A DNA stretch of 64,000 nt from Arthrobacter sp. FB24 (GTDB lineage Bacteria; Actinomycetota; Actinomycetes; Actinomycetales; Micrococcaceae), in the NCBI RefSeq assembly GCF_000196235.1, contig NC_008539.1, positions 1-64,000 of the forward strand, written 5' to 3'. How positions within the stretch are numbered: position 1 is the first letter of the stretch; each line of letters begins with the position of its first letter. The position numbers and the translations under genes were made by a program. This document shows, in pieces, positions 1 to 64,000 of the stretch. The notes below the pieces were generated by a model. The model worked only from the letters and a program-made list of their open reading frames with translations. It did no database searches and was not told where the DNA came from.

Positions 1-9
1 CTCCCGGGG

Positions 10-3000
10 TCAGCGTTCGTACTCGGTCTGGTGTTGTCGTTGTTGGTTCACTGTCCCGGGTTGGGCTTTCGTGCCGCCGGCCGGTGGGGCTGCGGTGCCT
101 GGTTGTGCGGGGAAATCAGCGTTCATGAGCCGTTGCATCTTTGCCATGCGGGAGTCGATGTCGGCGGGGGTTTCGGGCTGCGCTGGTTCTTCCGGTTTCG
201 CTGCCTCGGCCATGAGTTGGTTAATACGTGCCGAGTCCGTCAGGGCGGCTTTCAGGGCGTCGGCGTGTTTGAAAGGCTCCGCCAGGGCTTTGTCTGCCTG
301 TTCGACGTGGGTGAGTGCATCTTGCCGTCGTCCTTCGACGTCGGCTGCCAGCTTCGGGAGGGATGAGACTCTGTTTTCGAGCTGTCTGATGGTGCCTAGA
401 TCGGCGGACAGCAGGCTGCGGCGGGCTATTTGTGTGGTTGCCCTGGGCACTCCCTCGATGCGTATTTCGACGGTTGCCCGGTCAAGGTCCCTGGCCGGCA
501 TGAGGCGGGCACGGAGTTCATGGCCGCCAAGGGTGGCGATCGTTCCCAGCTCGTCGTAGCCGTAGAGGTTCATGAGCCGGTGGCCGTGTTTGCCGGCCCA
601 TGCCCGGACCGCTTCGGCGGCATCCCCGCGGTTGTCGAGGAACGTTCCTTCGATGGTGGCTTTGAAGGCATCCGCGGTGGTGTCGAGGGTCCGCGCTGCT
701 GCTGCCTGGATCAGGGGCAGGTCCTGGGCGGCGGCGTCGGCTGCCGATTGTTCACCGCGTTTGGTGTGTGCGACAGCAATCATATTGCGGTTGTAGGCCC
801 GGTCCAGGCGGCTCAGGCGGGCTAGTTCCTGGTCGGCGACGGCTTTTTCCATCACCAGCGGGTTGCCGCTGGTGATGGCTTTGGCCTGGGCGAAGTTCAG
901 GGTGTTGTCACCGATGTCCTCGATTTCGCGCACGTCCAGGCGTCCGCGCATGATCTGGTTGATGAACCGGGACTTTCTTTCAAGTCCCTGCCACATGAAG
1001 GAATCGAAGGATTCCTTGGTGACGACCTGGGAGATGCGGACCTCGGAGTTCTGGTTGCCTTGGCGCAGAATGCGGCCGTGGCGTTGTTCGACGTCGGAGG
1101 GCCGCCAGGGGGCGTCCATATCGACCAGGTGCACGGCGCGTTTTTGAATGTTGGTGCCAACACCCATTTTTGAGGTCGATCCCATCAGCACGGCGATCTG
1201 GCCGGAGCGGGCGGCGGCGAAGAGCCGGCCTTTCTCGGTGTCATTCTTGGCTTCGTGGATGAACCGGACCATGTGTTCGGGCACGCCGCGGCGCCGTAGC
1301 TGGTCTTTGAGTTCGCCGTAGACGTTCCACCGGTCAGAGGGTGTGCCGAAGTCGCAGAACACCAGTTGCAGGGCTCCGGGCACGGGGTCCGGTTCTCCGG
1401 TTTTCGGGTCGGTGTAAATGCGGTCCTTGTGTTCTTCGTACACGCTGGCCAGCAGGTCAGCGGTGGCGCTGATCTTGGTGGACCCCTGCTGGGACAATGC
1501 GGGGTCAACGAGTCGCATGTCCAGGGCGGCCTTCCGGCCGTCCGAGGAGACTTTGAGCATGTTGTCTTCCTCGGCGTCCACGAGCTTTTGCTGGATGCGG
1601 TCCACCCGCTGGCCGATGTCCTGGATGTACTCCCGCAGTTCCGGGCTGGGTTCCACGGTGAGCATGTTCGGCTGCCGCAGCCCGTCCCCGTCCCGTGCGG
1701 CGAGGGCCGGTACGGGGAGCTTCAGGTCCTCGGCGGTCTTCACGTCCGCGAAGGTGTGGAACATCTTCAACAGTTCGGGGACGTTCTGGAATTTCGCGAA
1801 CCGGCTCTTGAGTTTGAACCGGTCGCCGCCGGCGACGGAGAGTTCCATTTCCTCGACGACCTGCCCGAAGGTTGCTGCCCAGGTGTTGAAGTCCTGGATT
1901 CCGGCAGCCTGGAGCAGGTCCGGGCGCAGGTAGCGCTGCATGACGTACATTTCCGTGACGGAGTTGGCGATGGGTGTCGCTGTGGCTCCGGTGATCACCC
2001 GCCGGCCCTCGCGCTGGCGCAGGAACTCTGTCTTCATATGCAGGTCCGATGCACGGTTGGAACCTTGGATTCCGGCGCCGGGGATGTTGCTGGGCGTCTC
2101 CAGGTTCTTGTAGTCGTGCAGCTCGTCCACCACGAGGTAGTCAATGCCGGTTTCCTCGAAGCTGATTCCCGGATCGGCGGCGGTATCGAGCTTGGCTTTG
2201 AGGCTTTCCTCCCGTCCCAGGACCACCTTTTCGAGCCGTTTGACGATGCTCGCGCTGGGCTGTCCGTTGACCTGGCCGCTGTCCCTGACTGCTTCCAGCT
2301 CGGCCCGCGCCTGGGCGACTTCGGCCCTCATGTACGAGACTTCCGCTTCGGGGCTGAGGCTCACGCGCTGGAACGCGGTGCGGGTCATGACGACGGCGTC
2401 CCACTCGTTGGCGGCCGCGCGGGCCACGAACTGCCGGCGCTTATCCCCGGCAAGGTCATTCGAGGATGCTGCGAGGATCCGGGCCTGCGGGTAGATCTGG
2501 AGCCATTCGCGGGCGAACTGTTCGAGCATGTGGTTGGGGATCACGACGGCGGGCTTGTTGACCATACCCAGACGGCGCAGTTCCATCACGCCCATGACCA
2601 TCTCGGCGGTCTTTCCCGCCCCGACCTGGTGGAACAGGCCCACGGCAGGCTCCGAGAGCATCCGGGCCACGGCCGCGCGCTGGTGCGGGCGGGGGGAGAA
2701 GTCCTTGGCCATCCCGGGCAGCGTCAGCCGCTCCCCCTCGGTGGTGTAGTCGCGCAGCACGATGGAATTGAAGCGGCGGTTGTATTCGCCGATGAGACGG
2801 GTGGCCCGTTCGGGTTCTTCCCATACCCATTCACTGAAACGCTCCTGCAGCATCTGGGCTTTTTCCTGGGCCGCTGCGGTTTCTGTGGGGTTCAGGATGC
2901 GGCGCTTGTCCTCTCCTTCGTCCGTGACACGCACCGGGCGCTGTTCCAGGACCTGCTTGAGGACGTCGGAGGCGGGCATCCGCTGGGTGCCCCAGTTGCT

Positions 3001-5490
3001 GGTGGCGGCCAGGGTGTGGCGGTTGGCTTTGACGTCCCACATGGAGCCGGCTGCGTTGGAGACGGTGGCGTAGGGGTCGTTGAGGATTTCCCGGACAAAT
3101 TCCTGGTGGGTGTCTGCGTCGATCCAGACCGCACCGAGGCGGGCTTCCACCTCATCCATGCGCAGCGGTTCCGGCATGGCTTCGGTGAGGGCCTGGACGT
3201 TGACGGCGAACCGATCATCGGAGAGCGCGGCTGCCTGGGCAATTTCAAGCTTCTCCCGCACGTTCCCGGAAAGGTATTCGGCCCGGGTCTGGAAACTCTC
3301 CCCGGTGCCGGGGATCTGGTAGATGCTCTCCCCCATGGCGGCCCGGGCGTCATCAGCACTGATGCCCAGCAGGGATGCTGCGTAGTCCAGGTCAACCTCG
3401 CCCACGGTGTCGAGGGTGACGGTGAGGGCTTCTTCTGCCGTGTCCACGCCAAGGACCGGTCGGCGCGGCTGGACCTGACGGGTCGAAAGCAGGGCGGCCG
3501 GTGCAGCTGTCTGCGTCGCTTCATCGAAGTTTTCCAACGCCATTACCAGAGGACCGAACGGGTCGCGGGAGACGATGGAGACTGCCTTGGGCGTCATGCG
3601 GGCCTGGATGGGCTCCTGCGTCTCTTCATCCACGCGCCCTGTATTCCGGAGCGTGTAGCGGTTGATCGGCCCGTAGGTTTCCGCGTACCGGCCGTAGGCG
3701 CTCTTCAGTTCCTCACGGAGCCCATCAATGCCGGCGGTGTCCTCGCGGCTTTCGGCCTCTGCGGTGAGCAGCAGCCGGGCGCTGTCGCGCAGCCCCAGCA
3801 GGGCCCTAAGTTCAGCGGCCTGGGTCTTCGGTACTGCCAACTCGGTGTGTGAGCCTTTTTCGACAACGGTAAAGCCGCTGTCAGCGGCGCTGATGTGGCC
3901 GTCCCACTCATGGGCGGCCGCCGGAACATAGGCGGCCCGCTGGCGCTCCTGGTCAGCGGTCCGCTCGGTCATCATCATTCCGGCGGTCCGGGCCTCGCGT
4001 ACGACGTCGGCCAGGGCCGCGTTCAGCCGTTCCGGGACGGCGGAGAGCTCATCGGTGGTGAGCTGCAGGGTTTCGGCCCCGTACATGCCGTGGCTGACGT
4101 GCAGTTCGCCAAGGAGCCGTGCGGGGTATTCGTCGAAGTAGGAGTTCAGGCGGGTGATGGTTCCGTCGATCTGGCGGGCCGTGACGGTTTCCCAGAGGGT
4201 GGATGCCGGTTCCTGCCCGGGTTCCCGGCGGCGGAAGATCAGCAGGTCCGTCATGGCATCGGTGCCTGCAGCCTTGCGGTGTGAGCCGGTGGGTAGCCGG
4301 ACGGCGCCCACGAGGTCGGCCAGCTGGTTCATTTCCCGGCGGGCTGAGGGATTTGTGCCGTCCAGGGTGAAGCTGGACGTCAGCACGGCGACCATCCCGC
4401 CCGGGCGGGTCAGTTCCAGGGATTTGAGTATGAAGTGGTTATGGATTGAATGGCCGCCGGCGTTGTGGCGGGGATCGTGCAGGGTGACGTTCGCGAAGGG
4501 TACGTTGCCGATAGCCAGGTCGAAGTGCCCGGTCGGCAGCTTGGTATCGGCAAAGGACTCGGCCCGGACGGTGGCCTCGGGGTAAAGGGCCTGGGAGATG
4601 GCCGCGGTGGTTGGATCCAGTTCCACACCGGTCATCTCGGCGGCATCCGGGGCGAAGCCCATGAAGGTGCCAACACCGGATCCCGGTTCCAGAACAGCGC
4701 CCCCGGTGAAGCCGAGCTCCTGGACGGTGGACCACATGGCCTGCACGTAGGCGGCGTCCGTGTAGTGGGCGTTGATCGTGGTCCTGCGGGCCGCGTCGTA
4801 CTCGACCTCCCTCAGGAGGCTGCGAAGATGCTCACGGTCCCCGGCATATTCCTCGCGGGACTCATCGAAGATTTGGAAGACGCCTTGCGCTCCCCAACTC
4901 CCCCACCGCCCCAGTGACGCTTTCTCAGCCTCCGTGGCCTGGCGGTCCTCGCTCTGCAGCGTCCGCAGTACTTCAAGGGCTGCCAGGTTCGCCCGGATGC
5001 GGCTGCGGGCACCCGATGGTGCCAGGTCGTCCTGGGATGAGGGGCGGAACCTGTCGGGATCGGTGGCTAGAGTTGCTCCCTGAGCCTCTGCACCTCGGCC
5101 ATAAACTCCAGGTGTTCCTGGATACTCGGGTTCACGTACTCGTCCTCCTCGTCCTCCGTCTCCGGTGGCGAGAGCAGGTCGTAACGGACGATCTCCTCGG
5201 CCTGGTTCCGCGCCGCGTTCAACCGGCCGACCTTCTCCAGATACCCCTCGCCCTGAGGATCCGGTCCCGCGATCTTCAGCAGCAACCCGTCCACCTGTTC
5301 CTGGGCTTCCTCCCCCAGCTTGGTGAAGAAGTCCTCCGGGTCCTGGATCTGGCTGTAGCGCGTCGGACTTGCTGCCTTCCAGGCTTCCTGAGCCTGCCTG
5401 CCGTACTTGTTCATCACGATCCTCCTCTGGTGCCGCCCACAGAGCCTCAAAGCTCAGCTGACCATCTACTTGCTTCTTACGCCCTGCCAT
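10..5490 (-). CDS. Giant methyltransferase/SNF2-type helicase (antirestriction candidate)
   Basis: Predicted 1826 aa. An N6-DNA methylase-like domain is visible around residues 265-330, with motif I LEPGSGVGTF and the NPPF-like motif GNVPFA. A superfamily 2 helicase follows: Walker A-like QVGAGKTAE near 955, VVDELH near 1121, TGATATPIANS after it, and the motif VI stretch QRHGRILRQGN near 1468. The C-terminus is Ala/coiled-coil rich. Large methylase-helicase fusions of this kind are common on mobile elements; phage P1 DarB is a known antirestriction example, so that role is inference. The ATG at 5490 has an AGAGGGG ribosome site and sits 14 bp from an operator dyad. Residues 26-141 are Gly/Arg-rich and overlap a separate protein-like frame (5067-5414). 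No ATG, GTG or TTG occurs in frame between that overlap and the conserved part, so the long form must start at 5490 unless a rare start is used. Confidence 0.8.
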   Translation of the reverse strand: MAGRKKQVDGQLSFEALWAAPEEDRDEQVRQAGSGSLEGSKSDALQPDPGPGGLLHQAGGGSPGTGGRVAAEDRGTGSSGRGVSGEGRPVERGAEPGRGDRPLRPALATGDGGRGGRVREPEYPGTPGVYGRGAEAQGATLATDPDRFRPSSQDDLAPSGARSRIRANLAALEVLRTLQSEDRQATEAEKASLGRWGSWGAQGVFQIFDESREEYAGDREHLRSLLREVEYDAARRTTINAHYTDAAYVQAMWSTVQELGFTGGAVLEPGSGVGTFMGFAPDAAEMTGVELDPTTAAISQALYPEATVRAESFADTKLPTGHFDLAIGNVPFANVTLHDPRHNAGGHSIHNHFILKSLELTRPGGMVAVLTSSFTLDGTNPSARREMNQLADLVGAVRLPTGSHRKAAGTDAMTDLLIFRRREPGQEPASTLWETVTARQIDGTITRLNSYFDEYPARLLGELHVSHGMYGAETLQLTTDELSAVPERLNAALADVVREARTAGMMMTERTADQERQRAAYVPAAAHEWDGHISAADSGFTVVEKGSHTELAVPKTQAAELRALLGLRDSARLLLTAEAESREDTAGIDGLREELKSAYGRYAETYGPINRYTLRNTGRVDEETQEPIQARMTPKAVSIVSRDPFGPLVMALENFDEATQTAAPAALLSTRQVQPRRPVLGVDTAEEALTVTLDTVGEVDLDYAASLLGISADDARAAMGESIYQIPGTGESFQTRAEYLSGNVREKLEIAQAAALSDDRFAVNVQALTEAMPEPLRMDEVEARLGAVWIDADTHQEFVREILNDPYATVSNAAGSMWDVKANRHTLAATSNWGTQRMPASDVLKQVLEQRPVRVTDEGEDKRRILNPTETAAAQEKAQMLQERFSEWVWEEPERATRLIGEYNRRFNSIVLRDYTTEGERLTLPGMAKDFSPRPHQRAAVARMLSEPAVGLFHQVGAGKTAEMVMGVMELRRLGMVNKPAVVIPNHMLEQFAREWLQIYPQARILAASSNDLAGDKRRQFVARAAANEWDAVVMTRTAFQRVSLSPEAEVSYMRAEVAQARAELEAVRDSGQVNGQPSASIVKRLEKVVLGREESLKAKLDTAADPGISFEETGIDYLVVDELHDYKNLETPSNIPGAGIQGSNRASDLHMKTEFLRQREGRRVITGATATPIANSVTEMYVMQRYLRPDLLQAAGIQDFNTWAATFGQVVEEMELSVAGGDRFKLKSRFAKFQNVPELLKMFHTFADVKTAEDLKLPVPALAARDGDGLRQPNMLTVEPSPELREYIQDIGQRVDRIQQKLVDAEEDNMLKVSSDGRKAALDMRLVDPALSQQGSTKISATADLLASVYEEHKDRIYTDPKTGEPDPVPGALQLVFCDFGTPSDRWNVYGELKDQLRRRGVPEHMVRFIHEAKNDTEKGRLFAAARSGQIAVLMGSTSKMGVGTNIQKRAVHLVDMDAPWRPSDVEQRHGRILRQGNQNSEVRISQVVTKESFDSFMWQGLERKSRFINQIMRGRLDVREIEDIGDNTLNFAQAKAITSGNPLVMEKAVADQELARLSRLDRAYNRNMIAVAHTKRGEQSAADAAAQDLPLIQAAAARTLDTTADAFKATIEGTFLDNRGDAAEAVRAWAGKHGHRLMNLYGYDELGTIATLGGHELRARLMPARDLDRATVEIRIEGVPRATTQIARRSLLSADLGTIRQLENRVSSLPKLAADVEGRRQDALTHVEQADKALAEPFKHADALKAALTDSARINQLMAEAAKPEEPAQPETPADIDSRMAKMQRLMNADFPAQPGTAAPPAGGTKAQPGTVNQQRQHQTEYER
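5067..5414 (-). CDS. Nested 115-aa acidic protein inside the helicase gene
   Basis: This frame lies wholly inside the 5' part of the helicase gene in a different phase. ATG 5414 is preceded by a strong AGAGGAGG site with 6 nt spacing. The protein (MNKYGRQAQEAWKAASPTRY...) has balanced composition, predicted helices, a Glu/Asp-rich stretch (PPETEDEEDEY) and a clear TAG stop at 5067. The overlapping helicase frame there is low-complexity Gly/Arg/Pro, as expected of a shadow. I recall similar small proteins next to such helicases on actinobacterial plasmids, but the function is unknown. It is probably translationally coupled to the start at 5490. Confidence 0.7.
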   Translation of the reverse strand: MNKYGRQAQEAWKAASPTRYSQIQDPEDFFTKLGEEAQEQVDGLLLKIAGPDPQGEGYLEKVGRLNAARNQAEEIVRYDLLSPPETEDEEDEYVNPSIQEHLEFMAEVQRLREQL

Positions 5491-5503
5491 GACCGAACCC
5501 CTC

Positions 5504-5522
5504 TACTGAAAATATTTCAGTA
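5504..5522. promoter_or_regulatory. Operator dyad upstream of the helicase gene
   Basis: TACTGAAAATATTTCAGTA: two perfect 8-bp arms (TACTGAAA/TTTCAGTA) around a 3-bp centre, 14 bp before the helicase ATG. The same arms recur before immA and after xre, so this is a likely binding site for the plasmid's XRE-type regulator. Confidence 0.6.
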
Positions 5523-5594
5523 TTCACGGTAGTCGGGTTGAAGGTGCATTGCCTTCCACGATGCGCGGATCGGCAGCGCGGCGACCTTGGGTTG

Positions 5595-5618
5595 ATAATT
5601 CTGTCTAGACGGAATTAT
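5595..5618. repeat. Palindrome at the end of the partition operon
   Basis: Inverted repeat with outer arms ATAATTC/GAATTAT around GTCTAGAC, overlapping the stop codon of the RHH gene. The motif resembles the CAGAATTATT end of the repeats upstream of parA, so it could be a further partition-protein site or a terminator-like hairpin. Confidence 0.4.
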
Positions 5619-5935
5619 TTTTTTAGACGATCTCGTATCGCTTCATCAAGGAAGTCTGTAATCGTGATTCCGTATTCCTCGATGTAAGCATCCATTTCGT
5701 CGCGGAGGCCGATCTCGATCTTGGATGAAAACGGCTCCATCCTTCTCTTGCCTCTCGGCCGGCCCGGGCCCGGCCCTCTCGTACCAACAGGCTCGAGATT
5801 TGCCTGGGCCGACCGCGCCTCGACAACGGGCTGCACATCAGGCCTCAACGATGGTGCTTCCGCTCTAGACGTTAGGACATCAACAACATCGCCCGCTGGC
5901 GCCTTTCGAATGGATGACTTTCTATCGACGGCCAT
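5615..5935 (-). CDS. Ribbon-helix-helix partition partner of ParA
   Basis: 106 aa. The first 60 residues look disordered and basic, with a GRPRGKRR patch. The C-terminal half (SKIEIGLRDEMDAYIEEYG...) fits a ribbon-helix-helix DNA-binding fold as found in small ParB-like partners of ParA. Its ATG follows the parA stop directly (TAGATG), so the two are co-translated. Expected role: binding the centromere repeats near 6733-6979 and stimulating ParA. This is inferred from context and fold; the sequence is too short for family assignment. Confidence 0.65.
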   Translation of the reverse strand: MAVDRKSSIRKAPAGDVVDVLTSRAEAPSLRPDVQPVVEARSAQANLEPVGTRGPGPGRPRGKRRMEPFSSKIEIGLRDEMDAYIEEYGITITDFLDEAIRDRLKK

Positions 5936-6706
5936 CTACTTCTCCCCATCCAAGTACCGTGCGTGGGCGACAAACTTCTCTGTCATGATGGCCGCTCCCC
6001 TGCTGTTGATTTTTGTCAGCGGCGCCCTACTGCTGATGGAATCCTGCATCGCCGTCCTAAGGGGCAGGTGCGGATCCATCACGTCGCTGCCATACTCCGC
6101 TTCCAGTTCGCCGATCTGGAACGCGTGCTCGCCGGTCAGTGGTGAGCTGGTTTTGTTGATGATGATGCCGATGAATTCCAGGGCAGGGTTCAGGTGAGGC
6201 AGCGACTGCACCTTCTTGACCGTTTCCAGGAATTCAGTCACTCCCTTGACGGAGAATGCGGCCGGCTCGGTCACAACCACGACTCGGTCAGCCCAGATCA
6301 GTCCATTCAGGGTTAGCCTCCCGAGAGCTGGCGGCAAATCAATGAGGACGTGGTCGTACTCTTCTAGTTCCTCTGCACCCCAAGCGGCAGCCTTGAGCCG
6401 CATCTCAGGAGTCATTATGCTTTCGGACTCCAGCCGCGCCAGCGACTCGGAACTCGGGATCAGGTCAATGCCAGCCCACGAGGTCGTGGTGATAGCTTGC
6501 CCGAGAGTACCGGCCTCCCCGCCGTAGAGGACGTCAAAAATGTCAAACTCTCCAGCCCCCTCAAGCGCGTCTGTGACGTTGGCCTGGGGATCCAGATCGA
6601 TGACTAGAACTTTCTTGCCGATCAGCCGGAGCCCGGTGGCAAGTCCGAGGGTCACTGACGTCTTGCCCACCCCGCCCTTTCGGTTGCCTATGGCAGTCAC
6701 TTTCAT
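5936..6706 (-). CDS. parA: ParA-type plasmid partition ATPase
   Basis: 256 aa, the usual length for small ParA/Soj proteins without an N-terminal HTH. Deviant Walker A is NRKGGVGKTS at residues 8-17, with VLVIDLDPQANVT as the switch region and LIDLPPALG as Walker B-like. It drives segregation of plasmid copies with the downstream RHH protein. The ATG at 6706 has GGAG upstream (AAGGAGCAAC). The promoter region holds a 14-bp perfect inverted repeat and direct repeats, typical of a centromere/operator under autoregulation. Confidence 0.92.
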   Translation of the reverse strand: MKVTAIGNRKGGVGKTSVTLGLATGLRLIGKKVLVIDLDPQANVTDALEGAGEFDIFDVLYGGEAGTLGQAITTTSWAGIDLIPSSESLARLESESIMTPEMRLKAAAWGAEELEEYDHVLIDLPPALGRLTLNGLIWADRVVVVTEPAAFSVKGVTEFLETVKKVQSLPHLNPALEFIGIIINKTSSPLTGEHAFQIGELEAEYGSDVMDPHLPLRTAMQDSISSRAPLTKINSRGAAIMTEKFVAHARYLDGEK

Positions 6707-7114
6707 GTTGCTCCTTCGTTTGAATACAGACTGACAGATTGATAGATGTACGTCAATCTATCAATCTGTCATGACAGAATTATTTATGTAGTAAAAAAAT
6801 TTCCATACTACGCGCGCTATGCCTCGTGCAGGTCTGCAGTCCACGGTCATCCTCTGGCATCGACCGACGCGCCCTCCTGAAATCTAAAGGCTCTGATGCA
6901 ACGTGGCTCCTTCAAAGCCGGCAAGGCCCGATTGATAGACGTGCATCAATCCGTCAATCTGTCATGACAGAATTATTTAAATACATGGTTTACGCCGCCA
7001 TAGCTTGATCCTCTCAACGTTCTGGGTCAGGCTCCGCCGCACAAAGAACATCGTTGCCGCCGAGCCAATTTATACCGGCAGTATTTGTTAAAGGTTCCAT
7101 GATCGTGCAGAGCT
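6707..7114. repeat. Intergenic region with centromere/origin-like repeats
   Basis: About 400 bp, AT-richer than its surroundings, without a convincing gene. It holds a perfect 14-bp inverted repeat (6733-6746 GACAGATTGATAGA with 6757-6770) and a 25-bp direct repeat at 6762-6786 and 6955-6979 (starts CAATCTGTCATGACAG). A second, imperfect GATTGATAGA dyad begins at 6930. Between parA and the replication initiator this is the expected position of parS, and perhaps of the origin. Confidence 0.65.
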
Positions 7115-8971
7115 TCAGGCCACTCGCCACAACGTCCCACCCCAATCCAGTTCACTTTCGGAGGGAGGGATCCAGTAGAGGTCCGATTCGCCGTCTTCCA
7201 CTTCGTGTTCTGCAAGTTCAGGTACCAAGTTCCTGTCCAGCCATGCGTGCCAGGCCGCGCGCTGCAGTCGATGCCGGCGGATCTGCTCTGCTGCATCGTC
7301 AAGCGCCCCGAGCCGGCGGGCCAGCGCGGTAAGGCTTGTTGCGGCCGTAATTGCCCATTGTCCGTGCCGACGTTCGATCATGTTGTAGCTGCACATGACA
7401 CCCAAGGCCGATTCAACGGCTGTACGACTGAGACCTGTAGACCGGACGATTCCTGCCGTGGTCGGGGAGAGGCGTCCGCGTTCGATAGATTCGTAGACCA
7501 AGGCAGCGGCGTCACCCAGGGCCCGGAACACAGGGCGGATGCCATGGATTTTTCCGCTGCGCCAGGAGAGTTCCCGGGCAAGTTGTTCAAAGTGCCGAGG
7601 GAGCTGGATCACGTATGCATCAGCGTTGCGGCCGCGGGCATCGGAGACTTTAGTCAGGATGCCATCTGAGGCTTGTTCGAGCGTCCGAAGGAGCCTGGCG
7701 ACGGTGCCATGGTGTTTGCCCATGGCGGTAGCAAAAGTACGGCAGCCTACATCCAACAGATCGGTCTCCATGGTTCGCATGTAGCCAAGTACGGCCCGGA
7801 GCAGCAGGCGCAGGCTAAGGCCCTCGCGGCCGTGTTCTTTCAGCCGGTGGTCTAAGACTGCGTAGAGGACATTTTCGAGATCGTTCACGAGCTGGTGTGT
7901 GCCAGCCTTGCTGCTAGGTCTGCTGGCCCCCCCTGTGGGTTTTGGAGGGCTTGTGTCGTTAATACGGGTAGTCCTTTTCCCTGTTGGCGGGGTTCCCCGT
8001 TTTTGGATCCACCGGCAGGCCTCGGCCCACTCTTTGTCGATCAGGCGTTCCTGCCGGTCGGTGTTGGCATAGAGGGCCGCGAGGCCGGGGAACTGGCCGC
8101 CCAGCTCGAGGCGAACCTGATCCAGGGTCCAGCCACAGGCGGCGAAGTGGTTCAGCACCGCCATGCGGGCCTCCGACGGGCTGGCGTACTTGGCCGTGTC
8201 GTACAGGCCTGTACGGGCCAGCACCCGCAAGGGGGACTGGCTCCCACCGAAGGGAACGGGGGAAATACCGTGCGCCGTCGCGGTGGCGACCATCTTGGCG
8301 GCGCGGCCTTTGAGCTCGCGGGCGCGTCTGACCTCCGGCGCCAGAGCCAGCCGGAGCGCAGCGACAGCGCCGGCGGGATTACGGCGGCGCAGGATGTCAT
8401 AGGCAGTAGCCAGGGGAGTGGTCAGGATCTGGTGACCGCCGGACTTATGCGCCGAACCCGGAACCCGGATACAGCCGTCGGTGACGTTCTGATGCGGACT
8501 GGGATCGAGACTCGGAGCCAGGAGCGTCATGGCTTCGACGAGTTCCCGGGCCTCCAGGCCGCTCACTCTTTCTGCGAGCGGGATGTAGAGGTGGCGCCCG
8601 CCGCTGGGAGAAACGTCAGCGACGTAGCGGACACCGCAACTTTCCAAGAGGTTCCCGAGCCGTTGGGCGTCGTCATCGACGACGCCCTGCAGCGCTTTGG
8701 AGGTATCCAGGTCAAGGCAGAGCGAAGCCACAGAGCCATCCGCACCATGGATAAGGACGGCCGCCGGCCGCGTCGGCACCGAAGCAGTGATCCGTGGCGG
8801 GTTCTGCGGCCGCGGGTACTGGAACCGTCCGCCAATCCAACGTCCGAGGCGGTAAACCGGGACGCCGGCGATCAATGGGGCGAGAGCCCACGCCATATCG
8901 GGCGTGACTTGACCCGCCGAGCGCGGTGCGTCCGTTGTTGACGACACGGCAGGTACAGGTACCATAGACAA
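7115..8971 (-). CDS. Replication initiator with primase-polymerase domain
   Basis: 618 aa. The N-terminal third resembles archaeo-eukaryotic primase/prim-pol domains: SLCLDLDTS supplies the DxD motif, SGGRHLYIPL the histidine motif, and DGCIRVPGSAHKSGGHQILT a third conserved block. The rest contains helical, HTH-like segments (TAGIVRSTGLSRTAVESALG) suited to origin binding. Primase-like Rep proteins of this size are common on large actinobacterial plasmids. Its place beside parA and the repeats supports a role as plasmid replication protein. The TTG at 8971 is chosen because GAAGGGA lies 7 nt upstream; ATG 8965 is the alternative. Confidence 0.75.
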   Translation of the reverse strand: MSMVPVPAVSSTTDAPRSAGQVTPDMAWALAPLIAGVPVYRLGRWIGGRFQYPRPQNPPRITASVPTRPAAVLIHGADGSVASLCLDLDTSKALQGVVDDDAQRLGNLLESCGVRYVADVSPSGGRHLYIPLAERVSGLEARELVEAMTLLAPSLDPSPHQNVTDGCIRVPGSAHKSGGHQILTTPLATAYDILRRRNPAGAVAALRLALAPEVRRARELKGRAAKMVATATAHGISPVPFGGSQSPLRVLARTGLYDTAKYASPSEARMAVLNHFAACGWTLDQVRLELGGQFPGLAALYANTDRQERLIDKEWAEACRWIQKRGTPPTGKRTTRINDTSPPKPTGGASRPSSKAGTHQLVNDLENVLYAVLDHRLKEHGREGLSLRLLLRAVLGYMRTMETDLLDVGCRTFATAMGKHHGTVARLLRTLEQASDGILTKVSDARGRNADAYVIQLPRHFEQLARELSWRSGKIHGIRPVFRALGDAAALVYESIERGRLSPTTAGIVRSTGLSRTAVESALGVMCSYNMIERRHGQWAITAATSLTALARRLGALDDAAEQIRRHRLQRAAWHAWLDRNLVPELAEHEVEDGESDLYWIPPSESELDWGGTLWRVA

Positions 8972-9075
8972 CAGCTAGTCCCTTCGGGGTACAGCAAATG
9001 GAGCGCCCCTCACGGGGAGCTTGGTAAGTTCAGATCGTCGTCCGGCAAGATTTCGGATCTGAACGGCATACTTTT

Positions 9076-9099
9076 GAAGGCCCGCGAAAGCGGGCCTTC
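9076..9099. terminator. Strong hairpin after the RHH gene
   Basis: Perfect 10-bp stem GAAGGCCCGC / GCGGGCCTTC with a GAAA loop, just 3' of the 9105-9308 gene. It lacks a clear U-tract on either strand, so it may be a terminator of the weak or bidirectional kind. Confidence 0.45.
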
Positions 9100-9104
9100 A
9101 GTCT

Positions 9105-9308
9105 TTAACTGGCCTTAGCGATAGGCAAAGCCTCCTGGCCAGTGAGGTGGTCTAGATCGACGGTTTTAAGGTGTGCATGCACGAGCCTAGCGATGAGGTC
9201 ACTGCGGCTTTCATTAGTGGCGTTTACGACGGCCGCAAGTTTCTCGGCGTCCGAGATGGGCAAACGCGCCGTGATTACGTGACGCTCACCCTTGCTTAGC
9301 TGTGGCAC
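9105..9308 (-). CDS. Small ribbon-helix-helix DNA-binding protein
   Basis: 67 aa. The pattern ERHVITARLPISDAEKLAAV followed by NESRSDLIARLVHAHLK matches the beta strand, helix and helix of CopG/Arc-type regulators. The GTG start at 9308 has a consensus AGGAGGGAAA site. It lies upstream of rep and opposite the immA operon, so it may control rep (copy number) or act as an antitoxin; no toxin partner is seen. Assignment rests on fold pattern only. Confidence 0.65.
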   Translation of the reverse strand: MPQLSKGERHVITARLPISDAEKLAAVVNATNESRSDLIARLVHAHLKTVDLDHLTGQEALPIAKAS

Positions 9309-9595
9309 TTTCCCTCCTAGGACCGAAGTTACTTTCTATACACAACATGAATCAGATTCTATTAAGTGGGAAGGTGGTCGGCGTGTCGCCCGACGCCGCC
9401 GAAGGAAGGTTGTCATGAGCCTCCCCTTACTGTTGCTTTGGTGTAGGGCTTCGAGCCATGGGGTTCCTTTTACTCCTTTGACAGCGCCTGTTTTCGGAAG
9501 CTTGGTAGGGTGGCTCCTTGCCAAGGCGCGTCTGGCGCTGATTTCATAGTACACATTACTGAAATTTTTTCAGTGGATTACCGGAGCCGTAGGAC
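9309..9595. promoter_or_regulatory. Divergent promoter region with immA operator
   Basis: 287 bp between the RHH gene and immA. It contains the dyad ACTGAAATTTTTTCAGT at 9558-9574, 22 bp before the immA ATG, matching the operators at 5504 and 12293. A 44-codon hydrophobic reading frame starts at ATG 9415 behind GGAAGG, but I cannot support it as a gene. Confidence 0.55.
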
Positions 9596-10072
9596 ATGGA
9601 ACAGGCCACACTGACCGCTGACGTCATCGAGACCTTGAACCTTCCGGCGTACCCGGATCTGGGCGACCTCGTGACCGCGGTTGAAGAAAAATACGGCAAA
9701 CCTCTGGTCTTCGAGGAGGGCACAGTGGACAGCCTCGGGGAAGGCGTCACCGGCCACTGGATCGATACCCCGAGCCATGGCATCGTCAGTTACCTGCGGG
9801 GTGCCAAGGCTTGGAGTGTTCACGTCGTGCTACATGAACTGAGCCACATCCTCTTGGGCCATAAGGGGAAGCCTCTCGATGGACTTATCTCGGGGTCTTT
9901 CTTCTCCGGTATTGGCAAACGGAACGGTGTCAGTTGGATGTGCCGTGCAGTGGACGTTCCCCTGGACGAGGCGGAAGCTGCCGCCGAAAATTTGGCCTTC
10001 GGCCTGGCACGGATTCTGCATGCTACGCCCGTGAAGGAAGCCACGAAGGCCGAACGAGTGTTTGGCCTATGA
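9596..10072 (+). CDS. ImmA/IrrE-type metallopeptidase
   Basis: 158 aa with the zinc-protease signature HELSHILLGH near residues 81-90. ImmA of ICEBs1 cleaves the cognate XRE repressor to switch on transfer genes. Here the gene opens a four-gene operon whose last member is an XRE-like regulator, a similar pairing. The start of the next gene overlaps its stop (ATGA). An operator dyad lies just upstream, so the gene is probably autoregulated through the XRE protein. The substrate is inferred. Confidence 0.85.
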   Translation: MEQATLTADVIETLNLPAYPDLGDLVTAVEEKYGKPLVFEEGTVDSLGEGVTGHWIDTPSHGIVSYLRGAKAWSVHVVLHELSHILLGHKGKPLDGLISGSFFSGIGKRNGVSWMCRAVDVPLDEAEAAAENLAFGLARILHATPVKEATKAERVFGL

Positions 10073-11070
10073 TCGCTGCCGCGTTCTGGATTCTGGCAGC
10101 GGTATTTGTCTTTCGCCTCTATTTTGTAGCTCGCTGGGGCGCTTCAACGGCCTTTGCCGGTGCGATCGGCATCGGGTTCCTCGGCCTCTTTCTTACGGGC
10201 GTCGTCGTACCTGAAGCAACCATTGATGCGGCCCTGGGCGGCGTAAACTTTCTGCATCTCGTTCGCAATTTGTGTGTCACAAGCGCCGTCTGGCTGGTGC
10301 GACAGGGAATCTTCGCCGCCTATTCTGCGGATGAGAGCTACCGTTCACGCCTCAGCCACCGACCCTTGGCAGCCGGCCTTGGAGCCATCGCGATCACCGT
10401 TCCGTTCCTGTGCCAGGAGTTCGTTCCGACGACTTTGAGCTTCGTGCCGGAAAACGTCGAGCAGATGCCGGTCTTCGTCTATGCCAGCGTCTACATGGGC
10501 ATTTTGGCGTTGTTGGCTGTTTCCGTCCTTCGAATTTGCCTCCGGCCGCAGGAAAGCCTGCCCGTCCGCGTGAGTTCGCGGGTTGTTGCAGCCGGCATGG
10601 CTCTGGTTGCACTCGCGTCGGTCGAAGAGATCGCCTACATGACCGCCCTGCACAACGATGTGGGCGGCTCGGCTCTCCACCAGGTTTTGTACGTCCTGTT
10701 CAATCCGCTGTTCTACGGCGGAGTTCTGTTGACTTCTCTCGGGCTGGGCATCCCGCCGGTGGTTAAGGTGTGGCGCCGCCTGCAGATTTGGGATCGGTTC
10801 GCCTTGGTCTTTCTTACGGCCACGCTGGGCAGAGCGTATTGGGGACTCTCCCGTGCGGCTTGGCTGCCGGCCGTTTTGAGCAGCTTCTATGCGAAGCACC
10901 CCACCGTCCGTCTGTACGAGTACGTTATTCGTTCCAGCGATCACAAGGTTGCTCTCTCGGGGCGATCCACACCCATGCTTGCCGGCCGTGTCCTAGACGC
11001 AGTCCAAGCCCGATTTGATGGCGGCGTCGGTTCTCTGGAATCTGTGCTGTCGGTAAAGGCACCGCAGTGA
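10069..11070 (+). CDS. Polytopic membrane protein, MAB_1171c-like
   Basis: 333 aa. About seven hydrophobic segments fill the first 230 residues; a cytoplasmic tail follows, with the pattern RLYEYVIRSSDHKVAL. The layout matches the MAB_1171c-type putative transporters often encoded beside ImmA/IrrE and XRE proteins in actinobacteria. ATG 10069 overlaps the immA stop by 4 nt and the next gene overlaps it by 4 nt, so the three are tightly coupled. The function of the family is not established; a role as membrane sensor or partner of the protease is speculative. Confidence 0.6.
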   Translation: MIAAAFWILAAVFVFRLYFVARWGASTAFAGAIGIGFLGLFLTGVVVPEATIDAALGGVNFLHLVRNLCVTSAVWLVRQGIFAAYSADESYRSRLSHRPLAAGLGAIAITVPFLCQEFVPTTLSFVPENVEQMPVFVYASVYMGILALLAVSVLRICLRPQESLPVRVSSRVVAAGMALVALASVEEIAYMTALHNDVGGSALHQVLYVLFNPLFYGGVLLTSLGLGIPPVVKVWRRLQIWDRFALVFLTATLGRAYWGLSRAAWLPAVLSSFYAKHPTVRLYEYVIRSSDHKVALSGRSTPMLAGRVLDAVQARFDGGVGSLESVLSVKAPQ

Positions 11071-11690
11071 CAGCAGCATCCACGACCCTAACCGCAGAAA
11101 GGTCCTCCACAGCCATTGGGCGTGTGGCCCGGTCCGCAACCGAGATTGCGCAGCCGCCTCTGGTGTTGTCCCTTCTGCTGATTTTGGCTTCTCTGCTGAG
11201 TGATCAGTGGATGGTCTCTATCTGGTCGGGCATTATCGCTGCCCTTTTCATCTGTCTGGTGCCCTTTGCCGTCGTACTGTTGCTTGCCAAGAGGGGCCAG
11301 TTGACGGACCACCATGTGGGAGACAAGAAGCAACGCCGCCCGGTCATGCTCTGGACCTTGGGCTCGTCGCTGCTTGGCTGCGCAATCCTCTCAATCATGG
11401 GCGCGCCAAAACCCGTCTGGGGGCTAGTTGGCGGGATCCTCTGCGGGATTGTGGCGCTGATCCTGGTCAGCCCGATCTGGAAGATATCGGGCCATGCAAT
11501 GACGTTGGGCGGCGCGACCGTGTCAGCTGTACTGATGTTCGGCTGGCTGGGGCTTCCGTTCGTTGTGGCGGCCCCGCTTGTCTGCTGGTCCAGGGTCTAT
11601 CTCCGGGACCACTCAGCTCCTCAGGTCATTGCCGGGTTCATAACCGGCGTAGTCGCATTCGGAGCCTCATATACTCTCATTGTCGGCTGA
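11067..11690 (+). CDS. PAP2-like integral membrane phosphatase
   Basis: 207 aa with about six membrane segments. The C-terminal PAP2 (type 2 phosphatidic acid phosphatase) signature parts are present: KISGHAMTLGG (SGH) and SRVYLRDHSAPQVIAG (SR-x5-H-x3-Q). These enzymes remove phosphate from lipid or undecaprenyl pyrophosphates on the outer face of the membrane. The first signature block (KxxxxxxRP) is recognisable only as DKKQRRPVM. It starts at GTG 11067, overlapping the previous stop by 4 nt. Its link to the ImmA/XRE pair is notable. Confidence 0.7.
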   Translation: MTAASTTLTAERSSTAIGRVARSATEIAQPPLVLSLLLILASLLSDQWMVSIWSGIIAALFICLVPFAVVLLLAKRGQLTDHHVGDKKQRRPVMLWTLGSSLLGCAILSIMGAPKPVWGLVGGILCGIVALILVSPIWKISGHAMTLGGATVSAVLMFGWLGLPFVVAAPLVCWSRVYLRDHSAPQVIAGFITGVVAFGASYTLIVG

Positions 11691-11841
11691 TCTTTCACGT
11701 GGCATCCCACGAAGCCGCCAGGGTCTGGCAAGTGGCCTCAACAATGACGAAATTAAAGAGGAGGGCTGTGACTTCGCTACCACTGGCAGAGCGCTGCCCT
11801 CGGGATGTGGCCGCCCTCGCTGGCCGGGAGCAGGATCACGC

Positions 11842-12297
11842 GTGAATTCGAACGACAACCCCATAGATCCTCGCAGTGATAAAGAGGTTCTGGCATCGAA
11901 AATCCAGCTTCTTCTGGACATCGTTCATGCCAAGGACGCTGAAAGTTTCACGTACGAAGATGTTCGACAGGGACTGGCGGAGCAGGGGCTCACGCTCACA
12001 AGAACGCGTTGGCACCGGCTGCTGGCCGGCTCTCCTGATAACCGCTGGGATCCGGAGCTGCTGAAGGCACTGGCGTACTTTTTTGACGTTGACGAGAACT
12101 ACCTGCTTCAGCGCAGCGGTCCCATCCCGGAGCGGGTGGAGGCCGAACTCAGACTGATAGAGGCTTACCGCATCGCCGAGGTAGAGCACTTCGCCGCGCG
12201 GGTTCTGGGAGAAGTGAACGTGGACGCGCTTCGTGCGGTGACAGAAGCTCTCCGAAACCTTCCTCCTAGGCCCGAGAAAAAAAGTCCACCTAACTGA
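11842..12297 (+). CDS. XRE-like transcriptional regulator (presumed ImmA target)
   Basis: 151 aa from GTG 11842 (GGGAGCAGG upstream). The N-terminal half resembles a Cro/C1 helix-turn-helix: TYEDVRQGLAEQGLTLTRTR, then DNRWDPELLKALAYFFDVDENYLL, the typical last helices of XRE domains. The C-terminal half is helical and could dimerise. Its place after immA suggests a repressor inactivated by that protease. Its stop codon lies inside the first of two tandem operator dyads, consistent with binding at this locus. A longer in-frame extension to 11680 looks noncoding. Confidence 0.7.
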   Translation: MNSNDNPIDPRSDKEVLASKIQLLLDIVHAKDAESFTYEDVRQGLAEQGLTLTRTRWHRLLAGSPDNRWDPELLKALAYFFDVDENYLLQRSGPIPERVEAELRLIEAYRIAEVEHFAARVLGEVNVDALRAVTEALRNLPPRPEKKSPPN

Positions 12298-12327
12298 AAA
12301 ATTTTCACTACTGAATTTTTTTCAGTA
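12293..12327. promoter_or_regulatory. Tandem operator dyads after xre
   Basis: Two adjoining copies of the ACTGAAA-N3-TTTCAGT dyad: 12293-12309 (one mismatch in the right arm) and 12309-12327 (one mismatch in the left arm). The first overlaps the xre stop. They could govern rightward transcription towards the transfer operon. Confidence 0.55.
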
Positions 12328-12395
12328 GACTCTGGGGCATGACATGTTCCAGGCGCCCGCTACGGCCTGCCCATGCACATTGAGTGGCATCAATG

Positions 12396-12438
12396 GTGTG
12401 GCCCCTACGACAGATTTGGGGGGTAGTAGGGGCTACAC
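12396..12438. repeat. Long imperfect inverted repeat in the transfer leader
   Basis: Arms GTGTGGCCCCTAC (12396-12408) and GTAGGGGCTACAC (12426-12438) pair over 13 bp with one G-U pair and a 17-nt loop. No U-tract follows. It could be a leader RNA hairpin or a protein-binding cruciform. The remaining 12328-12568 holds no gene I can support. Confidence 0.4.
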
Positions 12439-12568
12439 CCCCGCAGCGTGCGCACCTCAGATGTGCACTCAGGCCGCCGCCCCCGAATGCTCAACTCCCG
12501 GTACTCCCGCCTTTGATCCAAGAAATCTCCGCGCTGGCTTCATTCTCGGGCGCTGCGACATTCGACGC

Positions 12569-12895
12569 CTATTCTCCCGACAGATAGCTCATGTAGGCGA
12601 GGCCGCACTCCCGCAACCTGCCCAGGTCTATGGAGTAGTGAATGCGCTGCCCGTTGCGGATACCGACTTCGCCCGCAGCGGAGACCAAGCCTTCGGCCTC
12701 GAGTGTCTTGATATGCGCGTAGACCTGCCGGTAGTCCACGCCGATGCGCTTTGCGATGTTTCCAGTCGTGTCGCCGTCAAGATGCTGGGCCAGGTCCCTG
12801 ATAACAGCTGCCCGCAGGGTGTTGGCGTTGAACACACTCAGAGCCTTTGCAGCCTCTTGCGGCTGTCCGGGGAGTGGTTTGTAGATGCGGGGCAT
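12569..12895 (-). CDS. ArsR-like winged-helix regulator
   Basis: 108 aa. AVIRDLAQHLDGDTTGNIAKRIGVDYRQVYAHIKTLEAEGLV is a clear winged helix-turn-helix (residues 30-72), followed by a wing containing GIRNGQRIHYSID. No metal-binding cysteine pair is present, so it is not a metal sensor of the usual ArsR type. It is divergent from the transfer operon, with a perfect 16-bp palindrome between them. This suggests autoregulation and control of the first transfer gene at 13024. Confidence 0.75.
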   Translation of the reverse strand: MPRIYKPLPGQPQEAAKALSVFNANTLRAAVIRDLAQHLDGDTTGNIAKRIGVDYRQVYAHIKTLEAEGLVSAAGEVGIRNGQRIHYSIDLGRLRECGLAYMSYLSGE

Positions 12896-12947
12896 TCGTC
12901 AATTCTCACCCACCGCCGCGCCCTCAAGAAGTACCAACATATTTTTG

Positions 12948-12963
12948 GTGATGCTAGCATCAC
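12948..12963. promoter_or_regulatory. Perfect 16-bp palindrome between regulator and transfer operon
   Basis: GTGATGCTAGCATCAC is self-complementary over its full length. It lies about 52 bp from the start of the ArsR-like gene and 60 bp before the first transfer gene, the expected place for an operator shared by divergent promoters. Confidence 0.6.
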
Positions 12964-13023
12964 GTTAAAGATGATGGTCATGTGTGCAGGTGTCCGCCGG
13001 GAAATCCGAGAGGGGGAACTACC

Positions 13024-14100
13024 GTGAAGCCAAAAGGACTTTTGATCGTCGCTGCGGTTATTGTGCCGACGCTCTTCCTGGGTTTGATCCTGTCGATCGT
13101 TCTGCTCTTCGGGCCGACACCTGCTGCGGCCGACTGCGGTCCGGCCGTTGCCGTCGTCATCGACGGCAACACCAAGGTTGAGGGCTACACCCAGGAGCAG
13201 CTGAAGAACGCCGCCGCCATCATGGACGCCGGCAACGCACTGGACTTGTCGGTAAACGGCCAGATGATCAGCGTCATGGTCGCCCTGGGGGAGTCGGGGT
13301 TGCGGGTGCTGGATACCGGCGACGGCGCGGGTCCGGATTCCCGGGGGTTGTTCCAGCAGCGCGACAACGGGGCGTGGGGTTCCTACGCGGATCGCATGGA
13401 CCCCACGACGAGCGCAACCAACTTCATCAAAGCCTTGAAAAGCGTGGCCGGCTGGGAGCTGTTGGAACCGACCCTTGTCGGCAACAGGGTCCAGCGCAAC
13501 GCCGATCCCTACCACTACCAGAAGTACTGGCCCGAAGCCGTCAAACTCGTCCAGGCGCTCTCGAACTCGAAGTTCTCCCGGGCAGGCAGCGACTGCGCCA
13601 TCCGGGGCCAGTCCGGAGTGGGGGATGACTACCCGTGGAAGAACTCCCCGACGTGGCTGCAGGCCGGCGCAAACGCGTCCAGTACCTCGCCGCTGGGCAT
13701 GTACTACCGCGAGTGCGTGGACTTCGCCCTCTGGCGGGTCAACCAGCAGATGGGTTCAACGAAAGCTCCGTTCAAGTTCCTCAACGGCTCCTTCCGCCCG
13801 GACGGACAGGGGCTCGGCTCTGCCCTGACCTGGAAGGTCGGCTGGGACGCCAAGGGCTGGGACTCCGGCAGCACACCCCGGGTCGGCGCCGTTGTCTGGT
13901 ACGCGCCCGGAGCCGGGGGAGCGGACCCGAACTTCGGCCACGTCGCGGTGGTCAAGGAGGTCAAGGACGACGGGACCTACGTCGAAGAGGGCTACAACGG
14001 CAACCCGGCCCCGGCGGACCACAGCTACTACACCCGGACAGTGACCAACACCGTCCCCTCCGCTTTCCTGTACCTGCCCACCCAAGAGGAGAAAAAGTGA
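13024..14100 (+). CDS. Conjugation cell-wall hydrolase with CHAP domain (VirB1-like role)
   Basis: 358 aa. One N-terminal membrane anchor (residues 5-30) precedes a lysozyme/transglycosylase-like region (VALGESGLRVLD ... SRGLFQQR). A C-terminal CHAP amidase/peptidase domain has its presumed catalytic Cys in YYRECVDFALW (near 230) and His in FGHVAVV (near 305). Such two-domain hydrolases open the peptidoglycan for the transfer channel in Gram-positive systems. GTG 13024 follows GAGGGGGAA. It is the first gene of the transfer operon and overlaps the next by 4 nt. Confidence 0.85.
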   Translation: MKPKGLLIVAAVIVPTLFLGLILSIVLLFGPTPAAADCGPAVAVVIDGNTKVEGYTQEQLKNAAAIMDAGNALDLSVNGQMISVMVALGESGLRVLDTGDGAGPDSRGLFQQRDNGAWGSYADRMDPTTSATNFIKALKSVAGWELLEPTLVGNRVQRNADPYHYQKYWPEAVKLVQALSNSKFSRAGSDCAIRGQSGVGDDYPWKNSPTWLQAGANASSTSPLGMYYRECVDFALWRVNQQMGSTKAPFKFLNGSFRPDGQGLGSALTWKVGWDAKGWDSGSTPRVGAVVWYAPGAGGADPNFGHVAVVKEVKDDGTYVEEGYNGNPAPADHSYYTRTVTNTVPSAFLYLPTQEEKK

Positions 14101-14615
14101 AAAAGCCCGTGACCCTGCTCGGCGTGGCGCTGCTCTGCGTTTCGTGCGCGCCGGCAGGCAACACCACGACAGCGCCGTCGGCATCAGCGGCCGCCAGCCC
14201 CACCTCATCCGCGCCGGTCTCCCTGAGCGCCAACAGCGGACCCCAGGCACCGGGCGGCACGATCCCCGCCACCATCGGCATCAGCTGGGATCAGGCCAGC
14301 AAGGACGAAGCCGCCGATGTCGCAGAGAACGCCATGACGGACTTCGCCCGCCCCACGGTGGAGGACAAGCAGTGGGCCAATGACCTGGCCCGCTGGCTGA
14401 CCCCGCAGGCCACCGCCGACTACTCGGCAGTGGACCCGGCCAACATCCCCGCATCCCGCGTCACCGGCGCCGCCACCCTCAGCGTCGATGAAGCCAACGG
14501 CTTCGGCGTCACCGCCGCGGTCCCCACCAACGCCGGGACCTACACGGTGCAGCTGCTCCGCGCCGGCAAGGACGCCCCGTGGAAGGTCAACCGACTCACC
14601 CCGCCCGCCTCCTAA
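14097..14615 (+). CDS. Transfer-operon lipoprotein
   Basis: 172 aa starting at GTG 14097, overlapping the CHAP gene stop by 4 nt. The N-terminus VKKPVTLLGVALLCVSCAPAG is a lipoprotein signal with lipobox VSC. A Ser/Ala/Thr-rich linker and a compact domain of about 100 residues follow. The domain layout (mixed helices and strands, ending VQLLRAGKDAPWKVNRL) recalls surface-exposed accessory proteins of Gram-positive T4SS. No specific family recognised. It is probably displayed outside the membrane together with the hydrolase. Confidence 0.7.
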   Translation: MKKPVTLLGVALLCVSCAPAGNTTTAPSASAAASPTSSAPVSLSANSGPQAPGGTIPATIGISWDQASKDEAADVAENAMTDFARPTVEDKQWANDLARWLTPQATADYSAVDPANIPASRVTGAATLSVDEANGFGVTAAVPTNAGTYTVQLLRAGKDAPWKVNRLTPPAS

Positions 14616-14656
14616 CCGCCGCCACGTCCACCCCCACACACGTAAGGAAGAAGCTC

Positions 14657-16114
14657 ATGGGCACCACACCAACGCAAGTTCTGGCCTTTCCCAACATCCG
14701 CGCCATTGTCCGGGACAACGGCACCGCCGAGGTCGTCGTCGCGGGCAACTCCCGCATCGTCCCTGCCGCAGATTCGGTTCAGGAACTGCGCACCAACGCC
14801 CTGGCCCTCATCGTGGGCGAAGCCCAGACCCTCCAGCGCCCCGTGCGGGTCCAGATCGAGGACCCCGACGGACACGGCGAACTCATCGTCCACCCGGACA
14901 ACACGATCGAATCCGTTTCCTACGAGCCCACGCCGGCCCGCCGCCGCGCAGAGGCCCCCGCAACCACACCCGCCACCGCAGCGCCGGCCGTAATTGAGAC
15001 CGTCCCCGCACCCGCGCAGGAGCCCGCGGCCGCTCCGGCAGAGTCGGCGCCAGCTCCCGCCCCTGCCGCATCGGTGGACGCCCAGCCGTGGCCGCCCGCT
15101 CCCGCGACGGCCACCCCGGAACCGCAGATAGCTGCCGTTGTTGAGGAAGCAGCGCCGACCCGGCGCAGCCTGAAGGAAACCTCGTTCCTGGTCAGCGCCC
15201 CGGTGCTGGAACCGGCTACACAGGGCTGGCGCGGAACACTGACGCGCCTGGGACTGCGGATGGATCCCTCGGCGGAAGAACTCACCGAACGTGAGGATAT
15301 TCGCACGGTCAGCCAGCACTGGCCCGGCCCCCGGACGATTGCGGTGGTCAACCGTAAGGGCGGGGCGAATAAGACCCCAACCGTGGTGATGCTCTCGGCC
15401 ATCCTTGCCCGTTACAGCGGTGCGGCCACGGTCGCGTGGGACAACAACGAATCCCAGGGCACCCTCGGGTGGCGGACGGAAAAGGGTTCCCACGACCGCA
15501 GCGTCCTGGACTTGATCGATGCCTCCACCGAACTGCTCTCCCCGTCCACGAACGCGGCCGAAATCGCCAAGTTCGTCCACCACCAGACCGCCGACAAGTT
15601 CGACGTCCTGCGCTCGGACGAGAACGAGGAAGGCGACCATGAAGTCACGGCCGAGGAAGTCGACATCGCCCATCAGGTCCTCACCCGCTATTACCGGCTT
15701 GTGGTGATGGATTCGGGTAACACGGCCAGGGCGGCGAATTGGCGGCGGATGATCGACTACACCAACCAGCTCGTCGTCCCCGTCACGGCCATCGAAGACC
15801 GCGCAGAAGCCGCCCGGCTGACGCTGCAGACCCTGGAATCCCGGGGCGGCCACGACGCGGAGCTGGCCCGCAACGCGGTCGTCATCGTCTCGGAGTCTAC
15901 CGACGCCAAGCGCAGCATGAGCGGCGAGGCCTTGAAGCGGGCCAAGGACGAGGCCCAGCGGATCGCTGACGGCTTCGCACCCTTCGTCCGCTCCGTTGTC
16001 CGGATTCCTTACGATCCGGCCCTGGTCAACGGACCCATCCGCTATGAAGCCCTCCAGCCCGCCACTCAGCGGGCATGGCTGGCGGCCGCGGCCGCCGTCG
16101 CCGCCGGCTTCTAA
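14657..16114 (+). CDS. MinD/ParA-like ATPase of the transfer operon
   Basis: 485 aa. Residues 1-85 form a small N-terminal domain and 90-180 an Ala/Pro-rich linker. From about 225 a ParA/MinD-type ATPase begins with Walker A VVNRKGGANKT, where the usual GVGKT reads GANKT, keeping the signature lysines. VVMDSGNTARAANWRR supplies the Walker B-like part, with the usual Asp pair reduced. Similar proteins accompany actinobacterial transfer and ESX loci and may position the machinery. It starts at ATG 14657 behind AAGGAAG. It is not the plasmid's segregation ParA, which is at 5936-6706. Confidence 0.75.
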   Translation: MGTTPTQVLAFPNIRAIVRDNGTAEVVVAGNSRIVPAADSVQELRTNALALIVGEAQTLQRPVRVQIEDPDGHGELIVHPDNTIESVSYEPTPARRRAEAPATTPATAAPAVIETVPAPAQEPAAAPAESAPAPAPAASVDAQPWPPAPATATPEPQIAAVVEEAAPTRRSLKETSFLVSAPVLEPATQGWRGTLTRLGLRMDPSAEELTEREDIRTVSQHWPGPRTIAVVNRKGGANKTPTVVMLSAILARYSGAATVAWDNNESQGTLGWRTEKGSHDRSVLDLIDASTELLSPSTNAAEIAKFVHHQTADKFDVLRSDENEEGDHEVTAEEVDIAHQVLTRYYRLVVMDSGNTARAANWRRMIDYTNQLVVPVTAIEDRAEAARLTLQTLESRGGHDAELARNAVVIVSESTDAKRSMSGEALKRAKDEAQRIADGFAPFVRSVVRIPYDPALVNGPIRYEALQPATQRAWLAAAAAVAAGF

Positions 16115-16147
16115 ACCACCCACCACGGACTCTGAAAGGAGGCAAGC

Positions 16148-16762
16148 ATGCAACAGTCCCTGAACCCCTGGATCACCCATCCGGCTCCGGCCGACGGCGC
16201 GGACACGGCAGCGCCGGAAGCTCACGTGCCGCCGGCGGCCGTGGTCAGTGAACCGCTCAGGGGAATGGTCGAACCGGACGCCGCAGACCGTCTGGCCCGC
16301 CGCACACTGGCAGGCTCCGCAGCACTGTGGGTCGCCGGCGCCCACGGGGGATCCGGTGAAAGCCGCATCGCTGATCTGATCGGCGGGGCGCGGGCGACCG
16401 GTCACTGCTGGCCTGTCCTCCAGGACGGCAGTAGGCCCTGGGTGCTGCTGGTTTGCCGTGCAGACATGCGGGGCCTGACAGCGGCCCGGAGCGCCCTGAC
16501 CGAGTGGGCATCAGGCGCGGCGCCCGCGGTTGATCTGCTCGGCCTCGCCATCCTGGCGGACGCACCGGGGAAGACGCCCAAACCCTTGCGGGACTTCGCC
16601 GCCATCGTCGGCGGGGGAGCCCCCCGGTCCTGGACCTTGCCCTGGGTCGAGGCCTGGCGGCACGGAGATTCCACCACCGCACCGCCGGCCCGCGAGTACC
16701 AACGCTTCATCAATGACTTAGCCGCCCTGGCTACCGACACCACACCACGCACCACCCACTGA
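16148..16762 (+). CDS. DUF6668-like protein of the transfer operon
   Basis: 204 aa. Contains a P-loop-like stretch LWVAGAHGGSGESRIADLI around residues 60-78, where GKT is replaced by GES, so nucleotide binding is doubtful. The rest resembles a degenerate ATPase fold with Ala/Pro-rich ends. I match it to DUF6668 by memory of the GAHGGxGE motif. ATG 16148 has AAAGGAGG upstream. It may work with the MinD-like protein encoded just before it. Confidence 0.6.
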   Translation: MQQSLNPWITHPAPADGADTAAPEAHVPPAAVVSEPLRGMVEPDAADRLARRTLAGSAALWVAGAHGGSGESRIADLIGGARATGHCWPVLQDGSRPWVLLVCRADMRGLTAARSALTEWASGAAPAVDLLGLAILADAPGKTPKPLRDFAAIVGGGAPRSWTLPWVEAWRHGDSTTAPPAREYQRFINDLAALATDTTPRTTH

Positions 16763-16773
16763 AAGGTCTCCCC

Positions 16774-17043
16774 ATGAACTCCTTCTCCGTACTTGCGGCA
16801 AGCGTCATCCCCAACCCCACCCCCGTTGTCCCGGCACAGGCCGGCGGGCTGCTCACGATCCTGAACTGGGCCTCCGGCATCGGCCTGGTCCTGGGCGTCC
16901 TGGGCGTCATCATCGTCGGCATCGGCATGGTCATCCAGCTCCAGCGCGGCGAGGGCGCACAGGCCATCGGCAAGCTCGGCTGGGTCCTGATGGGCTGCAT
17001 CATCATCACCGGTGCGTCCGGCATCGTCCGCGCCTTCGTCTAA
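16774..17043 (+). CDS. VirB2/TrbC-like small membrane protein (pilin candidate)
   Basis: 89 aa: a short N-terminal segment ending near a possible AQA cleavage site, then two hydrophobic helices (residues 31-51 and 65-86) separated by the basic-acidic loop QLQRGEGAQAIGKLG. This is the size and topology of VirB2 or TrbC pilins and of the equivalent short proteins of Gram-positive T4SS. It starts 11 nt after the previous stop with GAAAGG upstream. Confidence 0.65.
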   Translation: MNSFSVLAASVIPNPTPVVPAQAGGLLTILNWASGIGLVLGVLGVIIVGIGMVIQLQRGEGAQAIGKLGWVLMGCIIITGASGIVRAFV

Positions 17044-17070
17044 ACCAGCACCAACAACGGGAGGTTCACC

Positions 17071-17817
17071 ATGAGCCAGTCAACAGAGAGCACCACCGAA
17101 AGCAATCCGTTCACCAAACCCGGTTTCCTCATCGCTGCCGCGCTGGTGGTCGCGCTGATTGCAGCAGCCGTCGTCATCTTCCTGCTCCCCAAAGGACAGG
17201 GAAACGCCCAGCCGGGCCCTGCCCCGGCAGAGACCAGCAGCACATCCGCAGCCAGCTCCAGCGCCTCCGCTGGGGCTGGCAAGAGCGTCTGCGGCCTCCC
17301 TGCGAGTAAGGAAACTGCACTGGGAACCGCCCCCAAATCCAAGTGGGACCTGCTCGGAACCATGGCCGTCCCCAGCGATCCATCAACGGCCGGCCCCGGC
17401 ACTGTAGGAAAAGACGGTCTGAGGTCCTGCTTCGCTCAATCCCCCACAGGAGCGCTGTACGCAACGGTAAACATCTGGGCAGCGTCGTTTAACGGCTATG
17501 CAAAACAGGTTTACCTGGAACTTTCAGCTGATAGCCCCTCGCGGGACAAAGCAGTACAGGCCATAAAGGAAGGCAAGGACGTCAGCAGTGGGACCTCACC
17601 GAAGGTTCAGATCGCCGGCTTCATGATCCATTCGTACACTCCCGAAACAGCCGTTGTGGAGCTGGCTTTCGAGACCAAAGATGGCGGATACGGTGCTCTC
17701 TCGACGTCACTGCTCTGGGAGGACGGCGACTGGAAAATGGATATCCCTCCCGCTGGCGGAGGCGCAGTTCGCCAGGTCAGTGACCTGAGTTCATTTATCC
17801 CTTGGGCCGGCGTCTGA
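17071..17817 (+). CDS. Bitopic VirB8/TcpC-like transfer protein
   Basis: 248 aa. One membrane segment (about 20-42), a Ser/Ala/Pro linker, then an extracytoplasmic domain of about 170 residues of mixed strands ending in SLLWEDGDWKMDIPP. A motif of this ending (L..ew.dGDWkl) is typical of NTF2-like domains in actinobacterial conjugation and VirB8-type proteins. It probably scaffolds the channel outside the membrane. It lies one base before the VirB6-like gene, so the two are co-translated. Family name is inferred. Confidence 0.6.
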   Translation: MSQSTESTTESNPFTKPGFLIAAALVVALIAAAVVIFLLPKGQGNAQPGPAPAETSSTSAASSSASAGAGKSVCGLPASKETALGTAPKSKWDLLGTMAVPSDPSTAGPGTVGKDGLRSCFAQSPTGALYATVNIWAASFNGYAKQVYLELSADSPSRDKAVQAIKEGKDVSSGTSPKVQIAGFMIHSYTPETAVVELAFETKDGGYGALSTSLLWEDGDWKMDIPPAGGGAVRQVSDLSSFIPWAGV

Positions 17818-17818
17818 C

Positions 17819-18000
17819 ATGGCAGAAAAGGAATGCGAAGTTTGGAACGTTGTCTGCATGGGCGAACAGCGTCTCGGCAATGTTGCGGCGGGGATCGCGG
17901 ACGACGCGATCAACAATCTTGCAAAAGCCGTCATGGAGGGCATGAGCCAGATGGTGACGACACTGTCTACCTTCTGGGTTTCGATGCCCACCGTGAACCT
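17819..18000 (+). pseudogene. 5' part of the interrupted VirB6/TrbL-like (SCO6881-type) gene
   Basis: Encodes the first 60 residues (MAEKECEVWNVVCMGEQRL...) of a polytopic transfer channel protein. The reading frame runs 7 codons into the transposon and stops at 18022. Joining base 18000 to 44718, with one copy of the 5-bp target duplication removed, restores one frame through the remaining 1120 nt. The result is about 433 aa, the size of SCO6881-type proteins. The gene is therefore cleanly disrupted rather than decayed. Confidence 0.9.
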
Positions 18001-18038
18001 GGGGTGGCTTGTGAAAAAGTGAAATATCCGACGTTAAG
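18001..18038 (+). repeat. Left terminal inverted repeat of the transposon
   Basis: 38 bp starting GGGGTGGCTTGTGAAAAAGT and ending ACGTTAAG. It matches the right end in inverted orientation except at four positions (7, 9, 34, 37). The tnpA stop codon lies inside it. The target duplication AACCT precedes it at 17996-18000. Confidence 0.95.
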
Positions 18039-21000
18039 GTTTTGCCGGGCGGCGTAGTGGCCTGTATTTGCCGGGTTTGATCTGGTTGGCGCGGGGCCAG
18101 GTGTAGTCGCCGGTGAGGTTGATGTGTTCCCAGCCCAGGGGTGAGAGGAACCGCAGCAGGTCAGGGTCCGTGGCGTTCCCGTCCTTATTGAGGGTGGTGA
18201 TGGTGCGGTCGAGGTAGACGGTGTTCCAGAGAATAATGGCCGCGGTGAGAAGGTTCAGTCCGCTGGCGCGGTAGCGTTGCTGTTCGAAGGAGCGGTCGCG
18301 GATTTCGCCGAGGCGGTTGAAGAAGACGGCCCGGGCGAGGGTGTTCCGGGCCTCGCCCTTGTTCAGGCCGGCCGTGACTTTGCGGCGCAGGCCGGGGTTC
18401 TGGAGCCAGTCCAGCAGGAAGAGGGTCCGCTCCAGTCTGCCCAGCTCCCGCAGCGCGAGTGCGAGCCCGTTCTGGCGCGGGTAGGCGCCGAGTTTTCGCA
18501 TCATCAGGGACGCGGTCACGGTGCCGGTCTTGATGGACGCGGCGAGGCGGAGGATTTCATCCCAATGCAGGGCAATCATTTTCGTGTTGATGGTCCCGCC
18601 GATCAGCGGCGCCAACGTGGCAAGTCCCGGATCGGTGGTAGGTGTGTAGAGACGGGTGTCGCCGATGTTGCGGATCCGTGGGGCGAACCGGTACCCGAGC
18701 AGGTGCATAAGAGCGAAGAGGTGATCGGTGAATCCGGCCGTATCCGTGTAGTGCTCCTGGATCGCCAGGTCGGACTCGTGGTAGAGCAGCCCGTCCAGGA
18801 CGTAGGTCGCGTCGCGGTCGCCGACGTTGACGAGCTTGCTGTGGAAGGGCGAGTACTGGTCCGAGATGTGTGTGTAGATCAGCCGGCCGGGCTCGGCACC
18901 GTACTTGGGGTTCACATGCCCGGTGGATTCGGCTTTGCTGCTGGCACGGAACCGCTGCCCGTCCGATGAGGAGGTGGTCCCGTCGCCCCACTGTGCGGCG
19001 AAGGGGTGTCCGTGCTGGGTGTTCACCAGTTCCGCCAGAGCGGCGCTGTAGGTTTCGTCCCGGATGTAGGAGGCCTGGTGGCGGTCCAGCTGGGCGTAGC
19101 TGACGCCGGTGCATGACTCGGCCATCTTCGTCAGGCCCAGGTTGATTCCGTCCGCGAGGATGGCGGTGAGAAGAAGTTGCTTGTCTTTGGAGGGCTGGCC
19201 GGATTTCAGGCTGGTGAAATGGCGGGTGAACCCGGTCCAGCCATCAACTTCCATCAACAGATCGGTGATCCGGATCCGCGGAAACATTGCGCTTGCCTGA
19301 TCGATCAGTGGCTGCGCGTGTTTTGGCACGATTGTCTCCAGCGGGGTGATTTTCACGCCCTTGTCCGTGACCATCACCCCGGGCAGTTCATCGCGGGAGG
19401 CGAGGTCGTTGACATGGTGCAGCCGTTCGTTGAGCAGGGCCAGCCGGTTCTGGAGATAGCTTTCGCCGCCGTCGGTCGTGACCAGAGGCAGCTTCCCGGT
19501 GGTTTTCATAACCGTGTAGTCAGGACCGGCAAGAAGGTAGTCATCGAAGTCACGGAATTGACGGGATCCGGTGACCCACAAGTCTCCGGAACGAAGCGCA
19601 TTCTTTAGTTCCGCGAGGGCACAGAACTCGTAGAAGCCCCGGTCTATGCCGTTTTCCGTGAAGACCAGCGGCTTCCACCGGGGCCGGACGAACGAGGTGG
19701 GCGCATCGTCGGGGATTTTTCGGGCTCCGGCGGTGTTCAGGGTGCGGACGAGGTTGATTGCTGCCAGCAGGTCCTGTGCCGCCGGGGCCGCGTTGAGGTC
19801 AAGGACGGCAAGAAATGCCGGGGTGTAGCGGCGCAGGGTGGTGAAGTGGGCGCTGACGAGGGCGAGGGGGTCCTCGAGGGCCGGGCGGGTCAGTTCCTTG
19901 GCGTGGGCGATGCTTTCGGCCAGGGATTCCCAGCCGATGGCCGTTTCGATGGCGGCGAAGGGATCTTCGCCGTTTTCCTTGGCCTCAAAGAGGGCATCAC
20001 CGAGCCTGGAATGGATGCGCATCATGGCGGCGACGGTGGAGCGGGATGCCAGGGTGGCCTGGTTTTGCTTGTTCTGTGCGGTCCGGATGAGCCGGCCGAT
20101 GATCCGGTCGTGCAGATCGATGATTTCGTCGGTGACGGTGGCCATGCTTTCGGTGGCCATGGCGAAGAGGGTCGCGTACCGGCGTGCCGGTTCAAATCTG
20201 GCCAGATCCGCCGCGGTCATCGAGGCACCCTCCCGGGCAAGCTTCAGCAACCTGTTCCGATGAACCAGCCGTCCCGCAGCCCAGGGCAGCTCCAGCGCAC
20301 GCCAGGTGGTGAGCCGGTCGATGTGCTCATTCATCGCCCGCGCGTTGGGTCGCAGCGGCGCCTGCCGCAGCCAACCGATTTCCGTCAGAGAACTATCGCG
20401 GCGGCGGCGCAGCAGCCCGTCGAGGCGTTGCCGGTGACCCACGGTCAGCTGCTCACCCAAAGTGAGGTAAATCCGCCTATTGGCCCTGGTCAGCGCCTGC
20501 GCACAGGCCTTTTCAATGACCCCGATCCCGGGCAACGCGACCTTCCTTGCCTGCAGGAAATCCCTCGCGCTTTCGACCAGGACCAGGCCCTTGTCCGTGT
20601 GCGCAGCCACAACACCCACATGCTCCACGAGCCAGCGGTAGTCCGCGATGCCGAACGCTGACATGCCCAGATACCCGCGGATCTCCCGTCCATGCTCCTG
20701 CCGCGTTTCCTCACGTGTTCCATACTCGTCCCAGGCATCAATGGAAACGCCCAGGCTGGAGGCCAGCCAGGCAATGAGTTCCGGCGGCACGTCGGTGTCG
20801 TCGGCCAGCCCGATGCCCGGGTGGCGCAGCAGACACAGCTGGACCGCAAAGCCCAGCCTGTTCGCGTCCCCGCGGCGTTGCCGGATCAACGACATATCCG
20901 CATCACTGAGCGTGTAGTGGGCTGCAAGGTCCTCTGTTTCAGCGGGCATTGCCAGGATTTGGCCGCGCTCGGCAGCCGTGAGCAAAGAACGCAGAGCCAA
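18034..21000 (-). CDS. tnpA: Tn3-family transposase
   Basis: 988 aa, the standard length for Tn3-family DDE transposases. The N-terminus ([20 protein letters not shown]) and the C-terminus ([20 protein letters not shown], just before the stop) are typical of the family. It catalyses replicative transposition through the 38-bp ends. The TTG start at 21000 has AAAGGAG 7 nt upstream; an out-of-phase ATG at 21004 is ignored. Transcribed with tnpR upstream, probably from the res region. It appears intact, so the element may be active. Confidence 0.95.
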
Positions 21001-21075
21001 CTCATGTCTCCTTTGCCGCTACGTTGCCGCCCCACGGGGTCAGCATCTGTACCTGCAGCAGCGGACGGCCACCGC

Positions 21076-21648
21076 TCATGGCTTCGCCAAGTGCCGGTAG
21101 ATGGTGGGCCGGGTGACGCCGAATTCCTGGGCGATGTGCTCGACGGTGTGGGCCCGTTTCCCGTCGGCGTTTTTCTCCTCGTACATTTCCCGGGCAAGCC
21201 TGACCTGGCGGGGGCCGAGTTTTGGTTTCTGTCCGCCGGTCCTGCCCCGCGCACGTGCGGCGGCCAGCCCGTCCCGGGTTCGTTCGGACATGAGGGCGTG
21301 TTCGAACTCGGCGATCGATCCGAGGATCTGGAAGAACATCCGGCCGATGGCGGTGGATGTGTCGATGCCCTGGTCCAGGACGATCAGGTCCACACCGCGT
21401 TCCTGCAGCGTCTTGGACAGGTCGATGAGGTGCTCCAGGGACCGCCCGAGCCGGTCGAGTTTGGTGACGACGAGCTGGTCGCCTTCCCTGTTTGCGGAGA
21501 GCAGGGCCTTGTCGAGTTCGGGTCTGCGGGAGAGCTTTCCGGAGGCTGTGTCGATGTAGACCTGATCGCAGCCGGCCGCTGTCAGGGCGTCGTGTTGGGC
21601 TTCGGGGTGCTGGTCACGGGTGGAGACCCGACCGTATCCGATTCGCAT
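21076..21648 (-). CDS. tnpR: Serine resolvase
   Basis: 190 aa from ATG 21648. The resolvase N-terminus MRIGYGRVSTRDQ contains the nucleophilic Ser10. LDRLGRSLEHLI and GRMFFQILGSIAEFEHALMSERT are family blocks. The C-terminal HTH ends HIAQEFGVTRPTIYRHLAKP. It resolves cointegrates at res during Tn3-type transposition. It lies 75 bp before tnpA, same strand. Confidence 0.95.
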   Translation of the reverse strand: MRIGYGRVSTRDQHPEAQHDALTAAGCDQVYIDTASGKLSRRPELDKALLSANREGDQLVVTKLDRLGRSLEHLIDLSKTLQERGVDLIVLDQGIDTSTAIGRMFFQILGSIAEFEHALMSERTRDGLAAARARGRTGGQKPKLGPRQVRLAREMYEEKNADGKRAHTVEHIAQEFGVTRPTIYRHLAKP

Positions 21649-22223
21649 GACCAAAACGTATCACTAACCCTGCTGTACGTTACACAGCCGCGTACACGGC
21701 AAGCGTTACAAAGCTGACCGCGTGGTTCCGCGGTTCCGAAAAACCGGTCCGAAGTGTCTTGTGAACGATCGTTACCGGACATGGTGGCGCCGGGCGGATA
21801 TGGACGAATTCACAAGCCGCCCGAGCTGTGACTGTTAACCGCAAATGGCCGCCTTTTTTCACAGCTGGGTTCGCGGTTTTCGCACAGATGGCCTCGAATG
21901 AGCTGCGGTGCGTGAGGCGGTCACCTCTGCCGGGTACACGTTTAGCGGCAACTAACTCTTCGACGCGGTACACAGCCTCTGCCAGGGAAAGCGGCCGTCC
22001 CCGCCGACGGCGAGGCCGCGCGCATCACTCAGGCCAGGCACAAGGGCCCGCGTAACCCGATACCTTACTCCTGACTCCGGTCAAGGACAGTCGTAGAGCA
22101 CCGGCACCGGATGGTGAAACTGAACCCCTCCCTGGCACGTTGAAACCTATGGTCGTGACCTGCGAGGAAACCCCCGGCCGGTACCCTTGGATTATCGAAC
22201 CGGCACGGAAGGAAGGAAACGTT
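21649..22223. other. Candidate res site and intergenic region
   Basis: About 575 bp with no supported gene. Next to the resolvase start is a dyad TGTACG-N11-CGTACA (21674-21696). TACAC-containing half-site-like sequences recur near 21935 and 21969. Resolvase res sites usually lie directly upstream of tnpR, so 21655-21985 is the likely recombination site and tnpR/tnpA promoter. The exact subsites I, II and III cannot be set by eye. Confidence 0.5.
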
Positions 22224-22703
22224 GTGACCGCAGTATCGCGCGGCCCCGTCACCGCTTTCCTCCTCCGTGCAGGATTTCTGACCGCGGCCCTGGCCATCAT
22301 CGCCGGAATCTTCGGCATGCACATCATGACCGATGCGCAGAACATGACCGCGGAGCATGGCATCTCCGTGACAGCTGCGGCCCCGGCCATGGCGCAGATG
22401 GAAGGCATGCCGACCGGTGCCAACGCCGGCCACGGGCCAGGGTTGTCACCGGCTGCGGCACCAGTGGTCGGTGCGGCTACCGGGTTGTCGTCTTCCTGTT
22501 CCGCTGCAGGGTCGTGCCCCGAGATGTCCGCCACGGGCAATGCCTGCGTGCTGTCACAGGGAAACACGCCTCAGACAGCTCCCATGCCGGGAACGGCACC
22601 GTCCGCGCTGCCGGATTTCGCTGGCGCGGCCGTCGTCGGCACCAACTATTCCTACTCACCGGGCAGCCCTTCCCCGGGCGAGCTCTGTATCAGCCGGACG
22701 TAA
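22224..22703 (+). CDS. DUF6153-like membrane-anchored protein
   Basis: 159 aa from GTG 22224 (GGAAGGAAAC upstream). One N-terminal membrane segment (FLLRAGFLTAALAIIAGIFGMHI) precedes a His/Met-containing, Gly/Ala/Pro-rich extracytoplasmic part (MAQMEGMPTGANAGHG). Four cysteines are visible (SSCSAAGSCPEMSATGNACV and a C-terminal Cys). Proteins of this layout (DUF6153) are seen in actinobacterial copper and metal clusters. Direct metal binding is a guess from the Met/His/Cys content and from the neighbouring DUF305 gene. Confidence 0.55.
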   Translation: MTAVSRGPVTAFLLRAGFLTAALAIIAGIFGMHIMTDAQNMTAEHGISVTAAAPAMAQMEGMPTGANAGHGPGLSPAAAPVVGAATGLSSSCSAAGSCPEMSATGNACVLSQGNTPQTAPMPGTAPSALPDFAGAAVVGTNYSYSPGSPSPGELCISRT

Positions 22704-22851
22704 GCCGGCACGCTTGCGCCGTGTCCTTCCCCGGCGCATAGTCCAGCCACCAGCACGCGTGAAACAGTCCGGTCTCCGGCCGGGCCGGCCACTGCGCGCA
22801 ATGTCCAAGGCGCCCTGAGCGCCGCTGATACTTTTGAGGACCCTGATTTTC

Positions 22852-23493
22852 ATGAAGAAGACCCTGACCCTTTCCGCTGCCGCCATCGCCGCAGCAATCG
22901 CCCTCGCCGGCTGCTCCGCCGGTTCGGGGACCGGCAGTCCGGAGGCAAGCACCACGTCCGGCATGAACCACGGCAGCTCCGGCACGGCTTCAAGCTCAGC
23001 CCCGGCAGCTTCGGCAGCAGCTTCGGCGGAGTTCAACGACGCGGACACCATGTTCGCGCAGATGATGATCCCGCACCACACCCAGGCCGTGGCCATGAGC
23101 GACATCATGCTCAAGAAAGAAGGCATTCCCGCCGCGGTGACAGACCTTGCCACCAAGATCAAAGCGGCCCAAGGCCCCGAGATCGAGAAAATGACCGGCT
23201 GGCTGGAAAGCTGGGGCCAGCCCACAATGATGCCCACGAACATGCCTTCGACCCACAGCATGTCCGGGATGATGGGCCAGGACGACATGGCCAAACTCGA
23301 GGCCGCGCAGGGCACCGAGGCCGCCAGGCTGTTCCTGACCCAGATGATCGCCCACCATGAGGGCGCCGTCATGATGGCCAAGACCGAAACCACCGACGGC
23401 AAGAACGCCGACGCCGTCCAGCTCAGCAAGGAGATCGTGAGCTCCCAGGAAGCCGAAATCCAGGAAATGAAAGACCTCCTGGCCACCCTGTAG
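22852..23493 (+). CDS. DUF305 metal-associated lipoprotein
   Basis: 213 aa. The signal MKKTLTLSAAAIAAAIALAGC ends in a lipobox Cys. The domain has the two family repeats MFAQMMIPHHTQAVAMSDIM and TQMIAHHEGAVMMAKTE, which place paired His and Met residues in a ferritin-like four-helix bundle. DUF305 proteins (for example CopM of cyanobacteria) bind copper outside the membrane. ATG 22852 is used. A 13-bp GC-rich hairpin follows the gene. Confidence 0.88.
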   Translation: MKKTLTLSAAAIAAAIALAGCSAGSGTGSPEASTTSGMNHGSSGTASSSAPAASAAASAEFNDADTMFAQMMIPHHTQAVAMSDIMLKKEGIPAAVTDLATKIKAAQGPEIEKMTGWLESWGQPTMMPTNMPSTHSMSGMMGQDDMAKLEAAQGTEAARLFLTQMIAHHEGAVMMAKTETTDGKNADAVQLSKEIVSSQEAEIQEMKDLLATL

Positions 23494-23506
23494 CCAGCCC
23501 ACATCC

Positions 23507-23537
23507 GGCACCGGCCCCCTTCCCGGGGGCCGGTGCC
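23507..23537 (+). terminator. GC-rich hairpin after the DUF305 gene
   Basis: 13-bp perfect stem GGCACCGGCCCCC / GGGGGCCGGTGCC with a 5-nt loop, 14 bp after the stop codon. No U-tract follows, but the stem is very stable and sits before the next start at 23576. Confidence 0.55.
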
Positions 23538-23575
23538 CTCCCACAGACATTCCCGTTGAGCCTTTGGAGTTCCCC

Positions 23576-24466
23576 GTGCCCCTGCACTCTTTGACCCGTC
23601 CCCGTCCAGCGGCTGCCCTCGCCGCAGCCGCCGCCCTCCTGCTGACCCTGACCGCCTGCACCCCCGGCTCCACCACCGATACGCCGGAGGCCGGCACCGC
23701 ACCGACCACTGCGGCCCCGGGCCTTCCCAGCTCCCACGTCCATGGACTCACCGTGAACGGCACAACCGGCCAGGTGCTGCTGGCCACCCACGACGGCCTC
23801 TTCGACGTCACCAAGTCCCCGGCCACCAAAATCGGTGACACCAACGACCTGATGGGCTTCACCACAGCCGGTGACAAGGGCCCGTTTTACGCCTCCGGCC
23901 ACCCTGGGCCCGGATCGGACCTGCCCAACCCGATGGGTTTGCTGAAGTCCACTGATGGCGGCAAAACCTGGGAACAGCTCTCCCGGCAGGGCGAATCCGA
24001 CTTCCACGCCATGACCACCACCAAATCCGGCATCATTGCCTCCGATGGGACGCTGCGCACCAGCCCCGACGGGAAGACCTGGAAAACCGTGTCAGCCGGG
24101 TTTACCCCGGCAGTCCTGGCCGGGCATCCCGGCAGTGACACCGTTCTGGCCACCACCCAGGAAGGAATCCAGCGCTCCACCGACGCCGGCACCACATGGA
24201 AGCCGCTGGAAGGCGGCCCCGTGATCCAGTTCGCCGCCTTCGCGAACCCGACCGAGGCCGTAGGTGCTGAACCCAACGGTACCGTGCACTACTCCGCTGA
24301 CACCGGACAGACCTGGACGAAGAAGGGCCGCATCGAGGCCCAGGTGCTGGCCATCGCCGCAGTCAAGGGCGACGACGGCAGTCCACGGATCTGGGCTGCC
24401 ACCCCGGACGGGATCGTTGCCTCCACGGACGGAGGAATGACGTTCCAGCCAGCCGGCGCCGAATAG
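23576..24466 (+). CDS. F510_1955-like BNR-repeat exported lipoprotein
   Basis: 296 aa from GTG 23576 (TTGGAG upstream). The lipoprotein signal ends LLLTLTACTPG. The mature protein has sortilin/BNR-type beta-propeller repeats with Asp-box features: STDGGKTWEQL, SPDGKTWKTV, STDAGTTWKPL, SADTGQTWTKK, STDGGMTFQP. The family name F510_1955 glycosylhydrolase is commonly given to such proteins next to DUF305 genes; hydrolase activity is unproven. The conserved pairing suggests an exported copper-handling function. Confidence 0.7.
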   Translation: MPLHSLTRPRPAAALAAAAALLLTLTACTPGSTTDTPEAGTAPTTAAPGLPSSHVHGLTVNGTTGQVLLATHDGLFDVTKSPATKIGDTNDLMGFTTAGDKGPFYASGHPGPGSDLPNPMGLLKSTDGGKTWEQLSRQGESDFHAMTTTKSGIIASDGTLRTSPDGKTWKTVSAGFTPAVLAGHPGSDTVLATTQEGIQRSTDAGTTWKPLEGGPVIQFAAFANPTEAVGAEPNGTVHYSADTGQTWTKKGRIEAQVLAIAAVKGDDGSPRIWAATPDGIVASTDGGMTFQPAGAE

Positions 24467-24581
24467 CCCCGTGATTCCGGGTTGTCCCTGACCTGTCGGG
24501 CGTACCGCCGGCGGGTCTAGGGTGAGGGGGACGGCCGGGAACGGCCCGGCCGCCCCCTCGCCCAGCGACAGGAGCCACCCC

Positions 24582-24989
24582 ATGAGCCACCACGTCAGCG
24601 CCATGCTCAACGCCCACCCCCAGGCAGACCCTGCCATGAGCCGGGACAGCCTGGCCGGATGTATTGCCGCCTGCTTCGAGTGCGCCCAGACATGCACGGC
24701 CTGCGCGGACGCGTGTCTGGGCGAGGACATGGTCGCCGAGCTCACCACCTGTATCCGGACAGATTTGGACTGCGCCGATGTCTGCGCGGCCACAGGGAAC
24801 CTCCTGTCCCGGCAGACCGGAGGGCAGAGTCCCATCACGCTTGCGGCGTTGGAGGCCTGCCGGGCAGCGTGCGCCGCCTGCGCCGAAGAGTGCCAAAAGC
24901 ACGCGGGGATGCACGAGCACTGCCGGATCTGTGCCGAAGCCTGCCGCCGCTGCGAAGCCGCGTGCGGTGTCCTGCTGGCCGCAGGCTAG
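24582..24989 (+). CDS. Cys-rich four-helix-bundle copper-storage-like protein (DUF326)
   Basis: 135 aa without signal peptide. I count 18 cysteines, mostly spaced CxxC or CxxxC along helices (CIAACFECAQTCTACADAC, later CRAACAACAEEC and CRICAEACRRC). This fits DUF326/Csp-type four-helix bundles whose Cys-lined core stores many Cu(I) ions; cytosolic Csp3 has about this many. It probably buffers copper in the cytosol while the DUF305 protein acts outside. ATG 24582 follows ACAGGAG. Confidence 0.85.
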   Translation: MSHHVSAMLNAHPQADPAMSRDSLAGCIAACFECAQTCTACADACLGEDMVAELTTCIRTDLDCADVCAATGNLLSRQTGGQSPITLAALEACRAACAACAEECQKHAGMHEHCRICAEACRRCEAACGVLLAAG

Positions 24990-25457
24990 GACCTTTCGGT
25001 AGCTGCGCGTTCTTAGGGCACGGGGGCCGGGGCCGGGCACAAGGCGTTCAGGACGACGACGTTAACCAGCCGGAGTACACCGTCAAGAACACGCCCGTGG
25101 TCTGCACCCCGTTCAATGAGCCCTACCAGGAAGCCTGGAGGTTGTGCCGGCGCGGCCGCACGGGTGCAGCCGTGACCTCGACGGCTGCGCAGACGAAAAA
25201 TTCGTGCGGACGACTTCTGAACTGACAGCGACGTTCCAGAACAAGTGCAGACGAGTGTGAAATTCCGTGCAGATGGCTCCTGAGAATGTCAATCTGATTC
25301 GGTCCCACTTTGAGCGGAAATCGCAGTTTGAGGGGGCCCACTGGGGGGGCGTGATGCGGCCGGGCCGCTTGCACTTTCGTCGCAATTCCAACACGAAAGT
25401 GACAGCCTGGTACTCGTTGTCTTTGAGTGCGGGTAGCCTCGGCGGGACGGTGACGGG
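24990..25457. other. Intergenic region with possible IS remnant
   Basis: 468 bp between converging genes and no intact gene. A stretch near 25055-25140 reads as a protein-like fragment (QPEYTVKNTPVVCTPFNEPY) without a start. The segment 25260-25345, with its TTTGAGCGG and GTTTGAGGG blocks, recalls the ends of IS21-family elements. Both are weak calls. This is likely a scar left by cassette assembly. Confidence 0.3.
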
Positions 25458-25850
25458 TCAGAGGTAGCGGCAGATCTCGTCTGGGGGGCAGGCCTCGGGT
25501 TGTTTGGGTTCGGCTGCCTGGGCGTAAAGCTGGGAGATCGTTTCCCTAAGGGCCAGGAGCTCAGTGGTCTGGGCATCAAGCTCTGTCAAGCGCTGCCCGA
25601 GCAATTCCCGGACGTGCGAGCACGGCGTCTGGCCTCGGTCGCGGATGTTCAGGATCTGCCTGATCTGGGCGAGGGTGAGCCCTGCGGCCTGGCCGCGGTG
25701 GATGAAACCGATCCGGCCCACGACGTCTTCTGAGTAATCGCGGTAGCCGGAGGCGGTGCGTTCGGCGGGAGGAAGCAGCCCTTCTGCTTCGTAGAACCGC
25801 AGGGTCTTGGTCGTGGTCCCGGTTGTTTCTGCGACCTGCCCGATCTTCAT
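25458..25850 (-). CDS. merR: MerR-family metal-responsive regulator
   Basis: 130 aa. MerR HTH at the N-terminus (MKIGQVAETTGTTTKTLRFYEAEGLLPPAERTASGYRDYS), a long dimerisation helix, and Cys77, Cys121 and Cys127 in positions roughly like the Hg/Pb/Zn sensors. It is divergent from merA across an operator-promoter dyad at 25886-25907. Mercury is the likely inducer given the neighbour, but the C121-x5-C127 ending differs from classical Tn501 MerR, so Pb or Cd sensing cannot be excluded. Confidence 0.82.
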   Translation of the reverse strand: MKIGQVAETTGTTTKTLRFYEAEGLLPPAERTASGYRDYSEDVVGRIGFIHRGQAAGLTLAQIRQILNIRDRGQTPCSHVRELLGQRLTELDAQTTELLALRETISQLYAQAAEPKQPEACPPDEICRYL

Positions 25851-25882
25851 CTTCGCCGCTCTCCCTCATGCAATGCATCGAC

Positions 25883-25913
25883 TTGACCTTCCACTGTACT
25901 GGAAGGTTGATGA
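25883..25913 (+). promoter_or_regulatory. MerR-type operator/promoter of merA
   Basis: Perfect dyad ACCTTCCA-CTGTAC-TGGAAGGT (25886-25907) directly after a -35 TTGACC (25883-25888). A 19-bp spacing to the weak -10 near 25908-25913 is the overlong spacer typical of promoters activated by DNA distortion through MerR proteins. Confidence 0.8.
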
Positions 25914-25955
25914 TGGTTCCAAAGGGCTTTTTGATGCATTGGGAAGGACAGCGGT

Positions 25956-27386
25956 ATGGGAAACGAACGGTTCGATCTGGCGATCATCGGTTCCGGTGGC
26001 GCGGCGTTTGCGGCCGCGATCCGGGCCAGGGGGCTGGGCAAGCGGGTAGTGATGATTGAGCGTGGCACCTTGGGCGGGACATGCGTGAACACCGGGTGCG
26101 TGCCGTCGAAGGCGCTCCTGGCTGCCGCGGACGCCCGGCACGTGGCGTTGGACTCGGCCCGCTTCCCCGGCGTGATGGCCTCGGCCGGGGCCGTGGACAT
26201 TTCGGCCCTCATCGAGGGCAAGGCTGCACTTGTTGAAAGCATGCGGACAGAGAAGTACGTCGACCTTGCCGCGGACTATGGCTGGGCCATGCTCCAGGGA
26301 GACGCGGTATTCACCGGGACCCAGGACACACCTCTGCTCCAGGTCACCTCACCGGGCGGTGCCGTTGAGACGATCGAGGCCGCACACTACCTTGTGGCCA
26401 CCGGCTCCACACCATGGGCGCCGCCCGTTCCCGGACTGGCCGAGACCGGCTACCTGACCTCGACCACGGCGATGGAACTGGACGAAGTGCCCGAATCGTT
26501 GCTGGTCCTTGGCGGCGGCTATGTCGCCCTAGAGCAGGCGCAGCTGTTCTCCCGGCTCGGCTCCCGCGTGACTATGCTCGTCCGCTCCAGGCTCACCTCG
26601 CACGAGGAGCCGGAAGTATCCAAGGCGCTGGCCGGGGTCTTCGCGGATGAGGGGATCCGGGTGGTCCGGCGGGCCACCGTGGACTCAGTGAGCCTCGATG
26701 AGGCCACCGGCGGGGTCAGCGCCACCGCTTCGGTGGCCGGTGGACAGGAAGTGTTCCGGGCCTCCCGGCTGCTCGTGGCCCTGGGGCGCCGGCCCGTCAC
26801 CGAGGGGCTGAACCTCGACGCCGTCGGGGTGAAGACCGGCACGTCCGGTGAGATCGTGGTCGATTCCCGTCTGGCCAGCTCGAACCCCAGGATCTGGGCT
26901 GCAGGGGATGTCACCGGCCACCGTGAGTTCGTCTACGTCGCCGCGGCCCACGGCGCCCTTGCCGTGGAGAACGCGTTTACCGACGCCGTGGATGAGGTCG
27001 ACTACCGGCATCTGCCGCGGGTGACCTTCACCAGCCCGGCTGTGGGTGCCGTCGGGATGACTGAGCAGGACGCGGTCGCTGCCGGTATCCGCTGCGACTG
27101 CCGGGTGCTGCCCCTGAACTACGTCCCCAGGGCCCTGGTCAACCGCGATACCCGGGGATTCATCAAAGTCGTTGCCGACCGTGACACCGGCCGGATCGTG
27201 GGCCTCACCGCCGTGGCCAAGGACGCGGGCGAGCTGGCCGCCGCGGGCGTCTACCTGCTCGAGGCGGGGATGACCACCGGGCAGGTCGCCGGCATGTGGA
27301 GCCCCTACCTGACCATGGCCGAGGGCATCAGGATCGCCTGCAAGGCCTTCACCACAGACGTCTCCAAACTCTCCTGCTGCGCCTAA
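25956..27386 (+). CDS. merA: Mercuric reductase
   Basis: 476 aa, the short form lacking the N-terminal NmerA domain. It has the FAD motif AIIGSGGAAFAAAIRARGLG, the redox-active pair GGTCVNTGCVPSK, the NADPH Rossmann motif LVLGGGYVALE, and the C-terminal vicinal Cys pair LSCCA unique to MerA. It reduces Hg(II) to volatile Hg(0) in the cytosol using NADPH. ATG 25956 has GGGAAGG upstream. No merT/merP transporter or merB is seen, so uptake is not encoded here. Confidence 0.95.
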   Translation: MGNERFDLAIIGSGGAAFAAAIRARGLGKRVVMIERGTLGGTCVNTGCVPSKALLAAADARHVALDSARFPGVMASAGAVDISALIEGKAALVESMRTEKYVDLAADYGWAMLQGDAVFTGTQDTPLLQVTSPGGAVETIEAAHYLVATGSTPWAPPVPGLAETGYLTSTTAMELDEVPESLLVLGGGYVALEQAQLFSRLGSRVTMLVRSRLTSHEEPEVSKALAGVFADEGIRVVRRATVDSVSLDEATGGVSATASVAGGQEVFRASRLLVALGRRPVTEGLNLDAVGVKTGTSGEIVVDSRLASSNPRIWAAGDVTGHREFVYVAAAHGALAVENAFTDAVDEVDYRHLPRVTFTSPAVGAVGMTEQDAVAAGIRCDCRVLPLNYVPRALVNRDTRGFIKVVADRDTGRIVGLTAVAKDAGELAAAGVYLLEAGMTTGQVAGMWSPYLTMAEGIRIACKAFTTDVSKLSCCA

Positions 27387-27632
27387 AACGCGGCCCCCTC
27401 CGCCTGAAGAAAGGAAACGCCATACCACCACGTGAGAATTGGTGAAGATATCCGGCCTTCGGCGGTGATTCGTGTCGCACCGTTGATCTTGTTCTCAGAA
27501 TCGATGTTCACCTCCCGGCTACCGGCCGGACACAGGGAAGTCCGGACATGTGAAGGTTTCGCTCTTAGGGTTTCAACCCGGGCACCAACCCCTTCATTCA
27601 CTCGTTCGCAGTTTTTCCTTGGGAGATCCCTG
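27387..27632. other. Intergenic region upstream of alkaline phosphatase
   Basis: 246 bp. Contains GTTCACCTCCCGG near 27507, one unit resembling the GTTCACC repeats of actinobacterial PhoP boxes. Without a second clear unit this remains a suggestion. Confidence 0.25.
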
Positions 27633-29132
27633 ATGCGCCGCACCCTATCCATGCTTACTTCAACGGCGGCGGTTGCCGCCGTGCTAACAGCCGTCGCTGT
27701 CAGCGCCCCCGCCACCGCCGCCCCGGAGGGGAACAACGGCCGGACCAAGAACGTCATTTACCTGCTCGGCGACGGCATGGGCCGTACCCACGTCACCGCC
27801 GGCCGTGAACGCTTCTACGGAGCCGCAGGCAAACTGGCCATGGAAACCCTTCCGGCCCAGGGCTACGTCAGCACTTACGCCGTGGAAAAGAACTCCGGCC
27901 AGCCCGGTCAGACTGACTTCAAACCGAACCTCGTCACCGATTCCGCCTCCGCCGCCACCGCCTGGGCCTCCGGGGTGAAGACCTACAACGCCGCCCTCGG
28001 CGTGGACGCCAAGGGCGCAGTGGTCCCGACAATGATGGAACTGGCCAAGAAGGCCGGCTACCGCACAGGCAACGTCTCCACCGCCGAGATTACGGACGCT
28101 ACCCCGGCCTCGCAGATGAGCCACTCCCTCGCCCGCGGCTGCCAGGGTCCTGTCTACTCAGCCGCCGCGTGCCAGGACACCAGCATCACCGGCACCCCGC
28201 TGCCGACCAGTGACGTCCGCGTCACCCCGATTGCGGACCAGATCGCCCGCAACGGCACAGCAGACGTCATCTTTGGTGGCGGCTTAAGCCGTTTCGACGC
28301 CACGGACGAAACCGCGTTGAAGGAGCAGGGCTATTCGGTCCTGGGCTCGGTCTCGAGCCAGATCCCCGCCACCCGCGCGGACCTGAACGGGGCCGCCGGT
28401 GAGAAGGTCTTCGGCTTGTTCAACAAGGGCAACCTGACCGTCGAGAAAGCCAAGCAGGACAACCCCGCCGCGCCTCAGGCGCAGGAGCCCTCCCTGCCGG
28501 AGATGACCAAGAAGGCCATCGAACTGCTCGATAAGAAAAAGGAAAAAGACTCCAAGGGCGACGGGTTCTACCTGCAGATTGAGGGGGCTTTGATTGACAA
28601 GCGCTCCCACGCCAACGACGCGGCCCAGGCCCTTGAGGAAATCAAGGCCTTCGACGACTCGGTCGCCGCTGCCCTGGATTTCGCCAAGAAGGACGGCAAC
28701 ACCTTGGTCATCGTGACTGCAGACCATGAAACAGGCGGCTTCAGCGTCATCGAAAAGGGCTCCTTCACCAACGCCGAAGCAGCCGGGCCCCCGGCCAACG
28801 TCGATTCCGGCAACACCGCCAATAGCTCCACCCCGACCCGGCCTGGCGGAAACGTCAAGGACCCGACCCGCTCGAGCGGCATCATCAACGGCGCCGGCGC
28901 TGCAGACCCGAAGAACTTCGGCCCGGCCACCTTCCGGACCCCGAATGACCCAGCCGAGGTCAAGGACGGCTCCAAGGAGGCCAGTCTCTGGCTGAACTAC
29001 CTTTCGGGCAACCACACCGGTGCCGACGTGCCTGTTTACGCTTACGGCTCAGGATCAGAACAGTTGCAGGGCAGCGTGGACAACACCGATCTGTTCGACA
29101 TCGTGGGCAACGCCTTGCGCGTCCTGCGCTGA
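27633..29132 (+). CDS. Secreted alkaline phosphatase (PhoA type)
   Basis: 499 aa from ATG 27633 (GGGAG upstream). A signal peptide (MRRTLSMLTSTAAVAAVLTAVAVSAPATA) precedes a PhoA-like catalytic domain: VIYLLGDGMG (metal Asp), TDSASAATAWASG with the nucleophilic Ser, IEGALIDKRSHANDA, and TADHETGGF near the second metal site. It releases phosphate outside the cell. In a metal-resistance transposon this could precipitate Pb, Cd or other cations as phosphates, in the way PbrB phosphatase supports lead resistance; that link is inference. Confidence 0.9.
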   Translation: MRRTLSMLTSTAAVAAVLTAVAVSAPATAAPEGNNGRTKNVIYLLGDGMGRTHVTAGRERFYGAAGKLAMETLPAQGYVSTYAVEKNSGQPGQTDFKPNLVTDSASAATAWASGVKTYNAALGVDAKGAVVPTMMELAKKAGYRTGNVSTAEITDATPASQMSHSLARGCQGPVYSAAACQDTSITGTPLPTSDVRVTPIADQIARNGTADVIFGGGLSRFDATDETALKEQGYSVLGSVSSQIPATRADLNGAAGEKVFGLFNKGNLTVEKAKQDNPAAPQAQEPSLPEMTKKAIELLDKKKEKDSKGDGFYLQIEGALIDKRSHANDAAQALEEIKAFDDSVAAALDFAKKDGNTLVIVTADHETGGFSVIEKGSFTNAEAAGPPANVDSGNTANSSTPTRPGGNVKDPTRSSGIINGAGAADPKNFGPATFRTPNDPAEVKDGSKEASLWLNYLSGNHTGADVPVYAYGSGSEQLQGSVDNTDLFDIVGNALRVLR

Positions 29133-29220
29133 CCTTCGCGGAGAACTAAAACTGCAAGACTGGCCGTGGCCCGGGGGGACAAGAACGAACCCCGGGCCAC
29201 GGCACATCCAAAGGAACACC

Positions 29221-29754
29221 ATGAACCGCAAATCCCGGATTCTCCTGATGGCAACCCTCGTTGCTGCATCCCTCGCAGTACTTGCATTCGTCGTACTGGG
29301 CAGACAGGGCTCTACCTCTCCGGCCGGCGACAAGGTCCCGCTGGCCGCCGCGAAAACATCTTTCCCTGGCCTTGCCGCTGCCGAGGGTGAACCGGACCTG
29401 CCCGGACTCCAGACGACCCGGCCGGCCCCCGGCCAGGTCCTCCATGTCCGGGGCCCCTTTGATGACAGGCTGGTCTTTGAAGGCCTGACCTTCGACGGTC
29501 AGGCAGCCACAGGAGCGGTCAGGATCACCGGTGATGTCAGCAAACTGCTCGATCTCCAGATACTCGCCGGGTTCTACGATGACCGGGGCACCATGGTCGG
29601 AACCGCCCGTTTCGTCCACCACCTCGGCAGCCAAGGACACAGCCACTCCGGAGCGCCGGAAGAACGTGAAGAGTTCAGCATTCCCGTACCGGCCGAGATT
29701 AAGGCCAAAGCCGTTTCAACGGCAGTAGGCGTACCCGTCCTCGTCAATGAATAA
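29221..29754 (+). CDS. Exported hypothetical protein with N-terminal anchor
   Basis: 177 aa from ATG 29221 (AAAGGAACACC upstream). One N-terminal hydrophobic segment (ILLMATLVAASLAVLAFVVL) is followed by a mostly beta extracytoplasmic domain (FDGQAATGAVRITGDV, LQILAGFYDDRGTMVGTARF) that resembles the FxLYD-type immunoglobulin-like fold. A His-rich loop HHLGSQGHSHSG stands out and could bind metal. The function is not known. It lies 88 bp after the phosphatase gene, same strand. Confidence 0.6.
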   Translation: MNRKSRILLMATLVAASLAVLAFVVLGRQGSTSPAGDKVPLAAAKTSFPGLAAAEGEPDLPGLQTTRPAPGQVLHVRGPFDDRLVFEGLTFDGQAATGAVRITGDVSKLLDLQILAGFYDDRGTMVGTARFVHHLGSQGHSHSGAPEEREEFSIPVPAEIKAKAVSTAVGVPVLVNE

Positions 29755-29886
29755 TTTGTCCCGAAGACCCAGGGACCAGCTGTCTTGCCCGCGGATGCCA
29801 CCACCCGGCTGAACGAGCCTGCCGCCTTCGCTCAGCTGCTGCAGGGTTCCTCGCCACCGGGAGACGCAGGAAGCGCATCATCTAGC

Positions 29887-30882
29887 ATGGGTACGGTGAA
29901 AACCCGCAATCTCCCCGCGTGGGTGGAGCGTCATCAGATCGGCCTGTACCTTGCGGCCATCGCTGTCGGCGTTGCCCTCGGCTTTCTTGCTCCCGGCTCG
30001 GTGGGGGCGCTGGAGCGCTCGATTTACCCGGCCCTCGGACTGCTGCTCTATGCGACTTTTCTCGGGGTTCCCTTTGCCTCCATCGGCGCGGCAGTCAGGG
30101 ATCTGCGGTTCCTGGCGACAGTGCTGGTCCTGAACTTCGTCGTCGTTCCCGCTGTGGTGTTTGGTCTGACTCGGTTTGTCGCCGGAGATCCGGCGCTGGT
30201 GGTCGGCGTCATGCTCGTACTCCTGACGCCGTGCATCGACTACGTCATTGTCTTCACCGGTTTGGCCGGAGGGGCCAGTGACCGGCTCCTGGCCGCCGCT
30301 CCGGTATTGATGTTCGTGCAGATGCTCCTGCTACCGGTGTTCCTGTGGGTTTTCATCGGCCCCGACGTGGCTGGGGCTATTGACCCGGCACCGTTTGTCG
30401 AGGCCCTGATCGTTCTGATCATCATTCCCCTGGCCGCAGCGGCCCTGACCCAGGCGCTGGCCCGCCGGACAAACCTGGGCCGGACCGTCATGGCGGCCAT
30501 GCAGGCTTCGATGGTTCCCCTCATGATGGTCACGCTGACCGTGGTAGTCGGTTCACAGATCACAGGAGTGAGCAGGGAACTTGGCTCGCTGCTTGTGGTG
30601 GTTCCGGTCTATGTGGCTTTCCTGCTGGTGATGGTTCCGCTGGGACTGTTGGCGGCCAAAGGCGCCCGCCTCGATCCTGCGTCCACCCGTGCCGTTGTCT
30701 TCAGTGGCGCTACCCGAAATTCGCTGGTTGTGCTGCCGCTGGCGCTGGCGCTTCCCGGGCCGCTGGCCTTGGCCGCGCTGGTCGTCGTCACCCAAACTCT
30801 CGTCGAACTGATCGGCATGGTCCTCTACGTCCAGTTCCTTCCCCTGATCGTGCCCAAGGAACCCAACCGGCAGCCCGCCTAA
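29887..30882 (+). CDS. ACR3/ArsB-like arsenite efflux permease
   Basis: 331 aa with about ten membrane segments of the bile acid:Na symporter/ACR3 superfamily. VLLTPCIDYVIVFTGLAGG carries the conserved transmembrane Cys. GATRNSLVVLPLALALP is the second family block. It most likely exports arsenite or antimonite by proton exchange. No arsR or arsC lies nearby, which is unusual. ATG 29887 is favoured because the hydrophobic domain starts soon after; TTG 29785 would add 34 unrelated residues. Confidence 0.78.
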   Translation: MGTVKTRNLPAWVERHQIGLYLAAIAVGVALGFLAPGSVGALERSIYPALGLLLYATFLGVPFASIGAAVRDLRFLATVLVLNFVVVPAVVFGLTRFVAGDPALVVGVMLVLLTPCIDYVIVFTGLAGGASDRLLAAAPVLMFVQMLLLPVFLWVFIGPDVAGAIDPAPFVEALIVLIIIPLAAAALTQALARRTNLGRTVMAAMQASMVPLMMVTLTVVVGSQITGVSRELGSLLVVVPVYVAFLLVMVPLGLLAAKGARLDPASTRAVVFSGATRNSLVVLPLALALPGPLALAALVVVTQTLVELIGMVLYVQFLPLIVPKEPNRQPA

Positions 30883-30949
30883 GCACAGGCGCGCCGTCCC
30901 GGGCTCCGCTTCAATCAACCACCTTGAACGCCCAGCCAGGAAGCGCCGG

Positions 30950-32317
30950 TCAGCCGTGGGCGTGCAGGGGCTTGCCGGCCAGGGCGAGGGCCGCTTCGCC
31001 GATGGCGTCGTTCTGGGTGGGGTGGGCGTGGAGGAGGCTGGCGACGTCCTCGGGATAGGCTTCCCAGTTGACCATGAGCTGGCCTTCGCCGATGAGCTCG
31101 CTGACCCGGGCGCCGAGCATGTGGACGCCGATGATCGGGCCCTCCTTTTGGCGGATGAGTTTGATGAAGCCCGCGGTCTGCAGCATCTGGCTTTTGGCGT
31201 TCCCGCCGAGGTTGTACTCGACCGTCTCGATGCCGTCGGCACTGAACTGTTCCTTCGCCTGGGCCTCGGTGAGGCCGACAGAGCCGGCCTGGGGCTCGGA
31301 GTAGGTCACGCGCGGGATGCCGGATTCGATGATGGGTGCCGGGCTCAGACCGGCGATTTCTTCGGCGACGAAGATGCCTTGCTGGAAGCCGCGGTGGGCC
31401 AGCTGAAGGCCGGGCACGATGTCCCCGATGGCGTAGACGTTGCCGACACCGGTGTGCAGCCGGTCGTTGGTGGGCACGAAGCCGCGTTCCATGGGGATGC
31501 CGGCGTCCTCGTAGCCTAGCTTCGCTGTCACGGGGCCGCGGCCCACGGCCACGAGCAGTACTTCGGCCTCCAGGGTTTTGTCGTCCTGGGTGGTGACGGT
31601 GACGCCGTCATCGTTCTGGGAGACACCGGCGAACATGGTGTTGGTGAGGAACTTAATGCCGCGTTTCGTGAAGGCCCGCTGGAGGCCTTTGGACAGGGAT
31701 TCGTCCTCGTTGGCGATGAGGCGCGGAAGGGCTTCGATGATGGTTACTTCGGTACCGAAGGAAGCCCAGACCGAGGCGAATTCCACACCGATCACGCCGC
31801 CGCCGAGGATGAGTGCGCTCTTGGGGACGAAATCCATTTCGAGTGCCTGTTCGGAGGTGATCACCCGTCCGCTGATGTCCAGGCCGGGCAGGGATTTCGA
31901 ATAGGACCCGGTGGCCAGCACAATGTTTTTGCCCCGGTAGCTGGTGCCGTCGACTTCTACCGTGTCTGCGGCGGCCAGCGTACCCCAGCCCTGGATCAGG
32001 TCGACGCTGCGGGAAGAAACGAGGCCTTGGAGTCCTTTATAGAGGCGGTCAACGACGCTCGCCTTGAACTTTGTCACCCCGGCCATGTCGACGCGGCCGA
32101 AGGCGCTCTCCACGCCAAATGCTTCGCTCTCCCGGATGGTGTCGGCCACTTCTGCTGAATGCAACAGCGCCTTGGTCGGGATGCATCCACGGTGCAGGCA
32201 GGTCCCGCCAAGCTTGTCGCCCTCAATCAGGGCCACCGTCATGCCCAGCTGCGCCCCGCGCAGCGCGGCGGCGTAGCCGGCGCTGCCGCCGCCGAGGATT
32301 ACGAGGTCATAGGTCAT
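30950..32317 (-). CDS. lpdA: Dihydrolipoyl dehydrogenase
   Basis: 455 aa from ATG 32317 behind GGGAGGAAAACC. FAD motif LVILGGGSAGYAAALRGAQLG, redox pair GGTCLHRGCIPTK, NAD motif LILGGGVIGVEFASVW and a C-terminal HAHPTQ motif are those of lipoamide dehydrogenase (E3). It oxidises dihydrolipoyl groups with NAD+. It lies far from any 2-oxoacid dehydrogenase gene, so it may replace a metal- or arsenic-sensitive host copy; trivalent arsenic is known to attack lipoyl systems. Confidence 0.9.
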   Translation of the reverse strand: MTYDLVILGGGSAGYAAALRGAQLGMTVALIEGDKLGGTCLHRGCIPTKALLHSAEVADTIRESEAFGVESAFGRVDMAGVTKFKASVVDRLYKGLQGLVSSRSVDLIQGWGTLAAADTVEVDGTSYRGKNIVLATGSYSKSLPGLDISGRVITSEQALEMDFVPKSALILGGGVIGVEFASVWASFGTEVTIIEALPRLIANEDESLSKGLQRAFTKRGIKFLTNTMFAGVSQNDDGVTVTTQDDKTLEAEVLLVAVGRGPVTAKLGYEDAGIPMERGFVPTNDRLHTGVGNVYAIGDIVPGLQLAHRGFQQGIFVAEEIAGLSPAPIIESGIPRVTYSEPQAGSVGLTEAQAKEQFSADGIETVEYNLGGNAKSQMLQTAGFIKLIRQKEGPIIGVHMLGARVSELIGEGQLMVNWEAYPEDVASLLHAHPTQNDAIGEAALALAGKPLHAHG

Positions 32318-32578
32318 GGTTTTCCTCCCGATGGAGCGAATTGAGGGGCGAGTCCGTGATTGAGGGAGCGGCGTTGCCCGCACCTAGGGGGAGCACAGGA
32401 GCCCCGAAGGTCGCCGTGGTGGCCAGTGTGCCTTGCCCATGAAGCCCCCGCATCTACACGGCTCCCGGATGTGAGTCCTGTCCCGATATTATGCCTGATA
32501 CGGATCCTCAGGGGTCTTTCCCAGACGGGTGGTTGTTCCGTTGGCATGATGTGCGGAGCGATTGCGGCCTCCGGGTCT

Positions 32579-33460
32579 TTAGCGGGCCGGGTCCGGCAGC
32601 GTGCCGTTCGTTTCCACCTTTGACCGGGTACGGGATCTGAGCTGTTGGAAGAAGGCCAGCCCGGCGATGAAGACAACTCCGGCGACCCAGGTGTTGACGC
32701 GCGCACCCAGAATCGTGTTCGCTTCATCGGAGCGCATCAGTTCGAAGGCAAACCGGCCGGCCGTGTAGAAAACAATGTAGAGGGAGAAGACCGCTCCGGC
32801 TCCGAGCGTATATTTGCGGTCCAGGAATATCAGCAGTGCCGCCGCGGCCAGGCACCAGAGGGACTCGTAGAGGAAGGTCGGCTGGAAGTACCCGATGACC
32901 TCAGGGGTCCCTTCTGGAGTGGTCACTGCCTGTCCTGTGGTTGGGTCCATGGTGTGGATTTGCAGTTTCCATGGCAGGTCCGTGGGTGCGCCGTAGATTT
33001 CGTTGTTGAACCAGTTTCCCCACCTGCCCAGGGCCTGCGCCAGGAGCAGTCCGGGAGCGGCGGCGTCAGCGAACGCGGCGAAGGGGACTCCGGCGCGGCG
33101 GGCACCGATAGCTGCCCCGACCAGCCCGAGGGCAACCGCACCCCAGATGCCAAGGCCGCCTTCCCAGATCCGCAGGGCACCCCAGGGGTCCTTACCGGGC
33201 CCGAAGTAGAGCTGGTTGTCGGTGATCACATGGTAGAGCCGGCCGCCGACGATGCCGAAGGGGACGGCCCACATCACAATGTCCAGTGCCTGTGACGAGG
33301 TCCCGCCCCTGGCCTTGAGACGGCGGACGGTCAGCCAGGTGCCGACAGCGATGCCCGCGAGGATGCAGAGCGCGTAGAAGCGGATCGTCAGGGGGCCGAG
33401 CGCGACGGCGCTCAGCGTTGGTGAAGGCAGGAAGATCTCCTGCGTGGAGAACGATTGCAT
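32579..33460 (-). CDS. lgt: Prolipoprotein diacylglyceryl transferase
   Basis: 293 aa, seven-helix membrane enzyme. The Lgt signature GRWGNWFNNEIYG is present, as are IRFYALCILAGI and GGRLYHVITD. It transfers diacylglycerol from phosphatidylglycerol to the lipobox Cys of prolipoproteins. This is normally a single chromosomal gene, so its presence on a metal transposon with lspA and several lipoproteins is notable. About 195 bp separate it from lpdA, with no gene seen between. Confidence 0.95.
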   Translation of the reverse strand: MQSFSTQEIFLPSPTLSAVALGPLTIRFYALCILAGIAVGTWLTVRRLKARGGTSSQALDIVMWAVPFGIVGGRLYHVITDNQLYFGPGKDPWGALRIWEGGLGIWGAVALGLVGAAIGARRAGVPFAAFADAAAPGLLLAQALGRWGNWFNNEIYGAPTDLPWKLQIHTMDPTTGQAVTTPEGTPEVIGYFQPTFLYESLWCLAAAALLIFLDRKYTLGAGAVFSLYIVFYTAGRFAFELMRSDEANTILGARVNTWVAGVVFIAGLAFFQQLRSRTRSKVETNGTLPDPAR

Positions 33461-33576
33461 GGTTCGAGCTCACTGAAAGTAGGTGTCAGGAAGCGGCCAC
33501 AGGACGGCGGCCGCCGAAAGCAGCATGCCCTGGTCCCGCCGCGGCAGGTTGGTACGCCCGGGCAGCTGTGAGGACG

Positions 33577-34677
33577 TCACAGGCCGGAGTAGGAGTGCAG
33601 GCCGTTGAAGAACTGGTTCACGATGGTGAAGTTGAACACCACGCACAGGTAGCCGACGATGGACAGCCAGGCGGCGCGGGTGCCGGTCCAGCCGCGCGTG
33701 GCGCGGGCATGGAGGTAGCCGGCGTAGACCACCCAGATGACGAAGGTCCAGACTTCCTTGGTGTCCCAGCCCCAGAAGCGGCCCCAGGCCTTTTCGGCCC
33801 AGATGGCCCCGAACATCAGGGTGAAGGTCCAGCCGATGAACCCGAGCGCGTTGATGCGGTAGGAGAGGTTCTCCAGGCTGAGCGCCGAGGGAACCAGACG
33901 CATGAACCCGAGCCTGTCCGCGCCTCCGGCAGCTACGGTTTTCTGGCGGTGGGACTGGACCAGCTGCAGGGCGGACATCGCGAAGGTCAGGGTGAACAGT
34001 GCCGAGGACAGTACGGCGATGGAGACATGGATGATCAGCCAGTAGCTCTGCAGCGCCGGAACGAGGTGCCCCACGGGCGTCCAGTAGGCGATCGAGGCGG
34101 CCACCTGCATGATGATGGCCAGACCGATCACGAAGGTGCCCAGGAAGCGCAGGTCGCGCCGGGTCAGCGCGAGCAGGAATACCGCCACGGCCACGAAGGC
34201 GCCGGTGGTAAGGAACTCGTACATGTTGCCCCATGGCACCCGGCCCGCGCCGAACGCACGGGTGACCACACCGGCGCCGTGGATCAGGGCGCCGAGTATC
34301 GTGAGGGCCACCGCCACCCGGGCCGGGACGCGCCGCCCGGGGGCGTAGCGCATGCCGGGTTCGGCAGTTTGGCCTGCGCCGGCCGCATCCGTTCCCGCTC
34401 GGCGGGCGGTTGAGCTCGGGCGTTCGGCTATGCCGGCCGGGCCGCCGACGTGGGAGGCCAGACGGTCACCGGAAGCGGCGGCGCTGATTCCGGCGCTGAC
34501 CGGAACGCCGGCACGTGCAGGGGCCGCCTCTGCGGCTTTGAGGTCCACCGCGCGCAGGACCTTGCTGCTGCGGGCCAGGTCCCAGGCGAAGGCGATGAAC
34601 GCCACGGTGTAGGTGCCTGCGGCCAGGAGCATGAACAGCTCGCTGTATTGGCCCATGGTTTCGTTGATGTCCGGCAT
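33577..34677 (-). CDS. ccsB: System II cytochrome c biogenesis protein CcsB
   Basis: 366 aa, about eight membrane helices with the WWD-type haem-handling block KAWGRFWGWDTKEVWTFVIW. With ResB/Ccs1 it exports haem and ligates it to apocytochrome c outside the membrane. Its ATG shares a base with the resB stop (TAATG), giving translational coupling. A longer-than-usual Ala/Pro-rich loop is present between residues 40 and 110. Confidence 0.93.
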   Translation of the reverse strand: MPDINETMGQYSELFMLLAAGTYTVAFIAFAWDLARSSKVLRAVDLKAAEAAPARAGVPVSAGISAAASGDRLASHVGGPAGIAERPSSTARRAGTDAAGAGQTAEPGMRYAPGRRVPARVAVALTILGALIHGAGVVTRAFGAGRVPWGNMYEFLTTGAFVAVAVFLLALTRRDLRFLGTFVIGLAIIMQVAASIAYWTPVGHLVPALQSYWLIIHVSIAVLSSALFTLTFAMSALQLVQSHRQKTVAAGGADRLGFMRLVPSALSLENLSYRINALGFIGWTFTLMFGAIWAEKAWGRFWGWDTKEVWTFVIWVVYAGYLHARATRGWTGTRAAWLSIVGYLCVVFNFTIVNQFFNGLHSYSGL

Positions 34678-36329
34678 TAGTGCTCCTTCGGTGAGCGGGC
34701 AGGGACGTTGGCGGCGTCGGTCGCGTGGGGCTCGGCGAGGTTCCAGCGGGCCATGAGCCGGGCGCGGATGGCCGCGGCCTCGGGTGCGAGCCGGTGGTCT
34801 TCGCCGCGGGCCAGCAGCCCGTATTCGATCATGGTGCGGCCGTCCTCGTGGGAGCCGGCGCGGAGCCAGACGCGGCGGCGGTTCACGTACAGGGACACGA
34901 TCAGCCCGGCGACGGCAATCAGGGAGAAGATCAGGACCCCGTCCTGGCCCGGGACTGTGCGGATGTCCACCCCGATGTAGCGTTTGAGCCCGTCAAAGCT
35001 GATCGAGCCTTTGCCCTCCGGGAGGGTGTAGCTCTGCCCGGCGTCCAGGACAATCCCGCCGGCCGGCAGATCCCGGCCGTTGAGCTGGGTCAAGGTCTTT
35101 ACGTCCAGGTTGTAGACGTTCTGGGGTTTGCCTGTATCGAGCCCGAGATCACCGTAGTAGGAGTTCAGGTTCAGTTGCGGGTTCAGCGGGTCCGGGTCGA
35201 AGCTGTAGGACACACCATCCTGGTTCTTGATGGCCGAGGGCAGGAAGAACCCGACGAAACCCAGCTGGGAGGGCGAGGCGTCCGGGACCTTGAGGACAAT
35301 GGTGGAGGTGTACACGGCGTCGTTGGGGACGGATACGACAGGGCCGCTGAACGCGGTGTTCCCGTCCCCGTCTTTGACGGTGACGATGGGTGCGTAACCG
35401 TTGCCGACGAGGAAGATGCCGGTTCCGCCGAAGTAGACCGGTTCGTTGACTTTCAGGACCTGCTGCTGCGGGGCCGCGTCCGGGCTGTTCCGGGTCGTCA
35501 GGGAGGCTTTGAAATCGATGGGCTGGCCGAACTGCCGGGTGGATTCGCGGTCGAAACGGACGTCGAACTTGTCCAGGGTGACGGCGAAGGGATCCAGCCA
35601 GGAGGTCTGGAAGTTGGTGCCGGGGGTGAAGTTGTCGTAGCCGACGAGGGTGTTGACGAACGTGTCGCCTTCGATGATGATTTTTTGGCCCCGGTAGCCG
35701 AACAACCCGCCGACCGCGACGCTGACCAGCACGCCGATCAGGGCGGTGTGGAAGAGGAGGTTGCCGACTTCCCGCAGCAGCCCCCGTTCGGCTCCGAGGG
35801 AGGGCATCGCGCCGTCGGCGTCGCGGATGTCGACGCGGTAGCCGCGTTTCTTCAGTACTGCGGCTGCGTCCCGGACGGCGTCGCCCGGGCCGACAGCGGC
35901 GTCTGCCGGCAGCACGAGCGTGCCGTATTCGGGCAGACGCGACAGCCGCCGGGGGGTCCGCGGCGGGGCTGAACGCAGGGCCTTCCAGTGTGCCCGGGCC
36001 CGGGGTATCACGCAGCCGATCAGGGAGATGAACAACAGGATGTAAATCGCGGAGAACCACGCCGAGGAATAGACATCGAAGAGCTGAAGGGAGTCAAGGA
36101 TTTTCCCGTACTCCGGACGGTCCTTGATGTACTGGGTCACCACGGCAGGGTTAGCCGGGCGCTGCGGGAACAACGAGCCCGGCACCGCGACCACGGCCAG
36201 CAAAAGCAGCAGAAAAAGTGCCGTCCGCATGCTCGTCAGCTGGGTCCACGCCCAGCGCAGCGTCCCGGCGGGGCCCAGCGGCGGGAGGACCGGCGCTGCC
36301 TTAGCATCCGGGGCGTCAGGTAGGGACAT
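34677..36329 (-). CDS. resB: System II cytochrome c biogenesis protein ResB
   Basis: 550 aa. Three N-terminal membrane helices (WTQLTSMRTALFLLLLLAVVAVPGSLFPQRP and following), a large extracytoplasmic domain, and a C-terminal helix near 470-495 (GVLIFSLIAVAGLIVSLYV), the standard ResB/Ccs1 layout. It is the partner of CcsB in haem delivery. Translated just before ccsB. It is divergent from tlpA across a region holding the dyad at 36447-36462. Confidence 0.93.
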   Translation of the reverse strand: MSLPDAPDAKAAPVLPPLGPAGTLRWAWTQLTSMRTALFLLLLLAVVAVPGSLFPQRPANPAVVTQYIKDRPEYGKILDSLQLFDVYSSAWFSAIYILLFISLIGCVIPRARAHWKALRSAPPRTPRRLSRLPEYGTLVLPADAAVGPGDAVRDAAAVLKKRGYRVDIRDADGAMPSLGAERGLLREVGNLLFHTALIGVLVSVAVGGLFGYRGQKIIIEGDTFVNTLVGYDNFTPGTNFQTSWLDPFAVTLDKFDVRFDRESTRQFGQPIDFKASLTTRNSPDAAPQQQVLKVNEPVYFGGTGIFLVGNGYAPIVTVKDGDGNTAFSGPVVSVPNDAVYTSTIVLKVPDASPSQLGFVGFFLPSAIKNQDGVSYSFDPDPLNPQLNLNSYYGDLGLDTGKPQNVYNLDVKTLTQLNGRDLPAGGIVLDAGQSYTLPEGKGSISFDGLKRYIGVDIRTVPGQDGVLIFSLIAVAGLIVSLYVNRRRVWLRAGSHEDGRTMIEYGLLARGEDHRLAPEAAAIRARLMARWNLAEPHATDAANVPARSPKEH

Positions 36330-36446
36330 CGCTGCCTTCCAGTCGGGGTGTCAAGGGCGGGTGAGGTCTGCAACCCCGCAGTTCTACCTTACGTAGAATT
36401 AGTACAAGTGGGTGGCCGGCGCTTCGCCACGCCCCTTCCTGATAAT

Positions 36447-36462
36447 ATCGTCTGAAGACGAT
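36447..36462. promoter_or_regulatory. Dyad between resB and tlpA
   Basis: ATCGTCT-GA-AGACGAT, perfect 7-bp arms, between the divergent resB and tlpA genes. It is a plausible operator for a cargo regulator; it differs from the cmtR site. Confidence 0.4.
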
Positions 36463-36553
36463 TGAACCGATTCCGGTTGAAACCTGAGCCTGGGCGTGGC
36501 GTGAAAACGGCACGTCCAGGACCACCATCCACGTCATAGGAGGAAGCCATTTG

Positions 36554-37165
36554 ATGAACACTCCATCCGGCGGCGGCAGCCTGACCCGGCGCAGCATCTT
36601 TACGGGCCTGGCGGCTGTGGCCTCCCTTGGCTTGGCCGCCTGCGCCGGACCCGATCCGCTCGTCCAGCAGGCGGCGGCGGGGGATAACAAGAACTACATT
36701 GCCGGTGACGGATCGGTGCAGGAATACGCCGAGGGGTCCCGCGGCGCTCCGGTGGCCTTGAACGCGAACCTTTATGACGGCACGCCCGTCAGTTCCGGTG
36801 ACTGGGCGGGCGCGGTCACAGTGCTCAATTTCTGGTACGCAGCCTGCGCCCCGTGCCGTGTCGAGGCCCCGCACCTGGAATCGCTGTACCAGGAGTTCTC
36901 CCCGCAGGGAGTGAAGTTCCTCGGGATTAACGTCCGGGATGAGAAGCCGACGGCGGAAGCCTTTGAGCGGACCTTCGGCGTGACGTATCCGAGCGTGCAG
37001 GACAAGGACGGGAAGGTACTGCTCGCCATGAGCCGCTTCGTCCCGCCCCAGGCGGTCCCGACCACCCTCGTCCTGGACAAGGAAGGGCGAGTTGCGGCGA
37101 GAATCCTGGGTGGACTGGACAAGAGCACCCTCAAAGCCCTGATCACTTCCGCACTCGAGGCCTAG
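36554..37165 (+). CDS. TlpA/ResA-like thiol-disulfide lipoprotein
   Basis: 203 aa from ATG 36554 with a consensus AGGAGGAAG site. The N-terminus TRRSIFTGLAAVASLGLAAC is a Tat-like twin-Arg signal with lipobox. The thioredoxin domain has FWYAACAPCRVEAPHL (CxxC = CAPC) and QAVPTTLVLDKEG with the cis-Pro. ResA-type proteins reduce the haem-binding Cys pair of apocytochrome c, using electrons passed through CcdA, which is also encoded on this transposon. Confidence 0.9.
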   Translation: MNTPSGGGSLTRRSIFTGLAAVASLGLAACAGPDPLVQQAAAGDNKNYIAGDGSVQEYAEGSRGAPVALNANLYDGTPVSSGDWAGAVTVLNFWYAACAPCRVEAPHLESLYQEFSPQGVKFLGINVRDEKPTAEAFERTFGVTYPSVQDKDGKVLLAMSRFVPPQAVPTTLVLDKEGRVAARILGGLDKSTLKALITSALEA

Positions 37166-37263
37166 GAAAAGCCGGGACGCGGGGGTTCCCGGACGCTCCG
37201 GCCGCATGCGAACACCCGGAATTCCGGCCATGCCGGAGCGGAACGAGAGAAGGCTGGTCCGTC

Positions 37264-38500
37264 ATGACAGTGCAGTTGCCTGAGGGTTCCTTGGCTCTTC
37301 TGCGTGAGGGGTACACGTTCATATCGAGCCGGTGTGACCGGTTCGGCACCGATGCGTTCCGCACCCGGCTGATGCTGCGCCCGGTGATCTGCCTTCGCGG
37401 GGCGGAGGCGGCCGAGTTCTTCTACGGCGGTGGCCGGTTCGGCCGCAAGGGCCATGCCCCGCTCTGCCCAGCACCTGCTGCAGGACGCCGGCAGCGTGCA
37501 GTCCCTCGAAGGGCCCGCCCACCGGCACCGGAAACAGCTGTTTCGTGACCTGATGACCAAGGAATCGGTGGACCGTCTCGGCCAGGCTTTCGACACCGAA
37601 TGGCGCTCCGCGGCGGAGCGGTGGCGTGGCGCGGGCGCGGTGGTACTCCATGACGAGCTGCGCCGGATCCTCACCGCAGCCGCCTGCGAATGGGCCGGAG
37701 TGCCGGCAGACCAGGCTACAGTGGGCCGCCGCGCCCGGGAACTGAGCCTGATGATCGAAAAGGCCGGCGCGGTCGGGCCGGCGAACTGGTATGCGCGGTG
37801 GCGCCGCCGCGGAACCGAAAAATGGGCCGCCGACTGCCTCGACACCATCCGCCGGTCCGGCCCGGACGCGGCCAGGGACACGCCGGCCGCGTCGATCGCC
37901 TTTCACACCGACGAACACGGCAACGCACTCCCGGTTGACACCGCGGCGGTGGAACTTCTCAACCTGCTCCGGCCCATCGAGGCCGTCAGCCGCTTCATGG
38001 TCTTCGCAGCCGTCGCCCTGCAGCAGCACCCCGAATGGAAAGACATCCTGAACGCAGGCCAGGACGCAGACCTGGACTGCTTCGCACAGGAAGTCCGCCG
38101 GTATTACCCGTTCTTCCCCTTCGTCGGCGGCACGGCCCGCCAACCACTGCAATGGAAGGGCCAGACATTCAAAGAGGGTCAATGGGTGCTGCTGGATCTG
38201 TACGGCACGAACCACGACGGCCGGATCTGGAAGGATCCGGAGAGCTTCGACCCTGCCCGGTTCCGCGCCTGGCGGCCGGACCCCCACACCCTGGTTCCCC
38301 AGGGCGCCGGCGACCCTGCCGCGGGGCATCGCTGCCCCGGTGAGGACATCACCGTTGACCTGATGCGGCGGGCCGTCCGGGCACTGGCCGCGGAGACCGG
38401 CATGAGCGTACCCGCCCAGGACCTGAGCATCGACCTTACCCGGATGCCCGCGCTGCCTCGAAGCGGTTTCATCCTCTCAGGACGCCCCGGACCGCACTGA
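37264..38500 (+). pseudogene. Frameshifted CYP152-like cytochrome P450 peroxygenase
   Basis: The N-terminal part (ATG 37264, SLALLREGYTFISSRCDRFG) and the C-terminal part (SVQSLEGPAHRHRKQLFRDLM to the haem loop AGHRCPGE near the end) belong to one CYP152-type fatty acid peroxygenase. They lie in different phases. The shift falls near 37447-37453, where RKGHAP should continue as RKGAMPRSAQ; a single lost base explains it. Full length would be about 411 aa. Either a real recent pseudogene or a sequencing error in a GC-rich stretch. Confidence 0.8.
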
Positions 38501-38589
38501 CACGGCTCCGCACATACCCCTGCCGCGGCGCCATAAGCGCGCTGGCCCCGGACCTGCACGCGGAACGCCATGAAGGTTGCGGCTGGCAC

Positions 38590-38620
38590 ATATCACCGAC
38601 TTTGGATATCATCGGTGTAT
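38590..38620. promoter_or_regulatory. ArsR/CmtR-type operator overlapping the cmtR start
   Basis: Imperfect dyad with arms ATATCACCGA (38590-38599) and TCGGTGTAT (38612-38620), ending in the cmtR start codon. No ribosome site lies between it and the ATG, so the message may be leaderless. The location suits autorepression by CmtR. Confidence 0.55.
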
Positions 38621-38993
38621 GACGATTGATACGAGAAGTGGCACCCGGCTGGAACCGGCCGCCGCGTTGTTCCATTCCCTGGCCGACCCCGCCCGGCTTG
38701 CCATCGTAAAGCGTATCGCCCGGGGCGAGGCCCGTGTCGGTGACCTGACCCAGGTACTGGGTCTGGCGCAGTCCACTGTCTCCGCGCACGTGGCCTGCCT
38801 GCGGGACTGCGGCCTGGTCACGGGCCGGACGGAAGGCCGGAAGGTGTTCTATTCCCTGACCCGTCCGGAACTGATCGATGTCCTGGCCCAGGCCGAGATC
38901 CTTTTGGCCGCCACCGGCAACGCAGTGAGCCTGTGCCCGACCTACGGCGACGCATCCCGCGACGCCGAAACCACCAAAGAGGAGCAACTGTGA
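38619..38993 (+). CDS. cmtR: CmtR-like Cd/Pb-sensing repressor
   Basis: 124 aa ArsR-family winged helix (LADPARLAIVKRIARGEARVGDLTQVLGLAQSTVSAHVACLRDCGLV). Cys60, Cys64 and Cys106 match in spacing the Cd/Pb ligands Cys57, Cys61 and Cys102 of Mycobacterium CmtR. Metal binding would release the operon promoter. The gene overlaps cadA by 4 nt (GTGA), so repressor and pump are co-translated. Confidence 0.88.
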   Translation: MTIDTRSGTRLEPAAALFHSLADPARLAIVKRIARGEARVGDLTQVLGLAQSTVSAHVACLRDCGLVTGRTEGRKVFYSLTRPELIDVLAQAEILLAATGNAVSLCPTYGDASRDAETTKEEQL

Positions 38994-40942
38994 GCGACGC
39001 GTGCGGATGCGGCGATGATAAGCCGGAAACAGAAGAAGGCCAGGAAGAAGCCGAGGGCTTCTGGCAGGTGACCGAGGTCCGCGCGGCCGCGGTCTCCGGA
39101 GTCCTGCTGCTGGTGGCGTGGATTGCTTCGCTGCTCGACGCATCCGAGTGGGTCACCCTGCCGCTGGAGGCCGCGGCGCTGCTGGTCGCAGCGTGGACGT
39201 TCGTTCCCTCCACCCTGCGCCGGCTGGTCAAGGGCAAGATCGGTGTCGGCACGCTGATGACGATCGCGGCCGTGGGCGCCGTCATCCTGGGCCAGATCGA
39301 GGAAGCGGCGATGCTGGCCTTCCTCTATGCCATCTCCGAGGGCCTGGAAGAATACTCGGTGGCACGCACCCGGCGCGGGCTGCGGGCGCTGCTGGACCTG
39401 GTCCCGTCCGAGGCCAGGGTGCTGCGCAACGGAACCGAAGTTACCGTCTCCCCGTCCGAGCTGGTGCTGGGTGAGACCATGGTCGTTCGCCCGGGCGAGC
39501 GTCTTGCCACCGACGGACGCGTCCTGACCGGGCGCACCTCCCTGGACACCTCAGCCCTGACCGGCGAATCAGTCCCTGTCGAGGCCGGACCCGGCAGCGA
39601 AGTCTACGCGGGGTCGATCAACGGCACCGGTCCGCTCGAGGTCCAGGTCACCAGCACCGCGGAGAACAACTCCCTGGCCCGGATCGTGCACATAGTTGAG
39701 GCCGAGCAGTCCCGCAAGGGCCCCGGCCAGCGCCTGGCCGACTCCATCGCCAAAAAGCTTGTCCCCGGGATCCTGATCGCCGCCGCGCTCATTGCCGTCT
39801 TCGGTTTCATCGTGGGCGAACCGGTCCTGTGGATCGAACGCGCCCTCGTTGTCCTGGTGGCAGCCTCGCCGTGTGCCCTTGCCATCTCCGTGCCCGTGAC
39901 CGTGGTCGCCGCCGTCGGCGCGGCCAGCCGGATGGGCGTCCTGATCAAGGGCGGCGGCGCGCTGGAAACCCTGGGCAAAATCCGCACCATCGCCCTGGAC
40001 AAGACGGGGACCCTGACCCGGAACAAACCCGCCGTGATCGAGGTCGCGGCCACCGCCTCCTCCACCCGGGAACGGGTGCTGGCCGTCGCCGCCGGCCTGG
40101 AAGAACGCAGCGAACACCCGCTCGCCCGGGCCATCCTCGCCGCCACCACGGACCGGGTCACCGTCACCGACCTGAACACGGTTCCCGGTGCGGGGCTCGA
40201 AGGGACCATTGACGGGCACAGTGCCCGGCTCGGCAGGCCCGGATGGATCGCCCCCGGGGAGCTGAAGGAAGCCGTCCGGCGGATGCAGGCCGGCGGCGCG
40301 ACAGCGGTCCTGGTCGAGGAGCAATCTGTCCTCATCGGTGCCGTCGCCGTACGGGACGAACTCCGCCCCGAAGCCAGGGCCGTCATTGAACGCCTGAACC
40401 GCGCCGGCTACACCACCGCCATGCTCACCGGGGATAACCGGCTCACCGCAGAGGCCCTGGGCAAGGCAGCGGGCATCACCGAAGTCCACGCCGACCTGCG
40501 CCCCGAAGACAAGGCGGACATCATCCGCACCCTGAAGGAGCGGCAGCCGACCGCCATGGTCGGGGACGGCGTGAACGACGCCCCGGCCCTGGCGACCGCC
40601 GACACCGGCATCGCGATGGGCGCGATGGGCACCGACGTGGCCATCGAAACCGCCGACATCGCCCTGATGGGCGAGGACCTGCACCACCTGCCCCAGGTAC
40701 TGGAGCACGCCCGCCGTACCCGCCGGATCATGTTCCAGAACGTGGGCCTGTCCCTGGCCCTGATCGCGGTGCTGATCCCGCTGGCCCTGTTCGGCATCCT
40801 GGGGCTGGCAGCCGTGGTCCTGATTCATGAATTGGCCGAAATCGTTGTCATCGCCAACGGCGTTCGCGCCGGCAAGGTCAGCAAGTACGCCACCATCCCG
40901 GTTTCCCGGGACGCCGTCCCCAACCTGGAACCGGCCCGGTGA
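38990..40942 (+). CDS. cadA: Cd/Pb/Zn P1B-type efflux ATPase
   Basis: 650 aa from GTG 38990 (AGGAGCAACT upstream). The transport motif is ASPCALAIS, phosphorylation site LDKTGTLT, the HP motif ERSEHPLARA and the hinge MVGDGVNDAP. No N-terminal HMA domain; instead a short Cys stretch (ACGCGDD) starts the protein. It exports divalent soft metals across the membrane using ATP. It lies between cmtR and lspA with 4-nt overlaps on both sides. Confidence 0.93.
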   Translation: MSDACGCGDDKPETEEGQEEAEGFWQVTEVRAAAVSGVLLLVAWIASLLDASEWVTLPLEAAALLVAAWTFVPSTLRRLVKGKIGVGTLMTIAAVGAVILGQIEEAAMLAFLYAISEGLEEYSVARTRRGLRALLDLVPSEARVLRNGTEVTVSPSELVLGETMVVRPGERLATDGRVLTGRTSLDTSALTGESVPVEAGPGSEVYAGSINGTGPLEVQVTSTAENNSLARIVHIVEAEQSRKGPGQRLADSIAKKLVPGILIAAALIAVFGFIVGEPVLWIERALVVLVAASPCALAISVPVTVVAAVGAASRMGVLIKGGGALETLGKIRTIALDKTGTLTRNKPAVIEVAATASSTRERVLAVAAGLEERSEHPLARAILAATTDRVTVTDLNTVPGAGLEGTIDGHSARLGRPGWIAPGELKEAVRRMQAGGATAVLVEEQSVLIGAVAVRDELRPEARAVIERLNRAGYTTAMLTGDNRLTAEALGKAAGITEVHADLRPEDKADIIRTLKERQPTAMVGDGVNDAPALATADTGIAMGAMGTDVAIETADIALMGEDLHHLPQVLEHARRTRRIMFQNVGLSLALIAVLIPLALFGILGLAAVVLIHELAEIVVIANGVRAGKVSKYATIPVSRDAVPNLEPAR

Positions 40943-41448
40943 GCCAAGCGGCACCGGTCCGGGACAGTGCCCCGTCCCGGCCGTGGATACGGCGGGGCGG
41001 GCTGCTGCTCGGCGCGCTACTGCTCGCCGGAGCCGACTTGCTGATCAAGGCCCAGGCCGAGGCAGGCCTCTCCCGGGGAGAGGTAATCGAAACCCCGCTG
41101 CTGACAATCAAGCTCCTGTACAACACCGGGGTTGCCTTCAGCCTCGGCGCGACCCTGCCCACCGGTTTTGTCGTGGCCGGTACCGGGGTCATCATCGCCG
41201 CGCTGCTGTCCTGGCTGACGGTCAGCGCCCCGAAGATGTCCAGGACCTCCTTTGCGGGTGGAATCCTTGTTGCCGGCGGCGCCGTCGGGAACTTCATCGA
41301 CCGGCTTGACGGGCGCGGGGTCGTGGATTATCTGCACAGCGGATGGTTCCCGACGTTCAACCTCGCCGACGTCTTCGTCACGCTCGGCGTCGCCGTCCTG
41401 GTGCTGGGCATGTTGCGGCCCGGTAAGGACCCGGAGAACGGGACGTGA
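40939..41448 (+). CDS. lspA: Lipoprotein signal peptidase II (PbrC-like context)
   Basis: 169 aa, four membrane helices. The aspartyl protease motifs GGAVGNFIDRL and FPTFNLADVF carry the catalytic Asp pair; NTGVAFSL is the third family block. It cleaves the signal peptide of lipid-modified prolipoproteins. Fused or linked LspA is a hallmark of lead-resistance operons (pbrABC), where PbrC is such a peptidase. It starts at GTG 40939, overlapping cadA by 4 nt. Confidence 0.93.
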   Translation: MSQAAPVRDSAPSRPWIRRGGLLLGALLLAGADLLIKAQAEAGLSRGEVIETPLLTIKLLYNTGVAFSLGATLPTGFVVAGTGVIIAALLSWLTVSAPKMSRTSFAGGILVAGGAVGNFIDRLDGRGVVDYLHSGWFPTFNLADVFVTLGVAVLVLGMLRPGKDPENGT

Positions 41449-42194
41449 GTCTGGGCGGGTTCTTCGCCGAGGGTGTGCAGTCAGGAGCCCTGCTCCTGGC
41501 GGTGCCACTGGCGGTCATCGCCGGTCTCGTCTCGTTCATCTCGCCCTGTGTCCTACCCCTGCTCCCGGGCTATCTGGGCTACGTCTCCGGTCTGGCCGGA
41601 ACGGATGAGAAGGCCGCACGCCGGCGGACCACCGCCGGCGTCGGGCTGTTCATCCTCGGTTTCGCCGCGGTTTTCACCCTGTATGGTGCGGCATTCGGGA
41701 CCATCGGGCTCTGGCTGGTGAGCTGGAGCGATGTGATCACCCGTGTCCTGGGTGTGGTCGTCATCGTCATGGGTGTGGCCCTGTCCGGGAAGATCCCGTT
41801 CCTGCAGAGCACGGCGAAACTGTCCTGGAAACCGAACACCGGCCTGGCCGGGGCCCCGTTGCTGGGCATCGGATTCGGGCTCGGCTGGACCCCCTGCATC
41901 GGCCCGACCCTCAGTGCCGTCCTGGCGCTGAGCACCACCACCGGCTCGGCCTGGCGCGGGGCGCTGCTCGGTTTCGCCTACTGCATCGGCCTGGGCATCC
42001 CCTTCCTCCTCGTCGCCCGGGGCTTTGGCTGGGTCACCGGCACCCTGGGCTTCGTCCGCCGGAACATCAGGACCTTCAATCTCGCAGGAGCCGCGACCCT
42101 GATCCTGGTCGGGATCCTGATGGTCTCCGGTGTCTGGACCACCTGGATCCTGAGCCTGCAGAACCTGATCGGAACCTTCACTACTCCCATCTGA
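41445..42194 (+). CDS. ccdA: CcdA thiol-disulfide electron carrier
   Basis: 249 aa, six membrane helices. The two redox Cys lie in FISPCVLPLLPGYLGYVSGL and GWTPCIGPTLSAV. CcdA moves electrons from cytosolic thioredoxin to extracytoplasmic TlpA/ResA proteins during cytochrome c maturation. It starts at GTG 41445, overlapping the lspA stop by 4 nt, so it belongs to the cmtR-cadA operon rather than to resB-ccsB. Confidence 0.93.
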   Translation: MSLGGFFAEGVQSGALLLAVPLAVIAGLVSFISPCVLPLLPGYLGYVSGLAGTDEKAARRRTTAGVGLFILGFAAVFTLYGAAFGTIGLWLVSWSDVITRVLGVVVIVMGVALSGKIPFLQSTAKLSWKPNTGLAGAPLLGIGFGLGWTPCIGPTLSAVLALSTTTGSAWRGALLGFAYCIGLGIPFLLVARGFGWVTGTLGFVRRNIRTFNLAGAATLILVGILMVSGVWTTWILSLQNLIGTFTTPI

Positions 42195-42249
42195 CCCACC
42201 CTGCGGGTATGCAACCCGCGGCCGGACACACTGAGAGGTACACGGGCCC

Positions 42250-42849
42250 ATGCTTGGCATCATCGCAGCCGCGGCAGCCATGTTCGCCGCCACGAATATC
42301 GACGACATCGTCGTTTTGACCGTCCTGTTCCTGGCCTCCGCTAAAGGCCGGCCCCGGCCCTGGGAGATCGTCGGCGGGCAATACCTGGGATTCATCACCC
42401 TGGTCGGCATCAGCGTCCTGGCCGCCCTTGGGCTGACGCTTGTCCCGGACGAATGGGTCGGCTGGCTCGGCATGGTCCCGCTGGCCATCGGGGTTATCGG
42501 CCTGATCCGTTTCCTGCGCAAACGCGGGGAAGAGGACGAAGAAGGTGCCATCAGTGCGATCGGCCTGCTCAGCGTCGCCGGCATCACCATCGCCAACGGC
42601 GCGGACAACATCGCCATCTACACCCCGATCTTCCGCACCATGGCGCCTCAGGACACCGTGGTCACCATCGTTGTATTCCTCATCCTGGTCGCCGTCTGGT
42701 GCGCGCTGGGACGTGTTGTAGGCACCCACCCGAAAGTCACCGAGACCCTGGAAAAGATCGAACACTGGCTGGTCCCTGCGGTGTTCATCGGGCTGGGCCT
42801 GTTCATCCTCATCAGCTCCGGGGTCGTGCCCCGGCTGTTCGGCGCCTGA
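42250..42849 (+). CDS. cadD: CadD-family cadmium resistance transporter
   Basis: 199 aa, about five or six membrane segments. The N-terminus AAAAAMFAATNIDDIVVLTVLF and the mid block AGITIANGADNIAIYTPIF are the two repeats of the CadD/LysE-related family. It confers Cd resistance by efflux or sequestration. It lies 55 bp after ccdA, probably the same transcript. Confidence 0.88.
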   Translation: MLGIIAAAAAMFAATNIDDIVVLTVLFLASAKGRPRPWEIVGGQYLGFITLVGISVLAALGLTLVPDEWVGWLGMVPLAIGVIGLIRFLRKRGEEDEEGAISAIGLLSVAGITIANGADNIAIYTPIFRTMAPQDTVVTIVVFLILVAVWCALGRVVGTHPKVTETLEKIEHWLVPAVFIGLGLFILISSGVVPRLFGA

Positions 42850-42897
42850 CCGTCATAAATCTTTTGGGACGAACACAGACCAGGGTCAGGAGGAATC

Positions 42898-44262
42898 ATG
42901 AGGGAAACACCGTTCCGGTTGTTGCTCGATGCCCGCGCCTGCCGGAAAAAGGGCAGCGCTGCGATCCTGCAGCGCCAACGCGAGCGGCTGGTGGAGATGG
43001 TGACATACGCACGGACGTGCTCCCCGTACTACCGCCAGCTCTATCAGGGCCTGCCGGCACGGATCACGGACCCGCGTCTGCTGCCCGTGACGACAAAGGC
43101 CGCACTGATGGCACATTTCGATGACTGGGTCACAGACCCTGCGGTGACCCTGGAGGGAACGCAGTCGTTCGTCGCGGACCCGTCGCTGCTCGGTGAGAAG
43201 TTCCTCAACCGCTACACGGCCGCTACGACATCCGGGACGACCGGCACCCGCGGACTGTTCCTGCTCGACACCCGAACCCTGGCCGTATCCAAGGCCCTGA
43301 CGTTCCGCATGCTCAGTTCCTGGCTCACCCCGGCAGACCTCATGGGGATCATCCGCGGGCGCGGGCGGATAGCCATGGTCGTCGCCACCGGCGGCCACTT
43401 CGCCTCAGCAGCAGCCGCAGCCGCGCTACGAAAGGGACCAGCCCGGCACAGCGTGCGCGTGTTCCCGGTCCAGACGCCGATACCGGACCTCGTCGCTCAG
43501 CTGAACAGCTTCCGCCCGGCCCTCCTCGCCCCCTACGCCTCCACTGGCCGGTTGCTGGCATCCGAGCAGGAAGCAGGACGTCTGACCATCCAGCCCGTTG
43601 CTGTTATTCTCTCGGCCGAGGGACTGCCTGCGGGAGAGTACGCCAGGATCAGCGGAGCGTTTGGGGCGAAGGTCCGGCAGGGCTACGCAGCGACTGAATG
43701 CCCCTTCCTGAGCTACAGCTGCCAGGAAGGCTGGCTGCACGTCAACAGCGACTGGGCCATCCTGGAACCGGTGGATGCAAACCATGAACCCGTCCCGCCC
43801 GGGCAGCCCTCGCACACCGTGCTGCTGAGCAACCTGGCCAACCGCATCCAACCCATCCTGCGCTACGACCTCGGCGACAGCGTCACCGCAAGGACTGACC
43901 CCTGCCGGTGCGGGGACCCGACGCCGGCCATCCACGTGCAGGGACGGAACGCCGAGCTGCTGACCCTCCAAGGCAACCGGCTCGCCGTCGCAGTGACACC
44001 CCTTACGCTGAGTACCGCCCTCGACAGGGTGCAGGGCCTGAGTAAGGGCCAGATCATCCAGACAGGACCCCAGAGCCTCAGCCTCCGGCTGCAGCCCGCC
44101 GCCGGTGCGGATCCTGAGAACGTATGGGAATCCGCCCGGTCCGAAATCACCCGCGCGTTGACCAGTCATGGGCTGGGCAACGTCACCATCACCAGGGACG
44201 CCGGGCCACCGCTACTCACTCCAGGCGGCAAGCACCGCACAGTCGTCCCGCTGCCCCCGTAA
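42898..44262 (+). CDS. Phenylacetate-CoA ligase-like AMP-forming enzyme
   Basis: 454 aa. The adenylate-forming motif is AATTSGTTGTRGLFLLD; GYAATECPFLS and ILRYDLGDSVT match the A5 and A7/A8 blocks of PaaK/CoF synthetase-type ligases. It probably activates an aromatic or other carboxylic acid as acyl-AMP. The substrate is unknown and no matching pathway is nearby. It lies 48 bp after cadD with a CAGGAGG site, so it may belong to the metal operon. A Cys-containing stretch DPCRCGDP sits after A8. Confidence 0.8.
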   Translation: MRETPFRLLLDARACRKKGSAAILQRQRERLVEMVTYARTCSPYYRQLYQGLPARITDPRLLPVTTKAALMAHFDDWVTDPAVTLEGTQSFVADPSLLGEKFLNRYTAATTSGTTGTRGLFLLDTRTLAVSKALTFRMLSSWLTPADLMGIIRGRGRIAMVVATGGHFASAAAAAALRKGPARHSVRVFPVQTPIPDLVAQLNSFRPALLAPYASTGRLLASEQEAGRLTIQPVAVILSAEGLPAGEYARISGAFGAKVRQGYAATECPFLSYSCQEGWLHVNSDWAILEPVDANHEPVPPGQPSHTVLLSNLANRIQPILRYDLGDSVTARTDPCRCGDPTPAIHVQGRNAELLTLQGNRLAVAVTPLTLSTALDRVQGLSKGQIIQTGPQSLSLRLQPAAGADPENVWESARSEITRALTSHGLGNVTITRDAGPPLLTPGGKHRTVVPLPP

Positions 44263-44571
44263 GAGCCATCCCATCTTGTCGGCGAATACATTGGTGATGC
44301 CGACGGCCACTAGAGCATCCAGTCGCCGGGCCCAGGTCCGGCTTGGCCGTTGAGACCCGCGCATATCCAATATCCATCCCCGCACCGTACCGGAATTTGC
44401 CCCGTGACGCTCGGAAATGAGTTCGCGTTCAAACTCGGCCAGGAGCCCGAAGACAAGCTTCCCGGAGGCCCTAGTGGTATCGGATGGCGGCGCCCTTCCG
44501 ATGAGGACCTTCAGACCGATCCCACGCCCGGTCAGGTCATGGACGATGTTGACCAGGTTGGGCTACACCGC
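44263..44571 (-). pseudogene. Scrambled serine resolvase remnants
   Basis: On the minus strand one frame reads a resolvase middle section (NLVNIVHDLTGRGIGLKVL ... KLVFGLLAEFERELISERHG, about 44559 to 44403). It runs into a second resolvase N-terminus: MDIGYARVSTAKPDL begins at 44377 and, after a 1-nt shift, continues RRLDALVAVGITNVFADKM to about 44272. The order (middle, then start) shows a rearranged, dead copy unlike the intact tnpR at 21076. Confidence 0.75.
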
Positions 44572-44579
44572 GGCACACC

Positions 44580-44679
44580 GATGGGCTGGGAACAGCTCAC
44601 CGGCGACTACACGTGGCCCCGCCCCAACCAGATCAAACCCGGCAAATACGGGCCACTACCCCGCCCGGCCATACCCTAG
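44580..44679 (+). pseudogene. 3' end of a second Tn3 transposase
   Basis: About 32 codons ([20 protein letters not shown]...) match the last residues of the left-end tnpA, with differences and a three-codon deletion. It abuts the right inverted repeat exactly as tnpA abuts the left one. Both transposon termini are therefore tnpA-proximal ends, the right one from a diverged relative. Confidence 0.88.
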
Positions 44680-44712
44680 CGTCGGATATTTCACTTTTTC
44701 ACACGTCACCCC
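44675..44712 (-). repeat. Right terminal inverted repeat of the transposon
   Basis: 38 bp; read on the minus strand it begins GGGGTGACGTGTGAAAAAGT and ends ACGCTAGG, 34 of 38 identical to the left end. The target duplication AACCT follows at 44713-44717. Confidence 0.95.
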
Positions 44713-44717
44713 AACCT

Positions 44718-45837
44718 GGCCAGCCAGGACGGCACCGCGCCAAGTCCCGTTGTTTCTGCGGTCAATAGCGAATTGATGCCCTGGACGCTGGCGCTGGCGG
44801 TACTCGCCGTCATCCTCGGAGGCATCCGGATGATCTGGGAACAGCGTGGGGCGCCGCTAAAGGACCTGCTCCGTTCGCTGCTCACGCTCACTCTGGTGTC
44901 GGGCCTTGGCCTGGGTGTCATCTCAATTCTGGTGATCGCGGCCGACGCCTTCGCTGTCGCCGTCATCGAGCGTTCGACAGACGGGAAGGGCTTCGCAGAG
45001 GCGATGAACATCCTGGTCATGACCAACCAGACCGGCGTCGGGGTGTTTATCCTGATCGTTCTGGGGCTGATTGGTCTGATTGCATCTCTCGTCCAGGTCG
45101 TGCTGATGGTGGTGCGCAGCGGCATGCTGGTGATCCTGGCGGGCATCCTGCCGACCACGGCCGCGTTCACCAACACGGAGATGGGCAGGCAGTGGTTCCA
45201 GAAAGCAGTTGGCTGGACTATCGCGTTCATCCTCTACAAACCTGCCGCAGCCATCGTCTACTCGGTCGCATTCCTCCTCATGGGCAGCAACAGTGGGAAG
45301 AATTCGTTGATCACGTCCATCACGGGCTTCACGTTGATGATCGTCGCGCTGTTCGCTTTGCCGGCGCTGATGCGATTCGTGACGCCGATGGTCGGTGCCG
45401 TCGCCTCCGGCGGGGGAGCAGGAGCAGGAGCCGCCGTGGGGGCCATGGCCACAGGTGCCGTCTCCATGGGCCGCAGCGGAAGCGGTAAAGGCAACGCCAC
45501 CCCGACACCGGCCAGTACACAAAACAACCAGTCAGGCTCATCTCCGAAGGGCAGCACCGGAACCACCGGCCTCAGAGGGAATGGCGGGAAGCCGACGCCC
45601 GGGGCGACCGGTCCGGGCGGGGCCACCAGCGCCGCCACAGCCGTCGCGCCAGGCGCTACCGGCGCAGGAGCAGGGGCAGCCGCAGGCAGCGCAGGCGCCG
45701 CCTCGGGTGCAGCGTCAGCTGCAGGTCCGGCCGGCATGGCCGTCGCCGTAGGAGCACAAGCAGCGTCCAGGGTTTCCCAGGCCGCACAACAGACCGCGCA
45801 GGATTCAACCGGGGAGGGCCCCAGTGGCAGCAATTAA
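44718..45837 (+). pseudogene. 3' part of the interrupted VirB6/TrbL-like (SCO6881-type) gene
   Basis: Continues in frame from codon 61 of the 5' piece: NLASQDGTAPSPVVSAVNSE, then about six membrane helices (MPWTLALAVLAVILGGIRMI onward) and a Gly/Ala/Ser-rich cytoplasmic tail of 130 residues. This is the layout of VirB6/TrbL-like channel proteins next to SCO6880 in actinobacteria. A fragment could be made from TTG 44773 or ATG 44776 but would lack the first 79 residues. Its end overlaps the next gene by 14 nt. Confidence 0.88.
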
Positions 45838-47332
45838 TACCGAATACAAGGAACCGTCCTACGGCAACTGGCGCGTCCCGCGTTCTGCCGGGCTGGGCAA
45901 CCTCGGCGCTATCGGCACCGGCATTGTCATGGCCGGTTTGTTGCTGGGCATCATCAGCTTCGCCATCTGGGGCCTGCTCCCGGGCCTTGCTGTCCTTGCC
46001 GTCGCCGGGGCGGCCGCCCTGCTGCTGACGGTCAAGGACAAGCACGGCCAGTCCGTTGTTGACCGGTTCGGAACACGGATGAGCTTCCGTCTCGCCAAGT
46101 CCTCCGGAACGAACCTCTACCGTTCCGGCCCCCTCGGGGTCGCCGAGTGGGGCATGTACCAGCTGCCGGGACTTGCCGCGAAGTCGACCCTCTACGAATT
46201 CACCGACTCCTACAAGCGCCCGTTCGCACTCCTGCATGTCCCGGCCACCAGCCACTACACCGTGATCTTCTCCACCGAACCCGACGGAGCGTCCCTGGTG
46301 GACCCGGAGCAGGTCGATGCGTGGGTCGCGAACTGGGGCGGCTGGCTCGCCGGCCTCGGGGACGAAGCGGGCCTGGACGCCGCCGCCGTGACGGTGGAGA
46401 CCGCACCGGACTCCGGCTACCGGCTCCGCAATGAGGTCATGATGAACATCGACCCGAACGCCCCGGAATTTGCCAAAAAGGTGCTCAACGAGGTCGTGAA
46501 AACGTATCCGGAAGGTTCGGCCACGGTCCGGGCCTGGGTGTCCCTGTCCTTCAACGCCTCCCTGCGGGCGGGCGCGAAGAAGCGCACACCCGAGGACGTC
46601 GCCCGTGACCTCGCGTCCCGGATCCCCGGGCTGTCGGCCCGGCTGCAGTCCACCGGCGCCGGGATCGCCCGGCCGATGTCCGCGCAGGAACTCTGCGAGG
46701 TCGTCCGGATCGCCTACGATCCGCCCGCGGCCCTGATCATTGACGAAGCGCACTCCGCCGGCTCCCCGGTGTCCCTGACCTGGGGCGAAGTCGGACCCTC
46801 CGCGACGCAGGCGTCCTGGGATGACTACCGGCATGACAGCGCGTTCTCCGTCTCGTGGACCATGACCGGTGCCCCGCGCGGGTCGGTGAACTCCTCGGTC
46901 CTGTCCCGGCTGCTGGCCCCGCACGGGGACATCGACCGCAAGCGCATTTCACTGCTCTACCGCCCGATGGATTCGGCCCGTGCCGCGGCCGTGGTTGAGA
47001 GGGACCAGAACAACGCCAACGTGCGCATCACCTCCGGGGGACGCCCGTCCGCCCGTGCCCTGGTCGATGCCCGCTCCGCCGTGCAAACCGCCCAAGAAGA
47101 AGCCCAAGGCGCCGGGCTGGTGAACTTCGGCATGGTCGTCACCGCCACCGTGACCGACAAGGAACGCCTCGCAGATGCCGTGGCCGCCGTGGAGCAGACC
47201 TCCGGCACCGCCCGGGTGCTGCTGCGCCGCGCCTACGGCGCCCAGGACACCGCGTTCGCCGCGTCCCTGCCGCTCGGGCTGGTCCTTCCCAAGCACAGCC
47301 TCCTGCCCTCCGAAATCAAGGATGCCCTGTAA
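45824..47332 (+). CDS. SCO6880-family transfer protein (PrgI/VirB3-VirB4 N-terminal type)
   Basis: 502 aa from GTG 45824. Two membrane helices at residues 28-65 (PrgI/VirB3-like) precede a large cytoplasmic region like the N-terminal domain of VirB4, without Walker motifs. In actinobacterial T4SS this family is encoded directly before a VirB4 ATPase, as here. The next ATG overlaps its stop (TAATG). It probably links the channel to the ATPase. Confidence 0.88.
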   Translation: MAAINTEYKEPSYGNWRVPRSAGLGNLGAIGTGIVMAGLLLGIISFAIWGLLPGLAVLAVAGAAALLLTVKDKHGQSVVDRFGTRMSFRLAKSSGTNLYRSGPLGVAEWGMYQLPGLAAKSTLYEFTDSYKRPFALLHVPATSHYTVIFSTEPDGASLVDPEQVDAWVANWGGWLAGLGDEAGLDAAAVTVETAPDSGYRLRNEVMMNIDPNAPEFAKKVLNEVVKTYPEGSATVRAWVSLSFNASLRAGAKKRTPEDVARDLASRIPGLSARLQSTGAGIARPMSAQELCEVVRIAYDPPAALIIDEAHSAGSPVSLTWGEVGPSATQASWDDYRHDSAFSVSWTMTGAPRGSVNSSVLSRLLAPHGDIDRKRISLLYRPMDSARAAAVVERDQNNANVRITSGGRPSARALVDARSAVQTAQEEAQGAGLVNFGMVVTATVTDKERLADAVAAVEQTSGTARVLLRRAYGAQDTAFAASLPLGLVLPKHSLLPSEIKDAL

Positions 47333-48888
47333 TGGCCCGCATGAAACTCTTCACCCGCCCCGCCAAGAAGGCCGCAGCACCGGTCAAGAATGCGCCGAAG
47401 AAGAAGGCGGAGAAGGAACAGCGTCAGCCCGGGCCCTCTGCCCGGGGCTGGACCGGACGCGGCGGCGGCATGGCCGCCCTCGTCCCCTCCGTGAAGGAAT
47501 ACCGGGGAACCACGGTCCAGGTGTGCGGGCTGTGGCCGTTTTCCTCCGGGGCCTCCTCACCCATGATCGGCGTCCCGCTCGGACGCCACGAGGAAACCCA
47601 GGCCACGGTCTGCTGTGACCCGATCAGCTGGTTCCAGCGGGCACGCCTGATTTCCAATCCGTCTGCGTTCATCCTGGGCAAGCCGGGGCTGGGAAAGTCC
47701 ACCGTGGTGCGCCGGATGTTCATCGGTCTCTCCGCTCAGGGCGTCCACCCTCTGATCCTGGGGGACTTGAAAGGCGAGCACGTCAAAGCGGTCCAGGCAC
47801 TCGGCGGACAGGTCATCAAGCTCGGCCGCGGCGTCGGGTACCTGAACATCCTCGATCCCGGCCAGGCCGTCGAAGCGGCGCAGCTGCTCGAAGCCAGCGG
47901 CCATCACGAGGACGCCGCCCGGGTCCGCGCCGACGCGCACGGCCGTCGCCTGACAATGGTTGTCTCCCTGATCACGATCAGCCGGAACAACCCGCCCACC
48001 GATCAGGAACAGACAATCCTGGACCGGGCCTTGCGGGTCCTCGATGACCGGTTCGACGGTGTTCCTGTCCTCAAAGACCTCCTGGACGTGATCATCTCCG
48101 CACCCGACGAGCTGCGGCAGGTCGCCTTGGACCGTGGGGACATGGCCGTCTACCTGCAGGAGACCCGGGCACTGGAAGCAACCCTGCTGGGCCTGACCGG
48201 TGGCGGGAAGCTGGGGGAAATCTTCTCCCGGCACACCACCAACCCCATGATGCGCGACCGCGCCGTGGTCTTCGACGTCTCCAGCATTGACGAAACCGAA
48301 ACCGACCTCCAAGCTGCAATCCTGCTCGCGTGCTGGTCCTACGGCTTCGGCACCGTCAACGTCGCCAACGCCCTCGCGGACGCCGGCCTGGAACCGCGCC
48401 GAAACTACTTCGTCGTCCTCGATGAACTCTGGCGGGCGCTGCGCGCCGGTAAAGGCATGGTGGATCGGGTGGACGCCCTGACCCGGCTCAACCGCTCCGT
48501 CGGTGTCGGGCAGATCATGATCTCCCACACCATGTCCGACCTGCTGGCACTGCCGGCAGAAGAGGACCGGATGAAAGCCCGCGGCTTCGTGGAACGCTCC
48601 GGCATGGTCATCTGCGGTGGCCTCCCGGCCTCCGAGATGCCGCTGCTGACCTCGGCCATCCCGTTGTCCCGGCAGGAACAGCAGAAGCTCATCTCCTGGC
48701 AGGACCCGCCCGCATGGGACTCCCGCGGGCTCGACGTCGAACCCCCCGGACGCGGGAAGTTCCTGATCAAGGTCGGCGGCCGTCCCGGCATCCCCGTCCT
48801 GGTGGGCCTGACGTCCCTCGAACAGGGCCCGGACGGAGTCAACGACACCGAAGGAAAGTGGCATGAGAACGTTGAGAAGTTCGCGTGA
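47332..48888 (+). CDS. virB4: VirB4/TraE-type transfer ATPase
   Basis: 518 aa. Basic N-terminus, then the ATPase core: Walker A LGKPGLGKSTVVRR near 115-125, Walker B YFVVLDELWRAL near 360, and the motif GVGQIMISHTMSDLLALP of VirB4/TraC ATPases. It powers assembly and operation of the channel. The N-terminal VirB4 domain is supplied by the separate SCO6880-type gene upstream, with a TAATG coupling. Transcription from 13024 is interrupted by the transposon, so expression may be reduced. Confidence 0.9.
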   Translation: MARMKLFTRPAKKAAAPVKNAPKKKAEKEQRQPGPSARGWTGRGGGMAALVPSVKEYRGTTVQVCGLWPFSSGASSPMIGVPLGRHEETQATVCCDPISWFQRARLISNPSAFILGKPGLGKSTVVRRMFIGLSAQGVHPLILGDLKGEHVKAVQALGGQVIKLGRGVGYLNILDPGQAVEAAQLLEASGHHEDAARVRADAHGRRLTMVVSLITISRNNPPTDQEQTILDRALRVLDDRFDGVPVLKDLLDVIISAPDELRQVALDRGDMAVYLQETRALEATLLGLTGGGKLGEIFSRHTTNPMMRDRAVVFDVSSIDETETDLQAAILLACWSYGFGTVNVANALADAGLEPRRNYFVVLDELWRALRAGKGMVDRVDALTRLNRSVGVGQIMISHTMSDLLALPAEEDRMKARGFVERSGMVICGGLPASEMPLLTSAIPLSRQEQQKLISWQDPPAWDSRGLDVEPPGRGKFLIKVGGRPGIPVLVGLTSLEQGPDGVNDTEGKWHENVEKFA

Positions 48889-48947
48889 ATTTTGACGCTT
48901 TTGGCGGGAACTTGAGCATGCCCGGGGGTTGCAGCGGGTGTGGGTGC

Positions 48948-50714
48948 TCAGGTTCGGGGAACCTGTTCGCCTTCAAGGGTGAGGTCGGGGTGCTCGACGG
49001 TGTTGAGGTAGCGGGTGGCGCCTTCGACGCTGAGCCCGAACAGGTCGCAGATGCGGCGGATGTCGCCGCCGGTGGCGTGGATCTCGTGGAGGATTCGGTC
49101 CTCGCGCAGCGCCTGGGGCCGCAGCGTCAATCCGGTCCAGGGGTACTGCCGGCTGACGGGCAGGAGCCGGGGCGCCGTACGCCGGTTGATGAGCAGGTGC
49201 GGGTTGGCACTGCCTGGCCAGGTTCGGTTGCGCTGGTCGAGCCAGGCTGCCAGGCGGGTGCGCACGGGCGCGGCCAGCGGAATGTCGCGGGTGCCGAGTA
49301 CCAGGTGTCCGTCGCTGATGTCGGTGAGGCGCAGCTCGCTGAGCTGTTTCTTGGTCAGTGCGTGGAAGGCGACCAAGGCAACCGCGAGGGCGACGACCGG
49401 CTTCGGGGAGTTCAGCTCCTCGCGGATCGCTGCGGCGTCCAGGGCGAGAGGGATAGTGCTGGCCTTCGGGGACGCCTTCATCCCGCGGGTCGGATTGGCG
49501 AAGATGAGCCGGCGGCCTTTGAGGGTCGTGAAGAGCGACTTGAGTCCGTTCCCGGCGATGTGGCGGCGGGCCGTCGTTTCGTCCAGCGCGGCTGTGATGT
49601 CGGTGCGGGTGACCTCGGCGAAGGATTGGAGGCCTGCTCCGGCCCAGGCGTGGATGATGGGTTCGATGCCCATGATGTGCGCCCTGATGGTCTGTGGGTC
49701 GCGCGGGATCTGCCGTGGCGCCTGGTGGGCGCCGTTGGTCAGGACCTGCAGCCACACCTCGAGCTGGTCCTTCATGACCGGTGGCAGGGTGCTGGTCTTG
49801 GCAGCGAAGTAGCGTTCGAGCCGGGTCGGCCGGTCCTCGATGAGCAGGCCGGCCGCGGCCAGCACGTCGATCGTGGAGAGGACGTTGCCGGAGTATTGGC
49901 GCAGCTGGAGGACGTCGGTGGCGCGGATCTTCGCGGTCGGGCTGAGCCGGAAACCCTGCAGCAGCCGCAGCGAGCGGGTTACGTCGTTGCGTTGCCGCTT
50001 GCTCCAGCCGGCCCTCTCGGCGTGTTCACGGACGATGGCGGCGCAGTAGCGGGTCAGGTCCCTTTCTTCGAGGCGGAGACGCGCTGCGACGACGGCGGGA
50101 TCGGGCGCCATATCGAACAACGTCATCTGCCCGCCGTGGTCGGCAGCAGATCCGGGGCCGGGCGGGTTGTTCTTGTCCCGCCGTTTCCATGGGGCGCGCT
50201 GGTCCGGGCTCAAGTGTGGTGCTCCGCGGCGGTGGAAGCTCATGTTGGCGAAGAAGAGCTGGTGGCCATCCCTATTCGCGCCGGCCAGGTCCAGGCCGTG
50301 TCCGGGCTCCTGGACCATTCGGGCCTGCTCCAGACACAGCCGGCAGGCCCGCCGCTCTCCGACACGGGCGGCGCGCCCGCAGAAGTCGCAGACTCCTTCC
50401 GGGTAGTGGGAACGCCACCATCGACACGGCCAGCACGTCCACTTGTAGCGGCGGTAGACACCCCACGCCAGACAGTCCTTGCACGAGCCTGGGTATTGTG
50501 GGCTGCCGGGATGGCAGCCGGCACACATGCCCTGGCTGAAGTAGCCCATGTCGGTTCCGCACTTGGAGCACGGCGGTGCAATGAACGGCCCGCCGGGAAG
50601 GCAGACATAGCAATAGTCCACCCGAGGGAAGGTCCAGGCGACACGGTTGATTTGGCAGCGGGGGCACATCGATGGCGGCCGCAGCGGCGCCGTCGGGCCC
50701 GGGGCAGGACTCAC
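48948..50714 (-). CDS. Zinc-ribbon tyrosine-recombinase-like protein (TnpB-like)
   Basis: 588 aa. Residues 17-127 hold eight CxxC pairs at regular spacing (C17/20, 35/38, 49/52, 64/67, 78/81, 94/97, 109/112, 124/127), probably four zinc ribbons. The C-terminal part is recombinase-like: ALTKKQLSELRLTDI at box I and FGLSVEGATRYLNTV at the end, with a Tyr kept. Box I Arg and the later His appear replaced, so catalysis is doubtful. Size and partners recall TnpB (630 aa) of Tn554. It is the last gene of a three-gene leftward unit. Confidence 0.65.
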   Translation of the reverse strand: MSPAPGPTAPLRPPSMCPRCQINRVAWTFPRVDYCYVCLPGGPFIAPPCSKCGTDMGYFSQGMCAGCHPGSPQYPGSCKDCLAWGVYRRYKWTCWPCRWWRSHYPEGVCDFCGRAARVGERRACRLCLEQARMVQEPGHGLDLAGANRDGHQLFFANMSFHRRGAPHLSPDQRAPWKRRDKNNPPGPGSAADHGGQMTLFDMAPDPAVVAARLRLEERDLTRYCAAIVREHAERAGWSKRQRNDVTRSLRLLQGFRLSPTAKIRATDVLQLRQYSGNVLSTIDVLAAAGLLIEDRPTRLERYFAAKTSTLPPVMKDQLEVWLQVLTNGAHQAPRQIPRDPQTIRAHIMGIEPIIHAWAGAGLQSFAEVTRTDITAALDETTARRHIAGNGLKSLFTTLKGRRLIFANPTRGMKASPKASTIPLALDAAAIREELNSPKPVVALAVALVAFHALTKKQLSELRLTDISDGHLVLGTRDIPLAAPVRTRLAAWLDQRNRTWPGSANPHLLINRRTAPRLLPVSRQYPWTGLTLRPQALREDRILHEIHATGGDIRRICDLFGLSVEGATRYLNTVEHPDLTLEGEQVPRT

Positions 50715-50725
50715 AACAGCCCTGC

Positions 50726-51076
50726 CTATAGGGGCGGTTCGGACCGCGGCTTGCCGAATCTCGGCGTGACGACCGGCGATGCCCCGCCATTGCCGGCGCC
50801 GTGGCCCTGGTCATCGCCGTTGACGGTCTCGGTGGCGCGTGGACGACGTGCCGCGACCTTGTCCGGCTCGGGGCTCATCAGGTCCGTCGGCGTGCACTTC
50901 AACACTGAGCAGAGCACGTCGAGCTCTTCGAGTCTCATCGTCGCCGGTGTCCCGGCCCACCACGAGGACATCTTCCCGGCGCTGATCTCCAGCCCGGCAT
51001 CGGCGAGCATCCGGCGCATCTGCGCTGACTTCCAGACCCCGCGTTCGGCGGCTCTGATCCGCAGATTCCACAGCAC
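50726..51076 (-). CDS. XRE-type small DNA-binding protein of the recombinase module
   Basis: 116 aa from GTG 51076 (AGAAGGAAGG upstream). LWNLRIRAAERGVWKSAQMRRMLADAGLEISAGKMSSWWAGTPATMRLEELDVLCSVLKCTPTDLM is a Cro/C1-type helix-turn-helix. The C-terminal 40 residues look disordered. It starts 4 nt after the recombinase stop, so it is co-translated. The size resembles TnpC (125 aa) of Tn554, which helps orient transposition; that analogy is inference. Confidence 0.75.
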   Translation of the reverse strand: MLWNLRIRAAERGVWKSAQMRRMLADAGLEISAGKMSSWWAGTPATMRLEELDVLCSVLKCTPTDLMSPEPDKVAARRPRATETVNGDDQGHGAGNGGASPVVTPRFGKPRSEPPL

Positions 51077-51080
51077 GGCA

Positions 51081-52172
51081 TCATCCTTCCTTCTGTGTGG
51101 TTGCGAAGCGGGATTCGACCCGCTCATTGGCGTTCTTCCAGGCCAGCTCGACGTGCTCGCTGCGCACGTGGATGTAACCCGAGGTAGTCGAGAGCCACTG
51201 ATGCCCCAGCAGCTCTTGAAGCGCTTTGATGTCCATTCCGGCCCCGTAGAGCGAGGAGGCGCAGTAATGCCGCAGAACGTGGGGCGTCATCCGTCCCGAC
51301 CAGGCCGGCAACCACTGCTCGACCTGCAAGCCCAGGCTGCGCCGCAGCGCGTTGCCACCGACCCGGCCGCATCGTCCCAGCTCGCGGTCGAACCGCTCCG
51401 AGGGGAGCAGGGGTGCGCCGGGGTCGCCCCAGTCCTCGCCGTACTGGTGTCGGACCTCGCCCAGCCACCAGTCGATCAGCTCGGCCGCGCCGTTGATCGC
51501 GGGTACCAGACGCGGCTTCGGGCCACGGCCCTGTGCTCCCTTGCCGAACCGGACGTGGAGCTTGCCGAACCCGCCCAGGTCCGGGCGCCAGTCCCGGATG
51601 TCGAGCATCACCGTCTCGTTGATCCGCAACCCCAGCCGACGCCACAGCGAGGCAGCGAAGTAGTCCCGCGCGGCGGGCAGATACTTGCGGGCCTGCGGGA
51701 TCGAGTGCCGCCAACAACTAAAGAACGCGTCGATCTCGGCATCGGACGGCGGCACTCTGACGTTGCCCAGCGACGCCCCGGACTGGCGGTTGAACTCATC
51801 GATGGGCTGCTCGACCAGTACCCCGGCCACCCGATGGATCCGGCCCTGGTAACGGCTGATCATGAACTCGTAAAACAGCGCCAGCGTCCCGGCCTTGCCG
51901 GCTCTGGTGCTCACACTGCGACCCAGCCTGCGCTGTTCGGCCAGGAAGCGGTCGGCGTCCTGGCAGGTCGCCGCCCACAGCGGGCCCGTCACCGACCGGG
52001 CGAATTCAATAATCGTCGCCCGGGTATTGCGGATATGCGGATCGCTCAAACCAGCCGCTGCCATCGCCAGCGCGTACTGGTCAACGATCTCCTGCTCGAA
52101 ATCCTCGGCCGCCTGCACACTCCAGAACGCCGGATCCATGGCGCCGCCACCGGGCAACGCCACCAGCACCAT
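51081..52172 (-). CDS. Tyrosine recombinase (TnpA-like)
   Basis: 363 aa (or 352 from ATG 52139). The full catalytic set can be seen: Arg183 in RRLGLRINET, a Lys near 211-219, His298 and Arg301 in PHVLRHYCASSLY, His324 in LLGHQWLSTT and Tyr333 in SGYIHV. An N-terminal SAM-like core-binding domain covers about 25-120. It leads a leftward unit with the XRE and zinc-ribbon proteins and is the likely active enzyme. Size matches TnpA (361 aa) of Tn554. Confidence 0.88.
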   Translation of the reverse strand: MVLVALPGGGAMDPAFWSVQAAEDFEQEIVDQYALAMAAAGLSDPHIRNTRATIIEFARSVTGPLWAATCQDADRFLAEQRRLGRSVSTRAGKAGTLALFYEFMISRYQGRIHRVAGVLVEQPIDEFNRQSGASLGNVRVPPSDAEIDAFFSCWRHSIPQARKYLPAARDYFAASLWRRLGLRINETVMLDIRDWRPDLGGFGKLHVRFGKGAQGRGPKPRLVPAINGAAELIDWWLGEVRHQYGEDWGDPGAPLLPSERFDRELGRCGRVGGNALRRSLGLQVEQWLPAWSGRMTPHVLRHYCASSLYGAGMDIKALQELLGHQWLSTTSGYIHVRSEHVELAWKNANERVESRFATTQKEG

Positions 52173-52199
52173 CAGCTACCAACTTCAGAAGGAGCGAGC

Positions 52200-52403
52200 A
52201 TGCGTCGACATTACGCCCAAACCGTCACTCTCGTCGATGGTTCGTCGGTTCGGGCCCCAAGGGGCTCCGAACCGAAATCACCTGCTCAAACGCGAATCCC
52301 GGCCGCAGAACAGGCCAACGAACCTGAGCGAATAGAGATAGCCCCGGAAACCCTCCTCGAGCCAATGACCCCTGACCTGCCCCTTGAAGGAGGCACACTG
52401 TGA
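52200..52403 (+). CDS. 67-aa transfer operon protein preceding virD4
   Basis: Starts at ATG 52200 with AAGGAG 6 nt upstream and ends in a 4-nt overlap (GTGA) with the virD4 start. Both features argue for a real gene. The protein (MRRHYAQTVTLVDGSSVRAP) has a short beta-like start followed by a Pro/Glu-rich tail and no recognised family. The recombinase module lies directly before it, so its promoter or ribosome site may have been changed by that insertion. Confidence 0.65.
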   Translation: MRRHYAQTVTLVDGSSVRAPRGSEPKSPAQTRIPAAEQANEPERIEIAPETLLEPMTPDLPLEGGTL

Positions 52404-54172
52404 GTGCACCGAACCGTAAGGGAATGGGCCTGGGGGATGCCCTGCTGGTCTGGTTCGCCATCGGATTCATCGTCATCGTCGGCGGCGGGACTTACGCGGC
52501 CGTCCACCTGGGATCTTGGATGGCCGGCATAGACGCACCCCCCAAACATCCCATCGACCTGATCGCCGGGCTGGTCAAGGGCCGCGTGCCGTGGCCCGTC
52601 CAGTCCACCGTCGCGGCCGCCCTCATGGCCGGCGTGGTCCTGGCCCTGACCATCGTCGTTCTCGTGGCCTGGAGGAAGGGTGCCTCCAAGCGTGCCCGCG
52701 TCGACAAGGCCGCACGGTACCTGGGTCGAGGGAAGTCCTTGGCTGCGTTCTCCGAGAAGGGCGCGAAAGCGACGGCGGATCGGCTGGGAGTGACAGGCAC
52801 GCCGGGCATCGTGGTGGGCAAGGTTGTCTCCACCGGCCAGACGTTCATTCAGTCCTGGGAAGACCTCAGCCTCGATATCTGGGGGCCGCGTACCGGTAAG
52901 TCGACCTCACGGGTTATGCCCGCGATCCTGGACGCACCGGGTGCTGTGGTGTCGACCTCGAACAAGCGTGACGTGGTGGACGGCACCCGTGGCGTCCGCG
53001 AGCTCACGGCCCCGGTATGGGTGTTCGATCCGCAGAAGATCGCGCAGGAGGAAGCACAGTGGTGGTGGAACCCGCTCTCTTACGTCACCGACGAAGAGAA
53101 GGCCTACAAGCTCACGCAGCACTTCTCGGTTGGGTCGCGGGTCCCGGGTTCCAAGCCGGATGCCTACTTCGACCCCAAAGCCGAAGACATCCTCTCCTCG
53201 TACTTCCTCGCGGCCGCCCTCGGGGGGCTGCCCATTACGCAGGTGTACCTGTGGGTGACGGAGCAGGTAAACCGGGAACCAATCAACATCCTGAAAGAGC
53301 ATGACTACGAGCTGCAGTACAAGGGCCTGGAGTCCACGCTGGAGCTGGCCGACAAACAGCGCGACGGCATCTTCGGCACGGCCGAGAAGATGATCCAGTG
53401 CCTCAAGAGCAGGAACACGCTGCGCTGGGTCGCTCCCATGGGCGGTGCGACAGTGGCCACGGATACCCGCCGGCAGTTCAACCCGCACGCTTTCGCCGCC
53501 TCCCAGGAGACGATCTACATCCTCTCCAAGGAAGGGGCCGGCTCCGCCTCCCCGCTCACCACAGCGTTGACGGTGGCGATCGCCGAGGCGATGGAGGAAC
53601 GGGCCGAACGCAGCGGCGGCCGCCTGCCCAGACCGGCACTGTTCGCCCTCGATGAGCTGGCCAACGTCGTCCGCTGGGCAGCCCTGCCGGACCAGTTCAG
53701 CCACTACGGCTCCAAGGGCCTGATCGTCATGGGCATCCTGCAGTCCTGGTCACAAGGCGTTGAACTGTGGGGCGAGGCGAACATGCGGAAAATCTGGTCA
53801 GCCGCGAACGTCAAGGTCTACGGCGGCGGCGTCGCCGAAGAAGGCTTCCTACGCGCCCTCTCGGACCTGATCGGGGACTACAGCTACACCAACGTCTCCG
53901 TCTCCTCCGGCAAGTCCGGCTCCAGCCGCTCCCGCCAGGAGGGCAAGGAACGCATCTTCGATGTCTCCAACCTCGCGGAGCTGGACCGTGGCCGCGCCGT
54001 GGTCCTCGCCTCCGGCGCACCCGCCACGCTGGTCCGGACCATGCCCTGGTACACCGGCCGGCACAAGGAAGCCGTGGAGGCGTCCATCAGGAAGTACAGC
54101 CCCCGCCCGGAGGAACCGGAGGCCGTCCCGGTGCCCGCCGCTCCGGTCGCTAATCCCTGGGTCACCGGGTAA
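52400..54172 (+). CDS. virD4: VirD4/TraG-type coupling ATPase
   Basis: 590 aa from GTG 52400. Two N-terminal membrane helices (about 12-35 and 65-90). Walker A is GPRTGKSTSRVMPAIL near 161-176 and Walker B LFALDELANVVRWAALP near 413, followed by the TraG block GLIVMGILQSWSQGVELWG. It recruits the relaxase-DNA complex to the channel. The relaxase lies 5 kb downstream on the other strand. Confidence 0.92.
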   Translation: MSAPNRKGMGLGDALLVWFAIGFIVIVGGGTYAAVHLGSWMAGIDAPPKHPIDLIAGLVKGRVPWPVQSTVAAALMAGVVLALTIVVLVAWRKGASKRARVDKAARYLGRGKSLAAFSEKGAKATADRLGVTGTPGIVVGKVVSTGQTFIQSWEDLSLDIWGPRTGKSTSRVMPAILDAPGAVVSTSNKRDVVDGTRGVRELTAPVWVFDPQKIAQEEAQWWWNPLSYVTDEEKAYKLTQHFSVGSRVPGSKPDAYFDPKAEDILSSYFLAAALGGLPITQVYLWVTEQVNREPINILKEHDYELQYKGLESTLELADKQRDGIFGTAEKMIQCLKSRNTLRWVAPMGGATVATDTRRQFNPHAFAASQETIYILSKEGAGSASPLTTALTVAIAEAMEERAERSGGRLPRPALFALDELANVVRWAALPDQFSHYGSKGLIVMGILQSWSQGVELWGEANMRKIWSAANVKVYGGGVAEEGFLRALSDLIGDYSYTNVSVSSGKSGSSRSRQEGKERIFDVSNLAELDRGRAVVLASGAPATLVRTMPWYTGRHKEAVEASIRKYSPRPEEPEAVPVPAAPVANPWVTG

Positions 54173-54186
54173 GGAAGCGATCAGCC

Positions 54187-54624
54187 ATGGCAGATGATTT
54201 CGGATTGTTCGACACGGACACCCCCGCCCTCAACCCCGGCGTTGGCGAAGACGGCAAACCGGAGAAGGCACCGGAGCTCGTCTACGGCACGGCCGAAGAG
54301 TTCCTTCACGAACAGCTGCTGCCGACATACGTCCGCAGCGTCACCGGAAAGACCGCGAAGTGGTGCATCGAGTGGTATTTCCACCCCGAAGCCGTCTCCC
54401 GCGTTGCGGCCTTGTGGCGTTCCTGGGAGCACCTGCGTCTCGACCCGGCAACCGGCATGAGCGTCTGGTGGCGGGATCATGCAGACCACCACATGGCCGT
54501 CCTGCTGAACCCCCAGGGGCCGTTCTACAACTGCGACATGAAAGAACACCGCGACCCCGACCATCTGGAACCAAAGAAAGCACCCGACGGCTGGTTCCGC
54601 GACGCACGGACACAAGCTACCTAA
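54187..54624 (+). CDS. DUF4913 protein
   Basis: 145 aa. The block LVYGTAEEFLHEQLLPTYVR and the ending WCIEWYFHPEAVSRVAALWRSWEHLRLDPATGMSVWWRDHADHHM are the DUF4913 signature known from actinobacterial plasmids and integrative elements. It is encoded 14 bp after virD4 with AAGGAAG upstream and closes the transfer operon. Role unknown; consistent linkage suggests a transfer accessory protein. Confidence 0.82.
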   Translation: MADDFGLFDTDTPALNPGVGEDGKPEKAPELVYGTAEEFLHEQLLPTYVRSVTGKTAKWCIEWYFHPEAVSRVAALWRSWEHLRLDPATGMSVWWRDHADHHMAVLLNPQGPFYNCDMKEHRDPDHLEPKKAPDGWFRDARTQAT

Positions 54625-54718
54625 AACGACATGCCTAGGAAAAGGTGAGACTCCAGATGGAGGGCGCCACCGGATTCTCAAGTATCTTTACTAATGACTG
54701 CCTATCGAGGGGTGTAGC

Positions 54719-55531
54719 TTGCAACAGATATTTCCACGGGCCGCCATTGAAGACGCCTTGCAATGCAGCAATGTGGAGTATCGAGGCACCGGAAGCTTCG
54801 GAGAAGTCTGGCGAGCTCCCTACAACGAGGCGGACGCCGCATACAAGATAATTCATGGAGACGGCTACGACACTCAGCGGATCCTGCGCGAGATCCAAGG
54901 TTATCGTCGAGTAAACCATCCAAATGTGGTCAAGCTCTTTGACGTACAAACCATGAGTATTGCAGGTACACAAAGGCCAATCATGGTCTTCGAATTCATC
55001 CCTGGCTGCGACCTCGCCGAGGCAATCTCTGCAGGTCGCCCCACCGGTGACGAACTCCGCGGCCTGGCACACGGACTCTTGGACGGTGTTTCTGCGATGC
55101 ACGCCGCCGACCTCCTGCACCGCGACCTCAAACCGGCGAACATCGCCCTCAGAGACGGAAAGTTCGACTCTGCTGTGATCCTCGACTTGGGTCTGGCGAA
55201 ACTCCTCGACGTAGAGTCAGTCACCCGATACCCGTCGCTCGTCGGCACGACCTTGTATATGGCCCCGGAACAACTCCGCGGAGAGCGGGCGCTCAAGGCA
55301 AGTGATCTATGGGCCATTGGCGAAATCCTTTTCGAAGCTGCCACGGGAAACCACCCATATTTCAAGGCCGGCGAAAAGATCGGCATAGACGAGGCCTTTA
55401 GAAGATTCGAAGACTCTCCCGTCGTCCCTCAGGAAGTTCCCGATGACCTACGGGAACTGATAACGCGCTGCTTATCGGACGTTCCTCACCGGCGCGGAAC
55501 ACTTGCTAAAGCGAAAAGCCGACTTTCCTAG
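54719..55531 (+). CDS. Ser/Thr protein kinase of an accessory module
   Basis: 270 aa from TTG 54719, a kinase domain alone without membrane segment. Gly-rich loop GTGSFGEV (23-30), Lys43, Glu58, catalytic loop HRDLKPAN (134-141), DLG (156-158, Asp kept) and APEQ (182-185) are all intact, so it should be active. Base composition is visibly less GC-rich than the transfer genes. The next gene starts 8 nt after its stop, with the ribosome site in the stop region (TAGGAG), so the two form an operon. The substrate may be the next protein. Confidence 0.88.
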   Translation: MQQIFPRAAIEDALQCSNVEYRGTGSFGEVWRAPYNEADAAYKIIHGDGYDTQRILREIQGYRRVNHPNVVKLFDVQTMSIAGTQRPIMVFEFIPGCDLAEAISAGRPTGDELRGLAHGLLDGVSAMHAADLLHRDLKPANIALRDGKFDSAVILDLGLAKLLDVESVTRYPSLVGTTLYMAPEQLRGERALKASDLWAIGEILFEAATGNHPYFKAGEKIGIDEAFRRFEDSPVVPQEVPDDLRELITRCLSDVPHRRGTLAKAKSRLS

Positions 55532-55539
55532 GAGATAAA

Positions 55540-56913
55540 ATGTCACGCGATGATGATGAGAGCACGCTTGAGTTCATAGTCGACTCTCTTGAGGCCAACG
55601 CCCTGGACGAATCCGATGACTTTGAGTTTGATCCGGAAACGGCAGAAATATTGTCTGATCCCGAATCGGATCCTGGAATCACCATCGAAGACACCGAGGA
55701 GGCCCAAGACCCTGTGGCTCAAGCGCTAAAGCCTGGGGCGCCCCTTTTCTTGCTCCATAAGAGCGCCCACCACTCTGCGATCCTTCCTGCAGTGGCAGCC
55801 GATATAACAGTCAAGCATGGCGGAGCACTTCACGTTGGCGTCGCCGCGTCCGTGCCGAGAACTACTCCGCAGGCCCTGAAACGATTCTTCGAGTCAATGC
55901 CTTCCACGACCCTTCGTTTCGCGGATCCGGAAGCTTTCGCACGACACGATTCCTTGGGACCGTATATTGCCGCTCAACGGGAGGACAAGCCGTTGGTGGG
56001 CAGGACTGGCGCTCATTGGAAATACTTTGGGGACCCACAGGTTGGAGGAAGGAATGCGACCTGGGTTAAGGATGTATTGGACGCCCAACGATCCATGGGC
56101 GCGTCTGTCCTGCTGACCCCCGGAGTCTGGGCCGATCCCACAAGCGCTCAAACTGCACTTACGGAGGCTCGGCAGCACGCTTCATGGGCGCGCACTGCGC
56201 TGACTCCAGGGGAACACCTTGCGGTAAACATTACGCTGTCATGCCAGTGGCTCACCAATATCCACCTGAGAGACAAGCTCCTCAACGAGATCCTCGACAT
56301 GGATGAAGACGTTTTTTACATCCGCGTCAGGTGGCCCTTGATGCCCCAGACTTACGGACAGCTCCTAGACCAGGCCATTCTTGATGGTTATGTCGAGCTT
56401 GCCAATGTGTTTGAAGACAACGACAAAGTGTTGATCCTCCCTAACACGGGCCTCACCGGGTGGGCAGCACTTGCTTGGGGAGCCCACGGCTACTCCACTG
56501 GTATCGGCTCCGGCGAGCGAGCCTTTGCTGACACCCGCGTCATCCGGATGAAAAGGACGAACCCCCGACCTGCCCCCACGAACCGCACGTTCGTTACAGA
56601 TATCCTCCATGTCACTGACGTGACCACTGCAACCCAGTTGGATCAATTGGCTGGCGGAGCTTGCCGATGCCGATTCTGCGCAAGTCAGCGGAAACTCACT
56701 CAGTGGAACAAGGCACTTGCGGGAGCACACTATCTGCGGCAGGTGGCCGATATTACGGCCACTATCTCAACAAGCGCTCGAGGCCGCCGGGCGGGCGCCC
56801 GTCGTATCGTTCGGGCCGCAGCCACCCAGGCTGCGACAGCCACGCGGAGAGTGCCCCTAGCCGCGACTAACGAACCAAAGCATTTGCCTCTATGGAGCGC
56901 CCGTCTGCGCTAG
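55540..56913 (+). CDS. TGT-like protein with C-terminal CxCxxC...H zinc signature
   Basis: 457 aa. Residues 1-55 are strongly acidic (Asp/Glu), then an alternating strand-helix region from 65 to 360 resembles a TIM barrel (ALHVGVAAS, STTLRFADPEAF, GASVLLTPGVW, LAVNITLSC, DVFYIRVRWP, KVLILPNTGLTGWAALAWGAHGYSTGIGSGERAF). Cys375-x-Cys377-x2-Cys380-x16-His397 follows, like the CxCxxC-x25-H zinc site of tRNA-guanine transglycosylases and the related DpdA enzymes that modify DNA. The C-terminus is basic. I cannot fix the active-site Asp by eye; the fold call is inference. Confidence 0.5.
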   Translation: MSRDDDESTLEFIVDSLEANALDESDDFEFDPETAEILSDPESDPGITIEDTEEAQDPVAQALKPGAPLFLLHKSAHHSAILPAVAADITVKHGGALHVGVAASVPRTTPQALKRFFESMPSTTLRFADPEAFARHDSLGPYIAAQREDKPLVGRTGAHWKYFGDPQVGGRNATWVKDVLDAQRSMGASVLLTPGVWADPTSAQTALTEARQHASWARTALTPGEHLAVNITLSCQWLTNIHLRDKLLNEILDMDEDVFYIRVRWPLMPQTYGQLLDQAILDGYVELANVFEDNDKVLILPNTGLTGWAALAWGAHGYSTGIGSGERAFADTRVIRMKRTNPRPAPTNRTFVTDILHVTDVTTATQLDQLAGGACRCRFCASQRKLTQWNKALAGAHYLRQVADITATISTSARGRRAGARRIVRAAATQAATATRRVPLAATNEPKHLPLWSARLR

Positions 56914-57743
56914 CCCTCAGGGCACTGACGAAAACGAGGATCTAACCCCGAGGTGGTCGTCAGGAACTGCCCGAAAACAAGGCCCACTTCACCTGATCTG
57001 CTTTCGTTCTTGATGAGGTCAGCGATGCGCTCGGCGACAACGGCATGCGGTAGACCCCGGCGACGTCGCCTGCGGGCATTTATCCTCCGTTGGACGCCTT
57101 TGGCCCCTTCGTCCGAGCGCACCGTCAGCAGACCCACGCCGCTGAAGTTGAAGGCTGGACTCATCGCAGCGGTGTCCCTCACTCGCGCACAATCCATTGC
57201 TACATAGGCCGCATCTGAAAAGTCAGTGTAGGAATTAGCTTGGGACAACGCGCGCCGCCAATCTGTCCTTTTAATTTCAACAGCGGTCATCGACCTCACC
57301 GGAGGAATAAAACTGGCACTAAGCGCCCAGCCGCCTCCTCTAGACAGGATCCATCCCCTCTCCACCAGCCGAGGTAGAATTTTGGACCTTAAGTGCCCGG
57401 GGCTGATTCCCGTCCGTGCTGCGAGCGACGCGGTCTGCAAAAACTGAGGGGCTTCCTGGTCTTTACCTGACTGGAAAGCCATCAGCGTGGCAACCTCTGA
57501 TATCTCAGTGACGGCGCTCAGCCCTAACCGAGTTCTCGCGGACATGACCTCCTGGTCCACGTCCGCAAACACTACGTCAGCGATTCCGTGTAGGGTCTGC
57601 ACTTCAAAAAACGGCTCCCCCCGGAGGGCGAGTACACCATCGGCGATCCCAGTGAGCAGGGGAAGCAGCATGTCCGCTTCGCGCGCAAAGGGGGCTGGAA
57701 ACTGCGCTGGAGATCTCAATGGGGGCGCCAAAAGGGAAGTCAT
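56910..57743 (-). CDS. PD-(D/E)XK-like nuclease with inserted winged helix (sce7726-like)
   Basis: 277 aa, convergent with the TGT-like gene, overlapping by 4 nt at the 3' ends. FFEVQTLHGIADVVFADVD (Glu47, Asp56) and AVEIKRTDWRRALSQANSY (Glu156, Lys158, Gln168) match the acidic, E-x-K and Q positions of PD-(D/E)XK nucleases. In between, residues 85-145 read as a winged helix (TASLAARTGISPGHLRSKILPRLVERGWI). The C-terminus is Arg-rich (RRINARRRRRRGLP). A target in nucleic acid is likely. The sce7726 family resemblance is from memory. Confidence 0.55.
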   Translation of the reverse strand: MTSLLAPPLRSPAQFPAPFAREADMLLPLLTGIADGVLALRGEPFFEVQTLHGIADVVFADVDQEVMSARTRLGLSAVTEISEVATLMAFQSGKDQEAPQFLQTASLAARTGISPGHLRSKILPRLVERGWILSRGGGWALSASFIPPVRSMTAVEIKRTDWRRALSQANSYTDFSDAAYVAMDCARVRDTAAMSPAFNFSGVGLLTVRSDEGAKGVQRRINARRRRRRGLPHAVVAERIADLIKNESRSGEVGLVFGQFLTTTSGLDPRFRQCPEG

Positions 57744-57792
57744 TTTGCTGAGTACCCCTTCCTAAAGACTCCAAGTCTAACTCTGGGAGCCG

Positions 57793-59025
57793 TCATCGGC
57801 TGCGACCGCTCTGGGACCGCTTCGCGCTAGCCGAGAGGCTGGTGCGGGTCTTTTTGGCCTTGGCTGCGCCCTTGCCCATGGTGACGGCCGCGCGGGGGTG
57901 TGTGCCCTCGCTGCGTTCTGCGGCGGCGCGTCCCCGGACTTGCACTTCGTTGGCGCCGGTAGTGGCCAGGGACGCGGCGAATGCTTCCTGACGCTCCGCT
58001 GATCCATAGTCCGCGGCAGAAGTGCTTTCAGCCTTCAACCCTTGGTCTTTTAGCCGGCTGTTGTCGTTGCCGGTGACGCGGTTTTCGATTTCGCGGCCGA
58101 CGCTTTCCATGCGGGCAAAGAGTTCCTTTTCGGCTCGTTCGTACCGCTGCTCCACGGGCGTCCGCTCCGTGCCTGTGAAACCGCCCTCTGCCAGGAGTTT
58201 GGCCTCGTGCATGTCCTTGGCTGCTTGGACGAATGCGGGATCCTCGAAGTGTGAATCCTTGGCACCGTTGACGTTCGCAGTGGTCTCCGCACGGAGCTGG
58301 TCGATGTCGGGGCCGTTGATGCCGTCCTTGCCGATGAGGAACATGCGTTCCTGCACGGTGGCGTCGGCGGCTGCCACTGCTGCGGGGGTCTTCGCGGCGT
58401 GTGCCGTCTGCAATGCCCGGGCGAGCTCGGGGTTGGCAAGGTACTCCATGGGCACTTGGTGGCGTTCCATTTCCGGGGCCAGTGTCGCGGCCCGGGCGCG
58501 GAGTTCTTCGACACGGGCAGCAGCGAGCAGGCCCATGGCCTTCTCATGTTCGACGGCCGCCGTGCGTGTTTCTTCCTGGCTGCGTTCCAGTGCGCTCTGC
58601 CGGGCTTTTTCCGTAGCGGCGGTCCGGATCCCTGACTCCAGGTAGGCGTCGCCCGCGCCGATGTCGCGGGTGTCGATGCCGTAGCGCGTGAAGACTTCCT
58701 GACGGATCTTTTCCGAGGCCGCCAGGGCGGTCGGGTCGTGGTCCTTCCAGCCTTCAGCGACGGCATGTGCCGTGGCAATGTCGTGGGGCTGGGCTTTGTC
58801 CCACCACTGGTCCCTATTGACCGGTGCCAGCGCGGCGTGCGCCGCGCTGCGGTCTGCCGTGAGGCGTGCCTGTGCTTCGTGCGCTGCCTGGGCATCCTGA
58901 TGTTCCTGCTGCCGCTGGGACTCCTGCCGGCGACGGGCCAGCGTCTCGGCAATGCGGGACGCGATGATCAGGGACTGCCGCATTCCGCCGTCCAGAACTT
59001 CATCTATTCCGTCTGATTCACTCAT
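57793..59025 (-). CDS. Coiled-coil mobilisation accessory protein
   Basis: 410 aa, Ala/Glu/Arg/Gln-rich and almost wholly helical, with a long coiled coil at 20-70 (ETLARRRQESQRQQEHQDAQ) and further at 130-200. The C-terminal 60 residues are basic and disordered (KGAAKAKKTRTSLSASAKR), suited to DNA contact. It follows the relaxase gene by 30 bp on the same strand, so it is probably part of the relaxosome. No family recognised. Confidence 0.65.
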   Translation of the reverse strand: MSESDGIDEVLDGGMRQSLIIASRIAETLARRRQESQRQQEHQDAQAAHEAQARLTADRSAAHAALAPVNRDQWWDKAQPHDIATAHAVAEGWKDHDPTALAASEKIRQEVFTRYGIDTRDIGAGDAYLESGIRTAATEKARQSALERSQEETRTAAVEHEKAMGLLAAARVEELRARAATLAPEMERHQVPMEYLANPELARALQTAHAAKTPAAVAAADATVQERMFLIGKDGINGPDIDQLRAETTANVNGAKDSHFEDPAFVQAAKDMHEAKLLAEGGFTGTERTPVEQRYERAEKELFARMESVGREIENRVTGNDNSRLKDQGLKAESTSAADYGSAERQEAFAASLATTGANEVQVRGRAAAERSEGTHPRAAVTMGKGAAKAKKTRTSLSASAKRSQSGRSR

Positions 59026-59054
59026 CGCGCTCCCCTTGCAGTTGGTGGTGGTCG

Positions 59055-60671
59055 TTATCGGTCCAGCACGGGGCCGGAATCACGGCCCGTGTGCTGGCGG
59101 GTCTTGGCCGGCGTTGGCGTGCTTGGCACCGCTGACCCTGGACGGAGGGGCGCCATGCCGCGCAGTCCAAGTTCTACGGAGTTCGGGGCCGCTGCCTGTT
59201 CCGGTGCGCCGACGGTAACCGGCCGGGGCATCGTCGCCGCGAACGGTTTCAGTTGCTCGGTGACGACGGCACGGAGCCTCTGCGCTTCACGGGTTCGTCC
59301 GGACTGTTGGTGCATTTCGTGGATGGCGAAGGCAGTGTTCACCAGCTGCAGCATGAGCGCCGACTGGGCGGCCGTCTTGTTCTTGCTGGACGCGGCCATG
59401 AACAACATGGCAGTCCCGGCAATGGACGGCAGTGCGACGGGCTTGCCGTGCTGTCGGGGGGCGCGGAGCTGGGCGGTGCGGGACAGCTCGGCGGCGGTGG
59501 CCGCCAACGGGCCCGGCGTCGGTTCGAGCCGGTGGGACCAGGCCGCGAACGCGCCGGATACTTCCCTCGCTGCTTTCGCCCAGGTGGCGTGGTCATCACG
59601 GGGCAGTGTGCGCAGCTGCTCGACCAGTGCGGTCGCGTTGCGGGTGTACTCGACCCACATTTCCGCCGGTGGTGTTCCGTTCTCGGGGCCGGTCCTGGAC
59701 ACGGTGCGCCTGTTGCGGGCAGCTGCGTTCCATTCAGCCGCGGCTTCGGTTGCCAGGTGCGGTGAGTCCATCCATTCTTCACGCAAAGCACCGAGCTTCA
59801 GGTCGGACGCGAGGGTGCCGCCGCCGAACCAGATGGGCCGTTCGCCCTGCTTGGGCCGCTCCGCTACGGAGTACCCGACAATCACGTCGGTGGTGTTCTT
59901 CGCGTAGCGCGGCCGGACCAGCATGCCGGTGTCGCGGGCCCGCCGGACGAACTCACCTTCGGTAGCCGAGGCGCTGGCGCTGGCACGGACTTTCCGGGCC
60001 AAAGATGAACGGTGCATTTCCCGCTCGTCCCGGGCGGCAGTGGCTTTCTCGGCCCGGTCGTAGCCACGGGTGGAGTGCACGGTGGAGAGCTGTTCCAGCC
60101 CGTACTTGACCTCCAGCTCGCGGCAGGTCTGCTGCGCGCGTCTGTAGTCGCCGTGGGTGGATGCCTTGGTGCCGTCTTCGCGGACAAGCGAGACGGCTAG
60201 GTGGATGTGGTGATTGCCGTTCTCACTCGTGCCGTGGTTGACCGCGACCCACCGGCAGCGGGCCTTTCCGCTGACTTCGGTAAAGCCCATGGCGTCCACG
60301 AAGTCGTTCGCAATGTCGCCCCACTGCTGATCCGTCAGCGCGCCCTCTTCGGCGCGCAGACTCAGCGAGCAGTGCCACACGCTGGCGTCCTTGTAGCCGA
60401 CGTGGACGCGCTCTTTCTTGGCCGCGTCCCACTGCATGTCCTTGATCTGCACCGATACGTCATATGCCCTGCGCGGCTGGTCAAGATGCCTGGCAATAGC
60501 AAGTGCATCGTCACGGTCCAGAACGCCGTCGTCGTACCACGCCATGATCGCCGCGTCCCCGGCCACCAGGTGCGGATCGCTGTGGGCGTTCTTGGTCTTG
60601 TTGGCGTCGGTCGAGGCCAGGTAAACCATGAGCCCGCCCATGCGTGAACCGCGGGTGATGTTGGGGATCAT
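59055..60671 (-). CDS. mobA: Conjugative relaxase (MobA/VirD2-like)
   Basis: 538 aa. The N-terminal relaxase domain has the histidine triad motif HGTSENGNHHIHLAVSLV near 145-160 and the upstream block VWHCSLSLRAEEGALTDQQW typical of actinobacterial MobA/VirD2-type relaxases. The nicking Tyr is presumably in the first 70 residues (MVYLAST or AWYDDG). It cuts oriT and pilots the strand through VirD4. It follows mobC by 2 bp. The C-terminal 200 residues are helical and Pro-rich. Confidence 0.88.
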   Translation of the reverse strand: MIPNITRGSRMGGLMVYLASTDANKTKNAHSDPHLVAGDAAIMAWYDDGVLDRDDALAIARHLDQPRRAYDVSVQIKDMQWDAAKKERVHVGYKDASVWHCSLSLRAEEGALTDQQWGDIANDFVDAMGFTEVSGKARCRWVAVNHGTSENGNHHIHLAVSLVREDGTKASTHGDYRRAQQTCRELEVKYGLEQLSTVHSTRGYDRAEKATAARDEREMHRSSLARKVRASASASATEGEFVRRARDTGMLVRPRYAKNTTDVIVGYSVAERPKQGERPIWFGGGTLASDLKLGALREEWMDSPHLATEAAAEWNAAARNRRTVSRTGPENGTPPAEMWVEYTRNATALVEQLRTLPRDDHATWAKAAREVSGAFAAWSHRLEPTPGPLAATAAELSRTAQLRAPRQHGKPVALPSIAGTAMLFMAASSKNKTAAQSALMLQLVNTAFAIHEMHQQSGRTREAQRLRAVVTEQLKPFAATMPRPVTVGAPEQAAAPNSVELGLRGMAPLRPGSAVPSTPTPAKTRQHTGRDSGPVLDR

Positions 60672-60673
60672 CC

Positions 60674-61066
60674 CTACATCAGCCCCTCAATGGTGCGGTC
60701 AATGCGCATCGCCACTGACCGGAGGTGCTTCAACGCTTCGTGGGCCTCGGAGGGGAACTCGCCGGTCGCGTTGGCCTGGCGGGCGAGCTGGTTGATGTTG
60801 TTCGAGGAACGGGCCAGCAGATTGTGCAGCGACATCAATTCGGCGATGGCAGCACGGCGTTCCGTTGTCGTCTCCTGGGCCTCGGACAATGCCGAGGTGA
60901 TCAGCAGGTTCGGGACGGTCACCTTTTCCCGCTCAGCCCTCGCGACAAGCGCGGCTTCCTCTTCAACAGTGACCCACAGGTCACGGCGTTTCTTGGTACC
61001 GGCGGGAGTGTTCTCCCGGCGTCGGCGCGACAGATTGAAACGGTGAGTGAATCCCTCATCCGACAT
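60674..61066 (-). CDS. mobC: MobC-family relaxosome protein
   Basis: 130 aa. The basic N-terminus (SRRRRENTPAGTKKRRDLWVTVEEEAALVARAER) fits a ribbon-helix-helix DNA-binding part. The C-terminal SLHNLLARSSNNINQLARQAN is the conserved MobC block. It helps the relaxase open oriT. ATG 61066 faces the inverted repeats at 61100-61185, the expected oriT. Same transcript as mobA. Confidence 0.9.
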   Translation of the reverse strand: MSDEGFTHRFNLSRRRRENTPAGTKKRRDLWVTVEEEAALVARAEREKVTVPNLLITSALSEAQETTTERRAAIAELMSLHNLLARSSNNINQLARQANATGEFPSEAHEALKHLRSVAMRIDRTIEGLM

Positions 61067-61099
61067 TCAATCCATCCCTTCAAAGGCCCAGCGCAGCGA

Positions 61100-61200
61100 C
61101 CCCGAAACCGGGGACCACACTGACCAGTGTGCCGCACTCGACCACCAGTGTCGAGCGCAACAAGCCACTTACACCCGTGTAAGTGTATAGCTTGCTCCGC
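61100..61200. other. oriT: Candidate origin of transfer (oriT)
   Basis: Four inverted repeats in 86 bp directly upstream of mobC: CCCCG-AAAC-CGGGG (61100-61113), CACACTG-AC-CAGTGTG (61116-61131), CTCGAC-N7-GTCGAG (61137-61155) and CACTTACAC-CC-GTGTAAGTG (61166-61185). The last is followed by TATAGCTTGCTCC, a plausible nic region, since nic commonly lies just 3' of such an inverted repeat. Location between mobC and a divergent gene is typical. The nick position is not determinable by eye. Confidence 0.7.
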
Positions 61201-61288
61201 ACGGTCTTCTCAGGGGGTTTTTGCCTTCTGCGCGTGGTCCCTCAAAAACCTGCTTCCGGGTGTCAGCAGTGGCCGGTAGGGTTTGGAT

Positions 61289-61627
61289 ATGGATATCAAC
61301 GACATTGCCGCAAAAGCCGCCGCGAAGATCGACGCCGCCAGGGACACCAAAGTAAACGCCGTGAAGAGGGCCGCTGCCAGCGGTGTTGAAGTCCAGGAGG
61401 CTGCCCAGATGCTTGCCGCAGCAGAGCAGAAGTACGCCAAGGACTACCAGGCAGCTCTGCGCGCAGACTGGACCGAATCCGACCTGCGGGGCTTCGGTCT
61501 CGACGCCCCGGCCAAGAAAGCCGGCGGCCGTCCCCGCGGCTCTAAGACCACGCGCCAGACAAAGCAAAGTGATGAAACTGCACGCGAGAATGAACTGAGT
61601 GACACTACCGGCTCCGACAACCAATAG
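61289..61627 (+). CDS. Helical plasmid protein next to oriT
   Basis: 112 aa from ATG 61289 (TTG 61283 also possible). Residues 1-65 are helical and Ala/Lys-rich (DINDIAAKAAAKIDAARDTK), then WTESDLRGFGL, and a basic AT-hook-like stretch KKAGGRPRGSKTTRQ (GRPRG) that could bind DNA. The end is acidic. No family recognised. Its position makes it the first gene on this side of oriT. Confidence 0.65.
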   Translation: MDINDIAAKAAAKIDAARDTKVNAVKRAAASGVEVQEAAQMLAAAEQKYAKDYQAALRADWTESDLRGFGLDAPAKKAGGRPRGSKTTRQTKQSDETARENELSDTTGSDNQ

Positions 61628-61633
61628 CCCGCC

Positions 61634-62497
61634 GTGGACGACGCCAGAACCTCAGCAGGCAACAGCTCTCCCGATTCGAAAAGCCACCTTCTCCTGCCTT
61701 CGGCCGCGGATGAGTACGAATGGGCTGAGCGCATCATGAACCTGCTGGATCGACACACGCACCTTAGCGATGACATCAACCTGAGGATGGAAGTCCGACC
61801 TGGATCTGCACTAGTGGGAGATGACAAGATCTCTCCGGCACTTCCGCTGTCTTATTACCTTCGCTATCTACTTATCGCAGCGGCGGATAATTTCAGCGCC
61901 ATCCGCAGCATGTTGATCAAAAGCGAGGTTGGGTCACACACCAACCTCGCCCTTCACCCATTCGCCCCCTACACGCTGGTCCGCAACGTGATCGAATGCG
62001 CCGGTACGGGGTACTGGGTTCTCACGCCTTCGAGTAGGCCTAAAAGGATCCATCGTCACGCCATGCTGGAACTGGACGATGCGAAGAAGAGCCTCAGCGC
62101 TCTGACTCAGTACGGCGGTTCAGGGGAAAAAACTTACACGCGTCGGGTTGAACTCATCAAAGCCATGGTCGCTCGCTACCCTGACGGCATCACCTGGAAG
62201 AACGTTACGGACGGGTTTTCCGTGACTGGCGCCCTTCGCGAAGTCGGAACGGCCTCCGCATTTGAGGCCATCAACCCGCTCGGGGCTTGGCAATTGGCAA
62301 GCGGAATGGCACACGGCAAACGTTGGGCTGGCTTGATCCTGAGCGACAAGGAACCGTTAAATGCCGGACTAAACGACGATACCTACATGGTCACCGGTAG
62401 CTACAAACACCTTTGGTGGCTAATGAACACGGCGAGCATAGTGCTGACCGAAGCACACAGGCTCTTCGTTGAGCGCGGAACCGCGCATCACCACTAG
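61634..62497 (+). CDS. Hypothetical 287-aa protein
   Basis: Starts at GTG 61634, 6 nt after the previous stop, so the two are co-transcribed. The protein is mostly helical with conserved-looking His/Arg/Asp positions (ALHPFAPYTLVRNVIECAG, RHAMLELDDAKKSL, QLASGMAHGKRWAG). This layout recalls HEPN-like or DUF5677-type helical proteins but lacks a clear RxxxxH motif. Codon use is less GC-rich than the relaxase genes, suggesting separate acquisition. Function unknown. Confidence 0.6.
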   Translation: MDDARTSAGNSSPDSKSHLLLPSAADEYEWAERIMNLLDRHTHLSDDINLRMEVRPGSALVGDDKISPALPLSYYLRYLLIAAADNFSAIRSMLIKSEVGSHTNLALHPFAPYTLVRNVIECAGTGYWVLTPSSRPKRIHRHAMLELDDAKKSLSALTQYGGSGEKTYTRRVELIKAMVARYPDGITWKNVTDGFSVTGALREVGTASAFEAINPLGAWQLASGMAHGKRWAGLILSDKEPLNAGLNDDTYMVTGSYKHLWWLMNTASIVLTEAHRLFVERGTAHHH

Positions 62498-62872
62498 CCA
62501 AACAGTCTTTGTTCGAACCAGAACCACTGACAAGGACATCACCCCTCGTCCACATGGGCACGGCAAAAGCTAAAACCTTCGGGCTTTTCCCGCACCCACG
62601 TGGACGACGGGACCCAGCTGACCGGCTGCACACCACCCCCAGGGAACCTCCGACCGACACCTCGCCACCGGGACCGGCGGCCGTGCACAACCTGTGTAGT
62701 GGGCGGTCACCAGCGGCAACGTTCCCCATGGACCAAGACACGCTGCTCCCGCCATCGGCCCGGGCGTTTGGCCAGGTCTTTTCAGCCCTCGACCACAGGC
62801 GGCTCCGGTGGGCAGACGCGAAGAAGGCCGGCCTCCTTTTCAGGGGCCGGTCTTCTTCCTATCCGCGTTCCT
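62498..62872. terminator. Intergenic region with bidirectional hairpin
   Basis: 375 bp between converging genes with no supported gene. At 62821-62859 a 14-bp stem (GAAGAAGGCCGGCC / GGCCGGTCTTCTTC, one G-U pair) with an 11-nt loop containing CCTTTT is a likely terminator for transcription from either side. The remainder shows nothing I recognise. Confidence 0.6.
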
Positions 62873-63163
62873 TCAGTCTTCCGTGGTGACGTCGTCATCC
62901 TTGATCTGACCGGCCGCGATGCGCTCTGCGGTCTTCGCGAATGCTGCATCGATGTACGCCATGAGGTCACTCTCGCGGACCCGCCACACGCCTCTTCCGC
63001 CGAACTGGCCTGCAGGGAGCTCGCCGCTGCGAACCAGCGAGTAGACGAGCGCGCCTTTGACGTTCAGAATCTCCTGCACCTGTTCCAGAGTCAGCATCCT
63101 GGGGAACACGGGCCCCGTCGTCGGCGCAGGTTCCTCGTTCAATTCCTCTGTCCGTTTCGGCAT
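62873..63163 (-). CDS. Excisionase-like helix-turn-helix protein
   Basis: 96 aa from ATG 63163. MLTLEQVQEILNVKGALVYSLVRSGELPAGQFGGRGVWRVRESDLMAYIDAAF is a MerR/Xis-type helix-turn-helix as in phage and plasmid excisionases and small plasmid regulators. The N-terminal 25 residues look disordered. It begins 2 nt after the stop of the upstream gene (TGAGAATG), so the two are coupled. With no recombinase beside it, it may be a plasmid transcription or partition factor rather than a true excisionase. Confidence 0.78.
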   Translation of the reverse strand: MPKRTEELNEEPAPTTGPVFPRMLTLEQVQEILNVKGALVYSLVRSGELPAGQFGGRGVWRVRESDLMAYIDAAFAKTAERIAAGQIKDDDVTTED

Positions 63164-63165
63164 TC

Positions 63166-63429
63166 TCAATCCACCTCGTTCCGGTGTTGCAGCTCGTCCT
63201 TTGTGCGCTGCCCGCGGCGGAGGGATCCGGCCGGCGCCGGTTCCCATTTCCTGCCGTGGTTGTGTTTGCGTTCCAGGCGTTTCACCTCGCGCATCGTTGC
63301 ACGAACGATGAAGTCCGACACGCTCGCATCACCCTCCAACGGCCCGGCGGCCAGGAACGCTGCCCGGACCCGGCCGGCCTCATCCTCCGTGAAGTAGGGA
63401 GTGAAAGCCGCGATCTTTTTAGACGGCAC
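63166..63429 (-). CDS. Small basic DNA-binding-like plasmid protein
   Basis: 87 aa. IAAFTPYFTEDEAGRVRAAFLAAG and ASVSDFIVRATMREVKRLERKHN resemble a ribbon-helix-helix/ParB-like helical pair with a basic second half (RKHNHGRKWEP). Such proteins occur in pairs with the Xis-like protein on actinobacterial plasmids. It overlaps the previous gene by 11 nt. Role inferred as DNA binding only. Confidence 0.6.
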   Translation of the reverse strand: MPSKKIAAFTPYFTEDEAGRVRAAFLAAGPLEGDASVSDFIVRATMREVKRLERKHNHGRKWEPAPAGSLRRGQRTKDELQHRNEVD

Positions 63430-63874
63430 GAAGGCTCCGTGGCCACGGGTGGAGGCTGTCGAGGTATCCGGGGCGAAGCGTCATGCTTCCGTCGTCGTTC
63501 TCATCGATATCGGAGTGCTGGTGGCTGCCGCCGGCGTGGGCAATGGCGGCGAGCACCAGATCAAGGTTTTGCCGGTCCAAGCCAGGAACGACTTCGCTCA
63601 GGACGACAGGAACGTCCTCCGCCAGGGACGCCGCGAGCAGCAGGAATCGCCGTTCCCCGCCGGAGTAGGGTCCGTTGTTGGCGTGCTCTCCGAGGGCTTC
63701 GAAATCGATCCACGCGTTCTCGGTGTAGCCCTCGGGTGTAATGCCGCTGGCGTGGACCCAGGGGTTGCCGACGGCGGCGTAGCGGCCACCGAAGGCGCGC
63801 AGCAGCAGCTCTGTTCCGGCCTCCGAAGTGTAGGAGCCTTTCGCCCAGCTGCGGAGATCATCTTCATGCGTCAT
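63419..63874 (-). CDS. Hypothetical 151-aa plasmid protein
   Basis: Starts at ATG 63874 (MTHEDDLRSWAKGSYTSEAGTELLLRAFGGRY); the in-frame ATG 63910 would add 12 unlike residues. The sequence is globular and acidic, with WIDFEALGEHANNGPYSGGERRFLLLAASLAEDVPV followed by DLVLAAIAHAGGSHQH. No membrane segment, no motif I can name. It leads the three-gene leftward operon 63874-62873. Nothing is seen in 63911-64000. Confidence 0.65.
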   Translation of the reverse strand: MTHEDDLRSWAKGSYTSEAGTELLLRAFGGRYAAVGNPWVHASGITPEGYTENAWIDFEALGEHANNGPYSGGERRFLLLAASLAEDVPVVLSEVVPGLDRQNLDLVLAAIAHAGGSHQHSDIDENDDGSMTLRPGYLDSLHPWPRSLRAV

Positions 63875-64000
63875 AGCGGTTTCCTTGGTGTTTCGTAGGG
63901 CTCGGTGCATGGATTTCTGGAGTCAGCGTAGCCGCTGGCTCTGACTGTGGTCAGTACGCAGGTTCGGGGTCCTGGGGGCGGGTGGTGCTGATGCGCCCGG

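Follow-up and report, generated by a model that had tools for sequence, protein, structure and literature searches.

Three adjacent genes of Arthrobacter sp. FB24, encoding a Hanks-type Ser/Thr kinase, a protein resembling tRNA-guanine transglycosylases (TGTs) and a PD-(D/E)XK nuclease, form a set that recurs far beyond this strain and that appears to be a defence system, not described before, against DNA that invades the carrier. Judging from the genomic context, the three genes would be mobile and would together protect the cell, plasmid or prophage that carries them against such DNA; the probability of this reading is put at just under 60%. All positions given here refer to the window, that is, the whole stretch of 64,000 nucleotides that was analysed.

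The kinase gene (54719..55531, plus strand; 270 aa) has a TTG start, and the gene for the TGT-like TIM-barrel protein (55540..56913, plus strand; 457 aa) begins 8 nt past its stop. The nuclease gene, which includes an inserted winged helix (56910..57743, minus strand; 277 aa), is convergent, and at its stop it shares 4 nt with the end of the 457-aa gene. These open reading frames are the tandem pair and convergent third gene of the original prediction, which had also described them, correctly, as less GC-rich than their flanks: the GC content is 0.56-0.60 in the trio, and the transfer and mobilisation genes on either side have about 0.63-0.69. In effect, the trio is the occupant of a variable slot in a conjugative plasmid type. 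This cargo slot of the plasmid backbone (54625..57792, no strand assigned) coincides with the drop in GC, lies between a DUF4913 gene and a gene beside the relaxase (57793-59025), and holds other genes in four loci (L023, L024, L025 and L084).

The original prediction called for a search of other genomes for the trio, and this search found the three genes together elsewhere. All 17 complete loci found via the TGT-like protein also carry the kinase and the nuclease; with four loci found via the nuclease and the window itself, the total is 22, not all of them independent, since L080 and L082 are near-identical. A gene was counted as present only if it was detected by a search whose query did not derive from that locus; some profiles contained loci that they were then run on. 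As the three families stand together in 21 other loci, their grouping in the window is not due to chance. Two gene orders are observed: 14 loci are convergent and 8 are co-directional (nuclease-kinase-TGT-like). Furthermore, the three proteins have correlated distances across 21 loci (r 0.93, 0.87 and 0.88; 0 of 10000 permutations).

The trio is spread sparsely, occurring in 3 of 396 phylum genomes and 3 of 396 order genomes, with the window's own genome counted each time. Its loci include bacteria and four viral contigs, its carriers include the window contig, pKRAD01 and a haloarchaeal plasmid, and several copies lie on contigs longer than 1 Mb. In the plasmid search with the window TGT-like protein, pKRAD01 was the only match; the phage collection gave none, and the profile of this protein matched nothing in viral contigs. 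A profile of the L070 type matched the four viral contigs, with the trio present in 4 of 4. Plasmids gave no match to the L070 nuclease, and the phage collection none to P0101. The nuclease search matched 14 of 396 genomes, nine at E<1e-5; seven of these nine are trios, three of them (G000, G025 and G347) counted already. The match in G305 (L068) sits at a contig end, and G239 (L072) has a related nuclease with no kinase detected. No kinase was seen in L073 and L074, the two examined of five weaker nuclease matches, and in L075, which comes from viral contigs, the nuclease stands by itself. L017 is truncated by the contig start, leaving the TGT end and the nuclease visible, while L086 has the sequence of L018 and was left out of the count. 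The L056 nuclease was missed by BLAST with the window protein and found by the A2 profile (E 2.1e-19).

The surroundings of the trio were scanned for chosen neighbours of 11 of the 21 non-window loci, and defence-type genes adjoin it in some of them. For instance, the L070 trio is flanked by pglX and brxHI within a BREX operon, all on one strand, and is the only one with BREX genes around it among the neighbours scanned; the L055 trio adjoins type III restriction-modification genes; and the L013 trio adjoins a gene with an ApeA N-terminal domain and is also near an ABC transporter protein. Many other scanned neighbours are not defence genes, such as pyruvate:ferredoxin oxidoreductase (L067), a PAS histidine kinase (L069) and an AMP-binding enzyme (L071). 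The trios of L080 and L082 are near an ORF of 1361 and 1359 aa, respectively, that appears tape-measure-like by eye, and large ORFs near the L012 and L014 trios gave no match.

The presence of the trio on plasmids and viral contigs would also fit a toxin-antitoxin or plasmid maintenance module, in which a nuclease toxin is held by the TGT-like protein and freed by the kinase under stress. Toxin-antitoxin pairs are usually co-transcribed, unlike the nuclease and TGT-like genes of the 14 convergent loci, and the copies on contigs above 1 Mb also speak against plasmid maintenance. In favour of such a module, VapKSC is a three-gene unit of kinase, substrate and nuclease, described as anti-phage in the available part of the source (PMC13373217); against it, VapK is a GHKL kinase, as opposed to the Hanks-type kinase of the trio. 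A toxin-antitoxin role is rather unlikely; it overlaps with abortive defence and does not exclude it.

The kinase appears active, as had been proposed. A Pkinase domain is found in the 270-aa protein (142.6 bits, E 1.9e-41; one of 10 matches in the genome), with K43, E58, H134-R135-D136, N141 and D156-x-G158 present in 21 of 21 loci and K138 in 20 of 21. The best PADLOC matches of this domain are MAD6 (E 1.1e-49) and PD-T4-6 (E 7.4e-44), and the PADLOC model of PglW covers kinase residues 48-219 only.

The 457-aa protein had been predicted to have a barrel-like, TGT-like fold with a TGT-type zinc site, and both features are found. Its AlphaFold2 model (pLDDT 84.2, pTM 0.82; residues 1-52 poor) has a TGT barrel with a C-terminal zinc subdomain, and when Foldseek's 1000 best chains were re-ranked with VIA-align, TGTs were all of the best 50 matches listed, with identities of 10-13% in the fold alignments listed. 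Foldseek alone gave no TGT among the best 50 matches listed, placing general TIM barrels on top (KDO8P synthase, tryptophan synthase alpha and triosephosphate isomerase; best E 4.8e-4) where VIA-align favours TGTs, and no match at E<=0.001 to viral models. The zinc site, C375-x-C377-x2-C380-x16-H397 (56662..56730, plus strand), is conserved, with each Cys present in 54 of 56 sequences and the His in 55. The zinc cysteines are lost in L015 and L016, and the CxCxxC motif is not seen in the L070-type alignment.

At the level of sequence profiles, the relationship to TGTs is not detected. At E<=1, the 457-aa protein has no matching family in Pfam, NCBIfam, PADLOC or PHROGs, and TGT was not among the matches of nine relatives at E<=10 or of two relatives at E<=0.01. 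A profile comparison with 30 canonical TGTs produced no full-length match and a weak local one (E 0.11, probability 0.5%, residues 177-259). Within the family itself, two subfamilies are collinear when compared, without significance (E 0.47). They are linked through intermediates, since L076 (E 9.7e-13 and 8.7e-39) and L071 (E 6.1e-7 and 2.5e-14) match both subfamily profiles in searches of the ORFs of one locus. At E<=0.001, as many as 1395 relatives belong to just one subfamily. In L067, the middle protein matches neither profile and was assigned from position and size only.

Many of the conserved residues of the TGT-like protein follow its barrel strands. After strand 3 lies D129-P-E-A-F133 (55924..55938, plus strand), the counterpart of the TGT motif D-S-G-G-F/Y; D129 corresponds to the general-acid Asp of TGTs and F133 to their stacking aromatic. 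D129 is present in 55 of 56 sequences, its equivalent being missing in L055, and position 133 is F, Y, H or W in 55 of 56; canonical TGTs have both D and aromatic in 30 of 30, these ORFs having been chosen by that same motif. By contrast, the site of the nucleophilic Asp at the end of strand 8 is occupied by S319-T320 (56494..56499, plus strand), with S in 51, G in 4 and T in 1 of 56 sequences at position 319. At this hand-set position, Asp occurs in 0 of 56 window-family members and 0 of 28 from the second subfamily, versus 30 of 30 canonical TGTs. The position comes from aligning strands 7-8 by hand, without gaps, to the TGT encoded in the same genome, not from a superposition, because the full-length profile comparison with canonical TGTs failed. 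Going by this alignment, the key catalytic residue seems to be lost, and the protein is probably a sensor or an altered enzyme and not a Dpd-like base inserter. Of the two roles originally proposed, modification or sensing, DpdA-like modification is therefore not supported (nucleophile Asp in 0 of 84), and sensing or a changed chemistry fits better.

Such a changed chemistry could be that of base-excision restriction, in which the altered barrel, as a glycosylase, would remove nucleobases from DNA or RNA and the resulting abasic sites would be cut by the nuclease or by the cell. The retained general acid and stacking aromatic, together with the conservation after the barrel strands, are consistent with this, and restriction glycosylases are described in the available part of PMC10273834. 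Where a second acid would be expected, none that is conserved was identified, and the general acid itself is missing in L055, which makes a glycosylase unlikely. A Dpd-like modification-restriction system, in which the TGT-like protein marks host DNA, the nuclease cuts unmarked DNA and the kinase regulates, would account for the TGT fold and the zinc site, and TGT homologues insert bases in Dpd and are proposed to do so in BRC (PMC12839542, in the part available). The loss of Asp at the hand-set position makes it improbable, as does the PADLOC search, in which neither the TGT-like protein nor the nuclease had a family at E<=1. One match to DpdF (L015) appeared among the partly scanned neighbours, and it is a DNA topoisomerase according to Pfam.

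The convergent gene, predicted to be PD-(D/E)XK-like, does encode a protein with both the core fold, in its predicted model, and the D...ExK residues. Glu47, Asp56, Glu156-x-Lys158 and Gln168 are kept in 32 of 32 aligned nuclease sequences, and D56, E156, K158 and Q168 are present in all 21 loci. PD-(D/E)XK chains lead the VIA-align list for the model, where Foldseek alone listed mostly proteins with winged helices (none with E below 9.8e-3). A winged helix is indeed inserted at about residues 77-148 (57300..57515, minus strand), as shown by VIA-align matches over about 76-148 to MarR/RuvB-type winged helices, and it is absent from the L069 nuclease (ORF of 147 aa), which retains the nuclease residues. 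Across Pfam, NCBIfam, PADLOC and PHROGs, no match to the nuclease exceeds a curated cut-off or has an E below 0.008. In some databases, this third protein is named 'BadM/Rrf2 family transcriptional regulator'. That name and sub-threshold Rrf2 matches (E 0.021 and E 0.057) could suggest transcriptional or metabolic regulation, with an Rrf2/BadM-type regulator and signalling and metabolic partners, but the winged helix being only an insertion that L069 lacks, the presence of E156, K158 and Q168 in 21 of 21 loci and the L070 trio inside a BREX operon make this highly improbable.

Returning to defence, the TGT-like protein would be the recognition module of the system. With the pocket, the Asp and the aromatic kept and the nucleophile apparently lost, its most likely function is to bind a modified or foreign nucleobase or nucleic acid instead of swapping bases. 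Ligand binding would then switch the kinase, and phosphorylation would license or release the nuclease to cut DNA, of the invader or of the cell itself, aided by the winged helix where present. A more specific version, offered tentatively, is a modification-dependent immunity with a phosphorylation switch, in which the pocket reads modified phage bases or altered tRNA and signals through the kinase to the restriction-type nuclease. The 7-deazaguanines installed by phage DpdA are an example of a possible ligand. The reader would be a retired base-swapping enzyme, in a large unannotated superfamily across bacteria and archaea.

No model in Pfam, NCBIfam, PADLOC or PHROGs covers the set, and no description of it was recognised in the literature searched, subscription papers being mostly outside its reach. 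Parts of the trio resemble several known systems. The window protein shares with TGT (PF01702) and with DpdA, a DNA-acting relative of tRNA-guanine transglycosylase, the TIM barrel, the C-terminal CxCxxC...H zinc site and D-x3-F/Y after strand 3, and differs from them in its low identity, its lack of a Pfam match and the apparently absent nucleophile. The kinase resembles PD-T4-6 and MAD6 of MADS, although the match is limited to the kinase domain and its 108 bits are far from the NCBIfam MAD6 cut-off of 460 bits. According to the available parts of PMC12839542 and PMC10853773, PglW of type 2 BREX and DndF variants, which combine a NERD nuclease and kinases, have the nuclease-kinase-sensor order of the co-directional trios; these are single long proteins in larger systems, whereas the trio consists of three separate genes, the third TGT-like, and lacks the single nuclease-kinase protein with BREX core genes that defines BREX type 2. 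BRC (TGT, GNAT, HerA/FtsK, PglZ and DUF6079) also has a TGT homologue in a proposed defence locus, but base marking is proposed for it and the trio has no other BRC component, as far as the available part of PMC12839542 describes them. VapKSC and CapKS have a kinase that acts via a phosphorylated partner to control a nuclease or immune operon; the GHKL kinase, STAS partner and VapC-like nuclease set them apart from the trio by their description in the available part of PMC13373217. If the trio is indeed a defence system, the TGT fold would have a role in the conflict between hosts and viruses that adds to those in Dpd and BRC, a restriction-type nuclease would be under a phosphorylation switch, and the TGT-like protein would be a concrete candidate sensor for modified bases.

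The kinase gene, the 457-aa gene and the convergent 277-aa nuclease gene of the original prediction are present by ORF reading at 54719-57743 of the window, with a GC content below that of their flanks, and the predicted co-occurrence of the three elsewhere is confirmed. A search outward from the 457-aa TGT-like protein reached 17 complete loci besides the window's (L009-L016, L018, L055, L056, L076, L080-L083 and L087), and all 17 hold both partners. Four further trios (L067, L069, L070 and L071) were reached from the nuclease profile, the middle gene of L067 being counted as TGT-like by position and size only. In 14 of these 22 loci, window included, the kinase and TGT-like genes converge on the nuclease gene, while the remaining eight carry nuclease, kinase and TGT-like gene in that order on one strand. 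The occurrence of the same three partners in two gene orders argues for a functional link among them. Pairwise distances of the three proteins also correlate at 0.87-0.93 over 21 loci, a level reached by none of 10000 permutations, although shared host phylogeny may raise this value and L080 and L082 are near-identical. As for the kinase, which had been described as active-looking, Lys43, Glu58, His-Arg-Asp, Asn141 and Asp156-x-Gly158 are kept in 21 of 21 loci and Lys138 in 20; the predicted enzyme should be active.

The residues of the TGT-like protein point in another direction. TGTs use a general-acid Asp, a stacking aromatic residue and a nucleophilic Asp. For comparison, 30 canonical TGTs were translated, namely that of the window's own genome (L022) and those of 29 other loci returned, from 37 matches; their ORFs were chosen by the motif D-S/T-G-G-F/Y-Q, found in 30 of 30 loci. 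The general acid and the aromatic position are therefore present in 30/30 partly by choice, but the nucleophilic Asp, also 30/30, was not used in choosing. Among 56 window-family sequences, 55 keep the general acid D129 and 55 have F, Y, H or W at the aromatic position. Both positions are kept in 28/28 sequences of the second subfamily, the L070 type (27 of the 1395 matches plus the query itself). Since profile alignment with canonical TGTs failed, the nucleophile position was fixed by ungapped hand alignment of the strand 7-8 segment against L022. So placed, it is S in 51, G in four and T in one of the 56 window-family sequences, and A in 23, S in three, T in one and C in one of the 28 L070-type sequences; Asp occurs in none of either, versus 30/30 canonical TGTs. 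This speaks against the DpdA-type base insertion originally offered as one option. The predicted barrel pocket is nevertheless kept, as many nearly invariant residues of the window family sit after barrel strands, and its chemistry probably differs from canonical transglycosylation.

The two types differ in spread, that of the window being sparse and that of L070 broad. The window type was found in 3 of 396 phylum genomes and 3 of 396 order genomes, the window's own included in each; one of the three order matches is the sequence of L018. The L070 type comprises 1395 proteins at E<=0.001, a protein count, gene context being known for trio loci only. Source names among 120 listed include Deltaproteobacteria, Desulfuromusa, Zixibacteria, Firmicutes, Anaerolineales, Candidatus Jettenia and Thermoplasmatales, and none of these 120 has a Pfam domain; in Actinomycetota, 3 of 396 genomes matched. 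A haloarchaeal plasmid also carries the trio. L072 (6257-9316) has three genes in a row, coding for a short nuclease relative, for a 465-aa product that contains CxCxxC, and for a SIR2-like protein (PADLOC, E 1.2e-4); a kinase was not found, and the group may be a variant that uses a different effector. A viral contig (L075:1446-2174) has a nuclease relative without the other two genes.

On the window's plasmid, the trio occupies a cargo slot bounded on one side by the last of the transfer genes and on the other by a 410-aa gene adjoining the relaxase, as the same place carries other genes in all four related plasmids opened. The slot holds genes for a class III aminotransferase, an unknown 347-aa protein, a folE2-type GTP cyclohydrolase and a TauD dioxygenase in pZXY23 (L023:8191-12878), a single 148-aa gene in the P. 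ureafaciens plasmid, two unknown genes in Arthrobacter U41, and a hypothetical gene with a putative lipase in Pseudarthrobacter Fe7. The pZXY23 genes look like a small metabolic cluster, unexplained as plasmid cargo, and the 148-aa product (L024:4636-5082) matches a section of the PADLOC candidate PDC-M09A (E 2.1e-10). The source genome measures 5.07 Mb in four contigs, the window lying on contig C3. In a plasmid collection, the closest plasmids to its transfer region come from Arthrobacter, Paenarthrobacter and Pseudarthrobacter, and 46 of 62 matching records are typed as conjugative. Genes of 588, 133 and 363 aa are inserted among the transfer genes (48948-52172, minus strand). By eye, the 363-aa product looks like a tyrosine recombinase and the 133-aa product like a small HTH protein; a Pfam search with the 588-aa protein gave no match at E<=0.1. 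In pZXY23, a comparable group at a similar place is annotated as hypothetical, Cro/CI regulator and integrase. A second GC-poor stretch, adjoining the mobilisation genes, holds a 287-aa gene (61634-62494, plus strand) for which four libraries gave no family at E<=1.

Chosen, mostly large, neighbouring genes were scanned at 11 of the 21 non-window loci, and the following pattern is descriptive, not a statistic of enrichment. At L070, the trio lies within a BREX operon, with BrxC (cut), a DUF4062/HATPase gene, PglX, nuclease, kinase, TGT-like gene, BrxHI and PglZ in order on one strand; among the neighbours scanned, BREX genes occur only there. Type III mod and res genes adjoin the kinase at L055, a gene with an ApeA N-terminal domain lies upstream of the trio at L013, and at L081 the trio is preceded, at a distance of about 1 kb, by a C5 DNA methylase. 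A restriction-like helicase protein is found near L069 (a further gene there resembles an integrase by eye), an integrase near L071, a serine recombinase near L015, and a long ORF, by eye similar to a tape-measure protein, near L080 and L082. Several other scanned neighbours are transport, metabolic or signalling genes, and those at L012 and L014 gave no match. Directly after the L083 trio lies a PP2C-type protein phosphatase gene (L083:4990-5733, minus strand, E 3.8e-9), which would suit a phosphorylation switch.

We infer a defence function in which, most probably, the TGT-like protein would carry out recognition, the kinase would relay the signal and the nuclease would cleave. For the TGT-like protein, sensing is preferred over base insertion because the nucleophile appears lost. 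The parts belong to known superfamilies. No known system of this composition was found in the literature searched, though a description may exist beyond it, and no model in the libraries used covers the TGT-like protein or the nuclease, two of the three proteins; hence, the composition of the system appears new. Its elements do have counterparts. GrwAB, a restriction system, is reported to recognise 7-deazaguanine DNA, which makes a base-reading role for the TGT-like protein plausible by analogy. VapKSC is reported to have a kinase that controls a nuclease (PMC13373217), like the kinase-to-nuclease step proposed here. Finally, according to PMC12839542 and PMC10853773, PglW and some DndF proteins combine nuclease, kinase and sensor, in that order, within single proteins, whereas the trio distributes them over three separate genes.
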